Below, one piece after another: positions 1 to 58,416 of a DNA stretch of 58,416 nucleotides. The DNA comes from Paludibacteraceae bacterium (GTDB taxonomy: Bacteria; Bacteroidota; Bacteroidia; Bacteroidales; Paludibacteraceae): assembly GCA_024399495.1 (NCBI GenBank), contig JAKSNY010000015.1, positions 1 to 58,416 on the forward strand. Reading direction: 5' to 3'. Below the pieces are notes generated by a model, which worked only from the letters and a program-made list of their open reading frames with translations, was not told the origin of the DNA and did no database searches. The translations under genes and the position numbers were made by a program. How positions within the stretch are numbered: the first letter of the stretch is position 1; every line of letters begins with the position of its first letter.

Positions 1-36
1 CACCGCATCACCGATATAGAAAACGAAATTAACTAA
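1..36 (+). CDS. C-terminal end of an upstream gene (partial)
   Basis: The first frame reads eleven residues ending IENEIN and then TAA at 34-36, which would be the tail of a gene lying mostly outside the window. A TCAACTT-type spacer and the next start codon follow directly. The fragment is too short to name a product, and it could equally be non-coding. Confidence 0.3.
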   Translation, partial: HRITDIENEIN

Positions 37-71
37 CATAATTATTAACTTTCAATTTTCAACTTTCAACT

Positions 72-191
72 ATGAAAAAGAATTATTCCGCTCCCTTATT
101 GGAGCAAGTTAGAATGGAGGCGGAGATGCCGGTAATGGCAGGGTCAGCCCCATCAGCAAAATTCACAACAGAGAGTGTTAACTGGCACTAG
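72..191 (+). CDS. small peptide (39 aa) preceding fimbrillin-type genes
   Basis: The frame encodes 39 residues beginning MKKNYSAPLLEQVRMEAE and ending SVNWH. I recognise the type: short Bacteroidales peptides starting MKKxYxxP, with an acidic stretch and a MAGS-like turn, often found beside fimbrillin or surface-protein genes. It has no hydrophobic signal core and no lipobox, so it is probably not exported by the Sec route. The next gene starts 30 bp downstream, so the two are likely co-transcribed. Its function is unknown; a leader or accessory peptide role is only a guess. Confidence 0.6.
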   Translation: MKKNYSAPLLEQVRMEAEMPVMAGSAPSAKFTTESVNWH

Positions 192-221
192 TAATTAACC
201 TTAAAAAAACAAGAAAACAAA

Positions 222-1154
222 ATGAAAAGACTAAGTTTTATGGCTATGTCGGCACTATTGGCACTTGGCGTGGCATCATGCAAGAAGAATGCGGACGTGC
301 AGAACCCCGAGAGCAAGGAGGGTATGGTGAAGACGGAGTTCAGTGCCGTATCAAAAGAGAGCAAGGAGAAGACCTCAATAAGCGGTGGTAACATTCTGTG
401 GTCATCAGGAGACATAGTTAAAATCTACGCAGGCGCATCAACATCGGGCAGTGACTTCACCCTTACAGAGGGCGACGGCACCACATCTGCAACATTTGAG
501 GGTTGGATATCGGCAGAGGCTACAGCACCTTACTATGCTGTATATCCATCATCAGCGGCACAAGGCATAGACGGCAGTGCCATCAAGTACAGCATACCTG
601 CAGAGCAGGCATACGTGGAGAACTCATTTGCCACAGGCACAGTTCCAATGGTTGCATACAGTGAGGCAGACAAGTCACTTGCGTTCAAGAATCAGACAGC
701 GTTCATAAAATTGGAGCTTACAGGTGAGGGTACAATAGCGACAATGGAGATAGCATCTGCCGCAAACAACATCTGCGGAACATTCAGCGTAAGCAAGGCA
801 GACCCTACCGCCTCATCAACGGCAGTTGCAGGTGCAAATAAGATAACCGTTACAAACATAGACGGCACAGCACTTGATGCTACAACACCAAAGAATGTTA
901 TAATAGCGGTAGCCCCTGCAACATTTGCAACAGATGACATCACGCTGTCAATGACAGATAGTGACGGCAAGGTGTTCTCAACCAAGATAGGAGGCTTCAA
1001 CGTAGAGCGTTCAGGAGGCAAGGCTGTTGCTGTTGAGGTGGAGTTTGAAACGCCTGCAAGCGAGGTTAACGAAATATCTGAGAAAGATGGATCATGGAAA
1101 GACCCATCGAGTGAGGTGAAGGAAATAAAACAGAAAAATGGAGTGTGGGAATAA
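222..1154 (+). CDS. fimbrillin family lipoprotein
   Basis: This 310-residue protein starts with a lipoprotein signal whose lipobox ends LGVASC, giving a lipidated Cys20. The mature part is rich in Ser, Thr and Ala, with features typical of Mfa-like fimbrillin proteins (Pfam Mfa_like_1 type): KTSISGGNILWSSGD followed by a predicted beta-rich domain and an IPAEQAYV segment. Such proteins are surface-exposed pilus subunits or adhesin-like lipoproteins. The last 35 residues contain a short duplicated motif (EVNEISEKDGSWKDPS, then EVKEIKQKNGVWE). It lies 34 bp upstream of a second, related lipoprotein. The family call is by pattern, not by search. Confidence 0.75.
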   Translation: MKRLSFMAMSALLALGVASCKKNADVQNPESKEGMVKTEFSAVSKESKEKTSISGGNILWSSGDIVKIYAGASTSGSDFTLTEGDGTTSATFEGWISAEATAPYYAVYPSSAAQGIDGSAIKYSIPAEQAYVENSFATGTVPMVAYSEADKSLAFKNQTAFIKLELTGEGTIATMEIASAANNICGTFSVSKADPTASSTAVAGANKITVTNIDGTALDATTPKNVIIAVAPATFATDDITLSMTDSDGKVFSTKIGGFNVERSGGKAVAVEVEFETPASEVNEISEKDGSWKDPSSEVKEIKQKNGVWE

Positions 1155-1188
1155 TAAACGTAAAAAAACTAAATAAAAATATAAAACA

Positions 1189-2610
1189 ATGAAAAAAATT
1201 ATTTACATGGCAGGAGCAGCGTTGATGATGCTGGCTTCAGCATCTTGCAAAAAAAACGATGCAGTAAGAAATAATGAGCAATCATCAGTAGAAAAGTCTG
1301 ATATGGTGTTTACAGCCTCATCAAAGGGCGGTTTGAAGACCACAGTTTCAAGTAGCACCACAGTGATATGGTCTGCAACAGATAAGCTAAAGGTATTTAC
1401 GGCGGAAGATACATCAGGTAGTGAGTGTATTCTTTCTAGTGGAGCGGGTGAGACCACAGCAGAGTTTACCGGACAATGTGCCAAGAATGGTCCTTGGACA
1501 GCAATATGCCCTGCATCATCTGCAACAGGCTTCAGTAACGGTACCATAACCCTTACAATGCCAGCAACACAAACATACACCGCAGGTACATTTGCGGCAG
1601 GAGCATTGCCTTGTGTTGCGTACGCAGAGACCAATACGTTTGAGTTTGACCACTCATTTGGTCTTTTGAAACTTAGTTTAAAATTAAAGTCAGGCAAAAC
1701 AGGCTCTGTTAAAAGCATAACTGTTACAGATAAGGGTGGTGCAAAACTTAATGGAACATTTACCGTAACTCCATCTTCAGGTGCAACCGCTACAAAAAGC
1801 GGAACAGACGGTACTGCTTCAATAACACTTAATTGCGGTACGGGTGTAGCACTAAGCACAAGCTCAGCCACTGATTTTTGGATTGTAGTTCCTGCTGGAG
1901 CATTTGCAAGCGGATTTGACGTAACGGTAACATCAACAAATGATATACCTGCTGCAATTACTGCTTTTAAAGATAATACAATAGTGGCGGGGGCTGTTAC
2001 TAATATGCCTGTGCAAGTGATAGAATTTACCCCAACCACAGGTACTGCAAAAAGGAACGGCAACGTAGATGTAAATTGGGTTCAGCTGTGGGCTGGCGGT
2101 CCTAAGTTTGCTGAATATAATGTGGGTGCCTCCAGTAAAACTGAACATGGTGTGCTTTATGGTTGGGGAACAACAGAAACGGATAAAGAATATTATGTTA
2201 CGTCTGATACTGATATTCAATATGGCGAACATGATACGGCAAAGAATCTGTGGGGTGAAAATTGGCAGATGCCTACAGTGGATGACCTTAGTAAGTTGTG
2301 TAATAAATATGGAGAAGAGCCTTATGCTGCATATACAGATGGTGGTACGTGGGTGACTGATTATAATGGCTCTGGCGTGAACGGTGTTGTTATTAAGGGT
2401 TTGGGTGCGTATGCTAACAATAGTATTTTTCTGTCGGCTGCTGGATATTGGTATTATCAGTATGAATCAGAAGGAATTGATGGCTTTTATTGGAGTTCTA
2501 GAGGCGGTTCTGGTTTTTGGATTTTTGGTACAAACCGGGATACTCCGTCATTTGTGAGTGCACTTTCGTCCGGTTTTGCTTGTTCTGTTCGTGCAATTTT
2601 ACATGAATAA
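1189..2610 (+). CDS. fimbrillin-like lipoprotein with C-terminal FISUMP domain
   Basis: This 473-residue protein has a lipobox ending ASASC (Cys20). The N-terminal ~280 residues resemble the preceding fimbrillin-type protein: TVIWSATDKLKVF, then MPATQTYTAGTFAAGALP. From about residue 290 it becomes a FISUMP-like domain (Fibrobacter succinogenes major paralogous domain): VDLGLS-like start, FAEYNVGAS, LYGWGTTE, NWQMPTVDDLSKL, GFYWSSR and a final CSVRAIL. This pairs a fimbrillin-type surface domain with a lectin-like C-terminal domain, which suggests an adhesin. Transcription ends at a strong hairpin 37 bp downstream. Confidence 0.75.
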   Translation: MKKIIYMAGAALMMLASASCKKNDAVRNNEQSSVEKSDMVFTASSKGGLKTTVSSSTTVIWSATDKLKVFTAEDTSGSECILSSGAGETTAEFTGQCAKNGPWTAICPASSATGFSNGTITLTMPATQTYTAGTFAAGALPCVAYAETNTFEFDHSFGLLKLSLKLKSGKTGSVKSITVTDKGGAKLNGTFTVTPSSGATATKSGTDGTASITLNCGTGVALSTSSATDFWIVVPAGAFASGFDVTVTSTNDIPAAITAFKDNTIVAGAVTNMPVQVIEFTPTTGTAKRNGNVDVNWVQLWAGGPKFAEYNVGASSKTEHGVLYGWGTTETDKEYYVTSDTDIQYGEHDTAKNLWGENWQMPTVDDLSKLCNKYGEEPYAAYTDGGTWVTDYNGSGVNGVVIKGLGAYANNSIFLSAAGYWYYQYESEGIDGFYWSSRGGSGFWIFGTNRDTPSFVSALSSGFACSVRAILHE

Positions 2611-2646
2611 GACAATATGTATGGAACCTACCTTTAATTAATTTTG

Positions 2647-2690
2647 ATAACCCCTGGTAGTAAAAGACTTCCAGGGGTTATTGTTTTTTC
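2647..2690 (+). terminator. intrinsic terminator after surface lipoproteins
   Basis: A perfect 11-bp stem (2647-2657 with 2671-2681) with a 13-nt loop is followed by a run rich in T to 2689. It closes the fimbrillin unit before the thrS promoter. Confidence 0.9.
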
Positions 2691-2708
2691 AAAAAATGTT
2701 TCACATTT

Positions 2709-2740
2709 TTTGGTTTTGTATTCGGTTTGCACTACCTTTG
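2709..2740 (+). promoter_or_regulatory. Bacteroides-type promoter of thrS
   Basis: TTTG at 2709-2712 and TACCTTTG at 2733-2740 are separated by 20 bp, matching the Bacteroidota primary-sigma consensus. The predicted transcription start is near 2745, about 20 nt before the thrS start codon. Confidence 0.8.
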
Positions 2741-2763
2741 TACTCAATTTTTAAAGTAATGTT

Positions 2764-4707
2764 ATGAACGTAAATTTGTTGGGTATAGGGCAGGTGAGTG
2801 CAGATGCACCTTGCACCATTATTGATTTGATTCTGAAGGCTAACCCAGATAGCCTTAACAGTTGGTGTGCCGCTAAAATAGGGGCTAAATTGGTTGATTT
2901 GCGTACAGTTGTGGATACTGATTGTGAAATTCAGCTGCTTGATAAAGATGCACCTGAATCATTGTCTGTACTGCGTCATACCACCGCTCACATTATGGCA
3001 GAGGCGGTAAAACATCTTTTCCCCGATGTAAAACTTACCATTGGTCCTGCCACAGATAAGGGCTTCTTCTACGATTTTGACAGCAAACCATTCTCACGTG
3101 AGGATTTGGATGCCATAGAGAAGGAGATGAAAAGCATTATTAAGAAGGCTACCCGTATAGAGCGTAAGGAGGTTACCCGCAGTGAGGCGTATAAAATATT
3201 TGAGGCTAAGGATGAACCCTATAAACTTGAGCTTTTAGAGGCTATTCCAGAGGGTGAACTTATTACAACTTACGCCCAAGATGATTATATAGACCTTTGT
3301 ACAGGTCCGCACCTTCTGAATACAAGACTTATAAATGGATTCAAACTTATATCTTCTTCAGCCACTTATTGGCGTGGAGACCGCAATAATAAGTCTCTTG
3401 CCAGAATATTTGGTGTGGCATTCTTCTCTAAAGAGGATTTGGAGGCTCATCTTGAGTTTCTTGAGAACATTAAGAACAGGGATCATAACCGTCTTGGACG
3501 TGAATTGGAACTGTTTACTACAGTAGATGTAATAGGACAGGGCTTGCCGCTTCTTATGCCTAAAGGCACTAAGATAGTGCAGACTATGCAACGTTGGATA
3601 GAGGATTTGGAGACAGAATGGGGCTACGTGCGTACAAAAACTCCATTGTTTGCAAAGAGTGATTTGTATAAGATATCGGGTCATTGGGGGCACTATAAGG
3701 ATAAAATGTTTGTTATGGGTGATGAGGAGAAAGATGCAGAGGTGTTTGCACTGCGTCCTATGACTTGCCCGTTCCAATACTATGTTTATAAGGCGTCGCA
3801 GAAATCGTATAGGGATTTGCCATTGAGATATGGTGAGACCTCTACACTGTTCCGTAATGAGGATTCAGGTGAGATGCACGGACTTACTCGTGTACGTCAG
3901 TTCACTATTTCTGAGGGACACCTTATTGTACGTCCAGACCAGATGGTGGAGGAGTTTAAGGGTTGCCTTGCTCTTGCAAAACACTGCCTTACCACACTTG
4001 GCTTGCAAGATGACGTTACTTACCACCTGTCTAAATGGGACCCCGATAATAAGGAGAAATATATAGGTACAGCAGAGGTTTGGGAGGAGACCCAACAGAA
4101 TATTCGCAATGTGCTTAATGAACTTGGTGTAAAGTTTGTAGAAGATGTAGGTGAGGCTGCCTTCTATGGTCCTAAGGTTGATATCAACGCTAAAAATGTA
4201 TATGGCAAGGAGGATACCATGATTACAGTTCAGTGGGATGCCATTCTTTCTGAGCAGTATGATATGTATTACATTGACCAAAACGGACAGAAAGTCCGCC
4301 CTTATATAATTCACCGTACAAGTGTTGGTTGTTATGAGCGTACACTTGCTTGGCTTATAGAGAAATATGAGGGTGCATTCCCAACTTGGCTATGCCCTGA
4401 GCAGGTTCGCATACTTCCTGTTTCAGACAAGTATCTTGACTATGCAGAAAAGGTTAAGGCTGAACTTAAGAAAGAGGGCGTGATAGCCACCGTAGATGCC
4501 AGAACAGAGAAGATTGGCTACAAGATGCGTGAGGTTCGTGTACAGAAAGTGCCGTACGCACTCATCGTAGGAGAAAAAGAGGTGGAGAACAATACCGTTT
4601 CCGCTTGGAACAGAAAAGCAGGCGATAAAGGTGCTATGTCTCTTGCCGATTTTATCTCAGAGATTACATACGATATTAAGAATAAATTAATAACTCCTAA
4701 ACAATAA
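2764..4707 (+). CDS. thrS: threonine--tRNA ligase
   Basis: This 647-residue cytoplasmic enzyme charges tRNA-Thr with threonine. The N-terminus is a TGS domain (about 1-62), followed by the editing domain with the HxxxH motif at 72-76 (HTTAH), then the class II catalytic core. MTCP lies at 333-336, motif 2 (FRNED...RVRQFT) at about 363-381 and motif 3 (HRTSVGCYERTLAWL) near 520-540. Zinc ligands fit Cys335, His386 and the His of IIHRTS. The C-terminal anticodon-binding domain (about 545-640) begins after WLCPEQVRILPVS. Full length. It has its own promoter and heads the thrS-infC-rpmI-rplT neighbourhood common in Bacteroidota. Confidence 0.97.
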   Translation: MNVNLLGIGQVSADAPCTIIDLILKANPDSLNSWCAAKIGAKLVDLRTVVDTDCEIQLLDKDAPESLSVLRHTTAHIMAEAVKHLFPDVKLTIGPATDKGFFYDFDSKPFSREDLDAIEKEMKSIIKKATRIERKEVTRSEAYKIFEAKDEPYKLELLEAIPEGELITTYAQDDYIDLCTGPHLLNTRLINGFKLISSSATYWRGDRNNKSLARIFGVAFFSKEDLEAHLEFLENIKNRDHNRLGRELELFTTVDVIGQGLPLLMPKGTKIVQTMQRWIEDLETEWGYVRTKTPLFAKSDLYKISGHWGHYKDKMFVMGDEEKDAEVFALRPMTCPFQYYVYKASQKSYRDLPLRYGETSTLFRNEDSGEMHGLTRVRQFTISEGHLIVRPDQMVEEFKGCLALAKHCLTTLGLQDDVTYHLSKWDPDNKEKYIGTAEVWEETQQNIRNVLNELGVKFVEDVGEAAFYGPKVDINAKNVYGKEDTMITVQWDAILSEQYDMYYIDQNGQKVRPYIIHRTSVGCYERTLAWLIEKYEGAFPTWLCPEQVRILPVSDKYLDYAEKVKAELKKEGVIATVDARTEKIGYKMREVRVQKVPYALIVGEKEVENNTVSAWNRKAGDKGAMSLADFISEITYDIKNKLITPKQ

Positions 4708-4712
4708 AAATT

Positions 4713-5147
4713 ATGAAAAAGTTTGCTTTAGTAATTGCATCATTGATGATGGTAATCGCCGTTCAGGCAAAAAAAGACGAGGTTAAAATACCATACGATA
4801 GTATTCCTGCCGCCGCACAGAATTTTATAAAAACAAATTTTGAAGGCATAGCCGTTAAAAAGTCATTCCAAAGAATTGAAGATGAGTTGCCGGTATATAC
4901 AGTAACATTGATTAACAAAACAGCTATCGAGTTTGATATGACTGGGGGTTGGAACACTATAAGTGTAGATAAGAAAAAAGGCGAAATGCCTCGTTTTGTT
5001 GTTCCAAACAAAGTTCAAGAATCAATTGACGGCAGGTTCGGAGATAAAAAAGTGATTGTGCTTGTAACAGACGGATTTTATTATACAGTTAAGTTTGCTG
5101 ATGGCACAGAAACCACAATAAATGCCAATGGTGTGGTAAAAGATTAA
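4713..5147 (+). CDS. secreted PepSY-like domain protein
   Basis: This 144-residue protein has a Sec signal peptide (MKKFALVIASLMMVIAVQA, cleavage after A19). The mature region, IPYDSIPAAAQNFIKTNF, FDMTGGWNTISVDKKKGEMP and VTDGFYYTVKFADGTETTI, matches the PepSY_like fold common in Bacteroidota periplasmic proteins. The family is of uncertain function and structurally resembles protease-inhibitor modules. The start lies 5 bp after thrS, so the two probably share a transcript. A fresh promoter for infC begins right after its stop. Confidence 0.75.
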   Translation: MKKFALVIASLMMVIAVQAKKDEVKIPYDSIPAAAQNFIKTNFEGIAVKKSFQRIEDELPVYTVTLINKTAIEFDMTGGWNTISVDKKKGEMPRFVVPNKVQESIDGRFGDKKVIVLVTDGFYYTVKFADGTETTINANGVVKD

Positions 5148-5153
5148 AAATAT

Positions 5154-5184
5154 TTTGCAGTGTTAATAAAAAATCGTATATTTG
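5154..5184 (+). promoter_or_regulatory. Bacteroides-type promoter of infC-rpmI-rplT
   Basis: TTTG at 5154-5157 and TATATTTG at 5177-5184 are separated by 19 bp. The expected start near 5190 gives a leader of about 57 nt before the infC initiation codon. Confidence 0.85.
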
Positions 5185-5232
5185 CACGCTAATTTTTAGA
5201 AAAAGAGTATAAACAATTTAGTTTCAGCGTTT

Positions 5233-5237
5233 GGAGG
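5233..5237 (+). promoter_or_regulatory. ribosome binding site deciding the infC start
   Basis: A GGAGG lies 9 nt upstream of the ATA at 5247. Strong Shine-Dalgarno sites are unusual in this phylum, so it supports initiation at the rare codon. Confidence 0.7.
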
Positions 5238-5246
5238 ACGTAACCT

Positions 5247-5807
5247 ATAGCACAACCTTTTGTACCGAGAAATAATGCTAAACGGGTAGTAAAAGAGAAT
5301 CCACACCGTATAAATGAGTATATCAGAGGTGTTCAAGAAGTCCGTTTGGTAGGTGATAATGTAGAGCCCGGTATCTACAGTTACAAAGATGCAATTAGAA
5401 TTGCAGATGAACAGGAATTAGACCTTGTAGAAATATCACCTTCTGCTGTTCCTCCTGTTTGTAAGATTATAGATTACTCCAAGTTTTTGTACCAACTTAA
5501 GAAAAAGGAGAAGGAACAAAAACAAAAAGCGGCTAAGATTGTAATTAAAGAGATTAGATTTGGACCTCAAACGGATGAGCATGACTATAATTTCAAACTT
5601 AAGCATGCACAGAATTTCTTGACCGAAGGCTCTAAACTAAAGGCATACGTTTTTTTTAAGGGTCGTTCAATCGTGTTTAAAGAGCAGGGAGAGGTTCTGC
5701 TTCTTAGATTTGCGAATGATTTGGAGGAGTATGGCAAGGTAGAACAGATGCCTATACTTGAGGGTAAGAGAATGACAATACTTATGTCGCCTAAAAAGAA
5801 GAAATAA
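5247..5807 (+). CDS. infC: translation initiation factor IF-3 (ATA start)
   Basis: IF-3 binds the 30S subunit, checks start-codon/anticodon pairing and blocks premature 50S joining. The C-terminal domain is clear ([37 protein letters not shown]). The conserved N-domain starts well upstream of any [21 protein letters not shown] is encoded at about 5304-5357 in an open frame. That frame is closed by TAA at 5241-5243, leaving only CCT and then ATA before the coding run. ATA at 5247 lies 9 nt after a GGAGG at 5233-5237, so I place the start there (186 aa). Known infC genes often use a rare start codon so IF-3 can limit its own synthesis. A TTG at 5346 would truncate the N-domain. Confidence 0.85.
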
Positions 5808-5841
5808 CTTTTTTATTTTATTAACTTAATATTTTAAGACA

Positions 5842-6039
5842 ATGCCAAAGATTAAAACTAATTCCGGTGCCAAAAAAAGGTTTACCCTTACCGGATCAGG
5901 AAAAATTAAGAGAAAACATGCCTACAAGAGTCACATTTTGACTAAAAAGACAACCAAACAAAAACGTAATCTGACTTATGCAGGTTTGGTGGATAAAGCA
6001 GACAAGAACAATGTCAGAATGTTGTTAGGTCTTAAATAA
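5842..6039 (+). CDS. rpmI: 50S ribosomal protein L35
   Basis: This 65-residue, very basic protein starts [14 protein letters not shown] and contains [19 protein letters not shown], diagnostic for bL35. It sits 34 bp after infC and 27 bp before rplT, in the universal infC-rpmI-rplT order. Full length. Confidence 0.97.
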
Positions 6040-6066
6040 TTATTAACCGCTTAAATTTTATATATT

Positions 6067-6411
6067 ATGCCTAGATCAGTAAATCATGTTGCTTCAAGAG
6101 CAAGAAGAAAGAAAGTATTAAAACTTACACGCGGTTATTTCGGTGCCAGAAAGAATGTCTGGACAGTTGCCAAAAACACTTGGGAGAAAGGTCTTCAATA
6201 TGCTTATAGAGACCGTAAGGCTAAAAAGCGTAATTTCCGTGCATTGTGGATTCAGCGTATTAACGCCGCAGCAAGAATAGAGGGTATGTCTTATTCAAAA
6301 CTTATGGGTGCACTTCATAAGGCTGGCATAGACATTAACCGTAAGGCACTTGCAGATCTTGCGATGAATGAGCCACAGGCATTCAAGGCGGTGGTTGCTA
6401 AAATCAAATAA
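6067..6411 (+). CDS. rplT: 50S ribosomal protein L20
   Basis: This 114-residue protein starts [19 protein letters not shown] and carries the bL20 signature [17 protein letters not shown]. It binds 23S rRNA early in 50S assembly, and in other bacteria it represses its own operon. It is the last gene of the unit and is followed by an intrinsic terminator. Confidence 0.97.
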
Positions 6412-6433
6412 GCAAAGAATGCTCTATTTATAG

Positions 6434-6469
6434 TCCCGCATAACTAAATCTTATGCGGGATTGTTTTTA
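6434..6469 (+). terminator. intrinsic terminator after rplT
   Basis: A perfect 10-bp stem (6434-6443 with 6451-6460) and 7-nt loop are followed by TTGTTTTTAT. It ends the infC-rpmI-rplT unit. Confidence 0.9.
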
Positions 6470-6508
6470 TAATACCTTAAAATCTAAAAAAATAACCTAC
6501 AGAATATT

Positions 6509-7573
6509 ATGAAACAATATTTACTTTTTTTTGCTTTTGTTATTGTAGGCGGCATCATATTATCGGGTTGTACAAATAATAAGAAATCAGGTGATGACGG
6601 AGTGGTGCATAGTGTGCTTGTAACAAAACCACTCTCTGCCGATGAGTGGACAGAAAAGCATATTACAGGTATAGTAAATGCCGATAAGGAGATATCGTTG
6701 GGTTTTAAGGCTGCAGGGCAGGTTAAAGCCATATATGTTAAAGATGGTCAGCGTGTAAAGCAAGGTACATTGCTGGCTGAGTTGGACGATAGTGACTATA
6801 TGCTTGGAGTTCAGGCATATCAGGTTCAGTATGACCAACTTGAACGTGAGGTTGCACGTTTGGAGAAACTGTATAAGACAGGCAGTGTGGCAGGTAATGA
6901 TTATGAAAAAGCCAAAACAGGTTTGGCTCAACTTAAGGTTGCACTTACAAGTCAAAAAAACAATGTGGCTTTCACCAAATTGTATGCTCCGTTTGACGGC
7001 ACTGTAATAAAGGTGAATTTTCAACAGTCAGAGATGCTTGATGCAGGTATGCCTATGTTCACTTTTTCTAACATCGGGCAATATATAGTGGAATGTAACG
7101 TTCCGCTAAGCATATATGAGCAGAAAGACAGTATAGAGTCCATATCGGGTAGTGTAGGTGGTAAAGAACTAAAATTAGATGTAATAAGTCTTGTACCTAA
7201 AGCGGATAATAACCAGCTGTTTAGAATGATACTTGGATTCAATGACAGTAAGCCTGGTACGTTGCAGATAGGAATGAGCGTAGATGTGAAACTAACTATC
7301 CATAATGCAGATTTTTCAAATGATATGAGTATCCCTTTTTCTGCTTTATTCAATAAGGATGGTAAATCATACGTTTGGGTTGTACAGGATAGTGTGATTG
7401 TTAGTAAAGAGGTGTCTGTGGGGGCACCAGACAGTAAAGGTTCTGTTCATGTTTTCAGTGGATTGGGCAAAAATGATAATGTGGTACGTTGCGGAGCACA
7501 TACACTGCAAGAGGGGGAGAAAGTTAGAATTTTAGAGGATTCAAAAGAGACTAATAAAGGTGATTTGTTATGA
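6509..7573 (+). CDS. RND efflux periplasmic adaptor (membrane fusion protein)
   Basis: This 354-residue lipoprotein (lipobox ending LSGC, Cys21) has membrane-fusion-protein architecture. The lipoyl half is LGFKAAGQVKAIYVKDGQRVKQG...LAELDDSDY, followed by a helical hairpin (residues about 100-150), the second half FTKLYAPFDGTVIKVNFQQSE, a beta-barrel and a membrane-proximal domain (VWVVQDSVIVSKEV...LQEGEKVRI). It links the inner-membrane pump to the outer-membrane channel. Its stop overlaps the pump start by 4 bp, so the two are translationally coupled. Substrate unknown. Confidence 0.9.
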   Translation: MKQYLLFFAFVIVGGIILSGCTNNKKSGDDGVVHSVLVTKPLSADEWTEKHITGIVNADKEISLGFKAAGQVKAIYVKDGQRVKQGTLLAELDDSDYMLGVQAYQVQYDQLEREVARLEKLYKTGSVAGNDYEKAKTGLAQLKVALTSQKNNVAFTKLYAPFDGTVIKVNFQQSEMLDAGMPMFTFSNIGQYIVECNVPLSIYEQKDSIESISGSVGGKELKLDVISLVPKADNNQLFRMILGFNDSKPGTLQIGMSVDVKLTIHNADFSNDMSIPFSALFNKDGKSYVWVVQDSVIVSKEVSVGAPDSKGSVHVFSGLGKNDNVVRCGAHTLQEGEKVRILEDSKETNKGDLL

Positions 7574-10500
7574 AAATTGACAATATAACAAGATTTTTCA
7601 TAAACCGCCCGGTGTTTTTCTGGAGCCTTATGGTAACAGTGTTTATTGCTGGTGTGGCATCCTTTATTGTTATGCCTAAATTGGAGGACCCTCCTGTTTG
7701 TACCAAGCAGGCTATGGTTGCCATAGTGTATCCAGGTGCAAGTGCTCATGAGATGGAACTTAAGGTGGTGCAGATGGTGGAGGATAATCTGCGTGCATTA
7801 CCCGATGTAGATCAGATAAAGAGTGAGTGCAGAAACGGTTTCTCCATGATAACCGTGGAGTTTAAGAAGACTGTGCTGCAGAAAGATGTGGAGCAGCATT
7901 TTGATTTGCTTCGCCGTAAAGTGTCTGACCTTAAGATGCTGTTACCGCAAGGTTGCTATGACCCTATAGTCATAGATGATATGATGGATGTGTATGGTAT
8001 TTTCTATGCTTTTACGGCAGATGGTATGGATTATGCCGAGATGGATAGATATGTGGCTAAAATACGCAGGGATATATTGAGTGTCAAGGGTATAAAGAGG
8101 GTGAACGTGGTATGTAGCAGAGATGAGGTAATTGATATAGACATAGATAAGGAATTGCTTGCAAAGAACAGTCTGCTTCCTGCCCAGATTATGATGATGC
8201 TGAATGTAGGTAGCGGAATTGTGGATGCAGGCAGGTTTAAGGCAGGCGATGACCTTGTAAGGCTCAGAATATCGGGTGGTTTTGAAAATGAGAACGACAT
8301 AAAGGATATGGTGATACGTACAGCAGAGGGTAAGTCTGTGCGTTTAGGCGATATAGCCACCGTAGTGCGTCACTATAAGGAGCCGCAGACAAACGGTTTC
8401 TTTGTTAACGGAAAGCCCGCCATTGCCATCTGTTGTGCTATGGAGAAAGAGGCTGTAGTGCCTGATGTGGGTAGGGCTGTGGATAAGCAGGTATCTAAAA
8501 CCCTATCAGAAATGCCTGTAGGGCTTAATATGGAAAAGATATTTTTCCAACCCGATATGGTTAGTTCTGCCATACAGTCGTTTATGTTTAATCTGTTAGA
8601 GTCCGTACTTATAGTTATAGTGGTGCTGATTTTTGCAATGGGAGTGCGTAGCGGACTTATTATAGGATTTGGTCTGTTCCTGACAGTTACAATGTCGTTT
8701 GTAATACTTATGTTTATGGACAGCACCCTACAGCGTATATCACTTGGTGCATTCATAGTGGCTATGGGTATGTTGGTTGACAATGCCATTGTTATTATGG
8801 ACAGCATATTGGAGGATAAGCGTAAGGGATTAGGGCGTAGCCAGTACCTATATCGGGGTGTAAGAGATACGGCGATGCCACTGTTGGGTGCCACTCTTAT
8901 AGCCACATCTACATTTTTATGTGTATATCTTTCACCCGATAATTCAGGCGAGTACTGCCGCGATATGTTCCTTGTGCTTTGCGTCAGTCTGCTGTCAAGT
9001 TGGATATTGGCTATGGTGCAGATTCCGTTTTGTGCCAACAAATGGATACCTGAGGTAAGCAAAAAGCCGGAGCGTAAGGGAGAGTCCAAATTACAGATAT
9101 TTTTCCGTAAATCCATAATAAATGTGCTGGAACATAGGACTTTGACTATATGTGTATCATTAGGTGCCCTTGCCCTTTCAGTATATGGTTTCACTAAAGT
9201 AAGGCAACTGTTTTTCTGTGATTTTGACTACAGACAATTTATTATAGAGTATCAGATGCCGTCAGAGACTAGTCCTGATAAGGTTAAGAGCGATTTGCTT
9301 GCCATTACGTCTCAAATGCTGGCAGACAGTGATGTGGAGAAAGTATCGGCATGTATGGGCAACGCCCCTGCACACTATTCTCTTACCAGACCAATGAACA
9401 GTGGCGGTGAAAGTTACGGAGAACTTATAGTGGATTGCAAGGATTTCCGTAAGGTTAATGAGGTTATCAGAAGATATAAGCCTATACTACGTGAGGCACA
9501 CCCAAATGCTTATATAAGATTCAGAAAGTACAATTTCTCTATAGCCACATCACACTCTGTAGAGGCTGTGGTTCAAGGTCCTGACCCTGCGGTGCTTAGG
9601 CAGATTGGCGGCAAGATAGAGGATATTATGCGTAAGTGCAAGTATGTAGATGCTTATTCTGTGCAGTCAAGTTGGTTCCCGCTTAATAAAAAATTAGATG
9701 TGGCATATAACAAGATTAACGGACTACGTTCAGGTATATCCAGAAGCAATCTGTCTGAAGCTCTTAAATCTGCTACAGAAGGCTCCATCATCGGAGTGTT
9801 GAACGATAATAATAAAATGGTGATGGTTAATATGAATGTGGTTAAGGCAGACGGAAGCAGAATAGATAATGTAAGTGATATGCCTGTGTGGACATTGGCA
9901 AACGTAGGTGTGGATAAGGCAGATATTATGGGGCTCTTTACCGGTGCCTCAACTACTGATGAATTAAGCAGTAAACTATTCAGAACCATACCATTAGACC
10001 AAGTGGTGGATAGTGTGTCGGTAGGTTGGGAGGAGGAAGTGGTACACCGTGTTAACGGAAGCCGTACACTGGAGGTTGAATGTGACCCTTCTGACGACGG
10101 CAATTCCACACCAGCCACGGTAATGTCATCAATAAGAGATGAGGTAGAGTCATTGGAAGTGCCTGACGGCTACACAATTACATGGGGCGGTGATGAAAAG
10201 ATAACCAAAGAGTCATTTGTAAATGTAATTAAAAATATTCCTATTACCATATTTATAATAATATTTGTATTGCTGCTATTATTCAATAATTGGAAATCGC
10301 TGGGGCTTGTATTGTGTTGCCTGCCTTTTGCAATATGCGGAATAGTGCCGGCTATGCTTATATTCTCACAACCGATGACATTTATGTGCCTTATAGGTTT
10401 GCTTGGTCTTATAGGTATGCTTATTAAGAATGAGATTGTGCTTTTGGACGAAATAAACAGACTAAGGAGTGAGGAGCATCAATCGCCGTATGAGGCTACC

Positions 10501-10704
10501 GTAAATGCAACTGTATCACGTGTGTTGCCTGTTATTATGGCATCGCTGACCACCATTTTAGGAATGTTCCCGCTTATAGCAGACCCTATGTACGGTGCTA
10601 TGGCTGTATCTATAATGGCAGGACTTACAGTAGGTACGGTATCCACATTGATACTGTTCCCTGTATTTTATTCCATGATATTTAAAGTTAAGATATCCCG
10701 ATGA
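7570..10704 (+). CDS. RND family efflux pump, AcrB/MexB-like permease
   Basis: This 1044-residue protein has two RND repeats. It begins with a TM helix (FFINRPVFFWSLMVTVFIAG) and then a porter loop (IVYPGASAHEMELKVVQMVED). TM4 carries the family motif GAFIVAMGMLVDNAIVIMDSILEDKRKG, with an aspartate for proton relay, and the second half repeats the layout with GLIGMLIKNEIVLLDEINR near residue 950. It exports small molecules using the proton gradient. Position between adaptor and TolC-like genes, with 4-bp overlaps on both sides, defines a complete tripartite pump. Substrate cannot be read from sequence. Confidence 0.93.
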   Translation: MKIDNITRFFINRPVFFWSLMVTVFIAGVASFIVMPKLEDPPVCTKQAMVAIVYPGASAHEMELKVVQMVEDNLRALPDVDQIKSECRNGFSMITVEFKKTVLQKDVEQHFDLLRRKVSDLKMLLPQGCYDPIVIDDMMDVYGIFYAFTADGMDYAEMDRYVAKIRRDILSVKGIKRVNVVCSRDEVIDIDIDKELLAKNSLLPAQIMMMLNVGSGIVDAGRFKAGDDLVRLRISGGFENENDIKDMVIRTAEGKSVRLGDIATVVRHYKEPQTNGFFVNGKPAIAICCAMEKEAVVPDVGRAVDKQVSKTLSEMPVGLNMEKIFFQPDMVSSAIQSFMFNLLESVLIVIVVLIFAMGVRSGLIIGFGLFLTVTMSFVILMFMDSTLQRISLGAFIVAMGMLVDNAIVIMDSILEDKRKGLGRSQYLYRGVRDTAMPLLGATLIATSTFLCVYLSPDNSGEYCRDMFLVLCVSLLSSWILAMVQIPFCANKWIPEVSKKPERKGESKLQIFFRKSIINVLEHRTLTICVSLGALALSVYGFTKVRQLFFCDFDYRQFIIEYQMPSETSPDKVKSDLLAITSQMLADSDVEKVSACMGNAPAHYSLTRPMNSGGESYGELIVDCKDFRKVNEVIRRYKPILREAHPNAYIRFRKYNFSIATSHSVEAVVQGPDPAVLRQIGGKIEDIMRKCKYVDAYSVQSSWFPLNKKLDVAYNKINGLRSGISRSNLSEALKSATEGSIIGVLNDNNKMVMVNMNVVKADGSRIDNVSDMPVWTLANVGVDKADIMGLFTGASTTDELSSKLFRTIPLDQVVDSVSVGWEEEVVHRVNGSRTLEVECDPSDDGNSTPATVMSSIRDEVESLEVPDGYTITWGGDEKITKESFVNVIKNIPITIFIIIFVLLLLFNNWKSLGLVLCCLPFAICGIVPAMLIFSQPMTFMCLIGLLGLIGMLIKNEIVLLDEINRLRSEEHQSPYEATVNATVSRVLPVIMASLTTILGMFPLIADPMYGAMAVSIMAGLTVGTVSTLILFPVFYSMIFKVKISR

Positions 10705-12020
10705 GAAGATATGCAATAATAATATCGTTATTGACCCTGTTTTTTGTAAATGCGGCGGCATCTGACTCAATACCGCTTACGCTACAACAGTGTAAGGACA
10801 GGGCATTATTGTACAATGAGGATTTGCGTTCAGCCGATATAGACCTGCAGATGGCACGTCAGGACCGTAAAATTGCACTAAGCCAGTATATTCCTAAAAT
10901 AAACGGACTTGCAATGGGGGTTATGCTGCCTGTGGATTTTCCGTTGATAGATGAAAATTACTTGCAGTTGTCACTAAAGACCCATGGAATGTATATGGCT
11001 GGCTTTACCTTAATGGAGCCTCTGTATGCAGGTGGCAGAATTGTAAACGGTACCCGTTTGGCTAAGCAAGGAGTGGAGTGTATGGAGATTATGCAGAAAA
11101 AGACCAAGGCAGAGGTGGAGTATAATGTGGAGAACGCATTTTGGTCACTTGTGGCTGTACGTACAAAAAGGCAAATGGTGGAGCAGTATGTAGCATTGAT
11201 GGATACTATTGAGAATCAGGTAAGTATGGCATACGAGACAGAGCATGCCACTATGAGTGACCTGCTCTCTGTCCGCTCTAAAAAGATGGATTTGCAGTAC
11301 CAACTTAAACAGATAGATATGGGTATTGACCTATGTGCGTTATCACTTATGAGTATGATAGGAGTAAGTGCAGACAGTATGGTGGTGCCTGTATATGAGT
11401 TTACAGAGGTGGATTCCATTTCAAATTTTGGAGCATCGGAAAATGAGCGTTTAGAGGAGACACTGCTACGTAAGCAGGTGGAAATAAGCAAATTGCAGGA
11501 GAAAATGGTGCTTGGAGAGTATCTGCCTACATTGGGCTTGACCGCCGGTTGGATGTGGCTTGATAATATGAGAATTTACTCTGCACTTATAACTCCATTT
11601 GGCACGTGGGATTACACCTATAAAATGGGCAGAAAAATTCCGATGGCTATGCTTAGCCTCAGTGTGCCTATTACAGGTTGGGTGGAGGGTGCCCATAAAC
11701 TAAAAAAGGCTAAGTTGCAGACAGAAAAGTCACAACTTGCATTTGAGAAGAACTCCAAGTTGCTGAAAATAGAGAATGAGCAGGCATTACGGCAGGTTAA
11801 GAATGGCTCACTTATGTATGAAGCGGCAAAAATGAAGAAGGAGAGTGCTGAAGAGAAACTTAGGGTGGAGCGTAACCGTTACGGTGCTGATATGTGTACA
11901 CTCTCTGATGTTATGCGTGCCCAAGCGGAGTGTGAACAGGCATTGTCTGAATATATAGAGACAGCCGCCAAATACCGCATATATATAGCAAACTACAACA
12001 GAATATTCAGTAATCAGTAG
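10701..12020 (+). CDS. TolC-like outer membrane efflux channel
   Basis: This 439-residue protein has a signal peptide (MRRYAIIISLLTLFFVNAAAS) and two related helical halves typical of outer membrane efflux proteins: LTLQQCKDRALLYNEDLRSADIDLQMAR...ALSQYIPKINGL, and later RKQVEISKLQEKMVLGEYLPTLGLTAGW. The YxPxxxG feature after the helical hairpin appears in both halves. It is the exit duct for the RND pump and its start overlaps the pump stop by 4 bp. Confidence 0.9.
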   Translation: MRRYAIIISLLTLFFVNAAASDSIPLTLQQCKDRALLYNEDLRSADIDLQMARQDRKIALSQYIPKINGLAMGVMLPVDFPLIDENYLQLSLKTHGMYMAGFTLMEPLYAGGRIVNGTRLAKQGVECMEIMQKKTKAEVEYNVENAFWSLVAVRTKRQMVEQYVALMDTIENQVSMAYETEHATMSDLLSVRSKKMDLQYQLKQIDMGIDLCALSLMSMIGVSADSMVVPVYEFTEVDSISNFGASENERLEETLLRKQVEISKLQEKMVLGEYLPTLGLTAGWMWLDNMRIYSALITPFGTWDYTYKMGRKIPMAMLSLSVPITGWVEGAHKLKKAKLQTEKSQLAFEKNSKLLKIENEQALRQVKNGSLMYEAAKMKKESAEEKLRVERNRYGADMCTLSDVMRAQAECEQALSEYIETAAKYRIYIANYNRIFSNQ

Positions 12021-12063
12021 CTTGTTAGGTAGGTTCTGTTCAACAAAAATAAGATCAGAATCA

Positions 12064-12094
12064 TTTGAAATGTGGATGAAAACAACTAACTTTG
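12064..12094 (+). promoter_or_regulatory. Bacteroides-type promoter of leuA operon (near-leaderless)
   Basis: TTTG at 12064-12067 and TAACTTTG at 12087-12094 are separated by 19 bp. The start codon is at 12104, so the predicted leader is only about 3-5 nt. Confidence 0.8.
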
Positions 12095-12103
12095 TATCAA
12101 TTT

Positions 12104-13600
12104 ATGAAAGAACGTCTATACATATTTGATACTACACTGCGTGATGGCGAGCAGGCGGCTGGTTGTCAGCTAAGTACCGTTGAGAAAATCCAAATTGCAA
12201 AGGCGTTGGAAAAGTTGGGCGTAGATGTAATAGAGGCTGGTTTTCCCGCTTCAAGCCCAGGTGATTTCAATTCTGTAGTGGAGGTGTCAAAAGTTGTTAA
12301 GGAACCTGTGATTTGTGCATTGACAAGGTGTCTGAAATCTGATATAGATATTGCCGTAGAGGCATTGAGGTTTGCAAAGAAAAAGAGAATACAGACAGGT
12401 ATAGGTACCTCTGACTATCACATAAAATATAAGTTTGGCATTACACGTGGTGAGGTGATAAGGCAGGCGGTAGAGTGTACTGCATACGCCAAAAAGTTTG
12501 TAGATGATGTGGAGTTCTACTGTGAGGACGCAGGACGTACTGATAATGAATTTCTTGCAGAGGTGGTGGAGGCTGTAATAGAGGCTGGTGCCACTGTAAT
12601 TAACATACCAGATACTACAGGCTATTGCCTGCCTGAGGAGTTCGGTAAAAAAATAAACTATCTTAAACATAATGTTAAGGGAATAGATAAGGTTCTTATC
12701 TCTGTACATTGCCATAATGATTTGGGTATGGCTACGGCATTGGCTTTGGCTGGCGTTGAAAACGGAGCACGTCAGGTGGAGTGTACTATAAACGGTGTGG
12801 GCGAGAGAGCAGGTAACACTGCACTGGAGGAGATTTGCATGATTCTTAAATGCCACAAGCAAATAGGTGTGGATACAGGCATCAATACTAAATATTTGGT
12901 TAAGACCAGCCGATTGGTATCTAACCTTATGAATATGCCGGTGCAGGTAAACAAGGCTGTTGTAGGTAGAAATGCGTTTGTACACTCATCGGGTATTCAT
13001 CAGGACGGTGTGCTTAAGAATCGTGAGACATACGAGATAATAAATCCCAAAGATGTGGGGGCAGATAAGTCTCAATTAGTGCTTTCTGCCCGTAGCGGTA
13101 GGGCTGCACTGAAAAGCAGACTAAAGAAATTGGGGATAGATGTTACAGATGCCGTAAGCATTGACGGCATTTATGCAAAATTCATAAGGCTTGCAGACAG
13201 AAACAGATATATAACAGATGATGATATAATTGCCATATCGGGTCAGGATATAAAGGATGTAAAGTCTGTGTCAATACTTAAACATAAGGTGTCATCTGCT
13301 CTTGGAGAGGGGGCTAAAGCGTATCTTAAACTACTTGTAAAGGGGGAGGAGAGAGAGGCTGAGGCTACAGGAAACGGTCCTGTAGATGCTTCCATTAAGG
13401 CTTTAAAGAAAATCGTAGGTGATGATATGACACTGCAGGAGTTTACTATTCAGTCTATGACACGTGGTAGTGACGATATAGGTAAGGTATATATGCAGAT
13501 TTTATACAATAATAATCTATATTACGGTTTTGGTGCGTCTGCCGATATAGTGTTGGCTTCACTTAAAGCGTACATTGATGCTGTAAATCAGTTTATATAA
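12104..13600 (+). CDS. leuA: 2-isopropylmalate synthase
   Basis: LeuA condenses acetyl-CoA with 2-oxoisovalerate, the first committed step of leucine synthesis. The 498-residue product has the DRE-TIM barrel opening ([14 protein letters not shown]), the metal site HCHNDLGMA, the NGVGERAGN motif and HSSGIHQDG. It ends with a LeuA regulatory domain (about 370-498) expected to bind leucine. I start at ATG 12104 because the frame upstream runs into the -7 box. The stop overlaps the next start by one base. leuB, leuC and leuD are not adjacent, unlike in many Bacteroidales. Confidence 0.92.
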
Positions 13601-15123
13601 TGGAAAACAGAGTTCAAATACTTGACACTACACTGCGTGATGGGGAACAGACATCTGGTGTATCATTTGCAATGCAGGAGAAACTCAGTATTACACGCCT
13701 TTTGCTTGAGGATGTTAATGTGGATAGGGTGGAGATTGCATCTGCAAGGGTGTCTGATGGTGAGTTGCTTGCAGCAGGTAAGGTTGCGGCATGGGCTAAA
13801 TCCAAAAATTTGATAGACAGGGTTGAGATTCTTGGATTTGTAGATGGAAAGGTGTCTGTAGATTGGATTTGTGGTGCAGGTCTAAAGGTTATGAATCTGC
13901 TTTGCAAGGGTTCCTCAAAGCATTGCCTAAAGCAACTTGGAAAGAGTGAAGATGAGCATTTGGCTGATATAGAGAGTGTTATTAACTATGCTAAAAGCAA
14001 GGGCGTAAAGGTTAATGTATATCTTGAGGATTGGAGTGATGGAATGGAGCAGGATAGGCAGTATGTGTTTAAGTTTATAGATAACCTTAAAAATTATAGC
14101 GTGGAGCGGTTTATGCTCTCTGACACACTTGGAATCCTTAACCCCGATACCACGTATGAGTATTGCTTGGAGATGATTACCCGATACCCCGATTTACACT
14201 TTGATTTCCATCCGCATAACGATTACGGACTTGCCGTAGCCAATATATATGCCGCCATTAAGGCAGGGATAAGGAGTGTGCATACAACTGTCAATGGTTT
14301 GGGGGAGCGTGCCGGGAACGCACCTCTGTCAAGCGTGCTGCCCGTAATTCATGACCAATTAAAGTTACAGACTTCTATAAATGAGAATCAGATAAACCGT
14401 GTAAGTAAGTTGGTTGAAACATACTCAGGCATACATATTCCTAAAAATGAGCCTGTGGTGGGGGAGAATGTGTTTACACAGGTGAGCGGTGTACATGCAG
14501 ACGGCGATGAAAAGGATAACCTTTACTGTAACGGTCTTAAGCCTGAACGTTTTGGCAGGGAGCGTGAGTATGCCCTTGGCAAGATGTCTGGTAAGGCTAA
14601 CATAAAAAAGAATTTGGAGGCGTTGGGCATTGACCTTGATGAAGCCCAAATGAAACTTGTTACAGACCGTATAATAGAGTTGGGAGATAAGAAACAGATA
14701 GTTTCACAAGATGATTTGCCGTATATAGTTTCTGATGTGCTGAAAAGTGCGAATACAGAGCAAAAAGTTATAATTACTAACTATTCGCTATCTCTTGCAC
14801 AGGGATTGAAGCCTGTAGCCAATGTGGCTATAGAGATTGACGGGCAAGCCTATCAGCAGTCTGCATCGGGTGACGGTCAGTATGATGCCTTTATGAAAGC
14901 GCTATGGAAAATTTATGACGGACTTGGAAAACCACACCCTATACTTACAGACTATAGCGTAACAATTCCGCCAGGTGGAAGGACAGACTCTTTTGTGCAG
15001 ACCATAATAACATGGAATATGAACGGCACAGTTTTCAAGACCCATGGTTTTGATGCAGACCAGACAGAGGCTGCCATTACCGCCACTAAAAAGATGTTGA
15101 ACATAATAGAGACTATAAAATGA
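13600..15123 (+). CDS. second 2-isopropylmalate/citramalate synthase family enzyme
   Basis: This 507-residue paralogue of LeuA has the DRE-TIM motif ([16 protein letters not shown]), the metal site DFHPHNDYGLA, NGLGERAGNAPL and SGVHADGD. It also has a C-terminal regulatory-type domain (about 380-507: LSLAQGLKPVANVAIEIDG). Substrate pocket residues differ from LeuA, for example HPHND for HCHND. It may condense acetyl-CoA with pyruvate (citramalate synthase, isoleucine route) or another 2-oxoacid. Bacteroidota often keep such a pair in the leu operon. The start overlaps the leuA stop. Confidence 0.8.
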   Translation: MENRVQILDTTLRDGEQTSGVSFAMQEKLSITRLLLEDVNVDRVEIASARVSDGELLAAGKVAAWAKSKNLIDRVEILGFVDGKVSVDWICGAGLKVMNLLCKGSSKHCLKQLGKSEDEHLADIESVINYAKSKGVKVNVYLEDWSDGMEQDRQYVFKFIDNLKNYSVERFMLSDTLGILNPDTTYEYCLEMITRYPDLHFDFHPHNDYGLAVANIYAAIKAGIRSVHTTVNGLGERAGNAPLSSVLPVIHDQLKLQTSINENQINRVSKLVETYSGIHIPKNEPVVGENVFTQVSGVHADGDEKDNLYCNGLKPERFGREREYALGKMSGKANIKKNLEALGIDLDEAQMKLVTDRIIELGDKKQIVSQDDLPYIVSDVLKSANTEQKVIITNYSLSLAQGLKPVANVAIEIDGQAYQQSASGDGQYDAFMKALWKIYDGLGKPHPILTDYSVTIPPGGRTDSFVQTIITWNMNGTVFKTHGFDADQTEAAITATKKMLNIIETIK

Positions 15124-15986
15124 GATACGGAGATTCTGAACTTATAATTAACCCCGATGGCACTGTTTTCCATTTGCACCTAAAGCCGGAGCAGATAGCA
15201 GACAAGATAATCCTTGTGGGTGACCGTAGCCGCACCGATATGGTTGCATCTTTTTTTGACAGTGTGGAGTGTACTGTAGAGAATCGTGAGTTCAGAACCA
15301 TTACAGGCACTTATAAAGGTAAGAGAGTAAGCGTTTTATCTACAGGTATAGGCACAGGCAATATAGATATTGTTGTAAATGAGTTGGACGCTATTGCCAA
15401 TATAGACCTTGCCGCCAGATGTGATAAACCGTCTCACAAATCACTTACTCTTGTAAGGGTGGGTACATCGGGTGGTTTGCAGACCATTTGCCCAGAGGGT
15501 ACATACGTAGCTTCAAGACGTTCCATCGGTTTTGACGGAGTCCTTAATTTCTACGCCGATACAGAGCGTGTAAGGGATTTGGATTTTGAGGCGGCGTTTG
15601 TAAAACATACAGGTTTTGACCTTTCTCACGGCACTCCGTACTGTGCTGTAAATGATACTGAACTTCTTAGCCGTATAGCAGGCGGTGATATGGTTATAGG
15701 CAACACCATAGCCTCAAGCGGTTTTTACGGACCGCAAGGCAGACGGCTCAGACTGCCTCTGCAAGATGAACAGCTGAATTCAAAAATAGAGAGTTTCTCT
15801 TATAACGGAGAGTGTATCACTAATTTTGAGATGGAATCATCTGCTCTTGCAGGTCTTGCCGGAATGCTTGGACACCAAGCACTTACGGTATGTCTTATTA
15901 TAGCCAACAGGGTAGGCAAACGCTTTATAGGAGACTACAAGCCTATGATGCGTGAACTTATTGCCACTGTTTTGGATAGAATCTAA
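15120..15986 (+). CDS. nucleoside phosphorylase (uridine phosphorylase-like)
   Basis: This 288-residue enzyme of the PNP/UDP family cleaves nucleosides with phosphate to a base and ribose-1-phosphate. Features are IILVGDRSRTDMVASFF (phosphate-binding loop), STGIGTGNIDIVVNEL, RVGTSGGLQ and the nucleoside-binding CITNFEMESSALAGLAGMLG. The MES tract fits uridine phosphorylases, but the exact nucleoside is uncertain. The start overlaps the preceding stop by 4 bp, so it is the third gene of the leuA unit. Confidence 0.85.
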   Translation: MRYGDSELIINPDGTVFHLHLKPEQIADKIILVGDRSRTDMVASFFDSVECTVENREFRTITGTYKGKRVSVLSTGIGTGNIDIVVNELDAIANIDLAARCDKPSHKSLTLVRVGTSGGLQTICPEGTYVASRRSIGFDGVLNFYADTERVRDLDFEAAFVKHTGFDLSHGTPYCAVNDTELLSRIAGGDMVIGNTIASSGFYGPQGRRLRLPLQDEQLNSKIESFSYNGECITNFEMESSALAGLAGMLGHQALTVCLIIANRVGKRFIGDYKPMMRELIATVLDRI

Positions 15987-16004
15987 GATTATGTATTATG
16001 TATG

Positions 16005-16254
16005 ATGTATGATGTATGAGGAGCGAAGCGACAGAGGGCGTAAGCCCGAACGCTTGTCGCAGGGGTTTGGGGGTGTCCCCCAATGGAAAAGGATATATAT
16101 TTTAACGAGCCGTAGGCGAGATTAAAATGATGTATGATGTATGAGGAGCGAAGCGACAGAGGGCGTAAGCCCGAACGCTTGTCGCAGGGGTTTGGGGGTG
16201 TCCCCCAATGGAAAAGGAGAAACATTTTAACGAGCCGTAGGCGAGATTAAAATG
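16005..16254. repeat. tandem duplication, 125-bp period
   Basis: Two near-identical 125-bp units lie head to tail: TGAGGAGCG recurs at 16017 and 16142. Each holds an ATGATGT heptamer run, a GAGCGAAGCGAC/GTCGC palindromic stretch, a GGGGGTGTCCCCC hairpin and ACGAGCCGTAGGCGAG. The two copies differ mainly near 16093-16103 and 16218-16224. A third partial start follows at 16252. This fills most of the 502-bp gap between 15986 and 16489; I see no gene in it. Confidence 0.85.
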
Positions 16255-16279
16255 ATGTATGATGGAAACCATTTTTACG

Positions 16280-16396
16280 TCATTCTGAGCGAAGCGAATT
16301 ATCGTGCAAACGAGAGCAGAGAAAATTCATTTTCTATGCCGAGTGTAGCCGAAACTGTTTACAGACCGAAGGTAATGCACGTAGTGAAGAATCTTT
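16280..16396. repeat. dispersed intergenic repeat (GAGCGAAGCGAA...AAGAATCTT)
   Basis: The stretch starts CATTCTGAGCGAAGCGAA and ends GTAGTGAAGAATCTTT, the layout of a repeat common in intergenic regions of gut metagenome bacteria. It contains CGAGAGCAGAG...GCCGAG (16311-16343), related to copies at 22046-22094 and 30601-30647. No coding potential is seen. Confidence 0.6.
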
Positions 16397-16405
16397 AAAA
16401 AAAAT

Positions 16406-16436
16406 TTTGCATAACAAAAAATAATATCTAAATTTG
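16406..16436 (+). promoter_or_regulatory. Bacteroides-type promoter of secreted-protein pair
   Basis: TTTG at 16406-16409 and TAAATTTG at 16429-16436 are separated by 19 bp, giving a predicted leader of about 48 nt before the gene at 16489. Confidence 0.8.
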
Positions 16437-16488
16437 TAGATATGTTTTTTAGTAACGAGTTTAACAAAATAATTTTCAACTTTTAATT

Positions 16489-17307
16489 ATGAAAAAGATT
16501 TTACTATTTGTTGCTGCACTGATGACAGCAATGTGTGCAATGGCACAAGAGAAATTTTATGTGTACATGAGTGATGGTAACACAAAAGAGTATGCGGTTG
16601 CAGAGTGTGACAGCTTAAATTTTATAGCACCACCGGCACTAACCAGTCCCAAGTTCCAGACGGCATTGGATGCAGGTGAGGATGTGCAGTACAAACTGCT
16701 TACTGCCACGTATGCAGGTGAGAATCCACAGTACCCATTGCAGACAGTGCAAAAAATTACGTTTGAGACAACAGCAGAAAGCAATTCCGCATTTGTAGTA
16801 AACTTCAACAACGGAGACGATGCAGAGGGCGATAACAGTTTGCTTAAGTTTGCGGTTATGCCTGATGTTACAGTTGACCCTGCAGAAGGCACCCTTACAA
16901 CAGAAGTGCCGGAACTGACAATTACAGCCTCATCTCAGACAGAGGGTGTTACCTACAAGTGGAGCACAGGAGAGGAGACTGCATCAATAACCGTTAGTGA
17001 GGCAGGCACATACACAGCAACAGTAACCGCACCTAACGGGGTTACAAACAGTGCAAGCTCAGTAATAACATCAATAATAACAAGTGTGGAGTCAGCTGGG
17101 CAGGCAGCCTGGTATGAGGTGTATGCCAATGACGGCATCATCAATGTACGCTTTACTGACGGTCAGGAGCATTTTATGTGCATAGGAGAGCCAAGCGGCA
17201 AGATATTGAGTGCGGTTGAGAAATGCGACGGCAAGCAGTTTGCAGTGCCAGCAGGCACATACATAGTGTATATGGAGAATCAGGCAGTAACAATCAATGT
17301 GAAATAA
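16489..17307 (+). CDS. secreted protein with Ig/PKD-like domain
   Basis: This 272-residue protein has a Sec signal peptide ending AMCAMAQ. An N-terminal module (about 20-70) reads KFYVYMSDGNTKEYAVAECDSLNF and is shared with the next gene. The middle (about 125-190) resembles an Ig/PKD-like beta-sandwich: ITASSQTEGVTYKWSTGEE, ITVSEAGTYTATVTAPNGVTNS. The tail (GIINVRFTDGQEHFMCIGEPSGKIL...VPAGTYIVYMENQAVTINVK) resembles a C-terminal beta domain of secreted Bacteroidales proteins. The exact family is not recognised. Probably exported and cell-surface or extracellular. Confidence 0.7.
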   Translation: MKKILLFVAALMTAMCAMAQEKFYVYMSDGNTKEYAVAECDSLNFIAPPALTSPKFQTALDAGEDVQYKLLTATYAGENPQYPLQTVQKITFETTAESNSAFVVNFNNGDDAEGDNSLLKFAVMPDVTVDPAEGTLTTEVPELTITASSQTEGVTYKWSTGEETASITVSEAGTYTATVTAPNGVTNSASSVITSIITSVESAGQAAWYEVYANDGIINVRFTDGQEHFMCIGEPSGKILSAVEKCDGKQFAVPAGTYIVYMENQAVTINVK

Positions 17308-17316
17308 AATACTATT

Positions 17317-18129
17317 ATGAAAAAGACAGTTTTTATTATTGCTGCACTTATGACAGCAATGTGTGCAATAGCACAAGAGAAAATTTATGTGCATATGAGT
17401 AATGGCACCACAGAAGAATATGTAGTTGCAAACTGTGACAGCATAAGCTTTACGAAGCCAAAGCCGCCAACCCGTCCCGAGTGCCAGACGGCATTGGATG
17501 TAGAAGACAACCATTATGCAATAAACAGTCAGATGTGGCTCAATGTAAACACAAGGTGCATAGAGTATGATACAGAGTCAGAGGCGTACAAGGCTGGAAT
17601 TAAAACTATACCTACATCATCAAGTGCTGTATATACCCCATACTACACAGACCCTACAACATCAACAGACAGACCTGGTTATATGAGTAAAGAGCAGTGG
17701 GGTAAGTTAGGTATGCTGTACAACTGGGCTGCTGCTGTTGGTTTAGCGGATGGTCAGTCTCAGACAACAGAATTCACAAAACGCCGTCAGGGCATCTGCC
17801 CTAACGGCTGGCACATACCGTCAGATGCGGACTGGCTTGCTCTTAGAGATGCATTGGGTGGCCCATCTCAAGCAGGCAGGAAGATGAAGACCGACACTGG
17901 CTGGAGTTCAGGCACAGGTGATGGAGACTTCGATTTTGCGGCTCTGCCGGCAGGCTACGCTAACGGAAGTAATGTGGAAAATGTTGGTTCCAACGCCTAC
18001 TATTGGTCATCAAACGCCATCAATAGTGATAATGCCAGCTACCGCTACATTGAAGCCGACTATGACAGCTTGGATGAGGACAACATCAGTAAGAAAAACG
18101 CGTATAGCGTACGTTGCTTAAAGAATTGA
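17317..18129 (+). CDS. secreted FISUMP-domain protein
   Basis: This 270-residue protein has a signal peptide (MKKTVFIIAALMTAMCAIAQ). The N-terminal ~65 residues are a close copy of the preceding gene's module (YVHMSNGTTEEYVVANCDSISF...CQTALD). From about residue 75 it is a FISUMP domain: LGMLYNWAAAVGL, RRQGICPNGWHIPSDADWLALRDALGG, GFAALPAGYA-like FDFAALPAGYANG, AYYWSSNA and a final YSVRCLKN. The start is 9 bp after the previous stop. It converges on the TPR gene with only 5 bp between stops. Confidence 0.82.
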   Translation: MKKTVFIIAALMTAMCAIAQEKIYVHMSNGTTEEYVVANCDSISFTKPKPPTRPECQTALDVEDNHYAINSQMWLNVNTRCIEYDTESEAYKAGIKTIPTSSSAVYTPYYTDPTTSTDRPGYMSKEQWGKLGMLYNWAAAVGLADGQSQTTEFTKRRQGICPNGWHIPSDADWLALRDALGGPSQAGRKMKTDTGWSSGTGDGDFDFAALPAGYANGSNVENVGSNAYYWSSNAINSDNASYRYIEADYDSLDEDNISKKNAYSVRCLKN

Positions 18130-18134
18130 TACTT

Positions 18135-20012
18135 TTAATTAAGTCTCAAGTAGTCAATAATGAAATTCACCTCCTCATTTGAGAACGGATAGGAGGATTC
18201 TTTGAGGGCTTTTTCAAGTTCATGTAAGGGGTTGTAGTTACGCAGAGTACCTACAGCCTCTTTCTTTTTGCCCTCACTCCAAAGGCAGATGCCAAGATAG
18301 AGGTTGTATTCTGGTGAGAGTTTTACATCCTCATCCATAAAACGCAACTTGTACAGGTTGTTAAGGGCTTGCTTATAGTCCCCCTTCTCCACCTGGCAGA
18401 TTGCAAGATTATAAAGATAACTCAGGTTCTTATCATCGGTGGCAGACAGTGATGTGTATAGTTTCTCAGCCTCCTTAAAGTTGCCTGTCTTTCTATAGCA
18501 AAGTGCCAACTTCTTTATAACAGACTCTTCATCTGAGTTTATTATATCTGCCTTTTTATAGTAAGTGCAAGCGTTAGAGTAGTCTTTAAGTTTTATGTAA
18601 CAATTACCTATTGCCTTGTAATACTGTATGTTAGATGAATCTGTGGCAAGCAGTTTAAGATATGCGTCAAGAGAATTTCCGTAGAGTTGCTTGTTAAGAT
18701 AAAACGCTGCAAGTTCAGGCAGAAAATCATTGTTAGGGTTTATAAAGCGGAAGAACGCCATGTTATGGATATCAAGCGTTGAGGCAAAAATATCCTTAAA
18801 GTATCTGTGGTCTTTATGTAACTTGATGAAACGGTAAAAATCATGCAGATAGTGGTTTACGTATTTATCTTTAGATAAATCAGTGATTTCTGACAAGTGC
18901 TCCTCCAAATCCTCGCTTTCCTCCTTAAAGCCGTCAAATATGGTGGCACGGATTCCGCTTGATACAGATTTCAGATTCATGCAGAGTGAGTATTTATCGC
19001 TGTCGCACAGAGTGTTACTCTTTAGCAGTAGGTCAAACATATTCTTTTTTTCGTCCGTATTCTCAAATAAATCCGCTACGTTTGTGTTCTCTCTGTAGAA
19101 CGGCATAAACCAGTTCTCTGTATTGCTAAAGAATGGGAAATTCTTAAGCTGACGGAATGTGGATATGTTTATATCGGCTCCCTCTGCCTGTAGTTGGGCG
19201 TATGTGCGCATCTTATCTGCAATGCCCATATCCTCCAACTTATCATTTATCTCATAGATACGGCTCTCAATGTCTTTCTTATCGCCGTCTGTGTCATTAT
19301 CCTTGTTAAGTTCAGGTGCTATCTTGGATATAGACGGCAGAATCTTATTGTTAATGTCATCTGAGATACGCTCCGTTTCTGTACACCTGATAATGTCTTT
19401 TATTATGGTTTGAGACAATGATATGTTTTCATCGTTGTCAAACAATATATTAAGCCTGTTGTTTATTTTAGGATAGTGGATAAGACGCTCATTGTGGTAG
19501 ATAAGGCATATTATTACACCTGTCAATGCCCTTAACATTACTTTGTTTACCTCACTGCCGCAATAATCTATAAGCAGAAGCAGTTTCTCCTCCTGAAATA
19601 CATTAAGGCAACTAAGTAGTATGGCACTTGTGGCAAGACACCCTTTAAGTTCATCGTTACTATCTAAAATATCATGGGCGTAAGTCAATGTGCTGTCGCT
19701 ATATAATGCGGTGAGTGCCAGCTGCTTAAAAATATCGTCCTCACAGTATAATGACGGTATGTAGCCTGTGCATATTATATCTGTAAGCTCGTACGTCTCA
19801 CGGATAAGATAATCCACAATTTCCGCTCTATCGGGGTCATCTGTGCCGTCTATGTAATAAGACAGTAGGGTACGGTATGTGTCTTGCAGGTTTTGGATTT
19901 TCTCTGTATGTGCGTTTCCAATAACCATAAGCTGTGCAAGTGCCCGCCCTAAATTCCTGTTTTGGAGCGAGCGATATACCAATGCCCTAATATCTATTAT
20001 ATTACGTGTCAC
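18135..20012 (-). CDS. tetratricopeptide-repeat protein
   Basis: This 625-residue, mostly helical protein has no signal peptide. The first ~430 residues are not recognised. From about residue 430, TPR-like repeats are visible: AAFYLNKQLYGNSLDAYLKLLATDSSN, YKAIGNCYIKLKDYSNACTYYKKADIINSDE, KLALCYRKTGNFKEAEKLYTSLSATDDKN and YNLAICQVEKGDYKQALNNLYKL. It is presumably a cytoplasmic scaffold or interaction protein. It starts 12 bp after purC on the same strand and probably belongs to a phoH-purC-TPR unit. No specific role can be given. Confidence 0.7.
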   Translation of the reverse strand: MTRNIIDIRALVYRSLQNRNLGRALAQLMVIGNAHTEKIQNLQDTYRTLLSYYIDGTDDPDRAEIVDYLIRETYELTDIICTGYIPSLYCEDDIFKQLALTALYSDSTLTYAHDILDSNDELKGCLATSAILLSCLNVFQEEKLLLLIDYCGSEVNKVMLRALTGVIICLIYHNERLIHYPKINNRLNILFDNDENISLSQTIIKDIIRCTETERISDDINNKILPSISKIAPELNKDNDTDGDKKDIESRIYEINDKLEDMGIADKMRTYAQLQAEGADINISTFRQLKNFPFFSNTENWFMPFYRENTNVADLFENTDEKKNMFDLLLKSNTLCDSDKYSLCMNLKSVSSGIRATIFDGFKEESEDLEEHLSEITDLSKDKYVNHYLHDFYRFIKLHKDHRYFKDIFASTLDIHNMAFFRFINPNNDFLPELAAFYLNKQLYGNSLDAYLKLLATDSSNIQYYKAIGNCYIKLKDYSNACTYYKKADIINSDEESVIKKLALCYRKTGNFKEAEKLYTSLSATDDKNLSYLYNLAICQVEKGDYKQALNNLYKLRFMDEDVKLSPEYNLYLGICLWSEGKKKEAVGTLRNYNPLHELEKALKESSYPFSNEEVNFIIDYLRLN

Positions 20013-20024
20013 CCGATGTCTGTA

Positions 20025-20963
20025 TTATAAAAAAGACTTTAAGTTATTTTCTATTCTACTTGTCAGATTATCTGTATTTGTTTTTTCAAACTTGGAGCCT
20101 GTAATGTTCTCATACAACTCAATGTAGCGGTTGCTTATTCCCTCTACAATGGCAGGAGTCATTTCAGGAACTTTCTGCCCCTCTTTACCTTGGAAACCGT
20201 TATCCATAAGCCATTCACGTACAAACTCCTTAGAGAGTTGTTTCTGTGGCTCGCCTTTACTGAATCTCTCTTCGTATCCGTCGCTGTAGAAGTAGCGGCT
20301 TGAGTCCGGTGTGTGAATCTCATCCATAAGGGTTATCTCATCACCGCATTTGCCAAACTCATATTTGGTATCCACAAGTATCAGTCCTCTTTTTGCTGCA
20401 ATTTCCGTGCCACGTGCAAATAGGGCAAGTGTGTATTTCTCCAGCTTTTCATACTCATCGGCAGGAATCAGTCCTTTTGCAATTATATCCTCTTTTGATA
20501 TATCCTCATCGTGTTCACCTATTTCTGCCTTGGTGGTTGGGGTTATTATTGGGGTAGGGAATTTTTGGTTCTCTTTCATACCTTCTGGTATCTTGACTCC
20601 GCAAATCTCTCTTACTCCGCTCTTATATGCACGCCATGCACTGCCGCACAGGTAGCCTCTTACTATCATCTCTACAGGATACCCTACACATTTCTTGCCT
20701 ACTGTAACCATTGGGTCAGGGGTGGATATTTTCCAATTAGGAACTATATCTGCTGTATCGTCAAGGAACTTTGCCGCTATCTGGTTAAGGATTTGCCCCT
20801 TGTAGGGGATTCCCTCCGGCAGAATTACATCAAATGCTGAGATACGGTCTGTGGCAACCATAATAAGTGTATCGTCACCAATTGAATAAACATCACGAAC
20901 CTTACCATTGTAAATGGCGGTCTGGTTCTTAAACTTGAAATTTGTTGCTGTTAATGCGTTCAT
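20025..20963 (-). CDS. purC: phosphoribosylaminoimidazole-succinocarboxamide synthase
   Basis: PurC joins CAIR and aspartate using ATP in purine synthesis. The 312-residue product shows [56 protein letters not shown] and [18 protein letters not shown], all SAICAR synthetase signatures. It is of the longer (~310 aa) type common in Bacteroidota. It lies 5 bp after phoH. Confidence 0.96.
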
Positions 20964-20968
20964 AATTT

Positions 20969-21898
20969 TTATATTTTTTGTTCGTATGCCTCCACAATCC
21001 TGCTCACAAGTTTGTGCCGTATTATGTCCTGCTTATCAAACTCAATGTGTGCAATGCCTTTCACGTTTTTTAGTATGTGCATGGCGTTTACAAGTCCGCT
21101 TTGTCCGTTTGGCAAGTCTATTTGGGTTATATCGCCCGTTATAATCATCTTGGAATTGAATCCCAAGCGAGTGATGAACATCTTAATCTGTTGATTTGTG
21201 GCGTTCTGAGCCTCGTCAAGTATAATTACGGCATCGCTTAACGTTCTGCCTCTCATAAATGCAAGCGGTGCTATCTGTATTACATGCTCTTCAATGTACT
21301 CTCTAAGTTTGAAAGGGGGAATCATATCTTCAAGTGCGTCATAGAGTGGCTGAAGATACGGGTCTATCTTATCTTTCATATCGCCGGGCAGAAACCCAAG
21401 TTTCTCACCAGCCTCAACAGCAGGGCGTGACAGTATTATCTTTCTTACTTGCTTGCTTTTTAATGCACTGACTGCCAATGCAATGGCTGTGTATGTCTTA
21501 CCACTGCCCGCAGGTCCTATTGCAAACATCATATCGTTCTTTGCAAAGGCTTTTACAAGTTCCTGTTGGTTTTTAGTCCTTGCTGTAATGGGTTTTCCGT
21601 TAAGTCCGTGAAGTATAAGGTTATCTTCTGTAATTACATTTGGCTTTTTGCCCTTGACTATATCTATTATTATAGCCTCTGTAATGGTGTTGTACTCTGT
21701 AATGTGTTTCTCTATGGCACCAATGTTCTCAATGAATGTTGCCACGTCCGCCTCATCGCCGCTTGCCTTTATGGCAGTACCGCGAGCGGTGATTTTGATT
21801 TTTGGGAAGAGTGTCCTTAACAGATGGATATTGGAGTTATTAACCCCATAGAACACTACAGGGTCAGCGTTACTCAATATGTAATTTTCTTCAACCAT
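20969..21898 (-). CDS. PhoH-family ATPase
   Basis: This 309-residue cytoplasmic protein has Walker A GPAGSGKT at 128-135, [22 protein letters not shown], Walker [10 protein letters not shown] and [10 protein letters not shown], the PhoH/YbeZ signature. The family is linked to RNA metabolism and ribosome maturation together with YbeY; that is family knowledge, not seen here. The start codon is followed upstream by a TTTCAACTT-type repeat spacer. Confidence 0.92.
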
Positions 21899-21905
21899 AA
21901 TAAAT

Positions 21906-21940
21906 AGTTAAAAGTTGAAAGTTGAAAGTTAAAAGTTGAC
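21906..21940. repeat. AAGTTGA heptamer-type repeat upstream of phoH
   Basis: A run of imperfect 7-bp units (AAGTTGA with AAGTTAA variants) lies just 5' of the phoH start; read on the coding strand it is TCAACTT. It is one of seven such tracts in the window. Confidence 0.7.
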
Positions 21941-21978
21941 TGTTAAGCTGACCGAATGTGAAGTTTTTACAATTTGTT

Positions 21979-21995
21979 CCTCCCCTTGGGGGAGG
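21979..21995. repeat. CCTCCCC/GGGGAGG hairpin, common intergenic repeat
   Basis: A CCTCCCC...GGGGGAGG inverted repeat with a tiny loop is followed by TTAGGTGGGG, a sequence I associate with dispersed intergenic repeats of Bacteroidota. There is no T-tract on either strand, so it is not an obvious terminator. Confidence 0.5.
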
Positions 21996-22045
21996 TTAGG
22001 TGGGGCACTTTCAATTTTCAAATTTACAACTTCGTTGTGAATTTT

Positions 22046-22094
22046 GTCGTGACTCGGCACAGAAAATAAAATTTTCTCTGCTCTCGCTACTCCA
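22046..22094. repeat. dispersed repeat with variable hairpin core
   Basis: It starts GTCGTGACTCGGCA and ends CTCTGCTCTCGCTACTCCA, like the copy at 30601-30647; the core is a different palindrome (AGAAAAT/ATTTTCT). An inverted relative lies at 16311-16343. Confidence 0.65.
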
Positions 22095-22099
22095 AAATT

Positions 22100-22969
22100 T
22101 CAATTCAATTGTGCTATGCACAATTTCAGACTTTCTTCCCAATGAGGAATCACTATGCCAAAGGTATTCTTTATTTTTGCCTTGTTAAGCACGCTGTAAC
22201 TTGGACGTGGTGCCTTGGCAGGGTAGTCTTTGCTCTCAATAGGGCTTACTTTACAACTCTTTATGCCTGCAATCTCATGTATCTTTACTGTAAAGTCATA
22301 CCATGAGCAAACGCCCTCATTTGTAAAGTGATATATTCCGCCAAACACATTTCCGCTATCAAAAATCTTCTCCATAACGGTAATCATCGCACTGGCAAGG
22401 TCTAATGCGTATGTAGGTGTGCCTATCTGGTCAAAAACAACTCCAAGCGTGTCACGCTCACCTCCAAGCCTAATCATAGTCTTTACAAAGTTGTTGCCAA
22501 ATTCAGAATAAAGCCAAGCGGTACGTATTATGACTGCGGTGGGCAATACTTCAAATATTTTCAGTTCTCCTTCTCGTTTAGTCTTGCCATAGACAGAAAG
22601 CCCTGTTGCCTCCATATCTTCTGTATATGGTATGCAACTTGTTCCGTCAAATACGTAGTCTGTAGATATATGTATTAGCCCGATACCGAATTTAGCGGCC
22701 GCTTTTGCAAGGTTGTAAGGAGCAAGAGCATTAACCTTACGGCAAATATCCTCATTGTCCTCTGCCTTATCCACTGCCGTATATGCGGCACAGTTAAGAA
22801 TCATGTCTATTTTATTGCCGCCCACAAAACTCTCTACAGCAGAGTAGTCACAAATATCAAGGGTATCTACATCGGTCAGGAATACATTGTACTCACTGCG
22901 TTTCTCTGTAAGAATCCTGATTTCGTTGCCAAGTTGTCCGTTGGCACCTGTCACTAAAATGTTTTTCAT
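22100..22969 (-). CDS. rfbD: dTDP-4-dehydrorhamnose reductase
   Basis: RfbD/RmlD makes dTDP-L-rhamnose with NAD(P)H, the last step of the pathway. The 289-residue SDR protein has GANGQLG at 8-14, NCAAYTAVDKAEDNE, STDYVFDGT and the catalytic YGKTKREGE. Its start overlaps the rfbC stop by 4 bp. The product feeds surface polysaccharide synthesis. Confidence 0.94.
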   Translation of the reverse strand: MKNILVTGANGQLGNEIRILTEKRSEYNVFLTDVDTLDICDYSAVESFVGGNKIDMILNCAAYTAVDKAEDNEDICRKVNALAPYNLAKAAAKFGIGLIHISTDYVFDGTSCIPYTEDMEATGLSVYGKTKREGELKIFEVLPTAVIIRTAWLYSEFGNNFVKTMIRLGGERDTLGVVFDQIGTPTYALDLASAMITVMEKIFDSGNVFGGIYHFTNEGVCSWYDFTVKIHEIAGIKSCKVSPIESKDYPAKAPRPSYSVLNKAKIKNTFGIVIPHWEESLKLCIAQLN

Positions 22970-23523
22970 TTGTATATGAAATTAGTTTTAACATCCTTAA
23001 ATAGAGGGTGCTTTGTATCTTTCTCTGAAATAATACGCTTGTCGGCAGGAATTCTCCAATCTATACCAAGCTCAGGGTCATCAAATGCTATTCCGCCTTC
23101 AAGTGATGGGTTGTAAAGATTGTCACATTTGTATGTGAACACAGCAATATCGCTTAGTACTGAAAAACCGTGTGCAAATCCTTGCGGAATCATAAATTGG
23201 GTCTTTTTATCGCCGTCAAGTTCCACCCCGAACCATTTTCCGTAAGTAGGGGAGCCTTGCCTTAAATCCACTGCCACGTCGTAAACCTTACCTACAACCA
23301 CTGAAACCAATTTGGCTTGTGATGCAGGTTGCAGTTGGAAATGCAATCCGCGTATTACGCCATAGACTGATTTGGAAAGGTTATCTTGACAAAAATTGTA
23401 GTTAATTCCTGCATCGCGGTATCGCTTTTCATTATATGTCTCACAAAAATAACCTCTTGCATCTCCAAAAACCTGAGGTTGGATTACAAGCAAATCTTTA
23501 ATTCCTGTTTCTATTATTTCCAT
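22966..23523 (-). CDS. rfbC: dTDP-4-dehydrorhamnose 3,5-epimerase
   Basis: This 185-residue cupin-type epimerase has GYFCETYNEKRYRDAGI, the catalytic-His segment GVIRGLHFQ, VYDVAVDLRQGSPTYGKW and FMIPQGFAHGFSVLSD. It catalyses step three of dTDP-rhamnose synthesis. It lies 138 bp downstream of rfbA with a TCAACTT repeat spacer in front of its start, so it may be separately regulated or read through. Confidence 0.95.
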   Translation of the reverse strand: MEIIETGIKDLLVIQPQVFGDARGYFCETYNEKRYRDAGINYNFCQDNLSKSVYGVIRGLHFQLQPASQAKLVSVVVGKVYDVAVDLRQGSPTYGKWFGVELDGDKKTQFMIPQGFAHGFSVLSDIAVFTYKCDNLYNPSLEGGIAFDDPELGIDWRIPADKRIISEKDTKHPLFKDVKTNFIYK

Positions 23524-23527
23524 AAAT

Positions 23528-23552
23528 AGTTGAAAGTTGAAAGTTGAAAATT
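23528..23552. repeat. AAGTTGA heptamer-type repeat upstream of rfbC
   Basis: Three AAGTTGA-type units lie just 5' of the rfbC start; they read TCAACTT on the coding strand. Confidence 0.65.
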
Positions 23553-23661
23553 CACGAATTACATAGTAATGAGTAAAATTGAAAGTTATTTATTGATTAT
23601 AATGAGGAATTTCAAGGCTTGCGAAAGGGTGCCGAGCGTAACGAAGAAATTACCATTAGAA

Positions 23662-24540
23662 TCAATAAATGTGTTTTTCGTTGGCGATTTTTATCAAATA
23701 CTGCCCATAATAATTCTTTTTTAGCGGCTCTGCAAGCACAAGCAACTGCTCACGGTCAATGTAGCCGTATTTATAGGCTATCTCTTCAAGACAAGCCACT
23801 TGCAAACCCTGGCGGCTCTGAATGGTGGCTATAAAGTTAGATGCCTCAAGTAGGCTGTCATGAGTACCTGTGTCAAGCCATGCAACTCCACGCCCTAATG
23901 TCTTTACATTCAGTCTGCCTTCTGCAAGGTATAGTTTGTTAAGGTCTGTTATCTCTAACTCTCCACGTGGTGAAGGTTTAAGGCTTTTTGCTTTTTCAAC
24001 CACATCGTTGCCATAGAAATATAGACCTGTAACGGCAAAATTTGATTTAGGATTTTTAGGTTTCTCCTCAATGCTTAAACATTTTCCGTTTTCGTCAAAT
24101 TCTGCAACTCCGTAACGCTCAGGGTCATTTACATAATAGCCAAACACTGTGGCACCGTCTTTAAGGGCGGCAGCCTCTTTAAGCATTACAGAGAGGTTGT
24201 ATCCGTAAAAGATATTATCGCCAAGCACCATGCAGACGCTATCTGTACCTATAAAGTCTGCACCTATTATAAATGCCTGTGCAAGACCGTCAGGAGATGG
24301 CTGTATAGCATACTCAAACTTGATTCCAAGTTGGCTGCCGTCTCCAAGCAGGTTCTGATACAGATGTATGTCTTGCGGTGTGGAGATAATAAGAATCTCC
24401 TTTATGCCTGCAAGCATAAGGATAGATACCGGGTAGTATATCATAGGTTTGTCATACACCGGAATAATCTGTTTTGAAATACTTTTGGTGATAGGGTAAA
24501 GCCTTGTTCCCGAACCACCTGCCAATACAATGCCTCGCAT
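23662..24540 (-). CDS. rfbA: glucose-1-phosphate thymidylyltransferase
   Basis: RfbA makes dTDP-glucose, the first step towards dTDP-rhamnose. The 292-residue protein has the nucleotidyltransferase loop [17 protein letters not shown] at 8-24, the [11 protein letters not shown] segment, [29 protein letters not shown] and [17 protein letters not shown]. rfbB (the 4,6-dehydratase) is missing between these genes and must lie elsewhere. A TAAATTTG box (24561-24568, minus strand) precedes it without a clear -33 element. Confidence 0.95.
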
Positions 24541-24576
24541 AAAATCTTATATTTAATCTACAAATTTAAGAAATAA

Positions 24577-24606
24577 TTTTCAACTTTCAACTTTTAACTT
24601 TCAACT
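24577..24606. repeat. AAGTTGA heptamer-type repeat after S4 gene stop
   Basis: The tract lies between the S4 protein stop and rfbA. On their coding strand it reads AGTTGAA immediately 3' of the stop codon. Confidence 0.65.
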
Positions 24607-24978
24607 ATTTAAAAAATTGTCCAAATCACGCCTCTCACGTTTTGTGGGTCTGCCTGTGCCTCTGTCTCTGACACCCGATGAGGCAAGTTTTACGTCTTCC
24701 AGCAGTTTTAACTCCGACATCGGGGTTACATCTATCATATATCGGGTTAAATCCTTGGCACTTACACGATTTTGGGTAAGTTCTATAATGCGATATGTAT
24801 AGACTATAGGAGGCCTTTTAACCTGAACGGTCATGTTTGCCAGCACTGTAAACGATGGCTTTACCGCCACACCGCCTACTATTATTCTCCCTTTGCGGCA
24901 CTCCTCTGTGGCAATGCTCCTTGTCTTGAAAAGCCGCATTGTCCACAACCATTTGTCTATGCGTAATACATCTGCCAT
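24601..24978 (-). CDS. S4-domain RNA-binding protein (Hsp15-like)
   Basis: This 125-residue basic protein has an N-terminal S4 domain: RIDKWLWTMRLFKTRSIATEECRKGRIIVGGVAVKPSF. It ends in a basic tail (GVRDRGTGRPTKRERRDLDNFL) typical of Hsp15/HslR-like proteins, which in E. coli recycle 50S subunits with stalled nascent chains. The gene starts one base after the neighbour's stop, so it is in the rplY-pth-LTA-S4 unit. Confidence 0.88.
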   Translation of the reverse strand: MADVLRIDKWLWTMRLFKTRSIATEECRKGRIIVGGVAVKPSFTVLANMTVQVKRPPIVYTYRIIELTQNRVSAKDLTRYMIDVTPMSELKLLEDVKLASSGVRDRGTGRPTKRERRDLDNFLNS

Positions 24979-24979
24979 T

Positions 24980-26917
24980 CTACTTGCTCTTAATGCATAG
25001 GCTATCTTTGAACATACACTCCACGTATGTCTGAATCTCTGCCTTAAGCCTGTTCTCCATCTCCTGCTCCTGTGCAGGATACGTTCCTATAATATTGTTC
25101 TTTAGCCCCAAATCATTGAAATAGTTATATACGCCTAACTTTTTCTCTCCATCAAACTGTAATAGCAGACTGTCTTGGAAGATTTGGAATATAGGACTGT
25201 AATAGTCTATTACAAAGTTAGTTGTATCTGCCTTATTAAATATGTCCTTGCCAAATGCAAAATATGGCTTGTCATAATTAAGATAACCCAAAATTGACGG
25301 AGTAATATCTGTCTGTCCAAAAATCCTGTCCGAGTTGCCTATAAGAGTAGAGTCTGACGGATGGAAAAACAGGATAGGAATATCATAGAATCCTCTGCCA
25401 TTGAGAAACTCAGGACGGGTAAGGTTTGTAGTATGGTCCGCTGTAAGTACAAACAGTGTGTTCTTGTACCAATCCTTCTTGCTGGCAGTCTCAAAGAAAC
25501 GCTTTAGTGAGTAGTCTGCATAACCTATGGTCTCATACATATCATCAGGACCTTTGGGGAATACATCTTTATATCTTTCAGGCAATGCAAACGGGTGGTG
25601 TGATGTGGCTGTGAATACTATGCCAAGGAAAGGAGTCTTGAACGTATCTAACTCATTGGCAAAGTATTGCAGAAACTCCTCGTCCCAAATAGCCCATGTT
25701 CCGTCAAAATCGGCATCGTTGTTATATTCTGTCCTGCCATAATATTTATCCACTCCAGCCATATTGGTGTAGGCGTTCAACCCTAAAGAACCGTTTGTTC
25801 CGCCATGGAAATATGCAGACTGGTAGCCTCTCTCTTTAAGGCATTTGGCAAGTGAGCCTATCTCATTTGTTGTAAATTGTGTTGTTACAAATGGGGCATA
25901 TAGTGCTGGAATACCCGATATGGCTGATGGCAATACGTCTATCGATAGTTTACCTGTGGCAAAACTATGCTTAAAAGTAAGACTCTGTGCAAGCAGGGAG
26001 TCAAGGAACGGGGTATATCCTTTATATGTGCCTCCGTCCAAATCGTGATAGAAATAACCTACATACTCACGTGCAAGGCTCTCTACAAAAATAAGCACTA
26101 CGTTGTCGTATTTTGGCTCTCCGTTTGGAGTTGGGTAGTGGAACGGATTGCAGTAAGACTGCAACTCTTCTCTGTCGTCAAAATAGTGGGAGTTTGAATA
26201 ATCGGCACCATCGGCAGACATCATTATGGTGAAAGGTGTGTTCAGTACTATGGCAGCCTCTATCGGCTCATTAACGTAAGTTGTTGCAATGTTTATGTTT
26301 ATTGGTCTTACGGTAACGCTGAATGTACCTCCTCTAATACCTAATACGGTAAGTAATACCACCACGCACATTCCTACAAAGTGAACAGGGTAGTAGATGC
26401 AAGGCTTTTCAGGTTTGGTGACATCGGGTATAGGCCTATATGCAAAATATAGTATAAGAAACAGAATTATGAACAGTAATGTAACATACCAGTATCCTAC
26501 CATACCTTGTAAGGCAATGGTTAATAGATTGTTATCGTTTTGGAACTCTGTAAAGAAGTCAAATGTGGTGCGGCGGTTTATGAATTGAAAATAAATCATA
26601 TCGTAGCAGTTTGCCGCAATTCCAATGGAGTTAAACAGTATATAGATTGTTTTTGTTACGGTTTTGTATGGTTTGGTGTTTCTTGCTTTTAATGGTAAAA
26701 ACACTAATACAAGATAAAGCGCGTTTATATATAATAGTGCGGTAAGGTCAAATCTTAAACCTCCAAGACACATAGTGACAAGGCTTGACAGCTCTGTATT
26801 TGGGAAGAACCCGATGTTTATTATATAAAACGCAAGACGGCATATAGTGTAAATTACAAACAGGACCAATATGTTGGTCAGAGCTGCAAAAAACGGAGTG
26901 TAGTTTATTCTTTTCAT
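24980..26917 (-). CDS. LTA synthase-type sulfatase family protein
   Basis: This 645-residue membrane enzyme has five predicted TM helices in the first ~190 residues, then an alkaline-phosphatase/sulfatase-fold extracytoplasmic domain. [17 protein letters not shown] gives the first metal site, and [19 protein letters not shown] contains the nucleophilic threonine. [22 protein letters not shown] and TADHTTN (metal-binding His/Asp) follow. The family transfers phosphoglycerol or phosphoethanolamine groups to envelope glycans or lipids. Substrate unknown. The start overlaps pth by 4 bp. Confidence 0.88.
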
Positions 26918-27477
26918 TTGTTATTGAATTGTGTCATTGTAAGTTGAACTCCAGCCAAACAGAAACTTTTGATTATCTCTGTGGTGACAGCACAACGCTC
27001 ATCTATTGTCTTGATTTCCTCTTCAGAGAAAGTGCTGAGTACATAGTCTATCTGACCACCTCTCACAAATTGGTTGCCTATGCCAAAACGGAGTCTGGCA
27101 TAGTTCTCTGAACCTATCATTTGCTGTATGTTCCCAAGTCCGTTATGACCTCCTCCGCTTCCCTTTGCTCTAAGACGCAGTGTGCCAAAAGGCAGTGCAA
27201 GGTCATCTACAAGTACAAGCAGATTCTCTAAAGGTATATTCTCCTGCTGAAGATAATATCTTACGGCATTACCGCTAAGATTCATAAAGGTATTAGGCTT
27301 AAGAAGTACCAATTCTCTATTCTTAACCCTACAACGTGCCACAGAACCATAGCGGCTCTCTGTAAAAAAAACATTGGACGCCTTAGCGAAGGCGTCCAAC
27401 ATCATAAAACCTATGTTATGTCTGGTAAACTGGTATTCAGGACCAATGTTACCTAAACCAACAATCAGATATTTCAT
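26914..27477 (-). CDS. pth: peptidyl-tRNA hydrolase
   Basis: Pth frees tRNAs from prematurely released peptidyl-tRNA. The 187-residue protein shows the family motifs [26 protein letters not shown] (catalytic His), [15 protein letters not shown] and [28 protein letters not shown]. It lies 10 bp after rplY, the classic rplY-pth pair. Confidence 0.96.
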
Positions 27478-27487
27478 ATAAAATCAA

Positions 27488-28099
27488 TTACTTCTCAGCG
27501 GCAGAATCATTTGAAGAGGCTTCAGCAGCGGCTGCACCTTCATCAGCCTTTGCTGCACGTGTAGATTTAACACAAACAACCAAACTTTCCTTGTTATCTA
27601 CAATCTCAAGATTAGGGAATGAAAGTTCACCTGCCTTGATTGATTTGCCTACGCCAAGTTTCTCTACGTTTATTACAACGCACTCAGGTATGTTCTTGCA
27701 CAATGCCTTAACGGTCATTCTACGCATCTCAATAGACAATTTGCCACCGGCTTTTACACCTGCTGCAAGACCTTCTGTCTTAACAGGAATCTTAAATATG
27801 ATAGGCTTCTTGTCATCAACCTCAAGAAAATCTATATGGATTATAGCATCTGTTACAGGGTCAAGTTGCACCTCTTTAAGCACTGCAGAGCAGTTCTTTT
27901 TTCCTATTGTAAGTTTTACCTCAAAAACCTCTGGGCTGTAGTAAAGCTTACGTACCGCATTTTGGCTTACTGTAAAGTTAGTGTTCTCTTTTTTGCATCC
28001 GTAAAGAACGCAAGGAATCAAGCCTTGCTTACGAAGGCTCTCGCTGGCTTTTCTGCCAAGTTCTTTTCTATCAGAACCGTTTAATTCAAATGTTTTCAT
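27488..28099 (-). CDS. rplY: 50S ribosomal protein L25 (Ctc type)
   Basis: This 203-residue bL25 of the long Ctc type binds 5S rRNA. The N-terminal domain is ELNGSDRKELGRKASESLRKQGLIPCVLYG, with AVLKEVQLDPVTDAIIHIDFLEV, and the C-terminal TL5 domain follows (VPVKTEGLAAGVKAGG-like). The tail is Ala/Glu-rich (ADEGAAAAEASSND). Transcribed from a consensus promoter at 28159-28190. Confidence 0.95.
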   Translation of the reverse strand: MKTFELNGSDRKELGRKASESLRKQGLIPCVLYGCKKENTNFTVSQNAVRKLYYSPEVFEVKLTIGKKNCSAVLKEVQLDPVTDAIIHIDFLEVDDKKPIIFKIPVKTEGLAAGVKAGGKLSIEMRRMTVKALCKNIPECVVINVEKLGVGKSIKAGELSFPNLEIVDNKESLVVCVKSTRAAKADEGAAAAEASSNDSAAEK

Positions 28100-28158
28100 T
28101 TTTTAATTTTTTGTGTTACTCAAATTATAATTCCCATCACACTTTTTAAAAGCGGGTG

Positions 28159-28190
28159 CAAAGTTACATCTTTTTAGTTGTTTTACCAAA
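28159..28190 (-). promoter_or_regulatory. Bacteroides-type promoter of rplY operon
   Basis: On the minus strand, TTTG (28187-28190) and TAACTTTG (28159-28166) are separated by 20 bp. It drives rplY-pth-LTA-S4 and is divergent from the flippase promoter 16 bp away. Confidence 0.82.
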
Positions 28191-28205
28191 TTTTAATATC
28201 CATTA

Positions 28206-28237
28206 TTTGTAGAGATAGTGTTAATTTACTAACTTTG
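28206..28237 (+). promoter_or_regulatory. Bacteroides-type promoter of flippase gene
   Basis: TTTG at 28206-28209 and TAACTTTG at 28230-28237 are separated by 20 bp. The start codon at 28253 implies a leader of about 10 nt. Confidence 0.82.
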
Positions 28238-28252
28238 TGGCAAATTTGAATT

Positions 28253-29755
28253 ATGGCAGAGGTTAAATCATTAGCAAAGGATACCGCAATATACGGAATT
28301 AGCAGCATTTTAGGTAAGTTCCTTAATTGGTGTCTGGTGCCGCTTTACACATATTTTCTTGCCAGCAGTGCCGATTACGGAATAGTTACAAACCTCTATG
28401 CCTGGACAGCCCTGCTCCTTGTGATTCTCACATACGGAATGGAGACAGGTCTGTTCCGTTTTCTCAATAAAGGAGACGATAACCCCGATACGGTATATAG
28501 CACCGCACTTACATCGGTGTTTGCAACATCATTCATATTTGCATTTGTGATGTCAATGTGTGCAGAGCCTATCTCTGCGGCAATGGGGTACTCCGGACAT
28601 TCAGAGTTTATATCGATGCTTGCCATAGTGGTCTCTATGGATGCTTTTGGGGCAATACCGTTTGCATATTTAAGGTATCAGAAAAAACCGCTGAAATTTG
28701 CATTGCTAAAGTTATTTATGATTTTAGTGAACATTGTAATGAACCTGTTTTTTCTGTTGGGTTGCCCTGCCATTATGGAAAGCCATCCGGAGTGGATATC
28801 GTGGTTCTACGATGCAGATTATGGGGTAGGGTATGTTTTTGTGGCAAACCTTATATCCACCACTTGTGTTACATTGGCTTTACTGCCTACGGTTTTCCAT
28901 GTTAAATACAAATTTGACAATAAGTTGCTTAAACGCATGCTCAGATACTCAATGCCACTGCTTTTATTGGGTATTGTGGGGGTTATGAACCAAACCATAG
29001 ATAAAATTCTGTTCCCTTATTTATATGCAGACCCGATGGAGGGTGCCGCACAACTTGGTATTTACGGGGCGTGCTTTAAGGTGGCAATGGTTATGATGGT
29101 CTTTACACAGGCTTTCCGTTATGCGTATGAGCCTTTTGTATTTGCCAAGAGCCGCGATGCGGACAGTATGGAGAGCTATGCCGTTACAATGAAATATTTT
29201 CTTATAACATCGTTCCTTATATTCTTAGGCATAACATTCTATATGGATTTGCTTAAATATATAATAAAGGATACATATTGGGAAGGTTTGGTGGTGGTGC
29301 CTGTAGTGTTGCTGGCATATATTTTCCAAGGTGTATATTTTAATCTTTCATTCTGGTATAAACTTAACGATAAGACTAAATACGGAGCCTATATGTCACT
29401 CATCGGGTGCGTTATAAATGTGGTGCTTATAATTATGTTAGTCCCGATGATAGGGTATATGGGTGCGGCTTTGGCATCGCTTGCCACATATTTTATAATG
29501 ATGCTAATCTCTTACTTTTGGGGGCAGAAATATCTGCCTGTAGAGTATGATTTTATGTCCATTGGCATCTATTTTGTGTTTGCGGCGGTCCTTTATGGAG
29601 TCAGCCTGCTGTTTGCCCATTGTATGCGTACATACGCAGGCGTTGATGACCCATGGATAAATATGGGATTCAATACAGTGCTGTTGTTGCTATATTTAGC
29701 GTACTTAGTAAAAAAGGATTTACCGATATACAAATACGGGTCAAGGGTCAAGTAG
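28253..29755 (+). CDS. polysaccharide flippase (Wzx/MATE-like, MOP superfamily)
   Basis: This 500-residue protein has about 12-14 TM helices. The N-terminus LAKDTAIYGISSILGKFLNWCLVPLYTYFL is typical of polysaccharide biosynthesis exporters. Other features are LLLGIVGVMNQTIDKILFPYLY and repeated TM pairs to the end. Such proteins flip lipid-linked glycans across the inner membrane. Located near rfb genes but in its own unit. Specific glycan unknown. Confidence 0.85.
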   Translation: MAEVKSLAKDTAIYGISSILGKFLNWCLVPLYTYFLASSADYGIVTNLYAWTALLLVILTYGMETGLFRFLNKGDDNPDTVYSTALTSVFATSFIFAFVMSMCAEPISAAMGYSGHSEFISMLAIVVSMDAFGAIPFAYLRYQKKPLKFALLKLFMILVNIVMNLFFLLGCPAIMESHPEWISWFYDADYGVGYVFVANLISTTCVTLALLPTVFHVKYKFDNKLLKRMLRYSMPLLLLGIVGVMNQTIDKILFPYLYADPMEGAAQLGIYGACFKVAMVMMVFTQAFRYAYEPFVFAKSRDADSMESYAVTMKYFLITSFLIFLGITFYMDLLKYIIKDTYWEGLVVVPVVLLAYIFQGVYFNLSFWYKLNDKTKYGAYMSLIGCVINVVLIIMLVPMIGYMGAALASLATYFIMMLISYFWGQKYLPVEYDFMSIGIYFVFAAVLYGVSLLFAHCMRTYAGVDDPWINMGFNTVLLLLYLAYLVKKDLPIYKYGSRVK

Positions 29756-29758
29756 GGT

Positions 29759-29780
29759 TATGTATGATGTATGATGTATG
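29759..29780. repeat. ATGATGT heptamer repeat after flippase stop
   Basis: Three TATGATG-type units follow the flippase stop codon directly, in the same orientation as after the nucleoside phosphorylase gene. Confidence 0.65.
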
Positions 29781-29810
29781 GATAACTTTACTTTCAGTCA
29801 GCTAACGCAG

Positions 29811-29838
29811 TCAACTTTCAACTTTCAACTTTTAACTT
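29811..29838. repeat. TCAACTT heptamer repeat before DJ-1 gene
   Basis: Imperfect TCAACTT units run up to 3 bp before the DJ-1 start codon. Confidence 0.7.
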
Positions 29839-29841
29839 TAT

Positions 29842-30384
29842 ATGAATTACGTTTTTCTTGCTAACGGATTTGAAGAGATAGAGGCTCTTGCCGTTGTTGA
29901 TATTCTGCGTAGAGCAGACATTGAGGTTGCCACAGTCTCCATTACTAATGGCTACGATGTCATCGGGGCTCATGGAATTGAGGTTGCCGCCGATGTTATG
30001 ATTTCAGACATTGATGTAGAACTGGATGACTTTATAGTTTTGCCTGGCGGACTTCCAGGGGCAACCAACCTGCGTGCTTGCGATAAGTTATGCTCCATTA
30101 TTAAGGAACATTTTAACGGAGGAGGCGGTGTTGCCGCCATATGTGCCGCACCATACGTACTTGGAGAACTTGGCATTCTTAAAGGATTGGAGGCTATATG
30201 CTATCCAGGCTTTGAATCAAAATTGGAGGGTGCCACAATATCAGAGAAACCTGTTGTACGCAGCGGCAATGTAATTACAGGCAAAGGACCGGGTTTTGCC
30301 ATACCTTTTGCACTTGAAATAGTAAAGGCGCAACTTGGTGATGACGTGGCTAACGAAATAAAATCAGGAATGTTAGTGGAATAA
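29842..30384 (+). CDS. DJ-1/PfpI family protein
   Basis: This 180-residue protein has the DJ-1 fold markers GFEEIEALAVVDILRRADIEV (catalytic-site Glu), LPGGLPGATNLR and the nucleophile elbow VAAICAAPYVL with the conserved Cys. The family includes deglycase/chaperone and stress-response proteins; the activity of this member is not known. Its stop overlaps the -33 box region of the tRNA-Ala promoter. Confidence 0.88.
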   Translation: MNYVFLANGFEEIEALAVVDILRRADIEVATVSITNGYDVIGAHGIEVAADVMISDIDVELDDFIVLPGGLPGATNLRACDKLCSIIKEHFNGGGGVAAICAAPYVLGELGILKGLEAICYPGFESKLEGATISEKPVVRSGNVITGKGPGFAIPFALEIVKAQLGDDVANEIKSGMLVE

Positions 30385-30416
30385 TTTGCGTATGATTTAA
30401 AATTATTGTAAATTTG
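30385..30416 (+). promoter_or_regulatory. Bacteroides-type promoter of tRNA-Ala
   Basis: TTTG at 30385-30388 and TAAATTTG at 30409-30416 are separated by 20 bp, placing the start about 10 nt before the mature tRNA. Confidence 0.82.
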
Positions 30417-30433
30417 CAACGCAAAATTAAGGA

Positions 30434-30510
30434 GGGGGTTTAGCTCATCTGGCTAGAGCGCAACACTGGCAGTGTTGAGGTGACCGGTTCGAGTCCGGTA
30501 ATCTCCACCA
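30434..30510 (+). tRNA. tRNA-Ala (GGC)
   Basis: The 77-nt sequence folds as a cloverleaf. The acceptor GGGGGTT pairs with AATCTCC, including the G3-U70 alanine identity pair. The D-stem is GCTC/GAGC. The anticodon stem CAACA/TGTTG closes loop CTGGCAG with anticodon GGC. The T-arm is ACCGG TTCGAGT CCGGT. CCA is encoded. A hairpin terminator follows. Confidence 0.93.
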
Positions 30511-30513
30511 ATC

Positions 30514-30536
30514 AAGGGGCTTACAGCCCCTTTTTT
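30514..30536 (+). terminator. intrinsic terminator after tRNA-Ala
   Basis: An 8-bp stem (30514-30521 with 30525-30532), a 3-nt loop and six T's. The stem can extend outwards: the tRNA 3' end 30500-30510 is repeated inverted at 30536-30546. Confidence 0.85.
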
Positions 30537-30537
30537 G

Positions 30538-30728
30538 GTGGAGATTGGTTTCCTTTTTTACTGGGGCATATCCCCATTTTCTGCTTCGCAGAACATGTTT
30601 GTCGTGACTCGGCATAGCTCGCAAGCGGCTCTGCTCTCGCTACTCCAAACAGTCCCCTACGCTACGCGGTGGGTTTCCAAAGGAAACCCTTTTGATTTTG
30701 TGGAGATTTTTCCTTGTGTGGGGCATAT
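30538..30728. repeat. hairpin-rich intergenic repeat cluster
   Basis: The gap 30511-30790 holds no gene. It contains TGGGGCATATCCCCA, TTCTGCTTCGCAGAA and GGGTTTCC/GGAAACCC palindromes, a copy of the dispersed variable-core repeat (30601-30647), and a duplicated block GTGGAGATT...TGGGGCATAT at 30538-30572 and 30700-30728. A further palindrome (TTGATTACGC/GCGTAATCAA) lies at about 30737-30763. Confidence 0.7.
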
Positions 30729-30790
30729 ACAAATATTTGATTACGCAAAATGCGTAATCAAATAATATTATTTTGCCAAAAGACGTTGAT

Positions 30791-31870
30791 TTATTTTTTA
30801 AATCTAATCTGTAGATTTAGTTTTAAACAAATATTTGTTCCTTCTCTATATAGAGAACCAAACCCATATCTGTTGCGGCTTGCACGTTCAAAACGAGTGT
30901 TGTTGTAAAGATAGTCTTCCACATCATTCCTGTTGTAGAAATGGTAACAAACTATTTCACCATCTTTTCTAACTACAAGGTAACCACCATTGGCATCGTA
31001 TTGTCCAGTCCATTCTTTTGCAGGTGTCATACCAAGAGCTGCATCAAGAAGCAGAATTTTCATTTTATGTGCATAGAATGCTACAATATCACTCCCAGTA
31101 AAATTGAAAGGATTCTTTTTTGCAATCATTTCAACAGCATTTCTAATTGTTGATGTTGAATTAGGCATGCTGTCTATAGTCAGACAATCTGCAATAAACT
31201 GAGGCATACAACTGTCTAAAAATAGGAGATTGTTTTTAAATGTAGAATTATCTATATCATAATATTCTAAATTACAACCTTTATCCAGTATGGCTTGCAT
31301 TCGGGATAAGTGATCTTCAATTGCGTTGATGTTTTTGATATCATTCTCTGTTAACGAAGAACCAACAACACGATATGTGATATTTGTAGTCTTTCCTGCA
31401 TTAAGAAGCGTAGATGGTGTGCCAAGTTGAGATTTAATGCTAAAACCAAGAAGTGGTTTCATGCTGGTACGTAAATCGTGAATAATAATGTGTATGTCAG
31501 ATTTATCATAGGACGGAGCTTTGATTTTTGAGCAACCTATTGTTTTCATGAATGTTTCAGTCCTAGGAATAGAGAAGGCAGCTCCTTTTGCCTTGCTGAT
31601 GTCTTTCAACAATTGATTGGATTCAAGTATAAACTTATCCATAGAAAGTCTTGCATACTCTGTTCCGTTTTCATCTATTACAACGATATTTTGCTCTATA
31701 TTTGGCTTATACTCATACTTTTTACTCTCTTCACGTATTATATTTATGATAGGATAATACAAACTCAACTTGTTCATATTAGCATCGCCAGCATGAACTT
31801 TTCCTTCTCCTAAGAGTTTGAAGAGAGCATATATCTCACTCCATTCGCCTTTATTTCCTGATAATGCCAT
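30791..31870 (-). CDS. HpaII-family type II restriction endonuclease
   Basis: This 359-residue protein begins ALSGNKGEWSEIYALFKLLGEGKVHAGD, the hallmark of the HpaII restriction enzyme family. The family C-terminus is also visible: MKILLLDAALGMTPAKEWTGQYDANGGYLVVRKDGEIVCYHFYNRNDVEDYL. HpaII cuts CCGG, so the predicted target is CCGG or a close relative. The gene lies downstream of its methyltransferase and their ends overlap by 20 bp, ensuring that modification is made first. AT-rich compared with neighbours. Confidence 0.9.
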   Translation of the reverse strand: MALSGNKGEWSEIYALFKLLGEGKVHAGDANMNKLSLYYPIINIIREESKKYEYKPNIEQNIVVIDENGTEYARLSMDKFILESNQLLKDISKAKGAAFSIPRTETFMKTIGCSKIKAPSYDKSDIHIIIHDLRTSMKPLLGFSIKSQLGTPSTLLNAGKTTNITYRVVGSSLTENDIKNINAIEDHLSRMQAILDKGCNLEYYDIDNSTFKNNLLFLDSCMPQFIADCLTIDSMPNSTSTIRNAVEMIAKKNPFNFTGSDIVAFYAHKMKILLLDAALGMTPAKEWTGQYDANGGYLVVRKDGEIVCYHFYNRNDVEDYLYNNTRFERASRNRYGFGSLYREGTNICLKLNLQIRFKK

Positions 31871-33194
31871 TTTCTTGTAGTGGTTTTAGTATTTGTTCTG
31901 CTGTTGCCTGAATGGCGGGAACAGCAACGCTATTCCCAAATTGTTTGTAGGCAGATGCATCGGCAACAACTATTTTAAAATTATCAGGATAGCCTTGAAG
32001 ACGAGCCCATTCACGTGGTGTCATCTTACGCCATCCTTGTTTATTAACTTCTCCTTTTATTCTTGTTGTAGGTGTTAAGTTGGTTTGCCTAAAGTCAATG
32101 ACTAAATTACTTTCTCTACCCATTCCACCTACTACAATAGCGTGAGCGATGCCATCATCTGGTATTATATCATAACCAAAGCCATGACCCTTTGCTTCAT
32201 GTCGAGCTTTATGATTAATAAGCGTTGTGATATATTGTGTTGACAGGTAATATTTTGCAGGAACTGGATTTTCTTCGCGCACATCTATCCATTTCTTGCT
32301 AATCTCTTTTTGTTGTGGATAGGTGAAATCTTCCTTCTTGATTCCCAAATCTTTTCTAAATCCCACTATGTAAATACGCTCACGATGTTGTGGTACTCCA
32401 AAGTACATTGCATTTACGATTTGAGGATTAGGAACAGTGTATCCAACTTCTTCAAGCGTATTAAGAATGGTTTTGAATGTACGCCCTTTATCATGTATTA
32501 CAAGTCCCTTAACATTTTCCAAAAAAAATGCTTTGGGTTGATAACGTTTCAATATCTCGGCAACATCAAAAAAAAGTGTACCTCTGGTTTCTTCAAATCC
32601 CAATCTTTTGCCCGCTAAAGAAAATGCTTGACAAGGAAAACCAGCACAAAGAATGTCAAATCCTTTTGGAATTTTATTTTTTGTACTTTCTTTTGTGATA
32701 TCTCCAAATGGTACATCGCCATAATTGGCATAATATGTTTTTTTTGCTTGCTCATCCCATTCAGATGAGAAGACGCATTCTCCACCAAGATTCTGGAATG
32801 CCATTCTAAAACCACCTATCCCAGCAAACAGGTCTATAAAAGTGAATTTTGGATTTTTTTGTGCCTGAAATGGTGCTTGGAATAAATCGGGGAACAGATA
32901 TGTTTGAAACCCTATCGCAGATTCGGCAACGCAATTATACTGTTTAGGGTTGTGCTGCTTTTCTCTTCTTATAAACTCATACCATAGGTTTAGAATAGAT
33001 TTTGCTTTTGAACAATACGGAAGATTGACTTTAGAATTTCTTAATTGTAAAAAATGTGTGATAATAGCGGCTTGATCAACAAATGAAATGATGTTTCCTT
33101 CTTCATCAAGAGTCTCTTCCCCAAAAATCTGTACTCTGTCAGCACTTCCTTTGCAGAAATCAAATAGAGAGAATGTTGTTCCGGACTGCTTCAT
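31851..33194 (-). CDS. DNA (cytosine-5-)-methyltransferase of the HpaII-like system
   Basis: This 447-residue m5C methyltransferase protects host DNA from the linked endonuclease. Motif I is DLFAGIGGFR (121-130), motif IV AGFPCQAFS with catalytic Cys188, motif VI ENVKGL (226-231), motif VIII QHRERIYIVG, and motifs IX-X are near the end (RLQGYPDNF, KQFGNSVAVPAI). The N-terminal ~115 residues are an extension that may help regulation or DNA binding. A TATATTTG box upstream lies inside an inverted repeat. Confidence 0.93.
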   Translation of the reverse strand: MKQSGTTFSLFDFCKGSADRVQIFGEETLDEEGNIISFVDQAAIITHFLQLRNSKVNLPYCSKAKSILNLWYEFIRREKQHNPKQYNCVAESAIGFQTYLFPDLFQAPFQAQKNPKFTFIDLFAGIGGFRMAFQNLGGECVFSSEWDEQAKKTYYANYGDVPFGDITKESTKNKIPKGFDILCAGFPCQAFSLAGKRLGFEETRGTLFFDVAEILKRYQPKAFFLENVKGLVIHDKGRTFKTILNTLEEVGYTVPNPQIVNAMYFGVPQHRERIYIVGFRKDLGIKKEDFTYPQQKEISKKWIDVREENPVPAKYYLSTQYITTLINHKARHEAKGHGFGYDIIPDDGIAHAIVVGGMGRESNLVIDFRQTNLTPTTRIKGEVNKQGWRKMTPREWARLQGYPDNFKIVVADASAYKQFGNSVAVPAIQATAEQILKPLQENGIIRK

Positions 33195-33219
33195 AAAAGA
33201 TATTAAGTGAGTTCCTTTT

Positions 33220-33257
33220 AATCAAGAAACATTGCAAATATAATGTTTTTCTTGATT
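33220..33257 (-). promoter_or_regulatory. inverted repeat over the -7 box of the methyltransferase gene
   Basis: Arms 33220-33233 and 33242-33257 are complementary apart from a 2-nt bulge. The minus-strand TATATTTG box (33235-33242) lies in the loop. It could be an operator for autoregulation of the restriction-modification genes. No good -33 element is seen. Confidence 0.5.
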
Positions 33258-33285
33258 ATACGCTATATATTTAGCAAATAAAATT

Positions 33286-33331
33286 CGCTTGTCGCAAAGG
33301 TTTGGGAATGTGTCCCAATAAAAAAGGAAAC
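33286..33331. repeat. dispersed repeat copy (CGCTTGTCGC...GGAAAC)
   Basis: It matches the block in the 125-bp tandem repeat (16051-16092, 16176-16217) and, inverted, 30547-30576, so inverted copies flank the restriction-modification genes. Confidence 0.65.
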
Positions 33332-33344
33332 AATCACAAACAGA

Positions 33345-33369
33345 AAAGGACTCCTGCAGGGAGTCCTTT
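33345..33369 (-). terminator. hairpin terminator after tRNA-Lys
   Basis: A 10-bp stem (33345-33354 with 33360-33369) reads into a T-rich run on the minus strand. Flanking CACAAAC/GTTTGTG extends the inverted repeat. Confidence 0.65.
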
Positions 33370-33377
33370 ATTGTTTG

Positions 33378-33450
33378 TGAACCGCTTGGGGTTCGAACCC
33401 AAGACCCCATCCTTAAAAGGGATGTGCTCTACCTGCTGAGCTAGCGATTC
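33378..33450 (-). tRNA. tRNA-Lys (TTT)
   Basis: The minus strand folds into a 73-nt cloverleaf. The acceptor GAATCGC pairs with GCGGTTC (one G-U), with D-stem GCTC/GAGC. The anticodon stem CATCC/GGATG closes loop CTTTTAA with anticodon TTT. The T-arm is TTGGG TTCGAAC CCCAA. CCA is not encoded. Confidence 0.92.
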
Positions 33451-33472
33451 AGCTTTTTTCTCAAAAGCGGTG

Positions 33473-33503
33473 CAAAGATAAGGCTTATTTTTATACTATC
33501 AAA
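33473..33503 (-). promoter_or_regulatory. Bacteroides-type promoter of tRNA-Lys
   Basis: On the minus strand, TTTG (33500-33503) and TATCTTTG (33473-33480) are separated by 19 bp, about 22 bp before the tRNA. Confidence 0.8.
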
Positions 33504-33541
33504 ATAAAAAATCAAAAAAATTAACCCACCTTAGCCTTATC

Positions 33542-33955
33542 TTAATAATTATAGCTTATGTACTCATAGAACTCTGCTGATTCCATATCGCCGTACTCTG
33601 CAAAATACTGGTAGAAATCATCAATTTGTTCCTCTTCAGCCTCATCCGCTTCTATGGCAGCCATCTGTGCCTCAACCTCACTGTTTATTTTAGGCTGTAC
33701 CACTACGTAGGTTATGCCGTAAAGGGCTATTATTGATGCGGCCACATAGAGTAGAGGCTTGATTTTAATCCATAATGCAGACTTTTTACTTGCAGAATCT
33801 GTATTACGGTTATCCATAGTTTGAGTCTTTTTAGCCTCAATGGCATCAATCTTGGCATTCAGCCTTGCCTGAAAGTCCTCAAAATAGCCTTCCGGAACTT
33901 TATAAGGCTCCTCTTTGGCTTTATTTTTCTTTAATATATCGTCAATGTTTTCCAT
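33542..33955 (-). CDS. small membrane protein, partner of ECF sigma factor
   Basis: I start at ATG 33955 (MENIDDILKKN), giving 137 residues; a longer frame begins inside the sigma gene and looks spurious. It carries a VPEGYFEDF motif, common in small Bacteroidota proteins encoded after ECF sigma factors. One TM helix follows (about residues 65-85, LLYVAASIIALYGITYVVV), and the C-terminus is strongly acidic. It may act as an anti-sigma or accessory factor; that is inferred from position only. Confidence 0.7.
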   Translation of the reverse strand: MENIDDILKKNKAKEEPYKVPEGYFEDFQARLNAKIDAIEAKKTQTMDNRNTDSASKKSALWIKIKPLLYVAASIIALYGITYVVVQPKINSEVEAQMAAIEADEAEEEQIDDFYQYFAEYGDMESAEFYEYISYNY

Positions 33956-34001
33956 ATTGCATAATTTTTTTGTAACTTTGACCTCTGATTTTACAAAAGG
34001 T

Positions 34002-34559
34002 TTAATTGACAGAGAGCACAAACTCTTCTATTTTTTTTACGGCATGATGATAAGATGCTTTAAGAGCACCTTCTGATGTTCCCAAAACCTCTGACATTTG
34101 GTTGTAAGGCATTTCATCGTAGTAACGTAAATTAAATACAATACGCTGCTTTTCAGGTAGTTGCTCTATAGCGGCCTTTAGTTTGCGTTGGGCTTCATCG
34201 CCGTCAAAATAGACATCGTTATGAATCTCTGTTGCAAGAACATCGTTAAGGTCTGTGTTAGCGGCAGTATGCTTGGCGTGAGCGGACGACAGAAAGTCAA
34301 GAGTCTCATTGGTGGCAATACGGTACAGCCAAGTCATCAGACTTGACTCCCCGCGGAACTTATCAATGTTGGTCCAAGCCTTAATAAAGGCGTTCTGGAG
34401 TATGTCATCGGTGTCATCGTGGCTAATACCCATCTTGCGTACCTGCCAGTAAAGACGCTTCTGATATTGGGTTACAAGCACATTAAAGGCACTACGCCGT
34501 GTAGCCTCATTCTGAAGCTTGGCAATCAGTTCTTGGTCATCAATTTCTTTTTGTGGCAT
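34002..34559 (-). CDS. RNA polymerase ECF-type sigma factor
   Basis: This 185-residue sigma-70 family protein has region 2 (FNVLVTQYQKRLYWQVRKMGISHDDTDDILQNAFIKAW...FRGESSLMTWLYRIATNETLDFL) and region 4 (QLPEKQRIVFNLRYYDEMPYNQMSEVLGTSEGALKASYHHAVKKIEE). No region 1 or 3. It would redirect RNA polymerase to a specific regulon. A TATCTTTG box (34582-34589, minus) lies just upstream. Confidence 0.92.
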   Translation of the reverse strand: MPQKEIDDQELIAKLQNEATRRSAFNVLVTQYQKRLYWQVRKMGISHDDTDDILQNAFIKAWTNIDKFRGESSLMTWLYRIATNETLDFLSSAHAKHTAANTDLNDVLATEIHNDVYFDGDEAQRKLKAAIEQLPEKQRIVFNLRYYDEMPYNQMSEVLGTSEGALKASYHHAVKKIEEFVLSVN

Positions 34560-34603
34560 CGGGTTATAAATTATTTGTTTGCAAAGATAACTATTTTTTG
34601 GAT

Positions 34604-35107
34604 ATGGAGACCGTTTATACTAAAAACATTGTGGAGTTTGTTACTGTAGCAGTGGAGTATTGTGCCTATTTAGAGCACGCCGATGAGAAAAAATACCCTG
34701 AGTTTATATCTGTTATGCAAAAATTGCTCTCTCTTTTATACCTTAAGGCATCTATTGTGGAAAAGCCTGTGCTTTTAGGCGATAATGATGTGCCTCAATG
34801 TGTTACAGAGACAGATTACCATAATATCCAGAACAAGATTTCTGAGTTGATGGGGCAGTACGATGATTATTTTGACGGCGATGAAGCGTCAAGCGTGTCA
34901 GAGAATCTGTCAGACATTTATCAGGATGTAAAGGATTTTATTATGAACTATAAGAATGGCAATCAGGCTATTAGCAGCGATTCTTTAAGTGCCTGCCTTG
35001 ATAATTTTGAGAGTTATTGGGGTATAAAATTGCTTAATTGCGTAAAGGCGCTTCATAATTTAAACTATAACGGCGATGGCGATGGAGTACAGGGAGACGA
35101 TAACTAA
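34604..35107 (+). CDS. DUF5063-type protein
   Basis: Starting at ATG 34604 gives 167 residues (METVYTKNIVEFVTVAVEYCAYLE); the longer frame overlaps the divergent sigma gene. The protein is helical and acidic, with YPEFISVMQKLLSLLYLKASIVE and DDYFDGDEASSVSENLSDIYQDVKDFI, matching DUF5063 as I remember it. No known function. It overlaps the exonuclease gene by 32 bp, and the pair is conserved in Bacteroidales as far as I recall. Confidence 0.7.
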   Translation: METVYTKNIVEFVTVAVEYCAYLEHADEKKYPEFISVMQKLLSLLYLKASIVEKPVLLGDNDVPQCVTETDYHNIQNKISELMGQYDDYFDGDEASSVSENLSDIYQDVKDFIMNYKNGNQAISSDSLSACLDNFESYWGIKLLNCVKALHNLNYNGDGDGVQGDDN

Positions 35108-35663
35108 CGATGAGGTGGAGGCACTTCCGCTACTGGAGTACCCCGATGGCAAGATAGTGCTTGTAGATACGGTGCGTGACGCTTTTACGGCGTGTAGAGA
35201 ACTTAGCGATGCCACTGTATTGGGGTTTGATACTGAGACCAGACCGTCATTCAAGAAGGGTGTGAGTTACAAAATAGCCCTGATGCAGATATCCAAGGGC
35301 AATGTATGCTACCTTTTCCGTCTTAACAAGATAGGTGTGCCTCAATGCCTTAACGATGTGCTTAGTAATCCTAAAATTCTGAAGGTGGGCTTATCGTTAA
35401 AAGATGATTTCCATCAACTGCGCCGCCGTAAGGATATACCGCTTGACGGGTTTTACGATATTCAGAAGCATATATCGGCGGTAGGTATTAAGGAGTTGAG
35501 CCTCAGAAAGATATATGCCATTATGTTTGGAAAGAGAATATCAAAGACACAGAGGCTTACAAATTGGGAGGCTGAAACATTGGACGCAAAACAGCAGATG
35601 TATGCCGCCATAGATGCGTGGGCGTGCGTGGAAATATACAATAAATTGATGTATAATGTATGA
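35076..35663 (+). CDS. 3'-5' exonuclease domain protein (DEDD family)
   Basis: This 195-residue protein has an RNase D/DnaQ-type core: VLGFDTETRPSFKKG (Asp/Glu metal ligands), KVGLSLKDDFHQLRR, and AIDAWACVEIYNKL near the C-terminus. It lacks an HRDC domain. Start may be ATG 35076 or 35082. The final codons and the stop lie within an ATGATGT repeat that runs into the next gene's start. Confidence 0.85.
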   Translation: MAMEYRETITNDEVEALPLLEYPDGKIVLVDTVRDAFTACRELSDATVLGFDTETRPSFKKGVSYKIALMQISKGNVCYLFRLNKIGVPQCLNDVLSNPKILKVGLSLKDDFHQLRRRKDIPLDGFYDIQKHISAVGIKELSLRKIYAIMFGKRISKTQRLTNWEAETLDAKQQMYAAIDAWACVEIYNKLMYNV

Positions 35664-35676
35664 TGTATGATGTATG
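35651..35676. repeat. ATGATGT heptamer repeat spanning stop and start codons
   Basis: The repeat covers the last codons and TGA of the exonuclease gene and the ATG of the methyltransferase gene (35674), so repeat slippage would change the coupling between the two. Confidence 0.7.
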
Positions 35677-36855
35677 AATAAAATAGTATTAAAAAGGGGA
35701 AAAGAGGCATCGCTTCTAAGGTTTCACCCGTGGGTGTTCTCCGGGGCAGTGGCAAAGATAGACGGCGATGTTAAAGAGGGCGATGTGGTGGAGGTCTATA
35801 CCGCACAGGGAGAGTTTATTGCGGTAGGGCACTACCAGATAGGCAGTATAGCGGTAAGAGTGCTATCGTTTGAACATCGGGTTATAGATAAGGCGTTTAT
35901 AAAGGAGCGTCTGAGCACTGCGTACAATATGCGTAAGGCTCTTAATCTTGATTTTTCTGAGCATAACAACACATTCCGTCTTGTGCATGGAGAGGGTGAT
36001 TTTCTGCCGGGGCTTATCATAGATGTCTATGGTTCTACAGCAGTTATGCAGGCACATTCAGTTGGTATGCACTGCCTGAAAGACATTATAGCAGAGAGCA
36101 TTATAGAGGTTTTTGAGGGCAAGATAAATTGTGTTTTCTATAAGAGCGAGACCACATTGCCGTATAAGGCAGATACAGGTGCGGAAGACGGCTACCTGAT
36201 AGGGGAGGACAAGGTTGCACTTGCCACAGAAAATGGCTTGAAATTCCTTATAGATTGGGAGAAAGGGCAGAAGACAGGTTTCTTTATTGACCAAAGAGAG
36301 AATCGTGCATTGGTAGAGAAATACGCTCATGGCAGAAAAGTGCTTAATATGTTCTGCTATACAGGCGGATTCTCATGTTATGCAATGCGTGGCGGAGCAT
36401 TGCAGGTACACTCAGTGGATAGTTCTGCCAAGGCAATATCACTTACCGATAAGAACATTTCCAATAACTTTGGCGATGATGCCCGCCATAAGAGTTTTGC
36501 GGTAGATGCGTTCAAGTTTTTAGATGATATGAAGCAAGGCGAATATGACTTGATAATACTTGACCCACCTGCATTCGCAAAACACCGTGATGCACTTAAA
36601 AATGCTTTACAAGGCTATAAGAGGCTGAATGCAAAGGCTTTTGAGAAGATAAAGAGCGGAGGCATATTGTTTACCTTCTCTTGTTCACAAGTGGTAAACA
36701 AAGAGCAGTTCCGCTTGGCGGTATTTTCTGCCGCCGCTATGAGTGGCAGAAAAGTAAGAATACTTAATTTCCTGACACAAGGAGCAGACCACCCCATAAA
36801 CATCTACCATCCGGAAGGAGAGTACCTGAAAGGGTTGGTGCTATATGTAGAGTAG
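35674..36855 (+). CDS. class I SAM-dependent rRNA methyltransferase (RlmI-like)
   Basis: This 393-residue protein has an N-terminal PUA domain (LKRGKEASLLRFHPWVFSGAVAKID) and a C-terminal Rossmann methyltransferase domain: GFFIDQRENRALVEKYAHGRKVLNMFCYTGGFSCYAMRGGA, LIILDPPAFAKH and FTFSCSQVV. This is the layout of RlmI, which makes m5C1962 in 23S rRNA; the exact target here is inferred. It is followed by repeat spacers of two families. Confidence 0.88.
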   Translation: MNKIVLKRGKEASLLRFHPWVFSGAVAKIDGDVKEGDVVEVYTAQGEFIAVGHYQIGSIAVRVLSFEHRVIDKAFIKERLSTAYNMRKALNLDFSEHNNTFRLVHGEGDFLPGLIIDVYGSTAVMQAHSVGMHCLKDIIAESIIEVFEGKINCVFYKSETTLPYKADTGAEDGYLIGEDKVALATENGLKFLIDWEKGQKTGFFIDQRENRALVEKYAHGRKVLNMFCYTGGFSCYAMRGGALQVHSVDSSAKAISLTDKNISNNFGDDARHKSFAVDAFKFLDDMKQGEYDLIILDPPAFAKHRDALKNALQGYKRLNAKAFEKIKSGGILFTFSCSQVVNKEQFRLAVFSAAAMSGRKVRILNFLTQGADHPINIYHPEGEYLKGLVLYVE

Positions 36856-36938
36856 TTAAAAGTTAAAAGTTGAAAGTTGAAAGTTAAAATGGTTTTTTAA
36901 TAAAATTCATACATCATATATCATACATCATACATCAA
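36854..36938. repeat. composite spacer of AGTTGAA and ACATCAT repeats
   Basis: AGTTGAA-type units (36854-36889) follow the methyltransferase stop, and CATACATCA-type units (36908-36938) precede the transporter start, both at gene edges. Confidence 0.7.
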
Positions 36939-36941
36939 AAT

Positions 36942-38261
36942 ATGCATCATCCTAGAGGGTTATATCTATTGTTTACCGTAGAGATGTGGGAGCGATTCAG
37001 CTACTACGGTATGCGTGCGTTGCTGGTGCTGTACCTTACGGCAGAGTTTCTTAACGGCGGTCTTGGATTCTCTGACCAGTCAGCATCGCTCTTGTATGGC
37101 ATATTTACAGGGCTTGTCTATTTTACACCCCTTATAGGTGGCTATATAGCAGATACTTACATCGGGCAAAGAAAAGCCATAGTCATAGGCTCAGTGCTGA
37201 TGATATTAGGGCATTTATCTCTTGCCTCAATGCAGAACAGTGCCGCCCTATATACCGGTCTTACGCTGCTGATACTTGGTAACGGTATGTTTAAGCCCAA
37301 TATATCAGTTATGGTAGGGGATTTGTACCCCGATGGGGATAGCCGTATTGACAGTGCGTTCACCATATTCTATATGGGCATAAATCTTGGCTCGTTTTTT
37401 GCGCCACTGCTTACAGGTTGGCTTGCAGTGCATTACGGATACCGTTACGGGTTCCTTGCCGCCGCATCGGGTCTGATGTTAGGGCTCGTGAATTATCTTC
37501 TGCTACAGAAAAAGTATCTTGGAGAGGTAGGGTTACGCCCTGGAAAACAGGTTCTTAAAGATGAAAATGCGTTGGAGCAGACAGCACTTACAAAAGCAGA
37601 GAAACAGCGTATATGGGCAATAGTGATTCTTACCGCCTTTGCCATTGCGTTTTTTGCAGGATATGAGCAGGCAGGTTGCTCAATGACCATATTTACAGAG
37701 CGTTATACAGACCGTACCTGCCTTGGATATGATGTGCCTACCGCCTGGTTCCAATCCATTAACCCGCTGTTTATACTTGCCTTGGCACCCCTTATGACCA
37801 TAATGTGGGGCAGGTTAGACTCAAAAGGTAAAACAGTTACCATACCACAGAAAATGGGCATGGGACTTATTCTTCTTGGACTTGGATTTGTGCTTATGAA
37901 TATAGCCGTTTATCAGCGAGGCGGCGATGTGGATACTTTGCCAGACACTGCCTATAAAGCCTCTATGTGGTTTATTGTATTTACTTATCTACTACACACA
38001 ATAGGAGAGTTATGCCTATCGCCAATAGGACTCTCAATGGTCAGCCGCCTTGCCCCTGTAAAATTTGCATCGCTGTTTATGGGCGTATGGCTTGCCAGCA
38101 GTGCCATTGCTAACTTTTTGGCAGGCTACCTATCATCATTTGTGCAGAATAGCGGCTTCCTTGAAATCTACTACGCACTTGCCGTCACCGGCATAGTTTT
38201 AGGATTGTTTCTTCTTTGCCTAAACCGCACACTGCTCAGGCTTGGGAATGGGAAACTGTAA
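36942..38261 (+). CDS. peptide MFS transporter (POT/PTR family)
   Basis: This 439-residue proton-coupled di/tripeptide transporter has about 12 TM helices. TM1 holds the ExxER proton-coupling motif (EMWERFSYYGMR, Glu14, Glu17, Arg18). The PTR signature GGYIADTYIGQRKAIVIG and FTIFYMGINLGSFFAPLLTGWLA are present. The C-terminal half has FVFTYLLHTIGELCLSPIGLSMVSRLAP. Full length. Confidence 0.93.
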   Translation: MHHPRGLYLLFTVEMWERFSYYGMRALLVLYLTAEFLNGGLGFSDQSASLLYGIFTGLVYFTPLIGGYIADTYIGQRKAIVIGSVLMILGHLSLASMQNSAALYTGLTLLILGNGMFKPNISVMVGDLYPDGDSRIDSAFTIFYMGINLGSFFAPLLTGWLAVHYGYRYGFLAAASGLMLGLVNYLLLQKKYLGEVGLRPGKQVLKDENALEQTALTKAEKQRIWAIVILTAFAIAFFAGYEQAGCSMTIFTERYTDRTCLGYDVPTAWFQSINPLFILALAPLMTIMWGRLDSKGKTVTIPQKMGMGLILLGLGFVLMNIAVYQRGGDVDTLPDTAYKASMWFIVFTYLLHTIGELCLSPIGLSMVSRLAPVKFASLFMGVWLASSAIANFLAGYLSSFVQNSGFLEIYYALAVTGIVLGLFLLCLNRTLLRLGNGKL

Positions 38262-38272
38262 AATGCCTTGTT

Positions 38273-38318
38273 TTATCCCATGTGAGAGTCCATCATTAGA
38301 TACCCTTCAATATAATTT
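38273..38318. repeat. 46-bp direct repeat, left copy (flanks fic)
   Basis: It matches 40219-40264 at 44 of 46 positions in the same orientation. The two copies bracket the Fic gene. Confidence 0.85.
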
Positions 38319-38350
38319 GCTTCAGTAATCCAAAGATTAGACATCGCCAT
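38273..38350 (-). CDS. possible 25-aa ORF behind an orphan promoter
   Basis: The minus strand encodes MAMSNLWITEANYIEGYLMM and five more residues, then TAA. A consensus promoter lies 24 bp upstream. Its last 46 bp form the left copy of the direct repeat flanking fic. It may be a real small peptide, or a remnant of a longer gene. Confidence 0.3.
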   Translation of the reverse strand: MAMSNLWITEANYIEGYLMMDSHMG

Positions 38351-38373
38351 AAATTCTACAAATCTAAGGTATA

Positions 38374-38404
38374 CAAAGTTATAACAAAAAATTTAATCTA
38401 CAAA
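38374..38404 (-). promoter_or_regulatory. orphan Bacteroides-type promoter
   Basis: On the minus strand, TTTG (38401-38404) and TAACTTTG (38374-38381) are separated by 19 bp. It points towards the peptide transporter's 3' end with only a 25-codon ORF in front of it, so it may drive a small or antisense RNA. Confidence 0.6.
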
Positions 38405-38528
38405 ATATAAATTCAAGTAAACACCTGTGGTTCAAAAATTTAACTTTTAGTTACAGAAATTAAACCAACTTGGATTTAGCGTTAATCTTCAATATTAGCA
38501 AAAAAAGTGCCGTAAAAAGGAATAAGTA

Positions 38529-40034
38529 TTATTGTGCTAATTCTGCAATCAGTGTGGCAAATGGGGTGATGTTACCTTGAACGCTGGCTTGTTCTAACGC
38601 TGACATATATTGTTCTCTGACATCCTTTGGTATTATAGTCCATCTATAGCCTCCGGAGGCAAGCATTAGATTCATTAAGAATCTTCCCATACGTCCGTTA
38701 CCATCCATATACGGGTGTATGAATGTGAATATAAAGTGACCTGCAACAGCCCTTACCCATGCATCGGGTTCTGTTTTTAATAAGTCAAAAAGTATAGGCA
38801 TTGTATCTCTGACAGCATCTGCATTTAGAGGTGTGTGCATTGAGTTTCTTATATACACCTGATGCGACCTGTATCCCACAACATCTGATGCCTTTAGAAT
38901 GCCTACCATCACTGATGGGGCGAACATCTCTTGATACCATTTTCTATGGTCATTTTCTGCCACAATGCCGGCATTTTCTCCATTGAGTATTGAGCGTATG
39001 CTGTTTTTAACTACCTGAAATGCTTGCCAATAGCCTCTTGCTGCAAGTGCCGCTTTACTATCTTTATCTTCATTGTTATCCGCAGGATTCCAATCTCCTT
39101 TACGAACTTTATCAATAAGTTCTTCTGTTACTTTATACCCTTCAATTGATAGTGAATGATAGGCATCTTGTTTATATTTATCCTCAATATCATCAAAATA
39201 AGCATTCGTACTCAATGCTTTGGGAACATTTGGCTTTACACTCAAAATGGTGTCACGCATATTCTGCCACATCAGTCTGATTCTTGCTGCATACGGAGAT
39301 TGCTCCTTTACATACTCGTATTTTTCTGAGAATGGGTCTGTCTCACGTATGTCATAACCGTAACGGACTAATGTATCTTTAATATCGTCCGCTATTTTTG
39401 TCATCTGACAGTTGTACAGAGCCCCGATAACTCTTTCGGCACGAGATGAGCGTCCTTTGTCAAGAATATAAGGTAGAATATCGGCGGCATCTTTTATAGT
39501 ACTTAATGCGATTCTTGCCGTCATACTATTGTTTTTATATAGTACGGGCGATGACATTACAAGAGCCTCTGCAATACTATATACATTTAGTCCGTATTGA
39601 CTCTCCTTTACAATGTTTGTAGGAGTTTCAGCCTTTAAGAAATATATGCTACAGGCAAAAGGCAGATTTACTGTTGTATTTGAACATTTTTTAGAGCGGA
39701 TAATCAACTGTGGTAATACCGTCCAGTTTCCTGTCTGTATATCTAATGACACCTCAGGAGTAAGAGACCAATCGTATCCCAACTTTTCAGTTATGAAATC
39801 CTTTATGAATCTCCAATATGACATATACCACGATGTAGAGTCTCCTTCTCGTGTGGCAGGGTCTGTCTGAATGTACCATCCGTTTATTATCTTCATAAGA
39901 AACCCGTTGTTGACAAGCCTTTCTAAATGGGTTCTTGATATTTCAGATGACCTGAAAACAGTACTTTTCTTTGATTCCTGAAGTTGTTTCAGAACATTCA
40001 ATGATTGTGCCAGATTTTCTGATGGAGTTGCCAT
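38529..40034 (-). CDS. Fic family protein with N-terminal winged-helix-like domain
   Basis: Starting at ATG 40034 gives 501 residues. The Fic core motif is intact, HPYMDGNGRMGR at 440-451, so AMP or a similar group transfer from a nucleotide is plausible. An (S/T)xxxE(G/N) inhibitory motif, S294-LSI-E298-G299, lies before the core, as in self-inhibited class II Fic proteins. The first ~60 residues (LNVLKQLQESKKSTVFRSSEISRTHLERLVNNGFLMKIINGWYIQ) resemble the AbiEi-type winged helix. The longer upstream frame is rejected because it runs through the promoter. Flanked by 46-bp direct repeats. Target unknown. Confidence 0.87.
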   Translation of the reverse strand: MATPSENLAQSLNVLKQLQESKKSTVFRSSEISRTHLERLVNNGFLMKIINGWYIQTDPATREGDSTSWYMSYWRFIKDFITEKLGYDWSLTPEVSLDIQTGNWTVLPQLIIRSKKCSNTTVNLPFACSIYFLKAETPTNIVKESQYGLNVYSIAEALVMSSPVLYKNNSMTARIALSTIKDAADILPYILDKGRSSRAERVIGALYNCQMTKIADDIKDTLVRYGYDIRETDPFSEKYEYVKEQSPYAARIRLMWQNMRDTILSVKPNVPKALSTNAYFDDIEDKYKQDAYHSLSIEGYKVTEELIDKVRKGDWNPADNNEDKDSKAALAARGYWQAFQVVKNSIRSILNGENAGIVAENDHRKWYQEMFAPSVMVGILKASDVVGYRSHQVYIRNSMHTPLNADAVRDTMPILFDLLKTEPDAWVRAVAGHFIFTFIHPYMDGNGRMGRFLMNLMLASGGYRWTIIPKDVREQYMSALEQASVQGNITPFATLIAELAQ

Positions 40035-40042
40035 AACAGGTG

Positions 40043-40073
40043 CAAAGTTACAATAAAATTTTTGTTGTGCAAA
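40043..40073 (-). promoter_or_regulatory. Bacteroides-type promoter of fic (near-leaderless)
   Basis: On the minus strand, TTTG (40070-40073) and TAACTTTG (40043-40050) are separated by 19 bp. The start codon at 40034 leaves a leader of only a few nucleotides. The -33 element lies inside a 25-bp tandem repeat. Confidence 0.8.
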
Positions 40074-40115
40074 TACAATTAAGTTTTTGTTGTGCAAATA
40101 CAATTAAGTTTTTGC
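40059..40115. repeat. 25-bp tandem repeat at the fic promoter
   Basis: Two identical 25-bp units (40059-40083, 40084-40108) and a 7-bp third start. Each carries the TTTG-containing -33 region on the minus strand. Confidence 0.9.
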
Positions 40116-40121
40116 AAGACT

Positions 40122-40241
40122 TTAAGGAATTATGTTGTAGTTAGGTGCAGGCTCTGCTGCTATGTAGTTGGGAGTACTGTTTTCATAGAGGTATTCAGGA
40201 GATATATCCAACTTGCCATTATCCCATGTGAGGGTCCATCA
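40122..40241 (-). pseudogene. possible decayed C-terminal gene fragment
   Basis: The minus strand reads about 38 codons (LTWDNGKLDISPEYLYENST, then PNYIAAEPAPNYNIIP) to a TAA at 40122, with stops just upstream of that. The composition looks protein-like, but no start is available. It overlaps the right copy of the fic-flanking repeat. Confidence 0.3.
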
Positions 40242-40264
40242 TTAGATACCCCTCAATATAATTT
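40219..40264. repeat. 46-bp direct repeat, right copy (flanks fic)
   Basis: Same orientation as 38273-38318 with two differences; about 1.95 kb separates the copies. Confidence 0.85.
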
Positions 40265-40306
40265 TATATTAAATCACTGATTATCAAAATTATACTAATA
40301 GTGCAA

Positions 40307-40329
40307 AAATTGTCGTTTAATGACAATTT
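40307..40329. repeat. AAATTGTC/GACAATTT inverted repeat
   Basis: An 8-bp inverted repeat with a 7-nt loop lies 42 bp upstream of the RNA-A promoter. A related ATTGTC/GACAAT pair forms the first hairpin of RNA A, so it may be an operator or a duplicated element. Confidence 0.5.
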
Positions 40330-40370
40330 AAAAATTTCCCCCCTTAAACTTAAAAATGCCACTATAAACG

Positions 40371-40401
40371 TTTGTATTTAATAAAATTATTGTTACATTT
40401 G
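40371..40401 (+). promoter_or_regulatory. Bacteroides-type promoter of structured RNA A
   Basis: TTTG at 40371-40374 and TACATTTG at 40394-40401 are separated by 19 bp; predicted start near 40406. Confidence 0.82.
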
Positions 40402-40405
40402 CAAT

Positions 40406-40685
40406 GTTAATTGTCTTAAAAGTGCGTTTTCTGCACTTTAATGACAATTTAATGACATATAGGCGTTTATTGACGCTTGTTTTGGCTTCACAAATCTAGC
40501 AAATTTTGAAAATCCCAAAGCAAGACGATGTAAATGTCCTCTGAGTATGGATGTATTCATACACGTCCCACGTGATATGAAAATTCATATTCGGCGTGGA
40601 CGTTATAACTCGTTTTTGATTTAGGGTTTTGCTAGAACCAGTGAAGGATTACGAGCGTGAATAATGTTCACGCTCTGTTTTTTTT
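40406..40685 (+). ncRNA. candidate structured RNA, copy A (leader or sRNA)
   Basis: The predicted transcript of about 280 nt has a 5' hairpin (40409-40449, AATTGTC/GACAATT plus AAGTGC/GCACTT) and a small stem GGCGT/ACGCT (40462-40466 with 40473-40477, one G-U). Two nested long-range helices follow: CTTCAC/GTGAAG (40486-40491 with 40641-40646) and TCTAGCAAA/TTTGCTAGA (40495-40503 with 40628-40636). Between them lie hairpins GTATG/CATAC (40545-40562) and a bulged 9-bp stem (40563-40603) capped by ATATG/CATAT. It ends in a strong terminator. A homologous copy is at 42232-42470. No known family recognised. Confidence 0.75.
40653..40685 (+). terminator. intrinsic terminator of RNA A
   Basis: A 9-bp stem (GAGCGTGAA with TTCACGCTC), 5-nt loop, then TG and eight T's. 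It sits 28 bp before the Pmp3-like gene and could act as an attenuator. Confidence 0.9.
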
Positions 40686-40712
40686 ATACTTGATGTACCT
40701 TATTATAGTACT

Positions 40713-40865
40713 ATGTCTGTTTTACGTGTTATCTTAGCAATTATCCTTCCTCCGCTTGCAGTATGTGACAAGGGATGTGGCTCTTTCTTGATAGTGTTTT
40801 TACTTACCCTGCTTGGTTGGGTTCCTGGAGTTATTGGTGCGTTGATAATTTTGAATAAGAATTGA
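40713..40865 (+). CDS. Pmp3/YqaE family small membrane protein
   Basis: This 50-residue protein (MSVLRVILAIILPPLAVCDK, then GCGSFLIVFLLTLLGWVPGV and IGALIILNKN) has the two TM helices and the PPLAV...LLGWxPGxIxA pattern of the Pmp3/YqaE (UPF0057) family, linked to membrane stress and ion homeostasis in other organisms. It follows the RNA-A terminator by 28 bp and precedes the 416-aa gene by 27 bp, so the two are probably co-transcribed. Confidence 0.85.
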   Translation: MSVLRVILAIILPPLAVCDKGCGSFLIVFLLTLLGWVPGVIGALIILNKN

Positions 40866-40892
40866 TTTTTATAATAAAATCAACATACAAAT

Positions 40893-42143
40893 ATGAACAA
40901 TTTTTTTTACAGGGTTCTCAGGAGAACTAGGGATTCCAAATTCATAAAGCACTCAAAGATTCTTACTGGGTCTGCTACCTTTGCATTATTGCTTTCCATA
41001 ATATTCTTTGTTTATCAGACGATTGATTCTAGAAGAGAGTCTGAGAAAATAATTAACAATTTAGTGAATGTACAGAATTCAATAACTACAAAATATATAG
41101 GTATTTTCCCAATATATATTCCAAGAATAAATAATTTGTTGGAGGAAGCTTTGGATTCATACACAAAAGATTATACCAATAAGGTTGACACGGTAATAAT
41201 ATTTCAGGACTTCCTATGCTATGGAATAAAGAGTGATCCTGCAGGATTTGCACAGATGACTGAACTGTTGCTGCATTTGTCTGACTTGGGTTGCCAAATA
41301 TACATTGCCTACTATAAACCTACTGGAAGAGCATTTAACACACTGATTAAGGAAACATTCTTGTCAACAGAAAATTATGCAAAATATCAGAATGACCGTC
41401 ATCGCTATTTTGAGTTGAGAACCAGATTGTATGATGATTTCACTAGACAACTCAGAAATAAAAAAAATGAATGCAATAATACTTTGCCCCCACATTTTGT
41501 TGACTCTCTAAAAAAAGCGTTGTTCCATCAATATTTTGAAGATTTGTTTGATATGAATAAATTAAAGTCTTTAGGTGTGTCAGAACATAATATTGTGGCG
41601 GCTGATTCAGGTACTAAAATAACATTGACAAAACATCGTGATGATGTTTATTTAATGGATTCATTAAAAAGTGAAGAATATTTTACTTTGACCAAAAGCG
41701 AAGATGAAGCTTCGTTTAAAAAACTGTTGGCATCGTATATGGACACTATTCCACAAATGCAACATTCCAGTAATGTAGCATCTTGGACAATTCGTACAAA
41801 TAATATGATTCAACATATGAATGGCATTAAACGTAATAATTTGAATAAGAATTATAAGGATGTGTCTTATTTTGATTTTTACAATACATATATGGAATTT
41901 AGCAGGGAAATGGAACGGATGTATTCTATGTGCAATCCAGAAAATATGCATCTTATTCCACTGGATGATTACCTTACTATGAGTTGTTGGATGACCAGTT
42001 GTGAAGGAAAGGGTAAGGCAATTTTTGCATTCCCAAGTAAATATGCAACAGAGGAGATTGGTTTTGAATCTCAGGATGATGCCATATCAGATTATATACG
42101 TACAATGCTTAACGGAGTATTGGTCTCGTCTGTTGAAAATTGA
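40893..42143 (+). CDS. membrane-anchored protein of unknown function (416 aa)
   Basis: One TM helix lies at about 23-41 (ILTGSATFALLLSIIFFVY), with a basic N-terminus inside; by the positive-inside rule the rest would be periplasmic. FPIYIPRINNLLEEALDSY, VDTVIIFQDFLCYGIKSDPAGFAQMTELLLHLSDLGCQIYIAYYKP and the tail GKAIFAFPSKYATEEIGFESQDDAISDYIRTML faintly recall phospholipase-D-like folds, but no HKD motif is present. Function unknown. It is bracketed by the two structured RNA copies and lies upstream of the tubulin/protease operon. Confidence 0.7.
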   Translation: MNNFFYRVLRRTRDSKFIKHSKILTGSATFALLLSIIFFVYQTIDSRRESEKIINNLVNVQNSITTKYIGIFPIYIPRINNLLEEALDSYTKDYTNKVDTVIIFQDFLCYGIKSDPAGFAQMTELLLHLSDLGCQIYIAYYKPTGRAFNTLIKETFLSTENYAKYQNDRHRYFELRTRLYDDFTRQLRNKKNECNNTLPPHFVDSLKKALFHQYFEDLFDMNKLKSLGVSEHNIVAADSGTKITLTKHRDDVYLMDSLKSEEYFTLTKSEDEASFKKLLASYMDTIPQMQHSSNVASWTIRTNNMIQHMNGIKRNNLNKNYKDVSYFDFYNTYMEFSREMERMYSMCNPENMHLIPLDDYLTMSCWMTSCEGKGKAIFAFPSKYATEEIGFESQDDAISDYIRTMLNGVLVSSVEN

Positions 42144-42219
42144 AATATTTTAAATAGAAGTACTTTTTACGATATATAATTTTTTTTATCTTTCAAACTT
42201 AAACATAATGAAATATTAT

Positions 42220-42227
42220 TATATTTG
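42220..42227 (+). promoter_or_regulatory. -7 box upstream of structured RNA B
   Basis: TATATTTG at 42220-42227 matches the -7 consensus, but no TTTG lies at the right distance upstream. It occupies the same place relative to RNA B as the box of RNA A, though closer to the conserved core. Confidence 0.5.
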
Positions 42228-42231
42228 TGAA

Positions 42232-42470
42232 ATTATTATGACATAGTGACGTTTACCGACGTTTGTTTTGGCTTCACAAATCTAGCAAATTTATAAATCC
42301 CAAAGCAGGACGATGTAAACATCCTCTAGATATGGATGTGTTCATACATTTCTATATGATATGAATGTTCATATTTGGTGTGGACGTTATGACTCGTTTT
42401 TGACTTATGGTTTGTTAGAACCAGTGAATGTTAAAAAGAGAGAATAATGTTCACGCATTTGTTTTTATAT
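42232..42470 (+). ncRNA. candidate structured RNA, copy B (leader of the vWA-tubulin-protease operon)
   Basis: It is about 80% identical to RNA A by eye over the core. The 5' small stem has changed from G-C to A-T in one pair (42249 with 42262), keeping it intact. TTCAC/GTGAA and TCTAGCAAA/TTTGTTAGA helices persist (one G-C became G-U), and the ATATGAA/TTCATAT hairpin is conserved. The terminator's 5' arm is lost (42438-42448), so read-through into the gene 22 bp downstream is expected. Confidence 0.7.
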
Positions 42471-42491
42471 ATAAACTAATTTTTTTGAAAA

Positions 42492-43499
42492 ATGAAGAAA
42501 TTTTTACTAACCTTATTGTTAATTTCTTTTTACGCTTCGTGGTCATTGGCTCAGGAGCCAGCTAAGTTAACCCGAAGAATTTATTTGTGGGACGTTACTT
42601 TGTCCATGAAAGGCTACCAAAACAAAACTCCTGATATTTATGATGATGTTGTTGCGTATTTGGTGCGTTGTATTAATGATGTGAAGGATGAAAGTACTGA
42701 AATTTATATCCTTCCATTTCAAACATCTGTACTTGAGTCGTGGAGTGCTAAGGCTACCGTTGAGGGTAAAAAGAAACTGATAGACAAAGTTAAGAATTAT
42801 AAAAATGACCAAGTTACCAATACTGATATAGTCAGTTCTATTCAGTATGTTAAGCAGAATATTATCAATCCTATGCCAAATAGAAATACATTCTTCGCTC
42901 TATTGACGGATGGAGAGCAAAGTAAATCGTTAGGTGGTATAGAAGCATTGATGAAGGAGTTGGGTGAATGGGATCGCTATGCTGTTGAGCAAAGCTCATA
43001 TATGCTTTATGTTATGCTTACGCCTGAAGCTGTTGATGATAGAATTATTGAGTTAGCAAAAGGGACATCAACTATAGAGACCGTTAAACCAGAAGATTCC
43101 CAGTTAGATGTAATTGATATTTTACCACAATCGCTTGTAACTGCAAACTTGAAGGATAGTGTGATAACAATTGCTCTAAAAAGTAATGGTAGAGCTTTAA
43201 TTCCAGAAGGATTGCGTTTTGAGTTTCAATCATTGGATGAAGAAGGATTTGTAAACCTTAAAGGAGAGACTGTGGAAAAAAATGCTGATATTGTTATTCC
43301 TGCAAGGTATGGTAAGTCTTATGATACGCTTAAAATTGATTTGCCTGAGGAGTATGAATTCCCTGTCCAACTGAAACTTATAAACAAGGATGAAATTAAG
43401 AATCGTGATAAAAAGATTGTGGTACTCTCACAATCAACAATATCGGTTAAATTGATTAATAGACCAGAGAAAGTATTAAGAATTAGTTTAAAAAAATAG
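42492..43499 (+). CDS. secreted von Willebrand factor A-domain protein
   Basis: This 335-residue protein has a Sec signal peptide (MKKFLLTLLLISFYASWSLAQ), so it is periplasmic. A vWA fold follows with a complete metal (MIDAS) site: DxTxS at 34-38 (WDVTLSMKG), Thr109/Thr111 (QVTNTDIVSSI) and Asp140 (LLTDGEQS). The C-terminal ~120 residues are a beta-rich domain (VITIALKSNGRALIPEGLRFEFQSLDEEG). vWA domains bind partners through the metal ion. It is the first gene of a tightly spaced operon with a tubulin-like GTPase and a protease. Confidence 0.85.
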   Translation: MKKFLLTLLLISFYASWSLAQEPAKLTRRIYLWDVTLSMKGYQNKTPDIYDDVVAYLVRCINDVKDESTEIYILPFQTSVLESWSAKATVEGKKKLIDKVKNYKNDQVTNTDIVSSIQYVKQNIINPMPNRNTFFALLTDGEQSKSLGGIEALMKELGEWDRYAVEQSSYMLYVMLTPEAVDDRIIELAKGTSTIETVKPEDSQLDVIDILPQSLVTANLKDSVITIALKSNGRALIPEGLRFEFQSLDEEGFVNLKGETVEKNADIVIPARYGKSYDTLKIDLPEEYEFPVQLKLINKDEIKNRDKKIVVLSQSTISVKLINRPEKVLRISLKK

Positions 43500-43505
43500 T
43501 TGATT

Positions 43506-44384
43506 ATGAAAAAATATACATTAATAATTTGCATTGCTTTATCAGCAGTTTTGTGTGGCTGTGTTGAAGAGGAGTCTGGTTCATATTGGGGTGAGACTAC
43601 ATATTATAATGACTTCTTATGGAAAAAACATGAGCCGGTTAAGATGGAACAAACTCTGGTATTTGACTTTAATGAGGATGCTCAGCGTTTGTTGCAGGAT
43701 GCAGTGTTCTCATTTGAGGTTGTGGAAAGAAATGCTGAGGGCGAGTTTGTGCCTGCTACAGATATTGCCCTTTATGCTAATGGAGTAAAGTGTGAGAGTA
43801 ATGTGTTTAAAATTACCGTTAAGGATAAGGAGTTGCCTTTGTGTGTAATATTTAATGATGATGCACGTGAGGGAAATCATACGCTCTTTTTACGGGAATT
43901 AGGAGATAATAGTCTGTCTCGTGTAGAATATACCGAATTAGGAGATGGTTTTGTGGTGAAAAAGACAGATTGTATTAATCCTCTTAAATTAGGCTTGACT
44001 TGGTTCTTGATAGTGATTGCGTGTTTACTATTATTGTGGATAATTGTATTGAGATATGTATTTTTCCCTCGTTTTAGTGTTAAAAAACTTAATGTGTCAA
44101 GTGGAGATAATTATAAAACCATAAATTTACGTGGCGTTCATAAAGTTGTATTTACTATTAGGAAGTGTAGCCAAAACTCACTAGCAGGTTTTTTTACGGG
44201 AAAAATAATTTATATAACAAATGATTTTTTCTCGCGTGGAGATGTTGTTGTTTCTCATAGAGATAAAAAGTCTGTTAGAATTAAAGCTGCAAAATATTTG
44301 TCTTCAGGAGGGCGACTACAAAAAGGAGAACAATATGAAATATCAAAAGAAGGTGAAAAAGAGAAAATAATAATGACAATTTAG
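43506..44384 (+). CDS. lipoprotein with single TM helix and cytoplasmic tail
   Basis: ATG 43506 gives 292 residues. A lipobox LCGC sets lipidated Cys19. A periplasmic beta-type domain (about 20-158) follows, then a clear TM helix (about 162-188, LGLTWFLIVIACLLLLWIIVL) and a basic C-terminal cytoplasmic domain of about 100 residues (FSVKKLNVSSGDNYKTINLRGVHKVVFTIRK). Lipid anchor and TM helix in one protein make it a natural coupler between the periplasmic vWA protein (6 bp upstream) and the cytoplasmic tubulin-like protein downstream. No family recognised. Confidence 0.75.
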   Translation: MKKYTLIICIALSAVLCGCVEEESGSYWGETTYYNDFLWKKHEPVKMEQTLVFDFNEDAQRLLQDAVFSFEVVERNAEGEFVPATDIALYANGVKCESNVFKITVKDKELPLCVIFNDDAREGNHTLFLRELGDNSLSRVEYTELGDGFVVKKTDCINPLKLGLTWFLIVIACLLLLWIIVLRYVFFPRFSVKKLNVSSGDNYKTINLRGVHKVVFTIRKCSQNSLAGFFTGKIIYITNDFFSRGDVVVSHRDKKSVRIKAAKYLSSGGRLQKGEQYEISKEGEKEKIIMTI

Positions 44385-44407
44385 TAATACTTTAAATTTA
44401 TACTACT

Positions 44408-47188
44408 ATGGCAAAGACAAAATTAAGAAGAAGCCTATATGTTGGCTTGGGTGGCACAGGTATGAATGCTATCTTAAAAACAAAAAAAATGTTTGTGGAA
44501 AATTATGGGGAAGTACCACCTATGATTAGTTTTTTAGGCATTGATACTGATGGTGGTGCATATACTAAAACAGAAAAAACAAAATTCGGAGAAATAGTTT
44601 CTCTTATTCCTTCAGAGCAATGTTCAATATGTGTTTCTACACCAGGTTCTTATTATTTGAACAATAAAGAGAGTATGTCTTGGATGCCATTAGAAAATGT
44701 GGCAATGATTAAAAGTCTTGATAAAGGAGCTGGACAGGTTAGAACTAATGGTAGGTTAGCGGTAATTCATAATGCCACAAAAATAGCAAATGCCTTTAAG
44801 ACTGCTATTGGTAATATCAGAAGTGATATATCGGATAATGAACAGTATGAGCTACTTCCCAATGCCATGGACGAAGTTCATATAATATTTTCTATTTGTG
44901 GTGGTACTGGTTGTGGTACATTTATTGATTTTGCATATATGTTAAATCATTTGTATAACAACGATAAGAGAACCTTGAATATTAATGGTTATGCAATCTT
45001 ACCTGATGTGTTTACTGAAATGGTTAAAGCTGGTAATGCTATGGCTAGAGTAAAACCAAATGCTTATGGTGCTATTCAGGATTTGGATTACTTGATGCAT
45101 TTGGATCTTAATTCAAAAGATGTCTCGTTTAATTGGATTAGCGATAGATGTACTACAAAAGATAAACCATTTTCCGCGTTTTATTTAATAGACAACAAGA
45201 ATGAAGATAACATTTGCTACAAAGAAGTTGGAAATTTGACTGAAATGGTTTCATTAGCACTAGTGTCGGCAGCAGGTCAAATTGGTACTGATACAGCAAG
45301 TGTGGCTGATAATGTTGAGAAGTGTATGATTGAAGGTTCGTTAAATGTAGGTAATAAAATTGCATGGGTATCTTCAATTGGGACTTCTTGTGTAAAATTC
45401 AATGGTTTTGAATTAGCGGAATTATATAAATTGTATGCGTCACAACGTATTATCCAACGTTTGATAATGTCATGTGAAAATGGTAATTTAAAAGCCGATG
45501 CATGGATAGATTCACCTAATGTTAATATAAGAGAAACAGGTTCGGAGAATGATAATGTCATTAATTTCTTACATGATTCTAAACCTAAATATTTAAAGGA
45601 TGATATAGCCGATCCTAAAAATCCAAAGGCTGAAGTTGATGAATACTTGAATGATATAGAGAAAGAGACAAGAGAAACTTGTGAAAGTAGGGCAAGTGAA
45701 TTAAAGGAGCGAGTGTTAAAAGAGTTGGATGAAAAATTCTTTGAATTGTTGAATCAGGGGGATTGTGGCATTACTTTGGCAGATGACACATTGAAGGCTA
45801 TTTTCAGACAAGTTGATACGTTTAAAAATGAAATGGTTCAGGAAAAGAAAGATTTAAAGGATAGAGAACCGTCAAATATGGCAGAATTAAAAGCGTATAT
45901 TGATGATTTAAAAGAGTGTATGTCAACTTTTCTAAAACGAGGTAAGACTGATAAAATATCTGATCTTGTTGAATCTGTAAATAAAATTGCAATAGTAAAA
46001 GTAAATTATATAAGACGTATTTATGCGGAAATGTTCTTTACTATGTTGTTAGAAAATATACAGGATAAATTAGAAAAGGTTAACATTGTTAAACAATATA
46101 TTACATCCATAAATGAAGATATTGTCAATAAAATTAGTGATGTTAGCGTAAATACTTTTAATGCAAAAACTGTAGAAATAGACTTGGCATCAGAATTAAA
46201 AAATAGGGTTGTAGTTGACGACAATGACATTATTATGTCAGATTTCATAAAGACATTACCTGGTAAAAGTTTGTGTGAACTTCAAAATAAAGGTATGATG
46301 TTTAAATATTTGATGGATTATGCACAAACATTGTCACCATATAAATCTTGGAAAAAACGTACTATTGATAATGTTATAGATGAACTTGAAGATGATGTTT
46401 TCAAGAATTTGATGGAAAGACTGATGGCAAAAGCAAAACCATTTTTGAAATTGGATTCTAACGGTATGATTACAAATTTGAATAAACAACCGATAGACCA
46501 AGCAATTAATAGGTATTATTATGTTGTTGTGCCAAATAAATCAGGTAGTCGTTTGTTTAAGAATGATACTTTCAAAAATATGAATGATGCAAGTCTGGAT
46601 ATTAAATTCATTGAAAGTGGTATGCAAGATCGTATTATTATCTATAGACAAGATGGTACATTCCCTGCATGTGCAGTTAGTGGAGTTACATCTTGGGCTA
46701 CTGAGTATGAACGTAGTGCAGTGAACTGTCATATCGACTCAAATCTTAAAAAAAGAATGGATGAAGAACATTATGCTATTAGACCTAGTAAATATACAGA
46801 TGATACATTGTCGTTTTGGGTTTATGGATGCATTTTTGGTTTAATTAAGTTTGAAAAAGACACTTATTGGTATCGTGATAAAGAAAATGGATCTTCTTTA
46901 AATAAATATTGGGTTAGCACTGGTGAGCGTTATAGAGATTTAGCATATGATAAATTTGTTGAACGTGGGAAAAGTTTGTTAACTCAATATGAATCGCAAA
47001 TTGAGCAACAGTTCTCTAATATGGGAAAAGAGAAATGGAAAGAAATGGTAGCTGACATTAAGGAAAATTATTTGGAAAAATATTCACAGTGTCCTATTTC
47101 TTTGGAAATAAAAAAACGTGAGTTGGAAGGAACTCTTAAATTGATGGAACAGGAGCTTGATTTTGTCGAAAAACGGATAGGAATTTAA
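44408..47188 (+). CDS. tubulin/FtsZ-like GTPase (Tubulin_2 type, 926 aa)
   Basis: The N-terminal ~380 residues are a tubulin/FtsZ-superfamily GTPase: VGLGGTGMN at 12-20 (FtsZ T1-like), GIDTD at 44-48 (like FtsZ NTD), GAGQVRTNGRLA (107-118, T3-like) and the signature loop CGGTGCGTF at 164-172. About 550 helical residues follow (coiled-coil-prone 400-560), far longer than FtsZ. This matches large FtsZ-like proteins of bacteria previously proposed to remodel membranes. No signal peptide or TM helix, so it is cytoplasmic. It probably forms nucleotide-dependent polymers; that is inferred. Confidence 0.85.
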   Translation: MAKTKLRRSLYVGLGGTGMNAILKTKKMFVENYGEVPPMISFLGIDTDGGAYTKTEKTKFGEIVSLIPSEQCSICVSTPGSYYLNNKESMSWMPLENVAMIKSLDKGAGQVRTNGRLAVIHNATKIANAFKTAIGNIRSDISDNEQYELLPNAMDEVHIIFSICGGTGCGTFIDFAYMLNHLYNNDKRTLNINGYAILPDVFTEMVKAGNAMARVKPNAYGAIQDLDYLMHLDLNSKDVSFNWISDRCTTKDKPFSAFYLIDNKNEDNICYKEVGNLTEMVSLALVSAAGQIGTDTASVADNVEKCMIEGSLNVGNKIAWVSSIGTSCVKFNGFELAELYKLYASQRIIQRLIMSCENGNLKADAWIDSPNVNIRETGSENDNVINFLHDSKPKYLKDDIADPKNPKAEVDEYLNDIEKETRETCESRASELKERVLKELDEKFFELLNQGDCGITLADDTLKAIFRQVDTFKNEMVQEKKDLKDREPSNMAELKAYIDDLKECMSTFLKRGKTDKISDLVESVNKIAIVKVNYIRRIYAEMFFTMLLENIQDKLEKVNIVKQYITSINEDIVNKISDVSVNTFNAKTVEIDLASELKNRVVVDDNDIIMSDFIKTLPGKSLCELQNKGMMFKYLMDYAQTLSPYKSWKKRTIDNVIDELEDDVFKNLMERLMAKAKPFLKLDSNGMITNLNKQPIDQAINRYYYVVVPNKSGSRLFKNDTFKNMNDASLDIKFIESGMQDRIIIYRQDGTFPACAVSGVTSWATEYERSAVNCHIDSNLKKRMDEEHYAIRPSKYTDDTLSFWVYGCIFGLIKFEKDTYWYRDKENGSSLNKYWVSTGERYRDLAYDKFVERGKSLLTQYESQIEQQFSNMGKEKWKEMVADIKENYLEKYSQCPISLEIKKRELEGTLKLMEQELDFVEKRIGI

Positions 47189-47200
47189 AAGCGTAACAAT

Positions 47201-50200
47201 ATGAGGCATTCAATGCATTTTGTGATTGGTTCGAGTGAAGTATTTGATAATACTTCGCTCGAACTTAAAAAATATCTGTACAATTATGGAAGTTCTGAGT
47301 TGTCTGAATATTTTAGAACATTCCTTTTGTGTGATAAAGATAAAAGAGTAGAGGTTTATGAAGCAGTATCCAATTCTGCTTTGGCTGACGTGTGTGAATT
47401 AGGGAAATGTGAGAGTGTCAGCTACAATAAGGTGCTTGATACACCCCAAAAAGAGAAGGAGGAACGTTTTGGACAATTTATAACTTCGTTGAGGGATAGC
47501 TCTATCAATATGGAGCATCCAGGCGATTACAAGGAATTGCATATTTGTTTCTATGTTCCTTTATATGATAAGAAAGCTGTATCAGTCTTATTAGAGTTTA
47601 TTTCTATAATAAAATCAGAAAAGTTGTTGTCTCAAATAGATGTAGTTGGACTATCTTATGATTTATATCCTATTTTATGTAATGAAAATGAATTGAATGA
47701 TTATCCCTTAAAGAGAAAAGATCTTGAAAAAAATTGTAAGAGATCAACCAACGATATACTATCATATAAGAAAAAAAACAGTCAAAGTATTGATCATTTT
47801 ATTTTTTTGCAAAATGTTCAAAATGATGGTATCTCTTTGAATTTAAATAATACAAGTTTTAATAGAATAATTGCCGAGTTCGCCCAAATATGTATAGAAA
47901 GATATAAAGATATATTTGGAGTGTTAACGGAACCTGATAAGATACAATGTATAGGCTTCTCCGCCTTGTCTTTAGATAAATTTTATTTTATTGAGTATTT
48001 ATTAAGTAAAACTTACATATATAAGTTGAAACAGGAGGGCATTGATCAAACAGCAGTTCCTATAAATAAATCAATGCAATGTGCAAATGAGATTTTACGC
48101 AAATGGGTAAAATTTTTATCGGATTTTTATGAGAATGATTTAAAAAATTCGTTTGATCAAAAGGATGATGAAAATGATGCTGAGATAAAATTCTCCATTC
48201 AATTTGAAGATAAATTAAGAGAACTTAAAAGCGATGTTGATGAATATTTGCAGAATTCTCAATTTTCTCTCGTTGAGAAAAAAGCTATTTTGGCGGCAAT
48301 GTTAGGCTTTGATGATGAATCTTTTGAAGATGATATTTTTGATGCTACTCTTTATGATGTTCGGGATTTGGAATGTGAATCGATTCAATTATTTGTTGAT
48401 GCCAATAATGAAATATTAAAAAATACAGAAGACAGCAATCAATCTATTTTGCCAGTAAGTGTTCCTGATAACTCAGAAGATTCCAATCCAATAGCGATAA
48501 ATCCTATAGATAGGATTAAACAATTGCGTATTAGAATGCGTCAGCATATCACATATATTAGAAAATTGGAATCGGAGAACGAGAAATTATCCAACCAAAT
48601 TTCAGGTATTGAAAATTCTACCAAATGCATAGAAAATGGGGTGTATAAGTTTGGTGGTACTGAATATAAATTATTAAACCCTACATTAGATACGCCTTTA
48701 ACAGAGCAATATGTACCTAAAGATGCCTCTTTTGCTAATAATATTGATTTGTCATCTCAGTTCACGCAGGTTAAAAATCAATCTACTATAGGTTCTTGCC
48801 TGTCATTCAGTTTGGTTAGTGTGTTTGAATACTTTTTAAAACAAAACAATTTGCCAAATCCTGATTTAAGTGAATTGTTTTTGTATTATAACTCCAGAAA
48901 ACGAGATGGCAAAGAGAATGAAGATAGTGGATCATGTATTAAATGTGCAGTTGAAAGCTTACAGCAAGATGGATTATGTGCAGAAAATGTATGGGGCTAT
49001 AATGTTGATAATTTTAATATTACTCCATCAGAAGAGGCTTATAATGATGCAAAAAAACGTTATGTGCGTAAGGCGTTAAATGTGTCTTGTAAAATATCAG
49101 ACATTAAATCTGCATTAACAGAGGGCTTCCCGGTAATTATTTCTGTCAACATCTTTGATTCTTTTGCAAATACGAGAAGTGGCTTTGTATCACTACCAAG
49201 TAAAGAAGAACTTGAAGAATCAAAAGATGAATATAATGGTCATGCGATGGTTGTTTGTGGGTATTCTGATGATCAGAAAGTGCTAAAGGTTAGAAATTCT
49301 TGGGGTGAGGAATTTGGAGATAAAGGTTATTGTTATTTGCCATATTCTTATATAGAGAATCCTGATTTATGCCATTATGCCGCGGTAATCACTGAGATAG
49401 AGTTTGTTAACGAGAAAAGTGCATCTGAAGAAATTGAACAAAACACCTATTCAATTAAAGAAGCTACCCATAAGCAATTGAAATTTAATATAGCTGACGC
49501 AAATGTTCAATATGCTATCAATAGTAATCTTATTAGTGAAGAGCAAGTGTCTTTAAATACGTTGAAAGACGATGATTTAATATTACAACGTTATTATACT
49601 GAATTAAGACAAATTTTAAAGAATCAAGTCAAACGTGATTCTTTACGTGATGCTTATTCTAAAATTGTTGAACAAGATATTAATAAATTGTCAAAACAAT
49701 TAGATGATAAATCAGAAGAAAGATTAGATGCCATTAAAAAGTTTGCAAAAGTTACCTTGAAGAATTGTTTGAAAGTTGGAACTGTTGTTCTTGCTTTGTT
49801 GGTAGTTTCTATTCTATTGTTAAAATTAAGTGGTTTCTTAGAATGTGATAACTATACGTCGTGGAATGCCTCTATTTGTGATTGGCTCGATAAAATGCAA
49901 AATACTTTACATACTGTATTTTGGGTGTTAACTTTTATTGAGATTTTATTGTGTATATTTCTTTCTATATATATACCATACAGGCTAACATTGAAACGCC
50001 GTTTGAGCGATGACTATATAGATCAAATGGAAGGAATAGAGAGAATCATTAATTCTAAAAAAACAGAATTGAAGGAGATAAAATTAAAATATCATTTTGC
50101 AGGTAAATGGTTGTGCCTATTATTTGATTTCAATGATGCTTTGCAGAATAAATACAATGTTTTTGTCTCTTTTAATAATAATTTAAAGCAGTGGTATTCA

Positions 50201-50752
50201 GAACAGCTGGAATATAATAGCAAAATGAATTCTCAATCGCAACCTCCATTTGAGTCTATTCTTGATAATAATACATTAGATGCGTATTTTGAAAATGAGA
50301 AAAATCAAATAGTGGAAGGAAAGAGTTTGGCTTCGTTTATGAATGGATTTGAATTATCTGAAGATGGAATAGTTAAATTTAAAGAAGATTTACGTAAATA
50401 TTTTATTCAATTATTGCATTCAAAACTTAGCGATTTTTCTATGTACAAATATTTAAGCGGACATAAATACAGTTACTTAAAACCTTGTGAGCAAACTTTG
50501 AAAAATCAGTTGGCAATAATTGACATAAAATCAAAGTTATTTGCACAGTGTGATGATGGTTGTGGTGCAATAGATCCACAAAAGTGCATATTTATATATA
50601 CTGATAATTCTAAAGACGAAATGAATTGGAATGAGACGTATCCTAAAGCATTTAGTGCAAGACCTACATCTTATAAAATAGATTCTCCCTATAAGATTGT
50701 GCTGTTTCAATTTGTTGATTTAGACCCCAAACAATGTGTAATTTTAAAATAA
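47201..50752 (+). CDS. papain-like cysteine protease with degenerate tubulin-like N-terminus and two TM helices (1183 aa)
   Basis: Residues 1-400 follow the adjacent tubulin-like protein by pattern (ELHICFYVPLYDKKAVSVLLEF at 112-133 against its HIIFSICGGTGCGTFIDF; IGFSALSLDKFYFIEYL at 251-267) but lack the GTP loop. A coiled coil lies at about 435-470. A C1-type (papain) domain spans about 480-735 with the full catalytic set: Gln527, Cys533 (STIGSCLSFS), His681 (GHAMVVCGY) and Asn699 (VRNSWGEEFGDKGY). TM helices are at about 857-876 and 905-925, then a 250-residue C-terminal region. With no signal peptide, the protease should face the cytoplasm. Start is 12 bp after the tubulin gene. Confidence 0.85.
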   Translation: MRHSMHFVIGSSEVFDNTSLELKKYLYNYGSSELSEYFRTFLLCDKDKRVEVYEAVSNSALADVCELGKCESVSYNKVLDTPQKEKEERFGQFITSLRDSSINMEHPGDYKELHICFYVPLYDKKAVSVLLEFISIIKSEKLLSQIDVVGLSYDLYPILCNENELNDYPLKRKDLEKNCKRSTNDILSYKKKNSQSIDHFIFLQNVQNDGISLNLNNTSFNRIIAEFAQICIERYKDIFGVLTEPDKIQCIGFSALSLDKFYFIEYLLSKTYIYKLKQEGIDQTAVPINKSMQCANEILRKWVKFLSDFYENDLKNSFDQKDDENDAEIKFSIQFEDKLRELKSDVDEYLQNSQFSLVEKKAILAAMLGFDDESFEDDIFDATLYDVRDLECESIQLFVDANNEILKNTEDSNQSILPVSVPDNSEDSNPIAINPIDRIKQLRIRMRQHITYIRKLESENEKLSNQISGIENSTKCIENGVYKFGGTEYKLLNPTLDTPLTEQYVPKDASFANNIDLSSQFTQVKNQSTIGSCLSFSLVSVFEYFLKQNNLPNPDLSELFLYYNSRKRDGKENEDSGSCIKCAVESLQQDGLCAENVWGYNVDNFNITPSEEAYNDAKKRYVRKALNVSCKISDIKSALTEGFPVIISVNIFDSFANTRSGFVSLPSKEELEESKDEYNGHAMVVCGYSDDQKVLKVRNSWGEEFGDKGYCYLPYSYIENPDLCHYAAVITEIEFVNEKSASEEIEQNTYSIKEATHKQLKFNIADANVQYAINSNLISEEQVSLNTLKDDDLILQRYYTELRQILKNQVKRDSLRDAYSKIVEQDINKLSKQLDDKSEERLDAIKKFAKVTLKNCLKVGTVVLALLVVSILLLKLSGFLECDNYTSWNASICDWLDKMQNTLHTVFWVLTFIEILLCIFLSIYIPYRLTLKRRLSDDYIDQMEGIERIINSKKTELKEIKLKYHFAGKWLCLLFDFNDALQNKYNVFVSFNNNLKQWYSEQLEYNSKMNSQSQPPFESILDNNTLDAYFENEKNQIVEGKSLASFMNGFELSEDGIVKFKEDLRKYFIQLLHSKLSDFSMYKYLSGHKYSYLKPCEQTLKNQLAIIDIKSKLFAQCDDGCGAIDPQKCIFIYTDNSKDEMNWNETYPKAFSARPTSYKIDSPYKIVLFQFVDLDPKQCVILK

Positions 50753-50758
50753 TGTGTT

Positions 50759-51136
50759 ATGAAAAAATGTGTTAATGTTTTATGCTGTCTTTTAATGGTA
50801 AGTGTGATATCGTTTACTATGGTATCTTGTGATAAGAAAAAGTATGCAATGAATGAATTGGAGGACTTGGTTAAAACCATTGATGAAAATGGTGCTAATT
50901 ATTCCGATGAAGAATGGGAGCAAGTTCTTGAAGAGTATAACAAAATTACTGATGAGATGAGTGAATATGACTATTCAAGCAAGGAAGCAGAACATATTGG
51001 AGATTTGAAGATTCAATTTGCTAAATTAGTGGCAAAATATAGGGTCAGTGCTATATTAGACGACACTAAACAATTTTTATTCCAGATTAAAGGTGCTGTT
51101 GAGGGTATGATGAACTGGTTGAAAAACTTTTTCTGA
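50759..51136 (+). CDS. small helical lipoprotein
   Basis: This 125-residue protein has a lipobox MVSC (Cys24) after a hydrophobic signal. The mature part is acidic and helical (DEEWEQVLEEYNKITDEMSEYDYSSKEAEHI), ending IKGAVEGMMNWLKNFF, an amphipathic tail. It lies 6 bp after the protease gene, so it is part of the operon. Family not recognised; similar helical lipoproteins are common in Bacteroidales. Confidence 0.75.
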   Translation: MKKCVNVLCCLLMVSVISFTMVSCDKKKYAMNELEDLVKTIDENGANYSDEEWEQVLEEYNKITDEMSEYDYSSKEAEHIGDLKIQFAKLVAKYRVSAILDDTKQFLFQIKGAVEGMMNWLKNFF

Positions 51137-51154
51137 ATGAAAAGTTCATTCTTT
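51135..51154 (+). terminator. weak hairpin at the end of the operon
   Basis: A GAATGAA/TTCATTC stem with a 3-nt loop overlaps the lipoprotein stop and is followed by only TTT. It may be a partial terminator before the TerB-like gene. Confidence 0.35.
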
Positions 51155-51313
51155 GTGTCATTATACTGAATAGAGTTATTATTTTTCTTCAGGAAAGTGG
51201 ATATTCCGCACCTGTTTTGGGGTGTATGGATGTGGCATGTACATTCATTTTCATTGTAGAAATAGAGAAGAAAATAGATGGTATTATTGATAATTCAAAG
51301 GAATGACATTATT

Positions 51314-51796
51314 ATGGAAAATTCTGCATTATTTAAATATTCAGTACGACGGCTTCAAAGTAAGTTTCAATCAGATGGATTGTTGGTTGAGATACTACAA
51401 CTTATTATAGACGATAAGATGAATAGTATCTCATTAGGTGCTTTGCTTAAAGAGAATCATGTTAAATCCAATTCTATTGAGTTGCGTAATGGCTTAATTA
51501 GTGTTGTCATATGTTATGCTCAAATGTGCTTGGAGGATGATTATTTATCGGAAGAAGAAATGACTAATGTTATGTTGCTTAAAACTTTTTTTAAATTAAA
51601 GGATGATAATTTTACTCAATATGAAACCAAGCCATTAGTAGAAGCAATAATAAGGACTCAGATTGAGAAGATGTATGCAGACCATATTATTGATTATCAA
51701 GAAGCCTTGCAACAAGTGGAATTGCAGAGTTTGTTTGGTCTTAGTTATGATGAATTTTCTAAAATTGTAGATGATGTGTGTCAATCTCAAGATTGA
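51314..51796 (+). CDS. TerB-like helical protein
   Basis: I start at ATG 51314 (MENSALFKYSVRRL), 11 nt after an AAGGAA, giving 160 residues; ATG 51278 is possible. The helical sequence with VVICYAQMCLEDDYLSEEEMTNVMLLKTFFKL resembles TerB/TerB-like proteins, where acidic residues between helices bind metal. TerB-like proteins often accompany vWA proteins in bacterial stress and phage-response systems. It may therefore belong functionally to the upstream vWA-tubulin-protease operon, 178 bp away. Assignment is by pattern only. Confidence 0.55.
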   Translation: MENSALFKYSVRRLQSKFQSDGLLVEILQLIIDDKMNSISLGALLKENHVKSNSIELRNGLISVVICYAQMCLEDDYLSEEEMTNVMLLKTFFKLKDDNFTQYETKPLVEAIIRTQIEKMYADHIIDYQEALQQVELQSLFGLSYDEFSKIVDDVCQSQD

Positions 51797-51877
51797 TGCT
51801 ATGATGGGATGTATTGTGCTCATAGCAAAGGAATTTAAAAATAGAATTTATATACGTTTAACTAAATTCTTTTTATT

Positions 51878-52285
51878 ATGAAAAAGTTTTTTATCTTGGC
51901 ATTAGTTATTGCCGTTTCAGTTACAACAGTGTTCGCTCAATCTGATATAGTGAATAAGACAAAATCAGGTGAAGAAATTTGTACTAATGTTGATGTCCAG
52001 CCACAATTTCCAGGAGGTAATGATGCTCTTGCCAGATTTTTATCAAGTAATCTAAGATACCCACTAGATGCTCAGGAAAATAAAAAAGAAGGGCAAGTTA
52101 TTTGTCAGTTTGACGTTATGGCAACTGGACAAATTGAAAATATTAAAGTAATACGTTCTGTATATAAAGCACTTGACGATGAGTCTGTTAGAGTTATATC
52201 AAAGATGCCACATTGGACACCAGGAATGAAAGACGGGAAAACAGTAAATACTAGGATAACGCTTCCAATTAAGTTCAAACTATAG
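51878..52285 (+). CDS. secreted TonB C-terminal domain protein
   Basis: This 135-residue protein has a signal peptide ending TTVFAQ and a TonB_C fold: VDVQPQFPGGNDALARFLSSNLRYPLDAQENKKEGQVICQFDV, then HWTPGMKDGKTVNTRITLPIKFKL. It lacks the TM anchor and proline-rich linker of true TonB, so it is a stand-alone periplasmic domain. Many Bacteroidota encode such copies; the partner is unknown. Confidence 0.82.
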   Translation: MKKFFILALVIAVSVTTVFAQSDIVNKTKSGEEICTNVDVQPQFPGGNDALARFLSSNLRYPLDAQENKKEGQVICQFDVMATGQIENIKVIRSVYKALDDESVRVISKMPHWTPGMKDGKTVNTRITLPIKFKL

Positions 52286-52319
52286 AGTAAGAGTCTATTC
52301 TAAACTCAAGATTGAAGTT

Positions 52320-53054
52320 ATGAGGAATCGTATCTATGAAATAATAAGTCCAAACGGACATACTGTGTATAGTAAAATATATGATTGGTTTATGCTTGTT
52401 TGTATCTTGTTAAGCATAGGACCATTGGCATTTAGAACTGAATATCCGTTGTTTGATATCTTTGATAAGATTGCTGTAACAGTATTTATTATTGATTATA
52501 TATTACGTTGGATCACGGCTGATTTTGAATTATCAACAAAAAAACGTTGGCAAGCTTTTGCACTCTATCCTTTAACTCCATTTGCCATTATTGATTTGTT
52601 GTCAATTTTACCTTCTTTTGCAGTAGGTCAAAAAGCATTGAAACTATTCCGTATTGCAAGATTGGTGAAGATATTGAGAGTTTTCAAATTTATCCGTTAT
52701 TCAAAACAGATGCAAATCTTAATAAAGGTGCTAAGAAAGGAAAAACAAATCTTATTTACTGTCTTCTTGATAGCGGTGTTTTATATTTTTATTACGGCAC
52801 TTATTATGTTTAATGTTGAAGAGTCTGCTATGTTTGATGATTTTTTTGATGCTTTATATTGGGCGACAACTACATTGACCACAGTTGGATATGGTGATAT
52901 ATACCCATCATCAGATATTGGAAGAATTATAAGCATGATTTCCGCATTGTTGGGTGTTGCTGTAATTGCATTACCATCTGGAGTAATAACTGCAAGTTAT
53001 CTTGAAGAACTAAGAGAACAGAAAAAGAAGGATACTACAAATGAGAAAAATTGA
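52320..53054 (+). CDS. voltage-gated-type potassium channel
   Basis: This 244-residue ion-transport protein has six predicted TM helices, an S4-like segment rich in Arg/Lys (LKLFRIARLVKILRVFKFIRY) and the K+ selectivity filter TTLTTVGYGD. It conducts K+ across the inner membrane. The C-terminus is a short charged helix (EELREQKKKD). It overlaps the following nuclease gene by 14 bp, so the two share a transcript. Confidence 0.9.
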   Translation: MRNRIYEIISPNGHTVYSKIYDWFMLVCILLSIGPLAFRTEYPLFDIFDKIAVTVFIIDYILRWITADFELSTKKRWQAFALYPLTPFAIIDLLSILPSFAVGQKALKLFRIARLVKILRVFKFIRYSKQMQILIKVLRKEKQILFTVFLIAVFYIFITALIMFNVEESAMFDDFFDALYWATTTLTTVGYGDIYPSSDIGRIISMISALLGVAVIALPSGVITASYLEELREQKKKDTTNEKN

Positions 53055-53577
53055 GTTTATACTATATAGCATTATGCTATTTATTATTACTTCTTGTGTA
53101 AGTACTGAAGCCCAGCGTTTTGCCAAAGACGGAACGCAGATAGATTATGATGTATATGTGGTTAAGATAATAGACGGCGATACATTTGATGGTCTGTATA
53201 AGTCAGATAATCAGGTGTATAGGTACAGACTCCAAGGTGTTGATGCCCCTGAAAAGGGTCAGCCGTATGGGAAGAAGGCAAAGCAGTATTTGGCTGAATT
53301 GATATTCAATAAGAACATTGGTATAGTTGAAATCAATGAGGATGCATACGGCAGATATGTGGCTAAGATATATGATGAGGAGGGTAACGATTTGTGTGCA
53401 GAGATGATACGTGCCGGTATGGCTCACCATTTCCGTAGATATGATGACTCTAAATACTATGAGCAGTTGGAAATTGAGGCAAGAGAGAATAGGGTAGGGC
53501 TATGGAATTACCACGATGTAATAGAACCACGCATCTGGCGTAAAATGAGTAAGGCAGAAAGGGATTTGCACAGATAA
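53041..53577 (+). CDS. thermonuclease family lipoprotein
   Basis: This 178-residue protein has a lipobox-like ITSC (Cys19) after the signal, so it is membrane-anchored on the periplasmic side. The staphylococcal-nuclease fold is clear: VVKIIDGDTFDGLY, RLQGVDAPEKGQPYGKKAKQYL (catalytic Arg and Glu), NEDAYGRYVAKIY (second catalytic Arg) and MIRAGMAHHFRRY. Predicted Ca2+-dependent nuclease. Confidence 0.88.
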   Translation: MRKIEFILYSIMLFIITSCVSTEAQRFAKDGTQIDYDVYVVKIIDGDTFDGLYKSDNQVYRYRLQGVDAPEKGQPYGKKAKQYLAELIFNKNIGIVEINEDAYGRYVAKIYDEEGNDLCAEMIRAGMAHHFRRYDDSKYYEQLEIEARENRVGLWNYHDVIEPRIWRKMSKAERDLHR

Positions 53578-53689
53578 CCCCCACAAGTAACCCCACAAGT
53601 AACGTTTGTAGAAATAACGGAGGAAGGTTATAGCCAAGAAAAAGATAGTAATTTTTATTGAAAAAGTAGCAATTTATAATAAAAAACCT

Positions 53690-53729
53690 TATATTTGCAA
53701 ATCTAAAATCAAATTTACGATTTGCAAAT
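53690..53729 (+). promoter_or_regulatory. -7 box and operator-like inverted repeat before the ATPase gene
   Basis: TATATTTG (53690-53697) overlaps the left arm of an 11-bp inverted repeat (53693-53703 with 53719-53729) whose right arm ends directly at the start codon. Each arm contains the palindrome ATTTGCAAAT. Likely repressor site or translation-blocking hairpin. Confidence 0.6.
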
Positions 53730-54890
53730 ATGGATAAATTGTTAAATAGAACTGCCTCAGAATCAGTTGTTAAGTATTTAAGCATTTTCCCTGCTGTTGC
53801 CATATTGGGTTCCAGACAGTGCGGAAAATCCACTCTTGTTCAAATGCTAAGTTCTCAACTGCATAATTTTTTATACGTTGATTTGCAGGAGAGAATCAGT
53901 ATGCAGATGCTCTCTGAGCCAGAATTGTTTTTCTCTAACAATAGGGATAAGACTATATGTTTGGATGAGGTGCAATTACTTCCTGAATTATTTAGTTTTC
54001 TTAGGTCAGAAATTGACAGAGATAGAAAACCAGGCAGATTTATATTGCTTGGCTCTGCTTCAGAAAAATTATTGCAGCATACATCGGAAACATTGGCAGG
54101 TAGAATAGGACTCATAGACCTTACTCCATTTACAGTATCGGAGGTTAGACCGTACGATGGTTACTCTATAGAAAAATATTGGTTTAGAGGTGGATACCCC
54201 AATAGTTACCTTGCTGCTGATGATGAGGCAAGTTGCCTGTGGCGAGAGAATTTTATAAGAACTTACATTCAGCGTGATATACCTCAACTGGAGTTTAATG
54301 TAGCCGCACCTAAAATGATGAGGCTTCTGACTATGCTTGCCGGTGAGCATGGAGGAATGTTGAACTATGCTAAGTTAGCATCGGCTATGGATTTGTCTGC
54401 ACCTACTATAAGGCACTATATAGATATTTTAGAACATACATATATAGCAAGAGTCTTACCCCCTTATTATAAAAATACAAAAAAGCGTTTGGTAAAAACA
54501 CCACGTTTTTACATTAGAGATTCAGGATTATTGCATCAAATACTAAATATATCAAACTATAATCATTTACTTGCCAATTCCATATTGGGCTTATCGTGGG
54601 AGGGTTTGGTTATAGAGAATGTATGTTCTGTAGCCAATGATGCCGTAGCATCATTCTATAGAAGTGCTACAGGAGTAGAAGAGATGGATTTGGTGCTTGA
54701 ATACCCCGATAAGTTAATTGGTATAGAGTGCAAGGCAAGTGCATCGCCACAGGTTACAGAAGGCTTTTGGAAGGCAATAGATACTTTGCAACCTACTTAC
54801 ACATACATAGTTGCACCAATTACCAAAGGCTATAAGTTAAGAGATAACGTTGAGGTTATTGGTCTCCCTGAATTACAAAAGATTCTATAA
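53730..54890 (+). CDS. ATPase with DUF4143 domain
   Basis: This 386-residue protein has Walker A GSRQCGKST at 27-35, Walker B KTICLDEVQLLPEL, sensor LLGSASEKLL and a C-terminal DUF4143 domain (YFRGGYPNSYLA-like WFRGGYPNSYL, WEGLVIENV, EYPDKLIGIECKAS). Such AAA_14/DUF4143 proteins are numerous in Bacteroidales; the restriction-nuclease-like C-terminus (E-x-K in IECKAS) suggests DNA binding. Biological role unknown. An inverted repeat abuts its start. Confidence 0.88.
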   Translation: MDKLLNRTASESVVKYLSIFPAVAILGSRQCGKSTLVQMLSSQLHNFLYVDLQERISMQMLSEPELFFSNNRDKTICLDEVQLLPELFSFLRSEIDRDRKPGRFILLGSASEKLLQHTSETLAGRIGLIDLTPFTVSEVRPYDGYSIEKYWFRGGYPNSYLAADDEASCLWRENFIRTYIQRDIPQLEFNVAAPKMMRLLTMLAGEHGGMLNYAKLASAMDLSAPTIRHYIDILEHTYIARVLPPYYKNTKKRLVKTPRFYIRDSGLLHQILNISNYNHLLANSILGLSWEGLVIENVCSVANDAVASFYRSATGVEEMDLVLEYPDKLIGIECKASASPQVTEGFWKAIDTLQPTYTYIVAPITKGYKLRDNVEVIGLPELQKIL

Positions 54891-54903
54891 AAAGGTATCT
54901 TTG

Positions 54904-56619
54904 TTATTCAGTCTTAACAATGCTCTCCGCTTTGGCAAGTGCCACGTCTATGTGGGGACAGATGAATTCCTCTGGCAGGGTGTCAAAGAATCCTGCCTTT
55001 TGTAGTGTGTGCCGTACATTATCATTGACACCTGAAAGTACTACCTGTATGCCTTCGCTCTTAGATTGCTTGCAAAGGGTTTCAAGGTTGTGCAAACCTG
55101 TTGAGTCTATAAAAGGCACTTTACGCATACGTATAATACGCACTTTAGGTGCATCGGCAAAGTGTTGCATAAGTTCGTCAAACTTATTGGCTATACCAAA
55201 GAAATATGGACCGTCTATCTCATAAACCTCTGTATGCTCCGGAATATGAAGTTTCTCATCGTGTGAGTCAAAGTCTGCATCTATGTTAGGGTCAATCTCT
55301 CCGTGGAATGTCTTAATGGAGGCGGCTTCACTTGTACGGCGTAAAAATAGTATTACGGCAAGCATAAGCCCTATCTCTATGGCAATGGTTAGGTCAAATA
55401 CTACGGTAAGTATAAATGTTGTAATCAGTACCGCAAAATCTGATTTGGGATTTTTTGCAAGAGATACAAATGTACGCCAGCCACTCATATTGTAAGATAC
55501 CATTATAAGCACAGCGGCAAGGCACGGCATTGGAATCATACCCACAAGATTACCCATAAACAGAAGTACCAATACAAGAACAAGTGCGTGTATGACACCG
55601 GCAACGGGGGTGCGTCCGCCATTATTTATGTTTGTCATGGTACGTGCTATGGCACCTGTGGCTGGAATGCCGCCAAAGAATGGGGTGCAGATGTTTGCAA
55701 TGCCCTGACCAACCAACTCTGCGTTAGAATCGTGTTTGCCGCCAACAATACCGTCTGCCACTATGGCTGATAATAGAGACTCGATGGCTCCAAGCATGGC
55801 AATAGTGAATGCCGCAGGAAACAGATTTTGAATAAGAGAGACGGCTGTTTCTCCATTTTGCATTTCAAGTGATGGTACTGTTGGTGCAGGTATGCCGTTA
55901 GGTAAGGCGTAAAGGTCACTTATTGTAGTAATGCTTTTAGCCCCTTCCCATACACCATACTCTTTAAGCAGCCATACTGCAATGGTTGAAATTATTATTG
56001 CAACAAGTGAACCAGGTACTTTCTTGGTTATTTTAGGTGAGAATATTATTATCAGAAGACTGAACATTGCCACCCCAAATGTCCACCAATCAATAGATGC
56101 GTATGAGTTTGCATAGCATATCCATTTGTGAATGAAATCGGCAGGAATTTCTTTTATCCCGAATCCAAAGAAATCGTTTATTTGGGTAGAGAAAATGGTA
56201 AGGGCTATACCGCCTGTAAAACCTACTACAACAGGGTAGGGTACAAATTTAATTACGTTTCCAAGTTTGCATAACCCCATTATTACAAGTAAGATACCTG
56301 CCATAATGGTGGCAATCATAAGCCCTGTAATGCCATGTTGCTGAATTATTCCGTATATAATTACTATAAAAGCACCAGTAGGTCCTCCAATTTGAACTTT
56401 TGTGCCTCCTAATACAGATATTATCAATCCTGCTATAATGGCGGTTATAAGACCTTCTGTAGGGCCCACACCCGATGCTATACCAAAAGCAATGGCAAGA
56501 GGTATGGCTACAATGCCGACAATAATGCCAGCCATTAAATCAGTTGAAAACTGCTTTTTGTTGTATCCCTTCAAAAACCTTAAAAAGGCTGGAGTGGGGA
56601 ATGTGTATTTGTTATCCAT
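54904..56619 (-). CDS. SulP family anion transporter with STAS domain
   Basis: Starting at ATG 56619 gives 571 residues and avoids overlap with trxB. The SLC26/SulP membrane part shows DLMAGIIVGIVAIPLAIAFGIASGVGPTEGL and later AIVADGIVGGKHDSNAELVGQGIANI. A cytoplasmic STAS domain (about 440-560) carries VRIIRMRKVPFIDSTGLHNLETL. Substrate could be sulfate, bicarbonate or another anion. Converges on the ATPase gene with 13 bp between stops. Confidence 0.92.
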   Translation of the reverse strand: MDNKYTFPTPAFLRFLKGYNKKQFSTDLMAGIIVGIVAIPLAIAFGIASGVGPTEGLITAIIAGLIISVLGGTKVQIGGPTGAFIVIIYGIIQQHGITGLMIATIMAGILLVIMGLCKLGNVIKFVPYPVVVGFTGGIALTIFSTQINDFFGFGIKEIPADFIHKWICYANSYASIDWWTFGVAMFSLLIIIFSPKITKKVPGSLVAIIISTIAVWLLKEYGVWEGAKSITTISDLYALPNGIPAPTVPSLEMQNGETAVSLIQNLFPAAFTIAMLGAIESLLSAIVADGIVGGKHDSNAELVGQGIANICTPFFGGIPATGAIARTMTNINNGGRTPVAGVIHALVLVLVLLFMGNLVGMIPMPCLAAVLIMVSYNMSGWRTFVSLAKNPKSDFAVLITTFILTVVFDLTIAIEIGLMLAVILFLRRTSEAASIKTFHGEIDPNIDADFDSHDEKLHIPEHTEVYEIDGPYFFGIANKFDELMQHFADAPKVRIIRMRKVPFIDSTGLHNLETLCKQSKSEGIQVVLSGVNDNVRHTLQKAGFFDTLPEEFICPHIDVALAKAESIVKTE

Positions 56620-56620
56620 A

Positions 56621-57559
56621 TTAAATTCCTTTATCACGCAGGTATCGTTCCGCCTCTATGGCGGCTTTGCAGCCGGTGCCGGCTGAGGTTATGGCTTGAC
56701 GGTATGTTGGGTCTGCCACATCGCCTGCGGCATAAATACCTTCAATGTTTGTCTGCTGGCTTTTGCCTTGCGTAAGAATGTAGCCAGCGGCATCTGTCTC
56801 TATATATGGTTTAAATACCTCTGAATTAGGCTGATGGCCTATGCCAAGGAAGAAACCGTCTATATCTATGTGTATTTGCTCCTCTTTATCTGTGCCTTTG
56901 AATTTTACAAGATTTGCACCCTCTACCACGCCATCGCCTGTAAGTCCAAGTGTCTGATGCTCAAACAGTACCTCTATGTTTTCTGCATCAAAAACACGCT
57001 GTTGCATTACCTGTGAGGCACGCAGAACATTACGTCGTACTATCAGATACACTTTTTTACAGAGCGATGCCAAATATAGAGCCTCCTCACATGCTGTATC
57101 GCCGCCACCAACAACGGCAACAGTTTTTTTACGATAGAAAAATCCGTCACATGTGGCACACGCCGATACTCCGTTGCCCGCGTATTTCTGTTCATCTGCA
57201 ATGCCAAGATACTTGGCTGAGGCTCCTGTGGCAATGATTACTGTGTGTGCAAGAACCTCGTTTGCATCATCTATGGTTACGCTGAACGGACGCTTTGAAA
57301 AATCAACTTTAGTGGCAATGCCCCAATTTATCTCTGCTCCAAAACGGGCTGCCTGCTTGTGCAGGTCTTCCATCATCTCTGTGCCTGTGGTTCCGTTTGG
57401 GTAACCTGGAAAGTTCTCTATCTCTGTGGTTTGTGTAAGCTGACCGCCTGGTTGCATACCTTCATATACAACTGGTGAAAGACCTGCCCTTGAGGCATAT
57501 ATGGCGGCTGTAAGTCCTGCAGGACCGGAGCCGATGATAAGACACTTTAGAATATTCAT
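56621..57559 (-). CDS. trxB: thioredoxin-disulfide reductase
   Basis: TrxB passes electrons from NADPH via FAD to thioredoxin. The 312-residue protein has the FAD site GSGPAGLTAAIYASRAG (10-26), the redox motif CATC at 134-137, the NADPH site VVGGGDTACEEA and GIYAAGDVAD near the C-terminus. Full length. It may be co-transcribed with the SulP gene, one base away. Confidence 0.96.
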   Translation of the reverse strand: MNILKCLIIGSGPAGLTAAIYASRAGLSPVVYEGMQPGGQLTQTTEIENFPGYPNGTTGTEMMEDLHKQAARFGAEINWGIATKVDFSKRPFSVTIDDANEVLAHTVIIATGASAKYLGIADEQKYAGNGVSACATCDGFFYRKKTVAVVGGGDTACEEALYLASLCKKVYLIVRRNVLRASQVMQQRVFDAENIEVLFEHQTLGLTGDGVVEGANLVKFKGTDKEEQIHIDIDGFFLGIGHQPNSEVFKPYIETDAAGYILTQGKSQQTNIEGIYAAGDVADPTYRQAITSAGTGCKAAIEAERYLRDKGI

Positions 57560-57571
57560 AATTTAAAGAGT

Positions 57572-57603
57572 TTAGGAGTTTAGGAGTTCAGGAGTTCAGG
57601 AGT
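57572..57603. repeat. GAGTTTAG/GAGTTCAG octamer repeat upstream of trxB
   Basis: Four 8-bp units lie 5' of trxB; the same motif in the opposite sense follows the LolA gene stop (about 57612-57662), with a GCCAC/GTGGC hairpin between. It matches the polarity of the other spacer repeats. Confidence 0.65.
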
Positions 57604-57665
57604 ATTCTAACTTCTTTACTCCTTAACTTAGCCACGAAGTGGCGACCAAACTCCTTTACTTTATT

Positions 57666-58331
57666 TTATCTTAAATCAATTATCTGTAATTTCTTATACT
57701 TGTCTGCATTAAATTGGAAAACGGTTTCGTCAAATGTTTTGTTTACCTCTATTTTCTTTAGTTCCAATACATTATCAACACCATTCTTACCAAAGGTCTT
57801 AATTGTGGTAGGGGTGTTGGTAGAGAGGTCTATTGTAAGTGTTATCATAGAGGTCTCTGATTTGCGGTCCTCAGGATACATATTTATAGATACAAGGTTA
57901 CGGTTTGCAGAGTCATATTGAGGCTCGGAAATCTTGTAACCCTCTTTAAACATGGTCATTATGGCAGTTGGGTCAATGCTTGAGACCTCATCGTCAGAAG
58001 GAGTGCTTATAGTAAGCTCATTAGTCTGCTTGTCATAAACATCAAGTGTTTTGCCATCAAAAATCATTATGGCAAAATTAGTTGTAAGGTTAAACTTATT
58101 ACCCGATGTTTTCAATGTGCCGCTTGCAGTGGATTTCTCACCAGTCTTATTATCAGTGAAACCGATTTTAAGCTCCATCTGCGTTCCTGTGGAATTTTTA
58201 TAGGTGGAACTAATCTTGTTAAGTATTGCAAGCGATTTTGCATTTACAGAACCTTGAGGTTCCCCCAAGGTCTGAGCAAAACAAGTTGCTGCAATGATAA
58301 TGTTTACGAATAATAAAAATATTTTATACAT
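57666..58331 (-). CDS. LolA-like outer membrane lipoprotein carrier protein
   Basis: This 221-residue protein has a Sec signal peptide ending ATCFAQ and a LolA-type fold: AKSLAILNKISSTYKNSTGTQMELKIGF, ASGTLKTSGNKFNLTTNFAIMIFDGKTLDVYDKQTNEL, then SIDPTAIMTMFKEGYK. LolA carries lipoproteins through the periplasm; Bacteroidota have several diverged copies. In-frame end ILEVNKTFDETVFQFNADKY-like VNKTFDETVFQFNADKY supports the call. Confidence 0.82.
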   Translation of the reverse strand: MYKIFLLFVNIIIAATCFAQTLGEPQGSVNAKSLAILNKISSTYKNSTGTQMELKIGFTDNKTGEKSTASGTLKTSGNKFNLTTNFAIMIFDGKTLDVYDKQTNELTISTPSDDEVSSIDPTAIMTMFKEGYKISEPQYDSANRNLVSINMYPEDRKSETSMITLTIDLSTNTPTTIKTFGKNGVDNVLELKKIEVNKTFDETVFQFNADKYKKLQIIDLR

Positions 58332-58396
58332 AATATGTTTTTGTTTAGTAAATAGTTTTATGAAATAATAAGAGTTTATATATACCTATGACAGTG

Positions 58397-58416
58397 CGTC
58401 CGCACCCACGCGGACG
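58397..58416. other. hairpin at window edge
   Basis: CGTCCGC (58397-58403) pairs with GCGGACG (58410-58416) around a 6-nt loop. It may be the terminator of a gene beyond the window; no T-tract is visible before the edge. Confidence 0.4.

Follow-up and report, generated by a model that had tools for sequence, protein, structure and literature searches.

Four neighbouring genes in the window (the whole 58,416-nucleotide stretch analysed, from a 2.08-Mb draft genome) form one conserved unit encoding a secreted vWA protein, a coupler lipoprotein, a tubulin-like GTPase of the FtsZl1 group and a membrane-anchored papain-like protease. The carriers of this linked gene set are gut bacteria. The genes and domains considered here, nine window genes having been covered by the Pfam scan, are as follows.

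40893..42143, + strand: accessory gene; product of 416 aa with a single TM helix, at the N-terminus, and a conserved domain of no known family
42492..43499, + strand: secreted vWA protein; Pfam VWA, signal peptide (by eye), MIDAS
about 42564-43136, + strand: vWA domain, inside the vWA gene
43506..44384, + strand: coupler lipoprotein; periplasmic domain, TM helix, cytoplasmic tail
about 43995-44051, + strand: coupler TM helix (aa 164-182, hydropathy)
44408..47188, + strand: FtsZl1/Tubulin_2 GTPase-like protein, 926 aa; PF13809
about 44408-45457, + strand: GTPase domain of FtsZl1, followed by a long C-terminal region
47201..50752, + strand: protease protein, 1183 aa; Peptidase_C1, C-terminal domain after the TM hairpin
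47201-48430, + strand: protease N-domain
about 48743-49420, + strand: protease C1 papain domain (Pfam match aa 519-713)
about 49766-49969, + strand: protease TM hairpin (aa 856-874 and 905-923, hydropathy)
50759..51136, + strand: small helical lipoprotein, DUF6565 (PF20203, E 1.4e-05)
51278..51796: 172-aa ORF, the "TerB-like" gene of the first-pass annotation; no Pfam family

The five ORFs from the vWA gene to the lipoprotein lie on the same strand, as first described, with successive gaps of 6, 23, 12 and 6 bases; the coupler has an alternative earlier TTG start at 43500. The 926-aa product matches Tubulin_2 (PF13809) over positions 1-354 of 356 (E 1.6e-53) and has both GTP-binding loops, T1-like GxGGTG and T4 GGTGxG. 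The loop residues G13/G15/G16/T17/G18, D46, G165/G166/T167/G168 and G170 are invariant in 45 of 45 aligned rows, so that the tubulin/FtsZ loops initially read from the sequence are confirmed, and by its sequence the protein is assigned to FtsZl1/Tubulin_2. According to the main text of the 2010 description of this group, its authors were unable to place T6-H7 in FtsZl1 (PMC2875224). A literature search whose scope left out most subscription journals found no paper giving FtsZl1 proteins a tested function, and searches of solved structures by sequence gave nothing convincing for the tubulin, the coupler or gene 40893-42143.

The 1183-aa protein matches Peptidase_C1 at aa 519-713 (E 1.2e-15), and none of Q527, C533, H681, N699 and W701 varies across the 39 aligned rows. 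It thereby has the Gln-Cys-His-Asn active site of the Papain family C1 and, in its structural model, the papain fold; both the intact C1 active site and the two TM helices claimed for it hold, the latter by hydropathy. Judging by these invariant residues, the enzymes of the unit look active. K/R-rich flanks of membrane segments lie on the cytoplasmic side (the positive-inside rule), and the K/R counts around the hydropathy segments place the N-terminus, the C1 domain and the C-terminus all in the cytoplasm. The number of TM segments varies from 1 to 5 among 38 relatives (hydropathy). Pro-cathepsins align with the protease model from about residue 469, ahead of the C1 core, and the model is consistent with a propeptide-like segment at that place. 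In a structure comparison of this model (VIA-align), the matches listed were filled by the C1 domain, and tubulins were not among them.

The vWA gene matches Pfam VWA with an E of 5.6e-05, slightly above its cut-off, and its MIDAS reads D-x-T-x-S..T..D instead of D-x-S-x-S. In the alignment of relatives D34, S38 and T111 are each kept in 38/39 rows and D140 in 39/39; position 36 is T in 36/39 and S in 2/39, the missing cells being gaps. Apart from this T/S exchange and one gapped row, the MIDAS first described as complete is kept throughout the relatives. The coupler has no Pfam match. Its lipobox Cys19 is invariant in 22 of 22 aligned sequences (the window and 21 of the 27 unfused relatives listed), and hydropathy gives a single TM segment at 164-182, in agreement with a lipoprotein that has one helix and a cytoplasmic tail. 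The hydropathy of coupler and protease together supports an envelope-spanning topology. In 16 relatives the vWA protein and the coupler are a single polypeptide, and these fusions indicate that the two are physically coupled.

To find relatives, a collection of 84,980 species' genomes was scanned with a three-row tubulin alignment, which returned 42 loci, 34 of them in the clade of the window, all Bacteroidota; the same type of contig scan with a single protein as query gave no match. The scan and a family search yielded 49 strong tubulins, and after five identical ones were dropped the 44 non-redundant tubulins were all from Bacteroidota. The coupler gene stands directly upstream of the tubulin in 43 of these 44, forming one ORF with the vWA in 16 of the 43, and of the 25 unfused cases that have a gene before the coupler, 23 have the vWA in that place (L045 and L072 have no vWA ORF at the expected place by the ORF caller used). 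The gene immediately after the tubulin encodes the C1 protease in 39 of 43: in L059 it is cut by the locus end, in L066 and L134 the third protein has no C1 domain, and in L121 a second tubulin copy has neither neighbour. Median intergenic gaps are 24 and 9 bases. The tubulin profile has matches in 56 of 300 family genomes; only the 16 with a full-length tubulin were taken for the co-occurrence count. The protease profile is matched by 208 genomes, many of them, among the matches listed, through the C1 domain only; we therefore counted as the system only the 15 multi-domain proteases, one of which (G005, a genome of the same genus that also carries the operon) is cut by a contig end. All 15 fall within the 16 full-length-tubulin genomes (hypergeometric p 2e-24), and the genome of L134 (G759) is the only one of the 16 without a multi-domain protease. 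Between pairs of loci, the identity of the tubulins follows that of the proteases with a correlation of 0.93 (39 loci), a value that linkage alone would also yield. Scattered homologues had been named beforehand as the outcome that would speak against a system; the survey found instead a fixed order around the 44 tubulins and co-occurrence in the 300 genomes.

A quick tubulin tree (SH-aLRT support only) places the unit in a clade of 47 rows with a support of 99. L066 and L134, the protease-less relatives, branch first, on long branches of the kind that the program flags, and the remaining 45 rows have a support of 91; L059 and L069 are labelled there as protease-bearing, though in these loci the protease is truncated or lies outside the stretch covered. 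The tree agrees with a single acquisition of the protease. Since the third proteins of L066 and L134 have no C1 domain, proteolysis may be dispensable for the core. The window tubulin groups with those of another genus (G929/G899, support 91), and the same-genus copy L071 belongs to a six-member group that includes Rikenellaceae records (support 100). Within the genus, the operon occurs in only 2 of 16 genomes, and the copies are only 27-32% identical. The position of the two copies in different parts of the tree makes horizontal movement of the operon likely.

When 34 operons were compared in three divergence bands, no other module changed as slowly as the GTPase domain and the C1 domain; the ranking is biased towards the GTPase domain, by which the bands had been defined. 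The least conserved modules include the C-terminal part of the vWA protein and the linker/TM region of the protease, and the coupler changes fast on both sides of the membrane. Its cytoplasmic tail and the protease linker keep pace with the periplasmic parts, so that fast change is not limited to the periplasm. These rates bear on a reading in which FtsZl1 would shape the inner membrane or form vesicles from it, the role of the protease being limited to the maturation or turnover of components. Membrane remodelling was proposed from gene context for the whole FtsZl1 family, according to the main text of the 2010 paper (PMC2875224), and would suit the TM anchors of two components and the early branching of the protease-less relatives; however, an active site kept in 39 of 39 rows within one of the two best-conserved modules is above expectation for a housekeeping trimmer, and the distribution is patchy, with a full-length tubulin in 16 of 300 family genomes. 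We consider this reading unlikely.

The N-domain of the protease may be related to tubulins. Against the combined FtsZl1 GTPase domains it reached an HHalign score of 39.5 at a probability of only 35%, whereas none of 11 other profiles exceeded 20.7 and none of 60 shuffles exceeded 20.1. A score of 46.5 with the C1 profile was set aside because some N-domain rows extend into C1. Against the tubulins of its own clade alone the probability was 4% and the score 29.0, still above 14 shuffles; against those of a second operon type, described below, the score of 20.6 (22.6 reversed) was not above controls. The GTP-loop pattern is absent from the N-domain in 39 of 39 rows. These comparisons hint that the N-domain is akin to the tubulin fold while lacking the GTP loops. 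If so, a tubulin-fold domain would here serve as an enzyme adaptor, which would be unusual.

As a tentative model, in which we have somewhat less than even confidence, the four core genes would make an inner-membrane complex of sensor, coupler, GTPase assembly and protease activated by clustering, its purpose lying perhaps in a response to envelope stress or to phage. The MIDAS of the periplasmic vWA protein would bind a ligand or peptide, and the protein would sit on the lipidated, membrane-spanning coupler, whose cytoplasmic tail would dock the FtsZl1 GTPase. FtsZl1 would assemble in a GTP-dependent manner, and the assembly would be joined by the protease, which its TM hairpin keeps at the membrane and whose N-domain may be a tubulin relative devoid of GTP loops. 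Clustering would then free the zymogen-like C1 domain to cleave a cytoplasmic target. We infer each of these events, from ligand sensing and tail docking through assembly and activation by clustering to target and purpose. A more specific, inflammasome-like version appears rather improbable: here the transmembrane vWA sensor would nucleate a GTP-driven polymer of the tubulin family, the membrane-bound papain zymogen would join it by a loop-less pseudo-tubulin domain of its own, and clustering would fire the protease. To our knowledge, no tubulin-scaffolded protease switch has been described before. In this FtsZl1 subclade the protease, intact and closely co-inherited, provides a testable output, and a substrate of C533 would make the function of the GTPase approachable.

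Some flanking genes recur with the core. The lipoprotein at 50759-51136, first annotated as helical, matches DUF6565. In 12 other loci, plus L131, a relative on the same strand lies no more than two genes away from the core, before or after it depending on the locus. For gene 40893-42143 all Pfam matches fall short of the cut-off, and NCBIfam gives no family. The first reading overlooked that relatives of this gene recur near related operons, in 6 other loci, where they lie downstream and not upstream. The 172-aa ORF had been read as a TerB-like gene following the operon; this could not be upheld, as the ORF has no Pfam family at E<=1, no close solved structure (best E 0.82), no relatives among the ORFs of related neighbourhoods and no cluster among those listed, and we reject its membership in the system for want of both family match and recurrence. 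The neighbourhood also bears on a relay for envelope quality control or secretion stress, in which the vWA protein would detect cargo that is misfolded or linked to peptidoglycan, while a cytoplasmic regulator would be adjusted by the protease. The secreted vWA protein, the two lipoproteins and a PqiA-like neighbour point in this direction, but the PqiA-like neighbour occurs in 3 loci only (Pfam match checked for L059) and no recurrent stress regulator appears among the neighbourhood clusters listed. Such a relay seems improbable.

A second type of FtsZl1 operon occurs in the same bacterial family. Among the 25 loci taken, the vWA-TM gene is present in 24, FtsZl1 (about 1070-1100 aa) in 25, and the third protein and the fourth gene in 24 each; in L138 the third protein is diverged and the fourth gene missing, and in L160 no vWA lies within the stretch examined. 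The window-clade tubulin aligns with that of the second type over 882 columns (HHalign 99.9%), and the fused vWA-coupler does so along most of its length with the second-type vWA-TM protein (97.5%), compared with only 18.7% for the unfused coupler alone. The third protein holds the same position as the protease protein and has a TM hairpin; no C1 domain was found in the two tested, and the fourth gene has a weak transglutaminase-like match. In comparisons of the protease with this third protein, at most a putative homologue, the TM hairpin scored above shuffles (0/40 as high), but the C-terminal part without TM (13/40) and the N-domains alone (6/60) did not; with intermediates 0/30 shuffles were as high, at a probability of about 1%. 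Within the clade of the window, the third proteins of L066 and L134 show a weak N-domain likeness to the protease protein (0/30 shuffles, probabilities 12-14%), and that of L134 matches it in the C-terminal part (E 2e-18).

More distant, full-length FtsZl1 relatives were found in Thermaceae (HHalign 100%, 824 columns). Three Thermaceae plasmids carry vWA-FtsZl1-hypothetical cassettes with brxL downstream, in one case behind an insertion element, and with helicase, exonuclease or Hma-type genes nearby; the neighbours of the Meiothermus cassette match HmaC and BrxL models. The Thermaceae third protein was considered as a homologue of the protease protein and rejected, as profile comparison detected no kinship. 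On an Azospirillum plasmid, FtsZl1 lies near three genes annotated as caspase family, and a Deinococcus plasmid locus holds no named defence system by annotation. Plasmids gave seven weak matches, of which five were inspected.

These neighbours make a conflict role worth testing: an abortive anti-phage system in which the vWA arm would sense envelope damage and the protease would cleave host or phage proteins. The patchy occurrence and probable horizontal movement of the operon, with its divergent copies in the genus, fit this reading as well as the brxL and caspase-family neighbours do. Several results run against it. A PADLOC 2023 search of eight window proteins at E<=0.1 gave as sole match DpdJ, at 12 bits, to the small lipoprotein, and a scan of 148 of the 243 ORFs in the Bacteroidota flanks, made without control regions, gave no clear defence signal, with no family in more than two (a single AbiEi and two TIR matches); the Pfam scan had AAA_14 in 5. 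Viral contigs yielded no relatives, one weak match to a phage-labelled contig aside, and the Thermaceae third protein lacks kinship with the protease. A defence role, argued from the distant Thermaceae relatives only, is unproven, and we regard an anti-phage system as unlikely.

The first-pass annotation knew of no described system with this gene set. That statement was too strong, because operons of vWA and FtsZl1 (Tubulin_2) genes with membrane proteins were published in 2010 by Makarova and Koonin, as their main text reports (PMC2875224), and related tubulin and vWA conflict systems, centred on GTPases, appear in the portions of Kaur et al. 2020 drawn on here (PMC7159879). The 2010 operons share with ours a Tubulin_2 GTPase with a long C-terminal region, a vWA partner and nearby membrane proteins, and a vWA gene stands in the same operon as Tubulin_2 in the window and its relatives; on these features the window operon is a variant of the 2010 systems, to which it adds a dedicated coupler and a C1 protease protein. 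The words protease, peptidase and papain are absent from the main text of the 2010 paper, and its supplementary family lists possibly include the protease protein as an unnamed family. The protease arm of the FtsZl1 operon seems not to have been published previously. The GAP1-N2 conflict systems likewise combine a tubulin carrying a helical/coiled-coil C-terminal domain with an extracellular vWA protein with TM, but they are defined by GTPase/GAP1 components, whereas our unit has a papain protease instead. Tubulin aside, no GTPase-family Pfam match was found in the nine window genes. The GAP1-N2 tubulin theme is reported, in the same portions of that paper, as restricted to Firmicutes and Actinobacteria (PMC7159879). 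The second FtsZl1 operon type shares a homologous vWA-TM protein, a homologous FtsZl1 and a hairpin-bearing third protein, and it differs in that no C1 domain was found in the two third proteins tested and in the weakly matched transglutaminase-like gene. Finally, unlike Xylellain-type papain-like proteases, the C1 domain of the window is embedded in a protein of 1183 aa, which contributes an N-domain, a TM pair and a C-terminal domain.

Three of the fetched loci of related tubulins carry a second tubulin copy close to the main operon, at the following positions:

L131:14002-15201, second tubulin copy
L132:13645-14862, second tubulin copy
L121:6501-9302, second tubulin copy

Two of these copies are only about 400 aa long and lack the C-terminal region. 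Relatives of the accessory gene upstream of the core operon (window 40893-42143) also occur near all three, and a TPM-domain gene adjoins the copy of L121. The stand-alone proteins of about 330 aa in L142, L143 and L024 match the tubulin only at aa ~312-638, the region after the GTPase domain, and they are encoded outside any operon of the vWA-coupler-tubulin-protease kind.

In 9 loci, the first, second or third gene downstream of the protease belongs to one and the same sequence cluster, and the two members tested were both DNA/RNA non-specific endonucleases. The cluster includes:

L042:7245-8021
L049:16255-17184

On the other side of the operon, the window holds:

38529-40103, opposite strand, upstream of the operon, Fic-domain gene (Pfam Fic, E 4.1e-11)

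In the second operon type, the fourth protein (L146:15366-17240 and relatives) contains a transglutaminase-like region, a weak match (E 0.02); on visual inspection, the residue at the place where its catalytic Cys would be expected is variable. The third protein of L138 (12416-15361) bears a C-terminal vWA domain, as if the C-terminal module of this protein were exchangeable.

Among distant relatives, the Thermaceae plasmids L168, L169 and L170, from three genera, share the gene order vWA-FtsZl1-hypothetical (third product 677 to 686 aa), with brxL downstream and helicase, exonuclease or Hma-type genes close by. The FtsZl1-like locus of Azospirillum plasmid L171 has three genes annotated as caspase family, together with OmpA and DUF4384 genes. 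Around the proteobacterial FtsZl1 genes of L074, L075, L076, L078 and L081, 46 ORFs were scanned and 5 of them contained a TerD domain, which links these surroundings to Ter stress systems.
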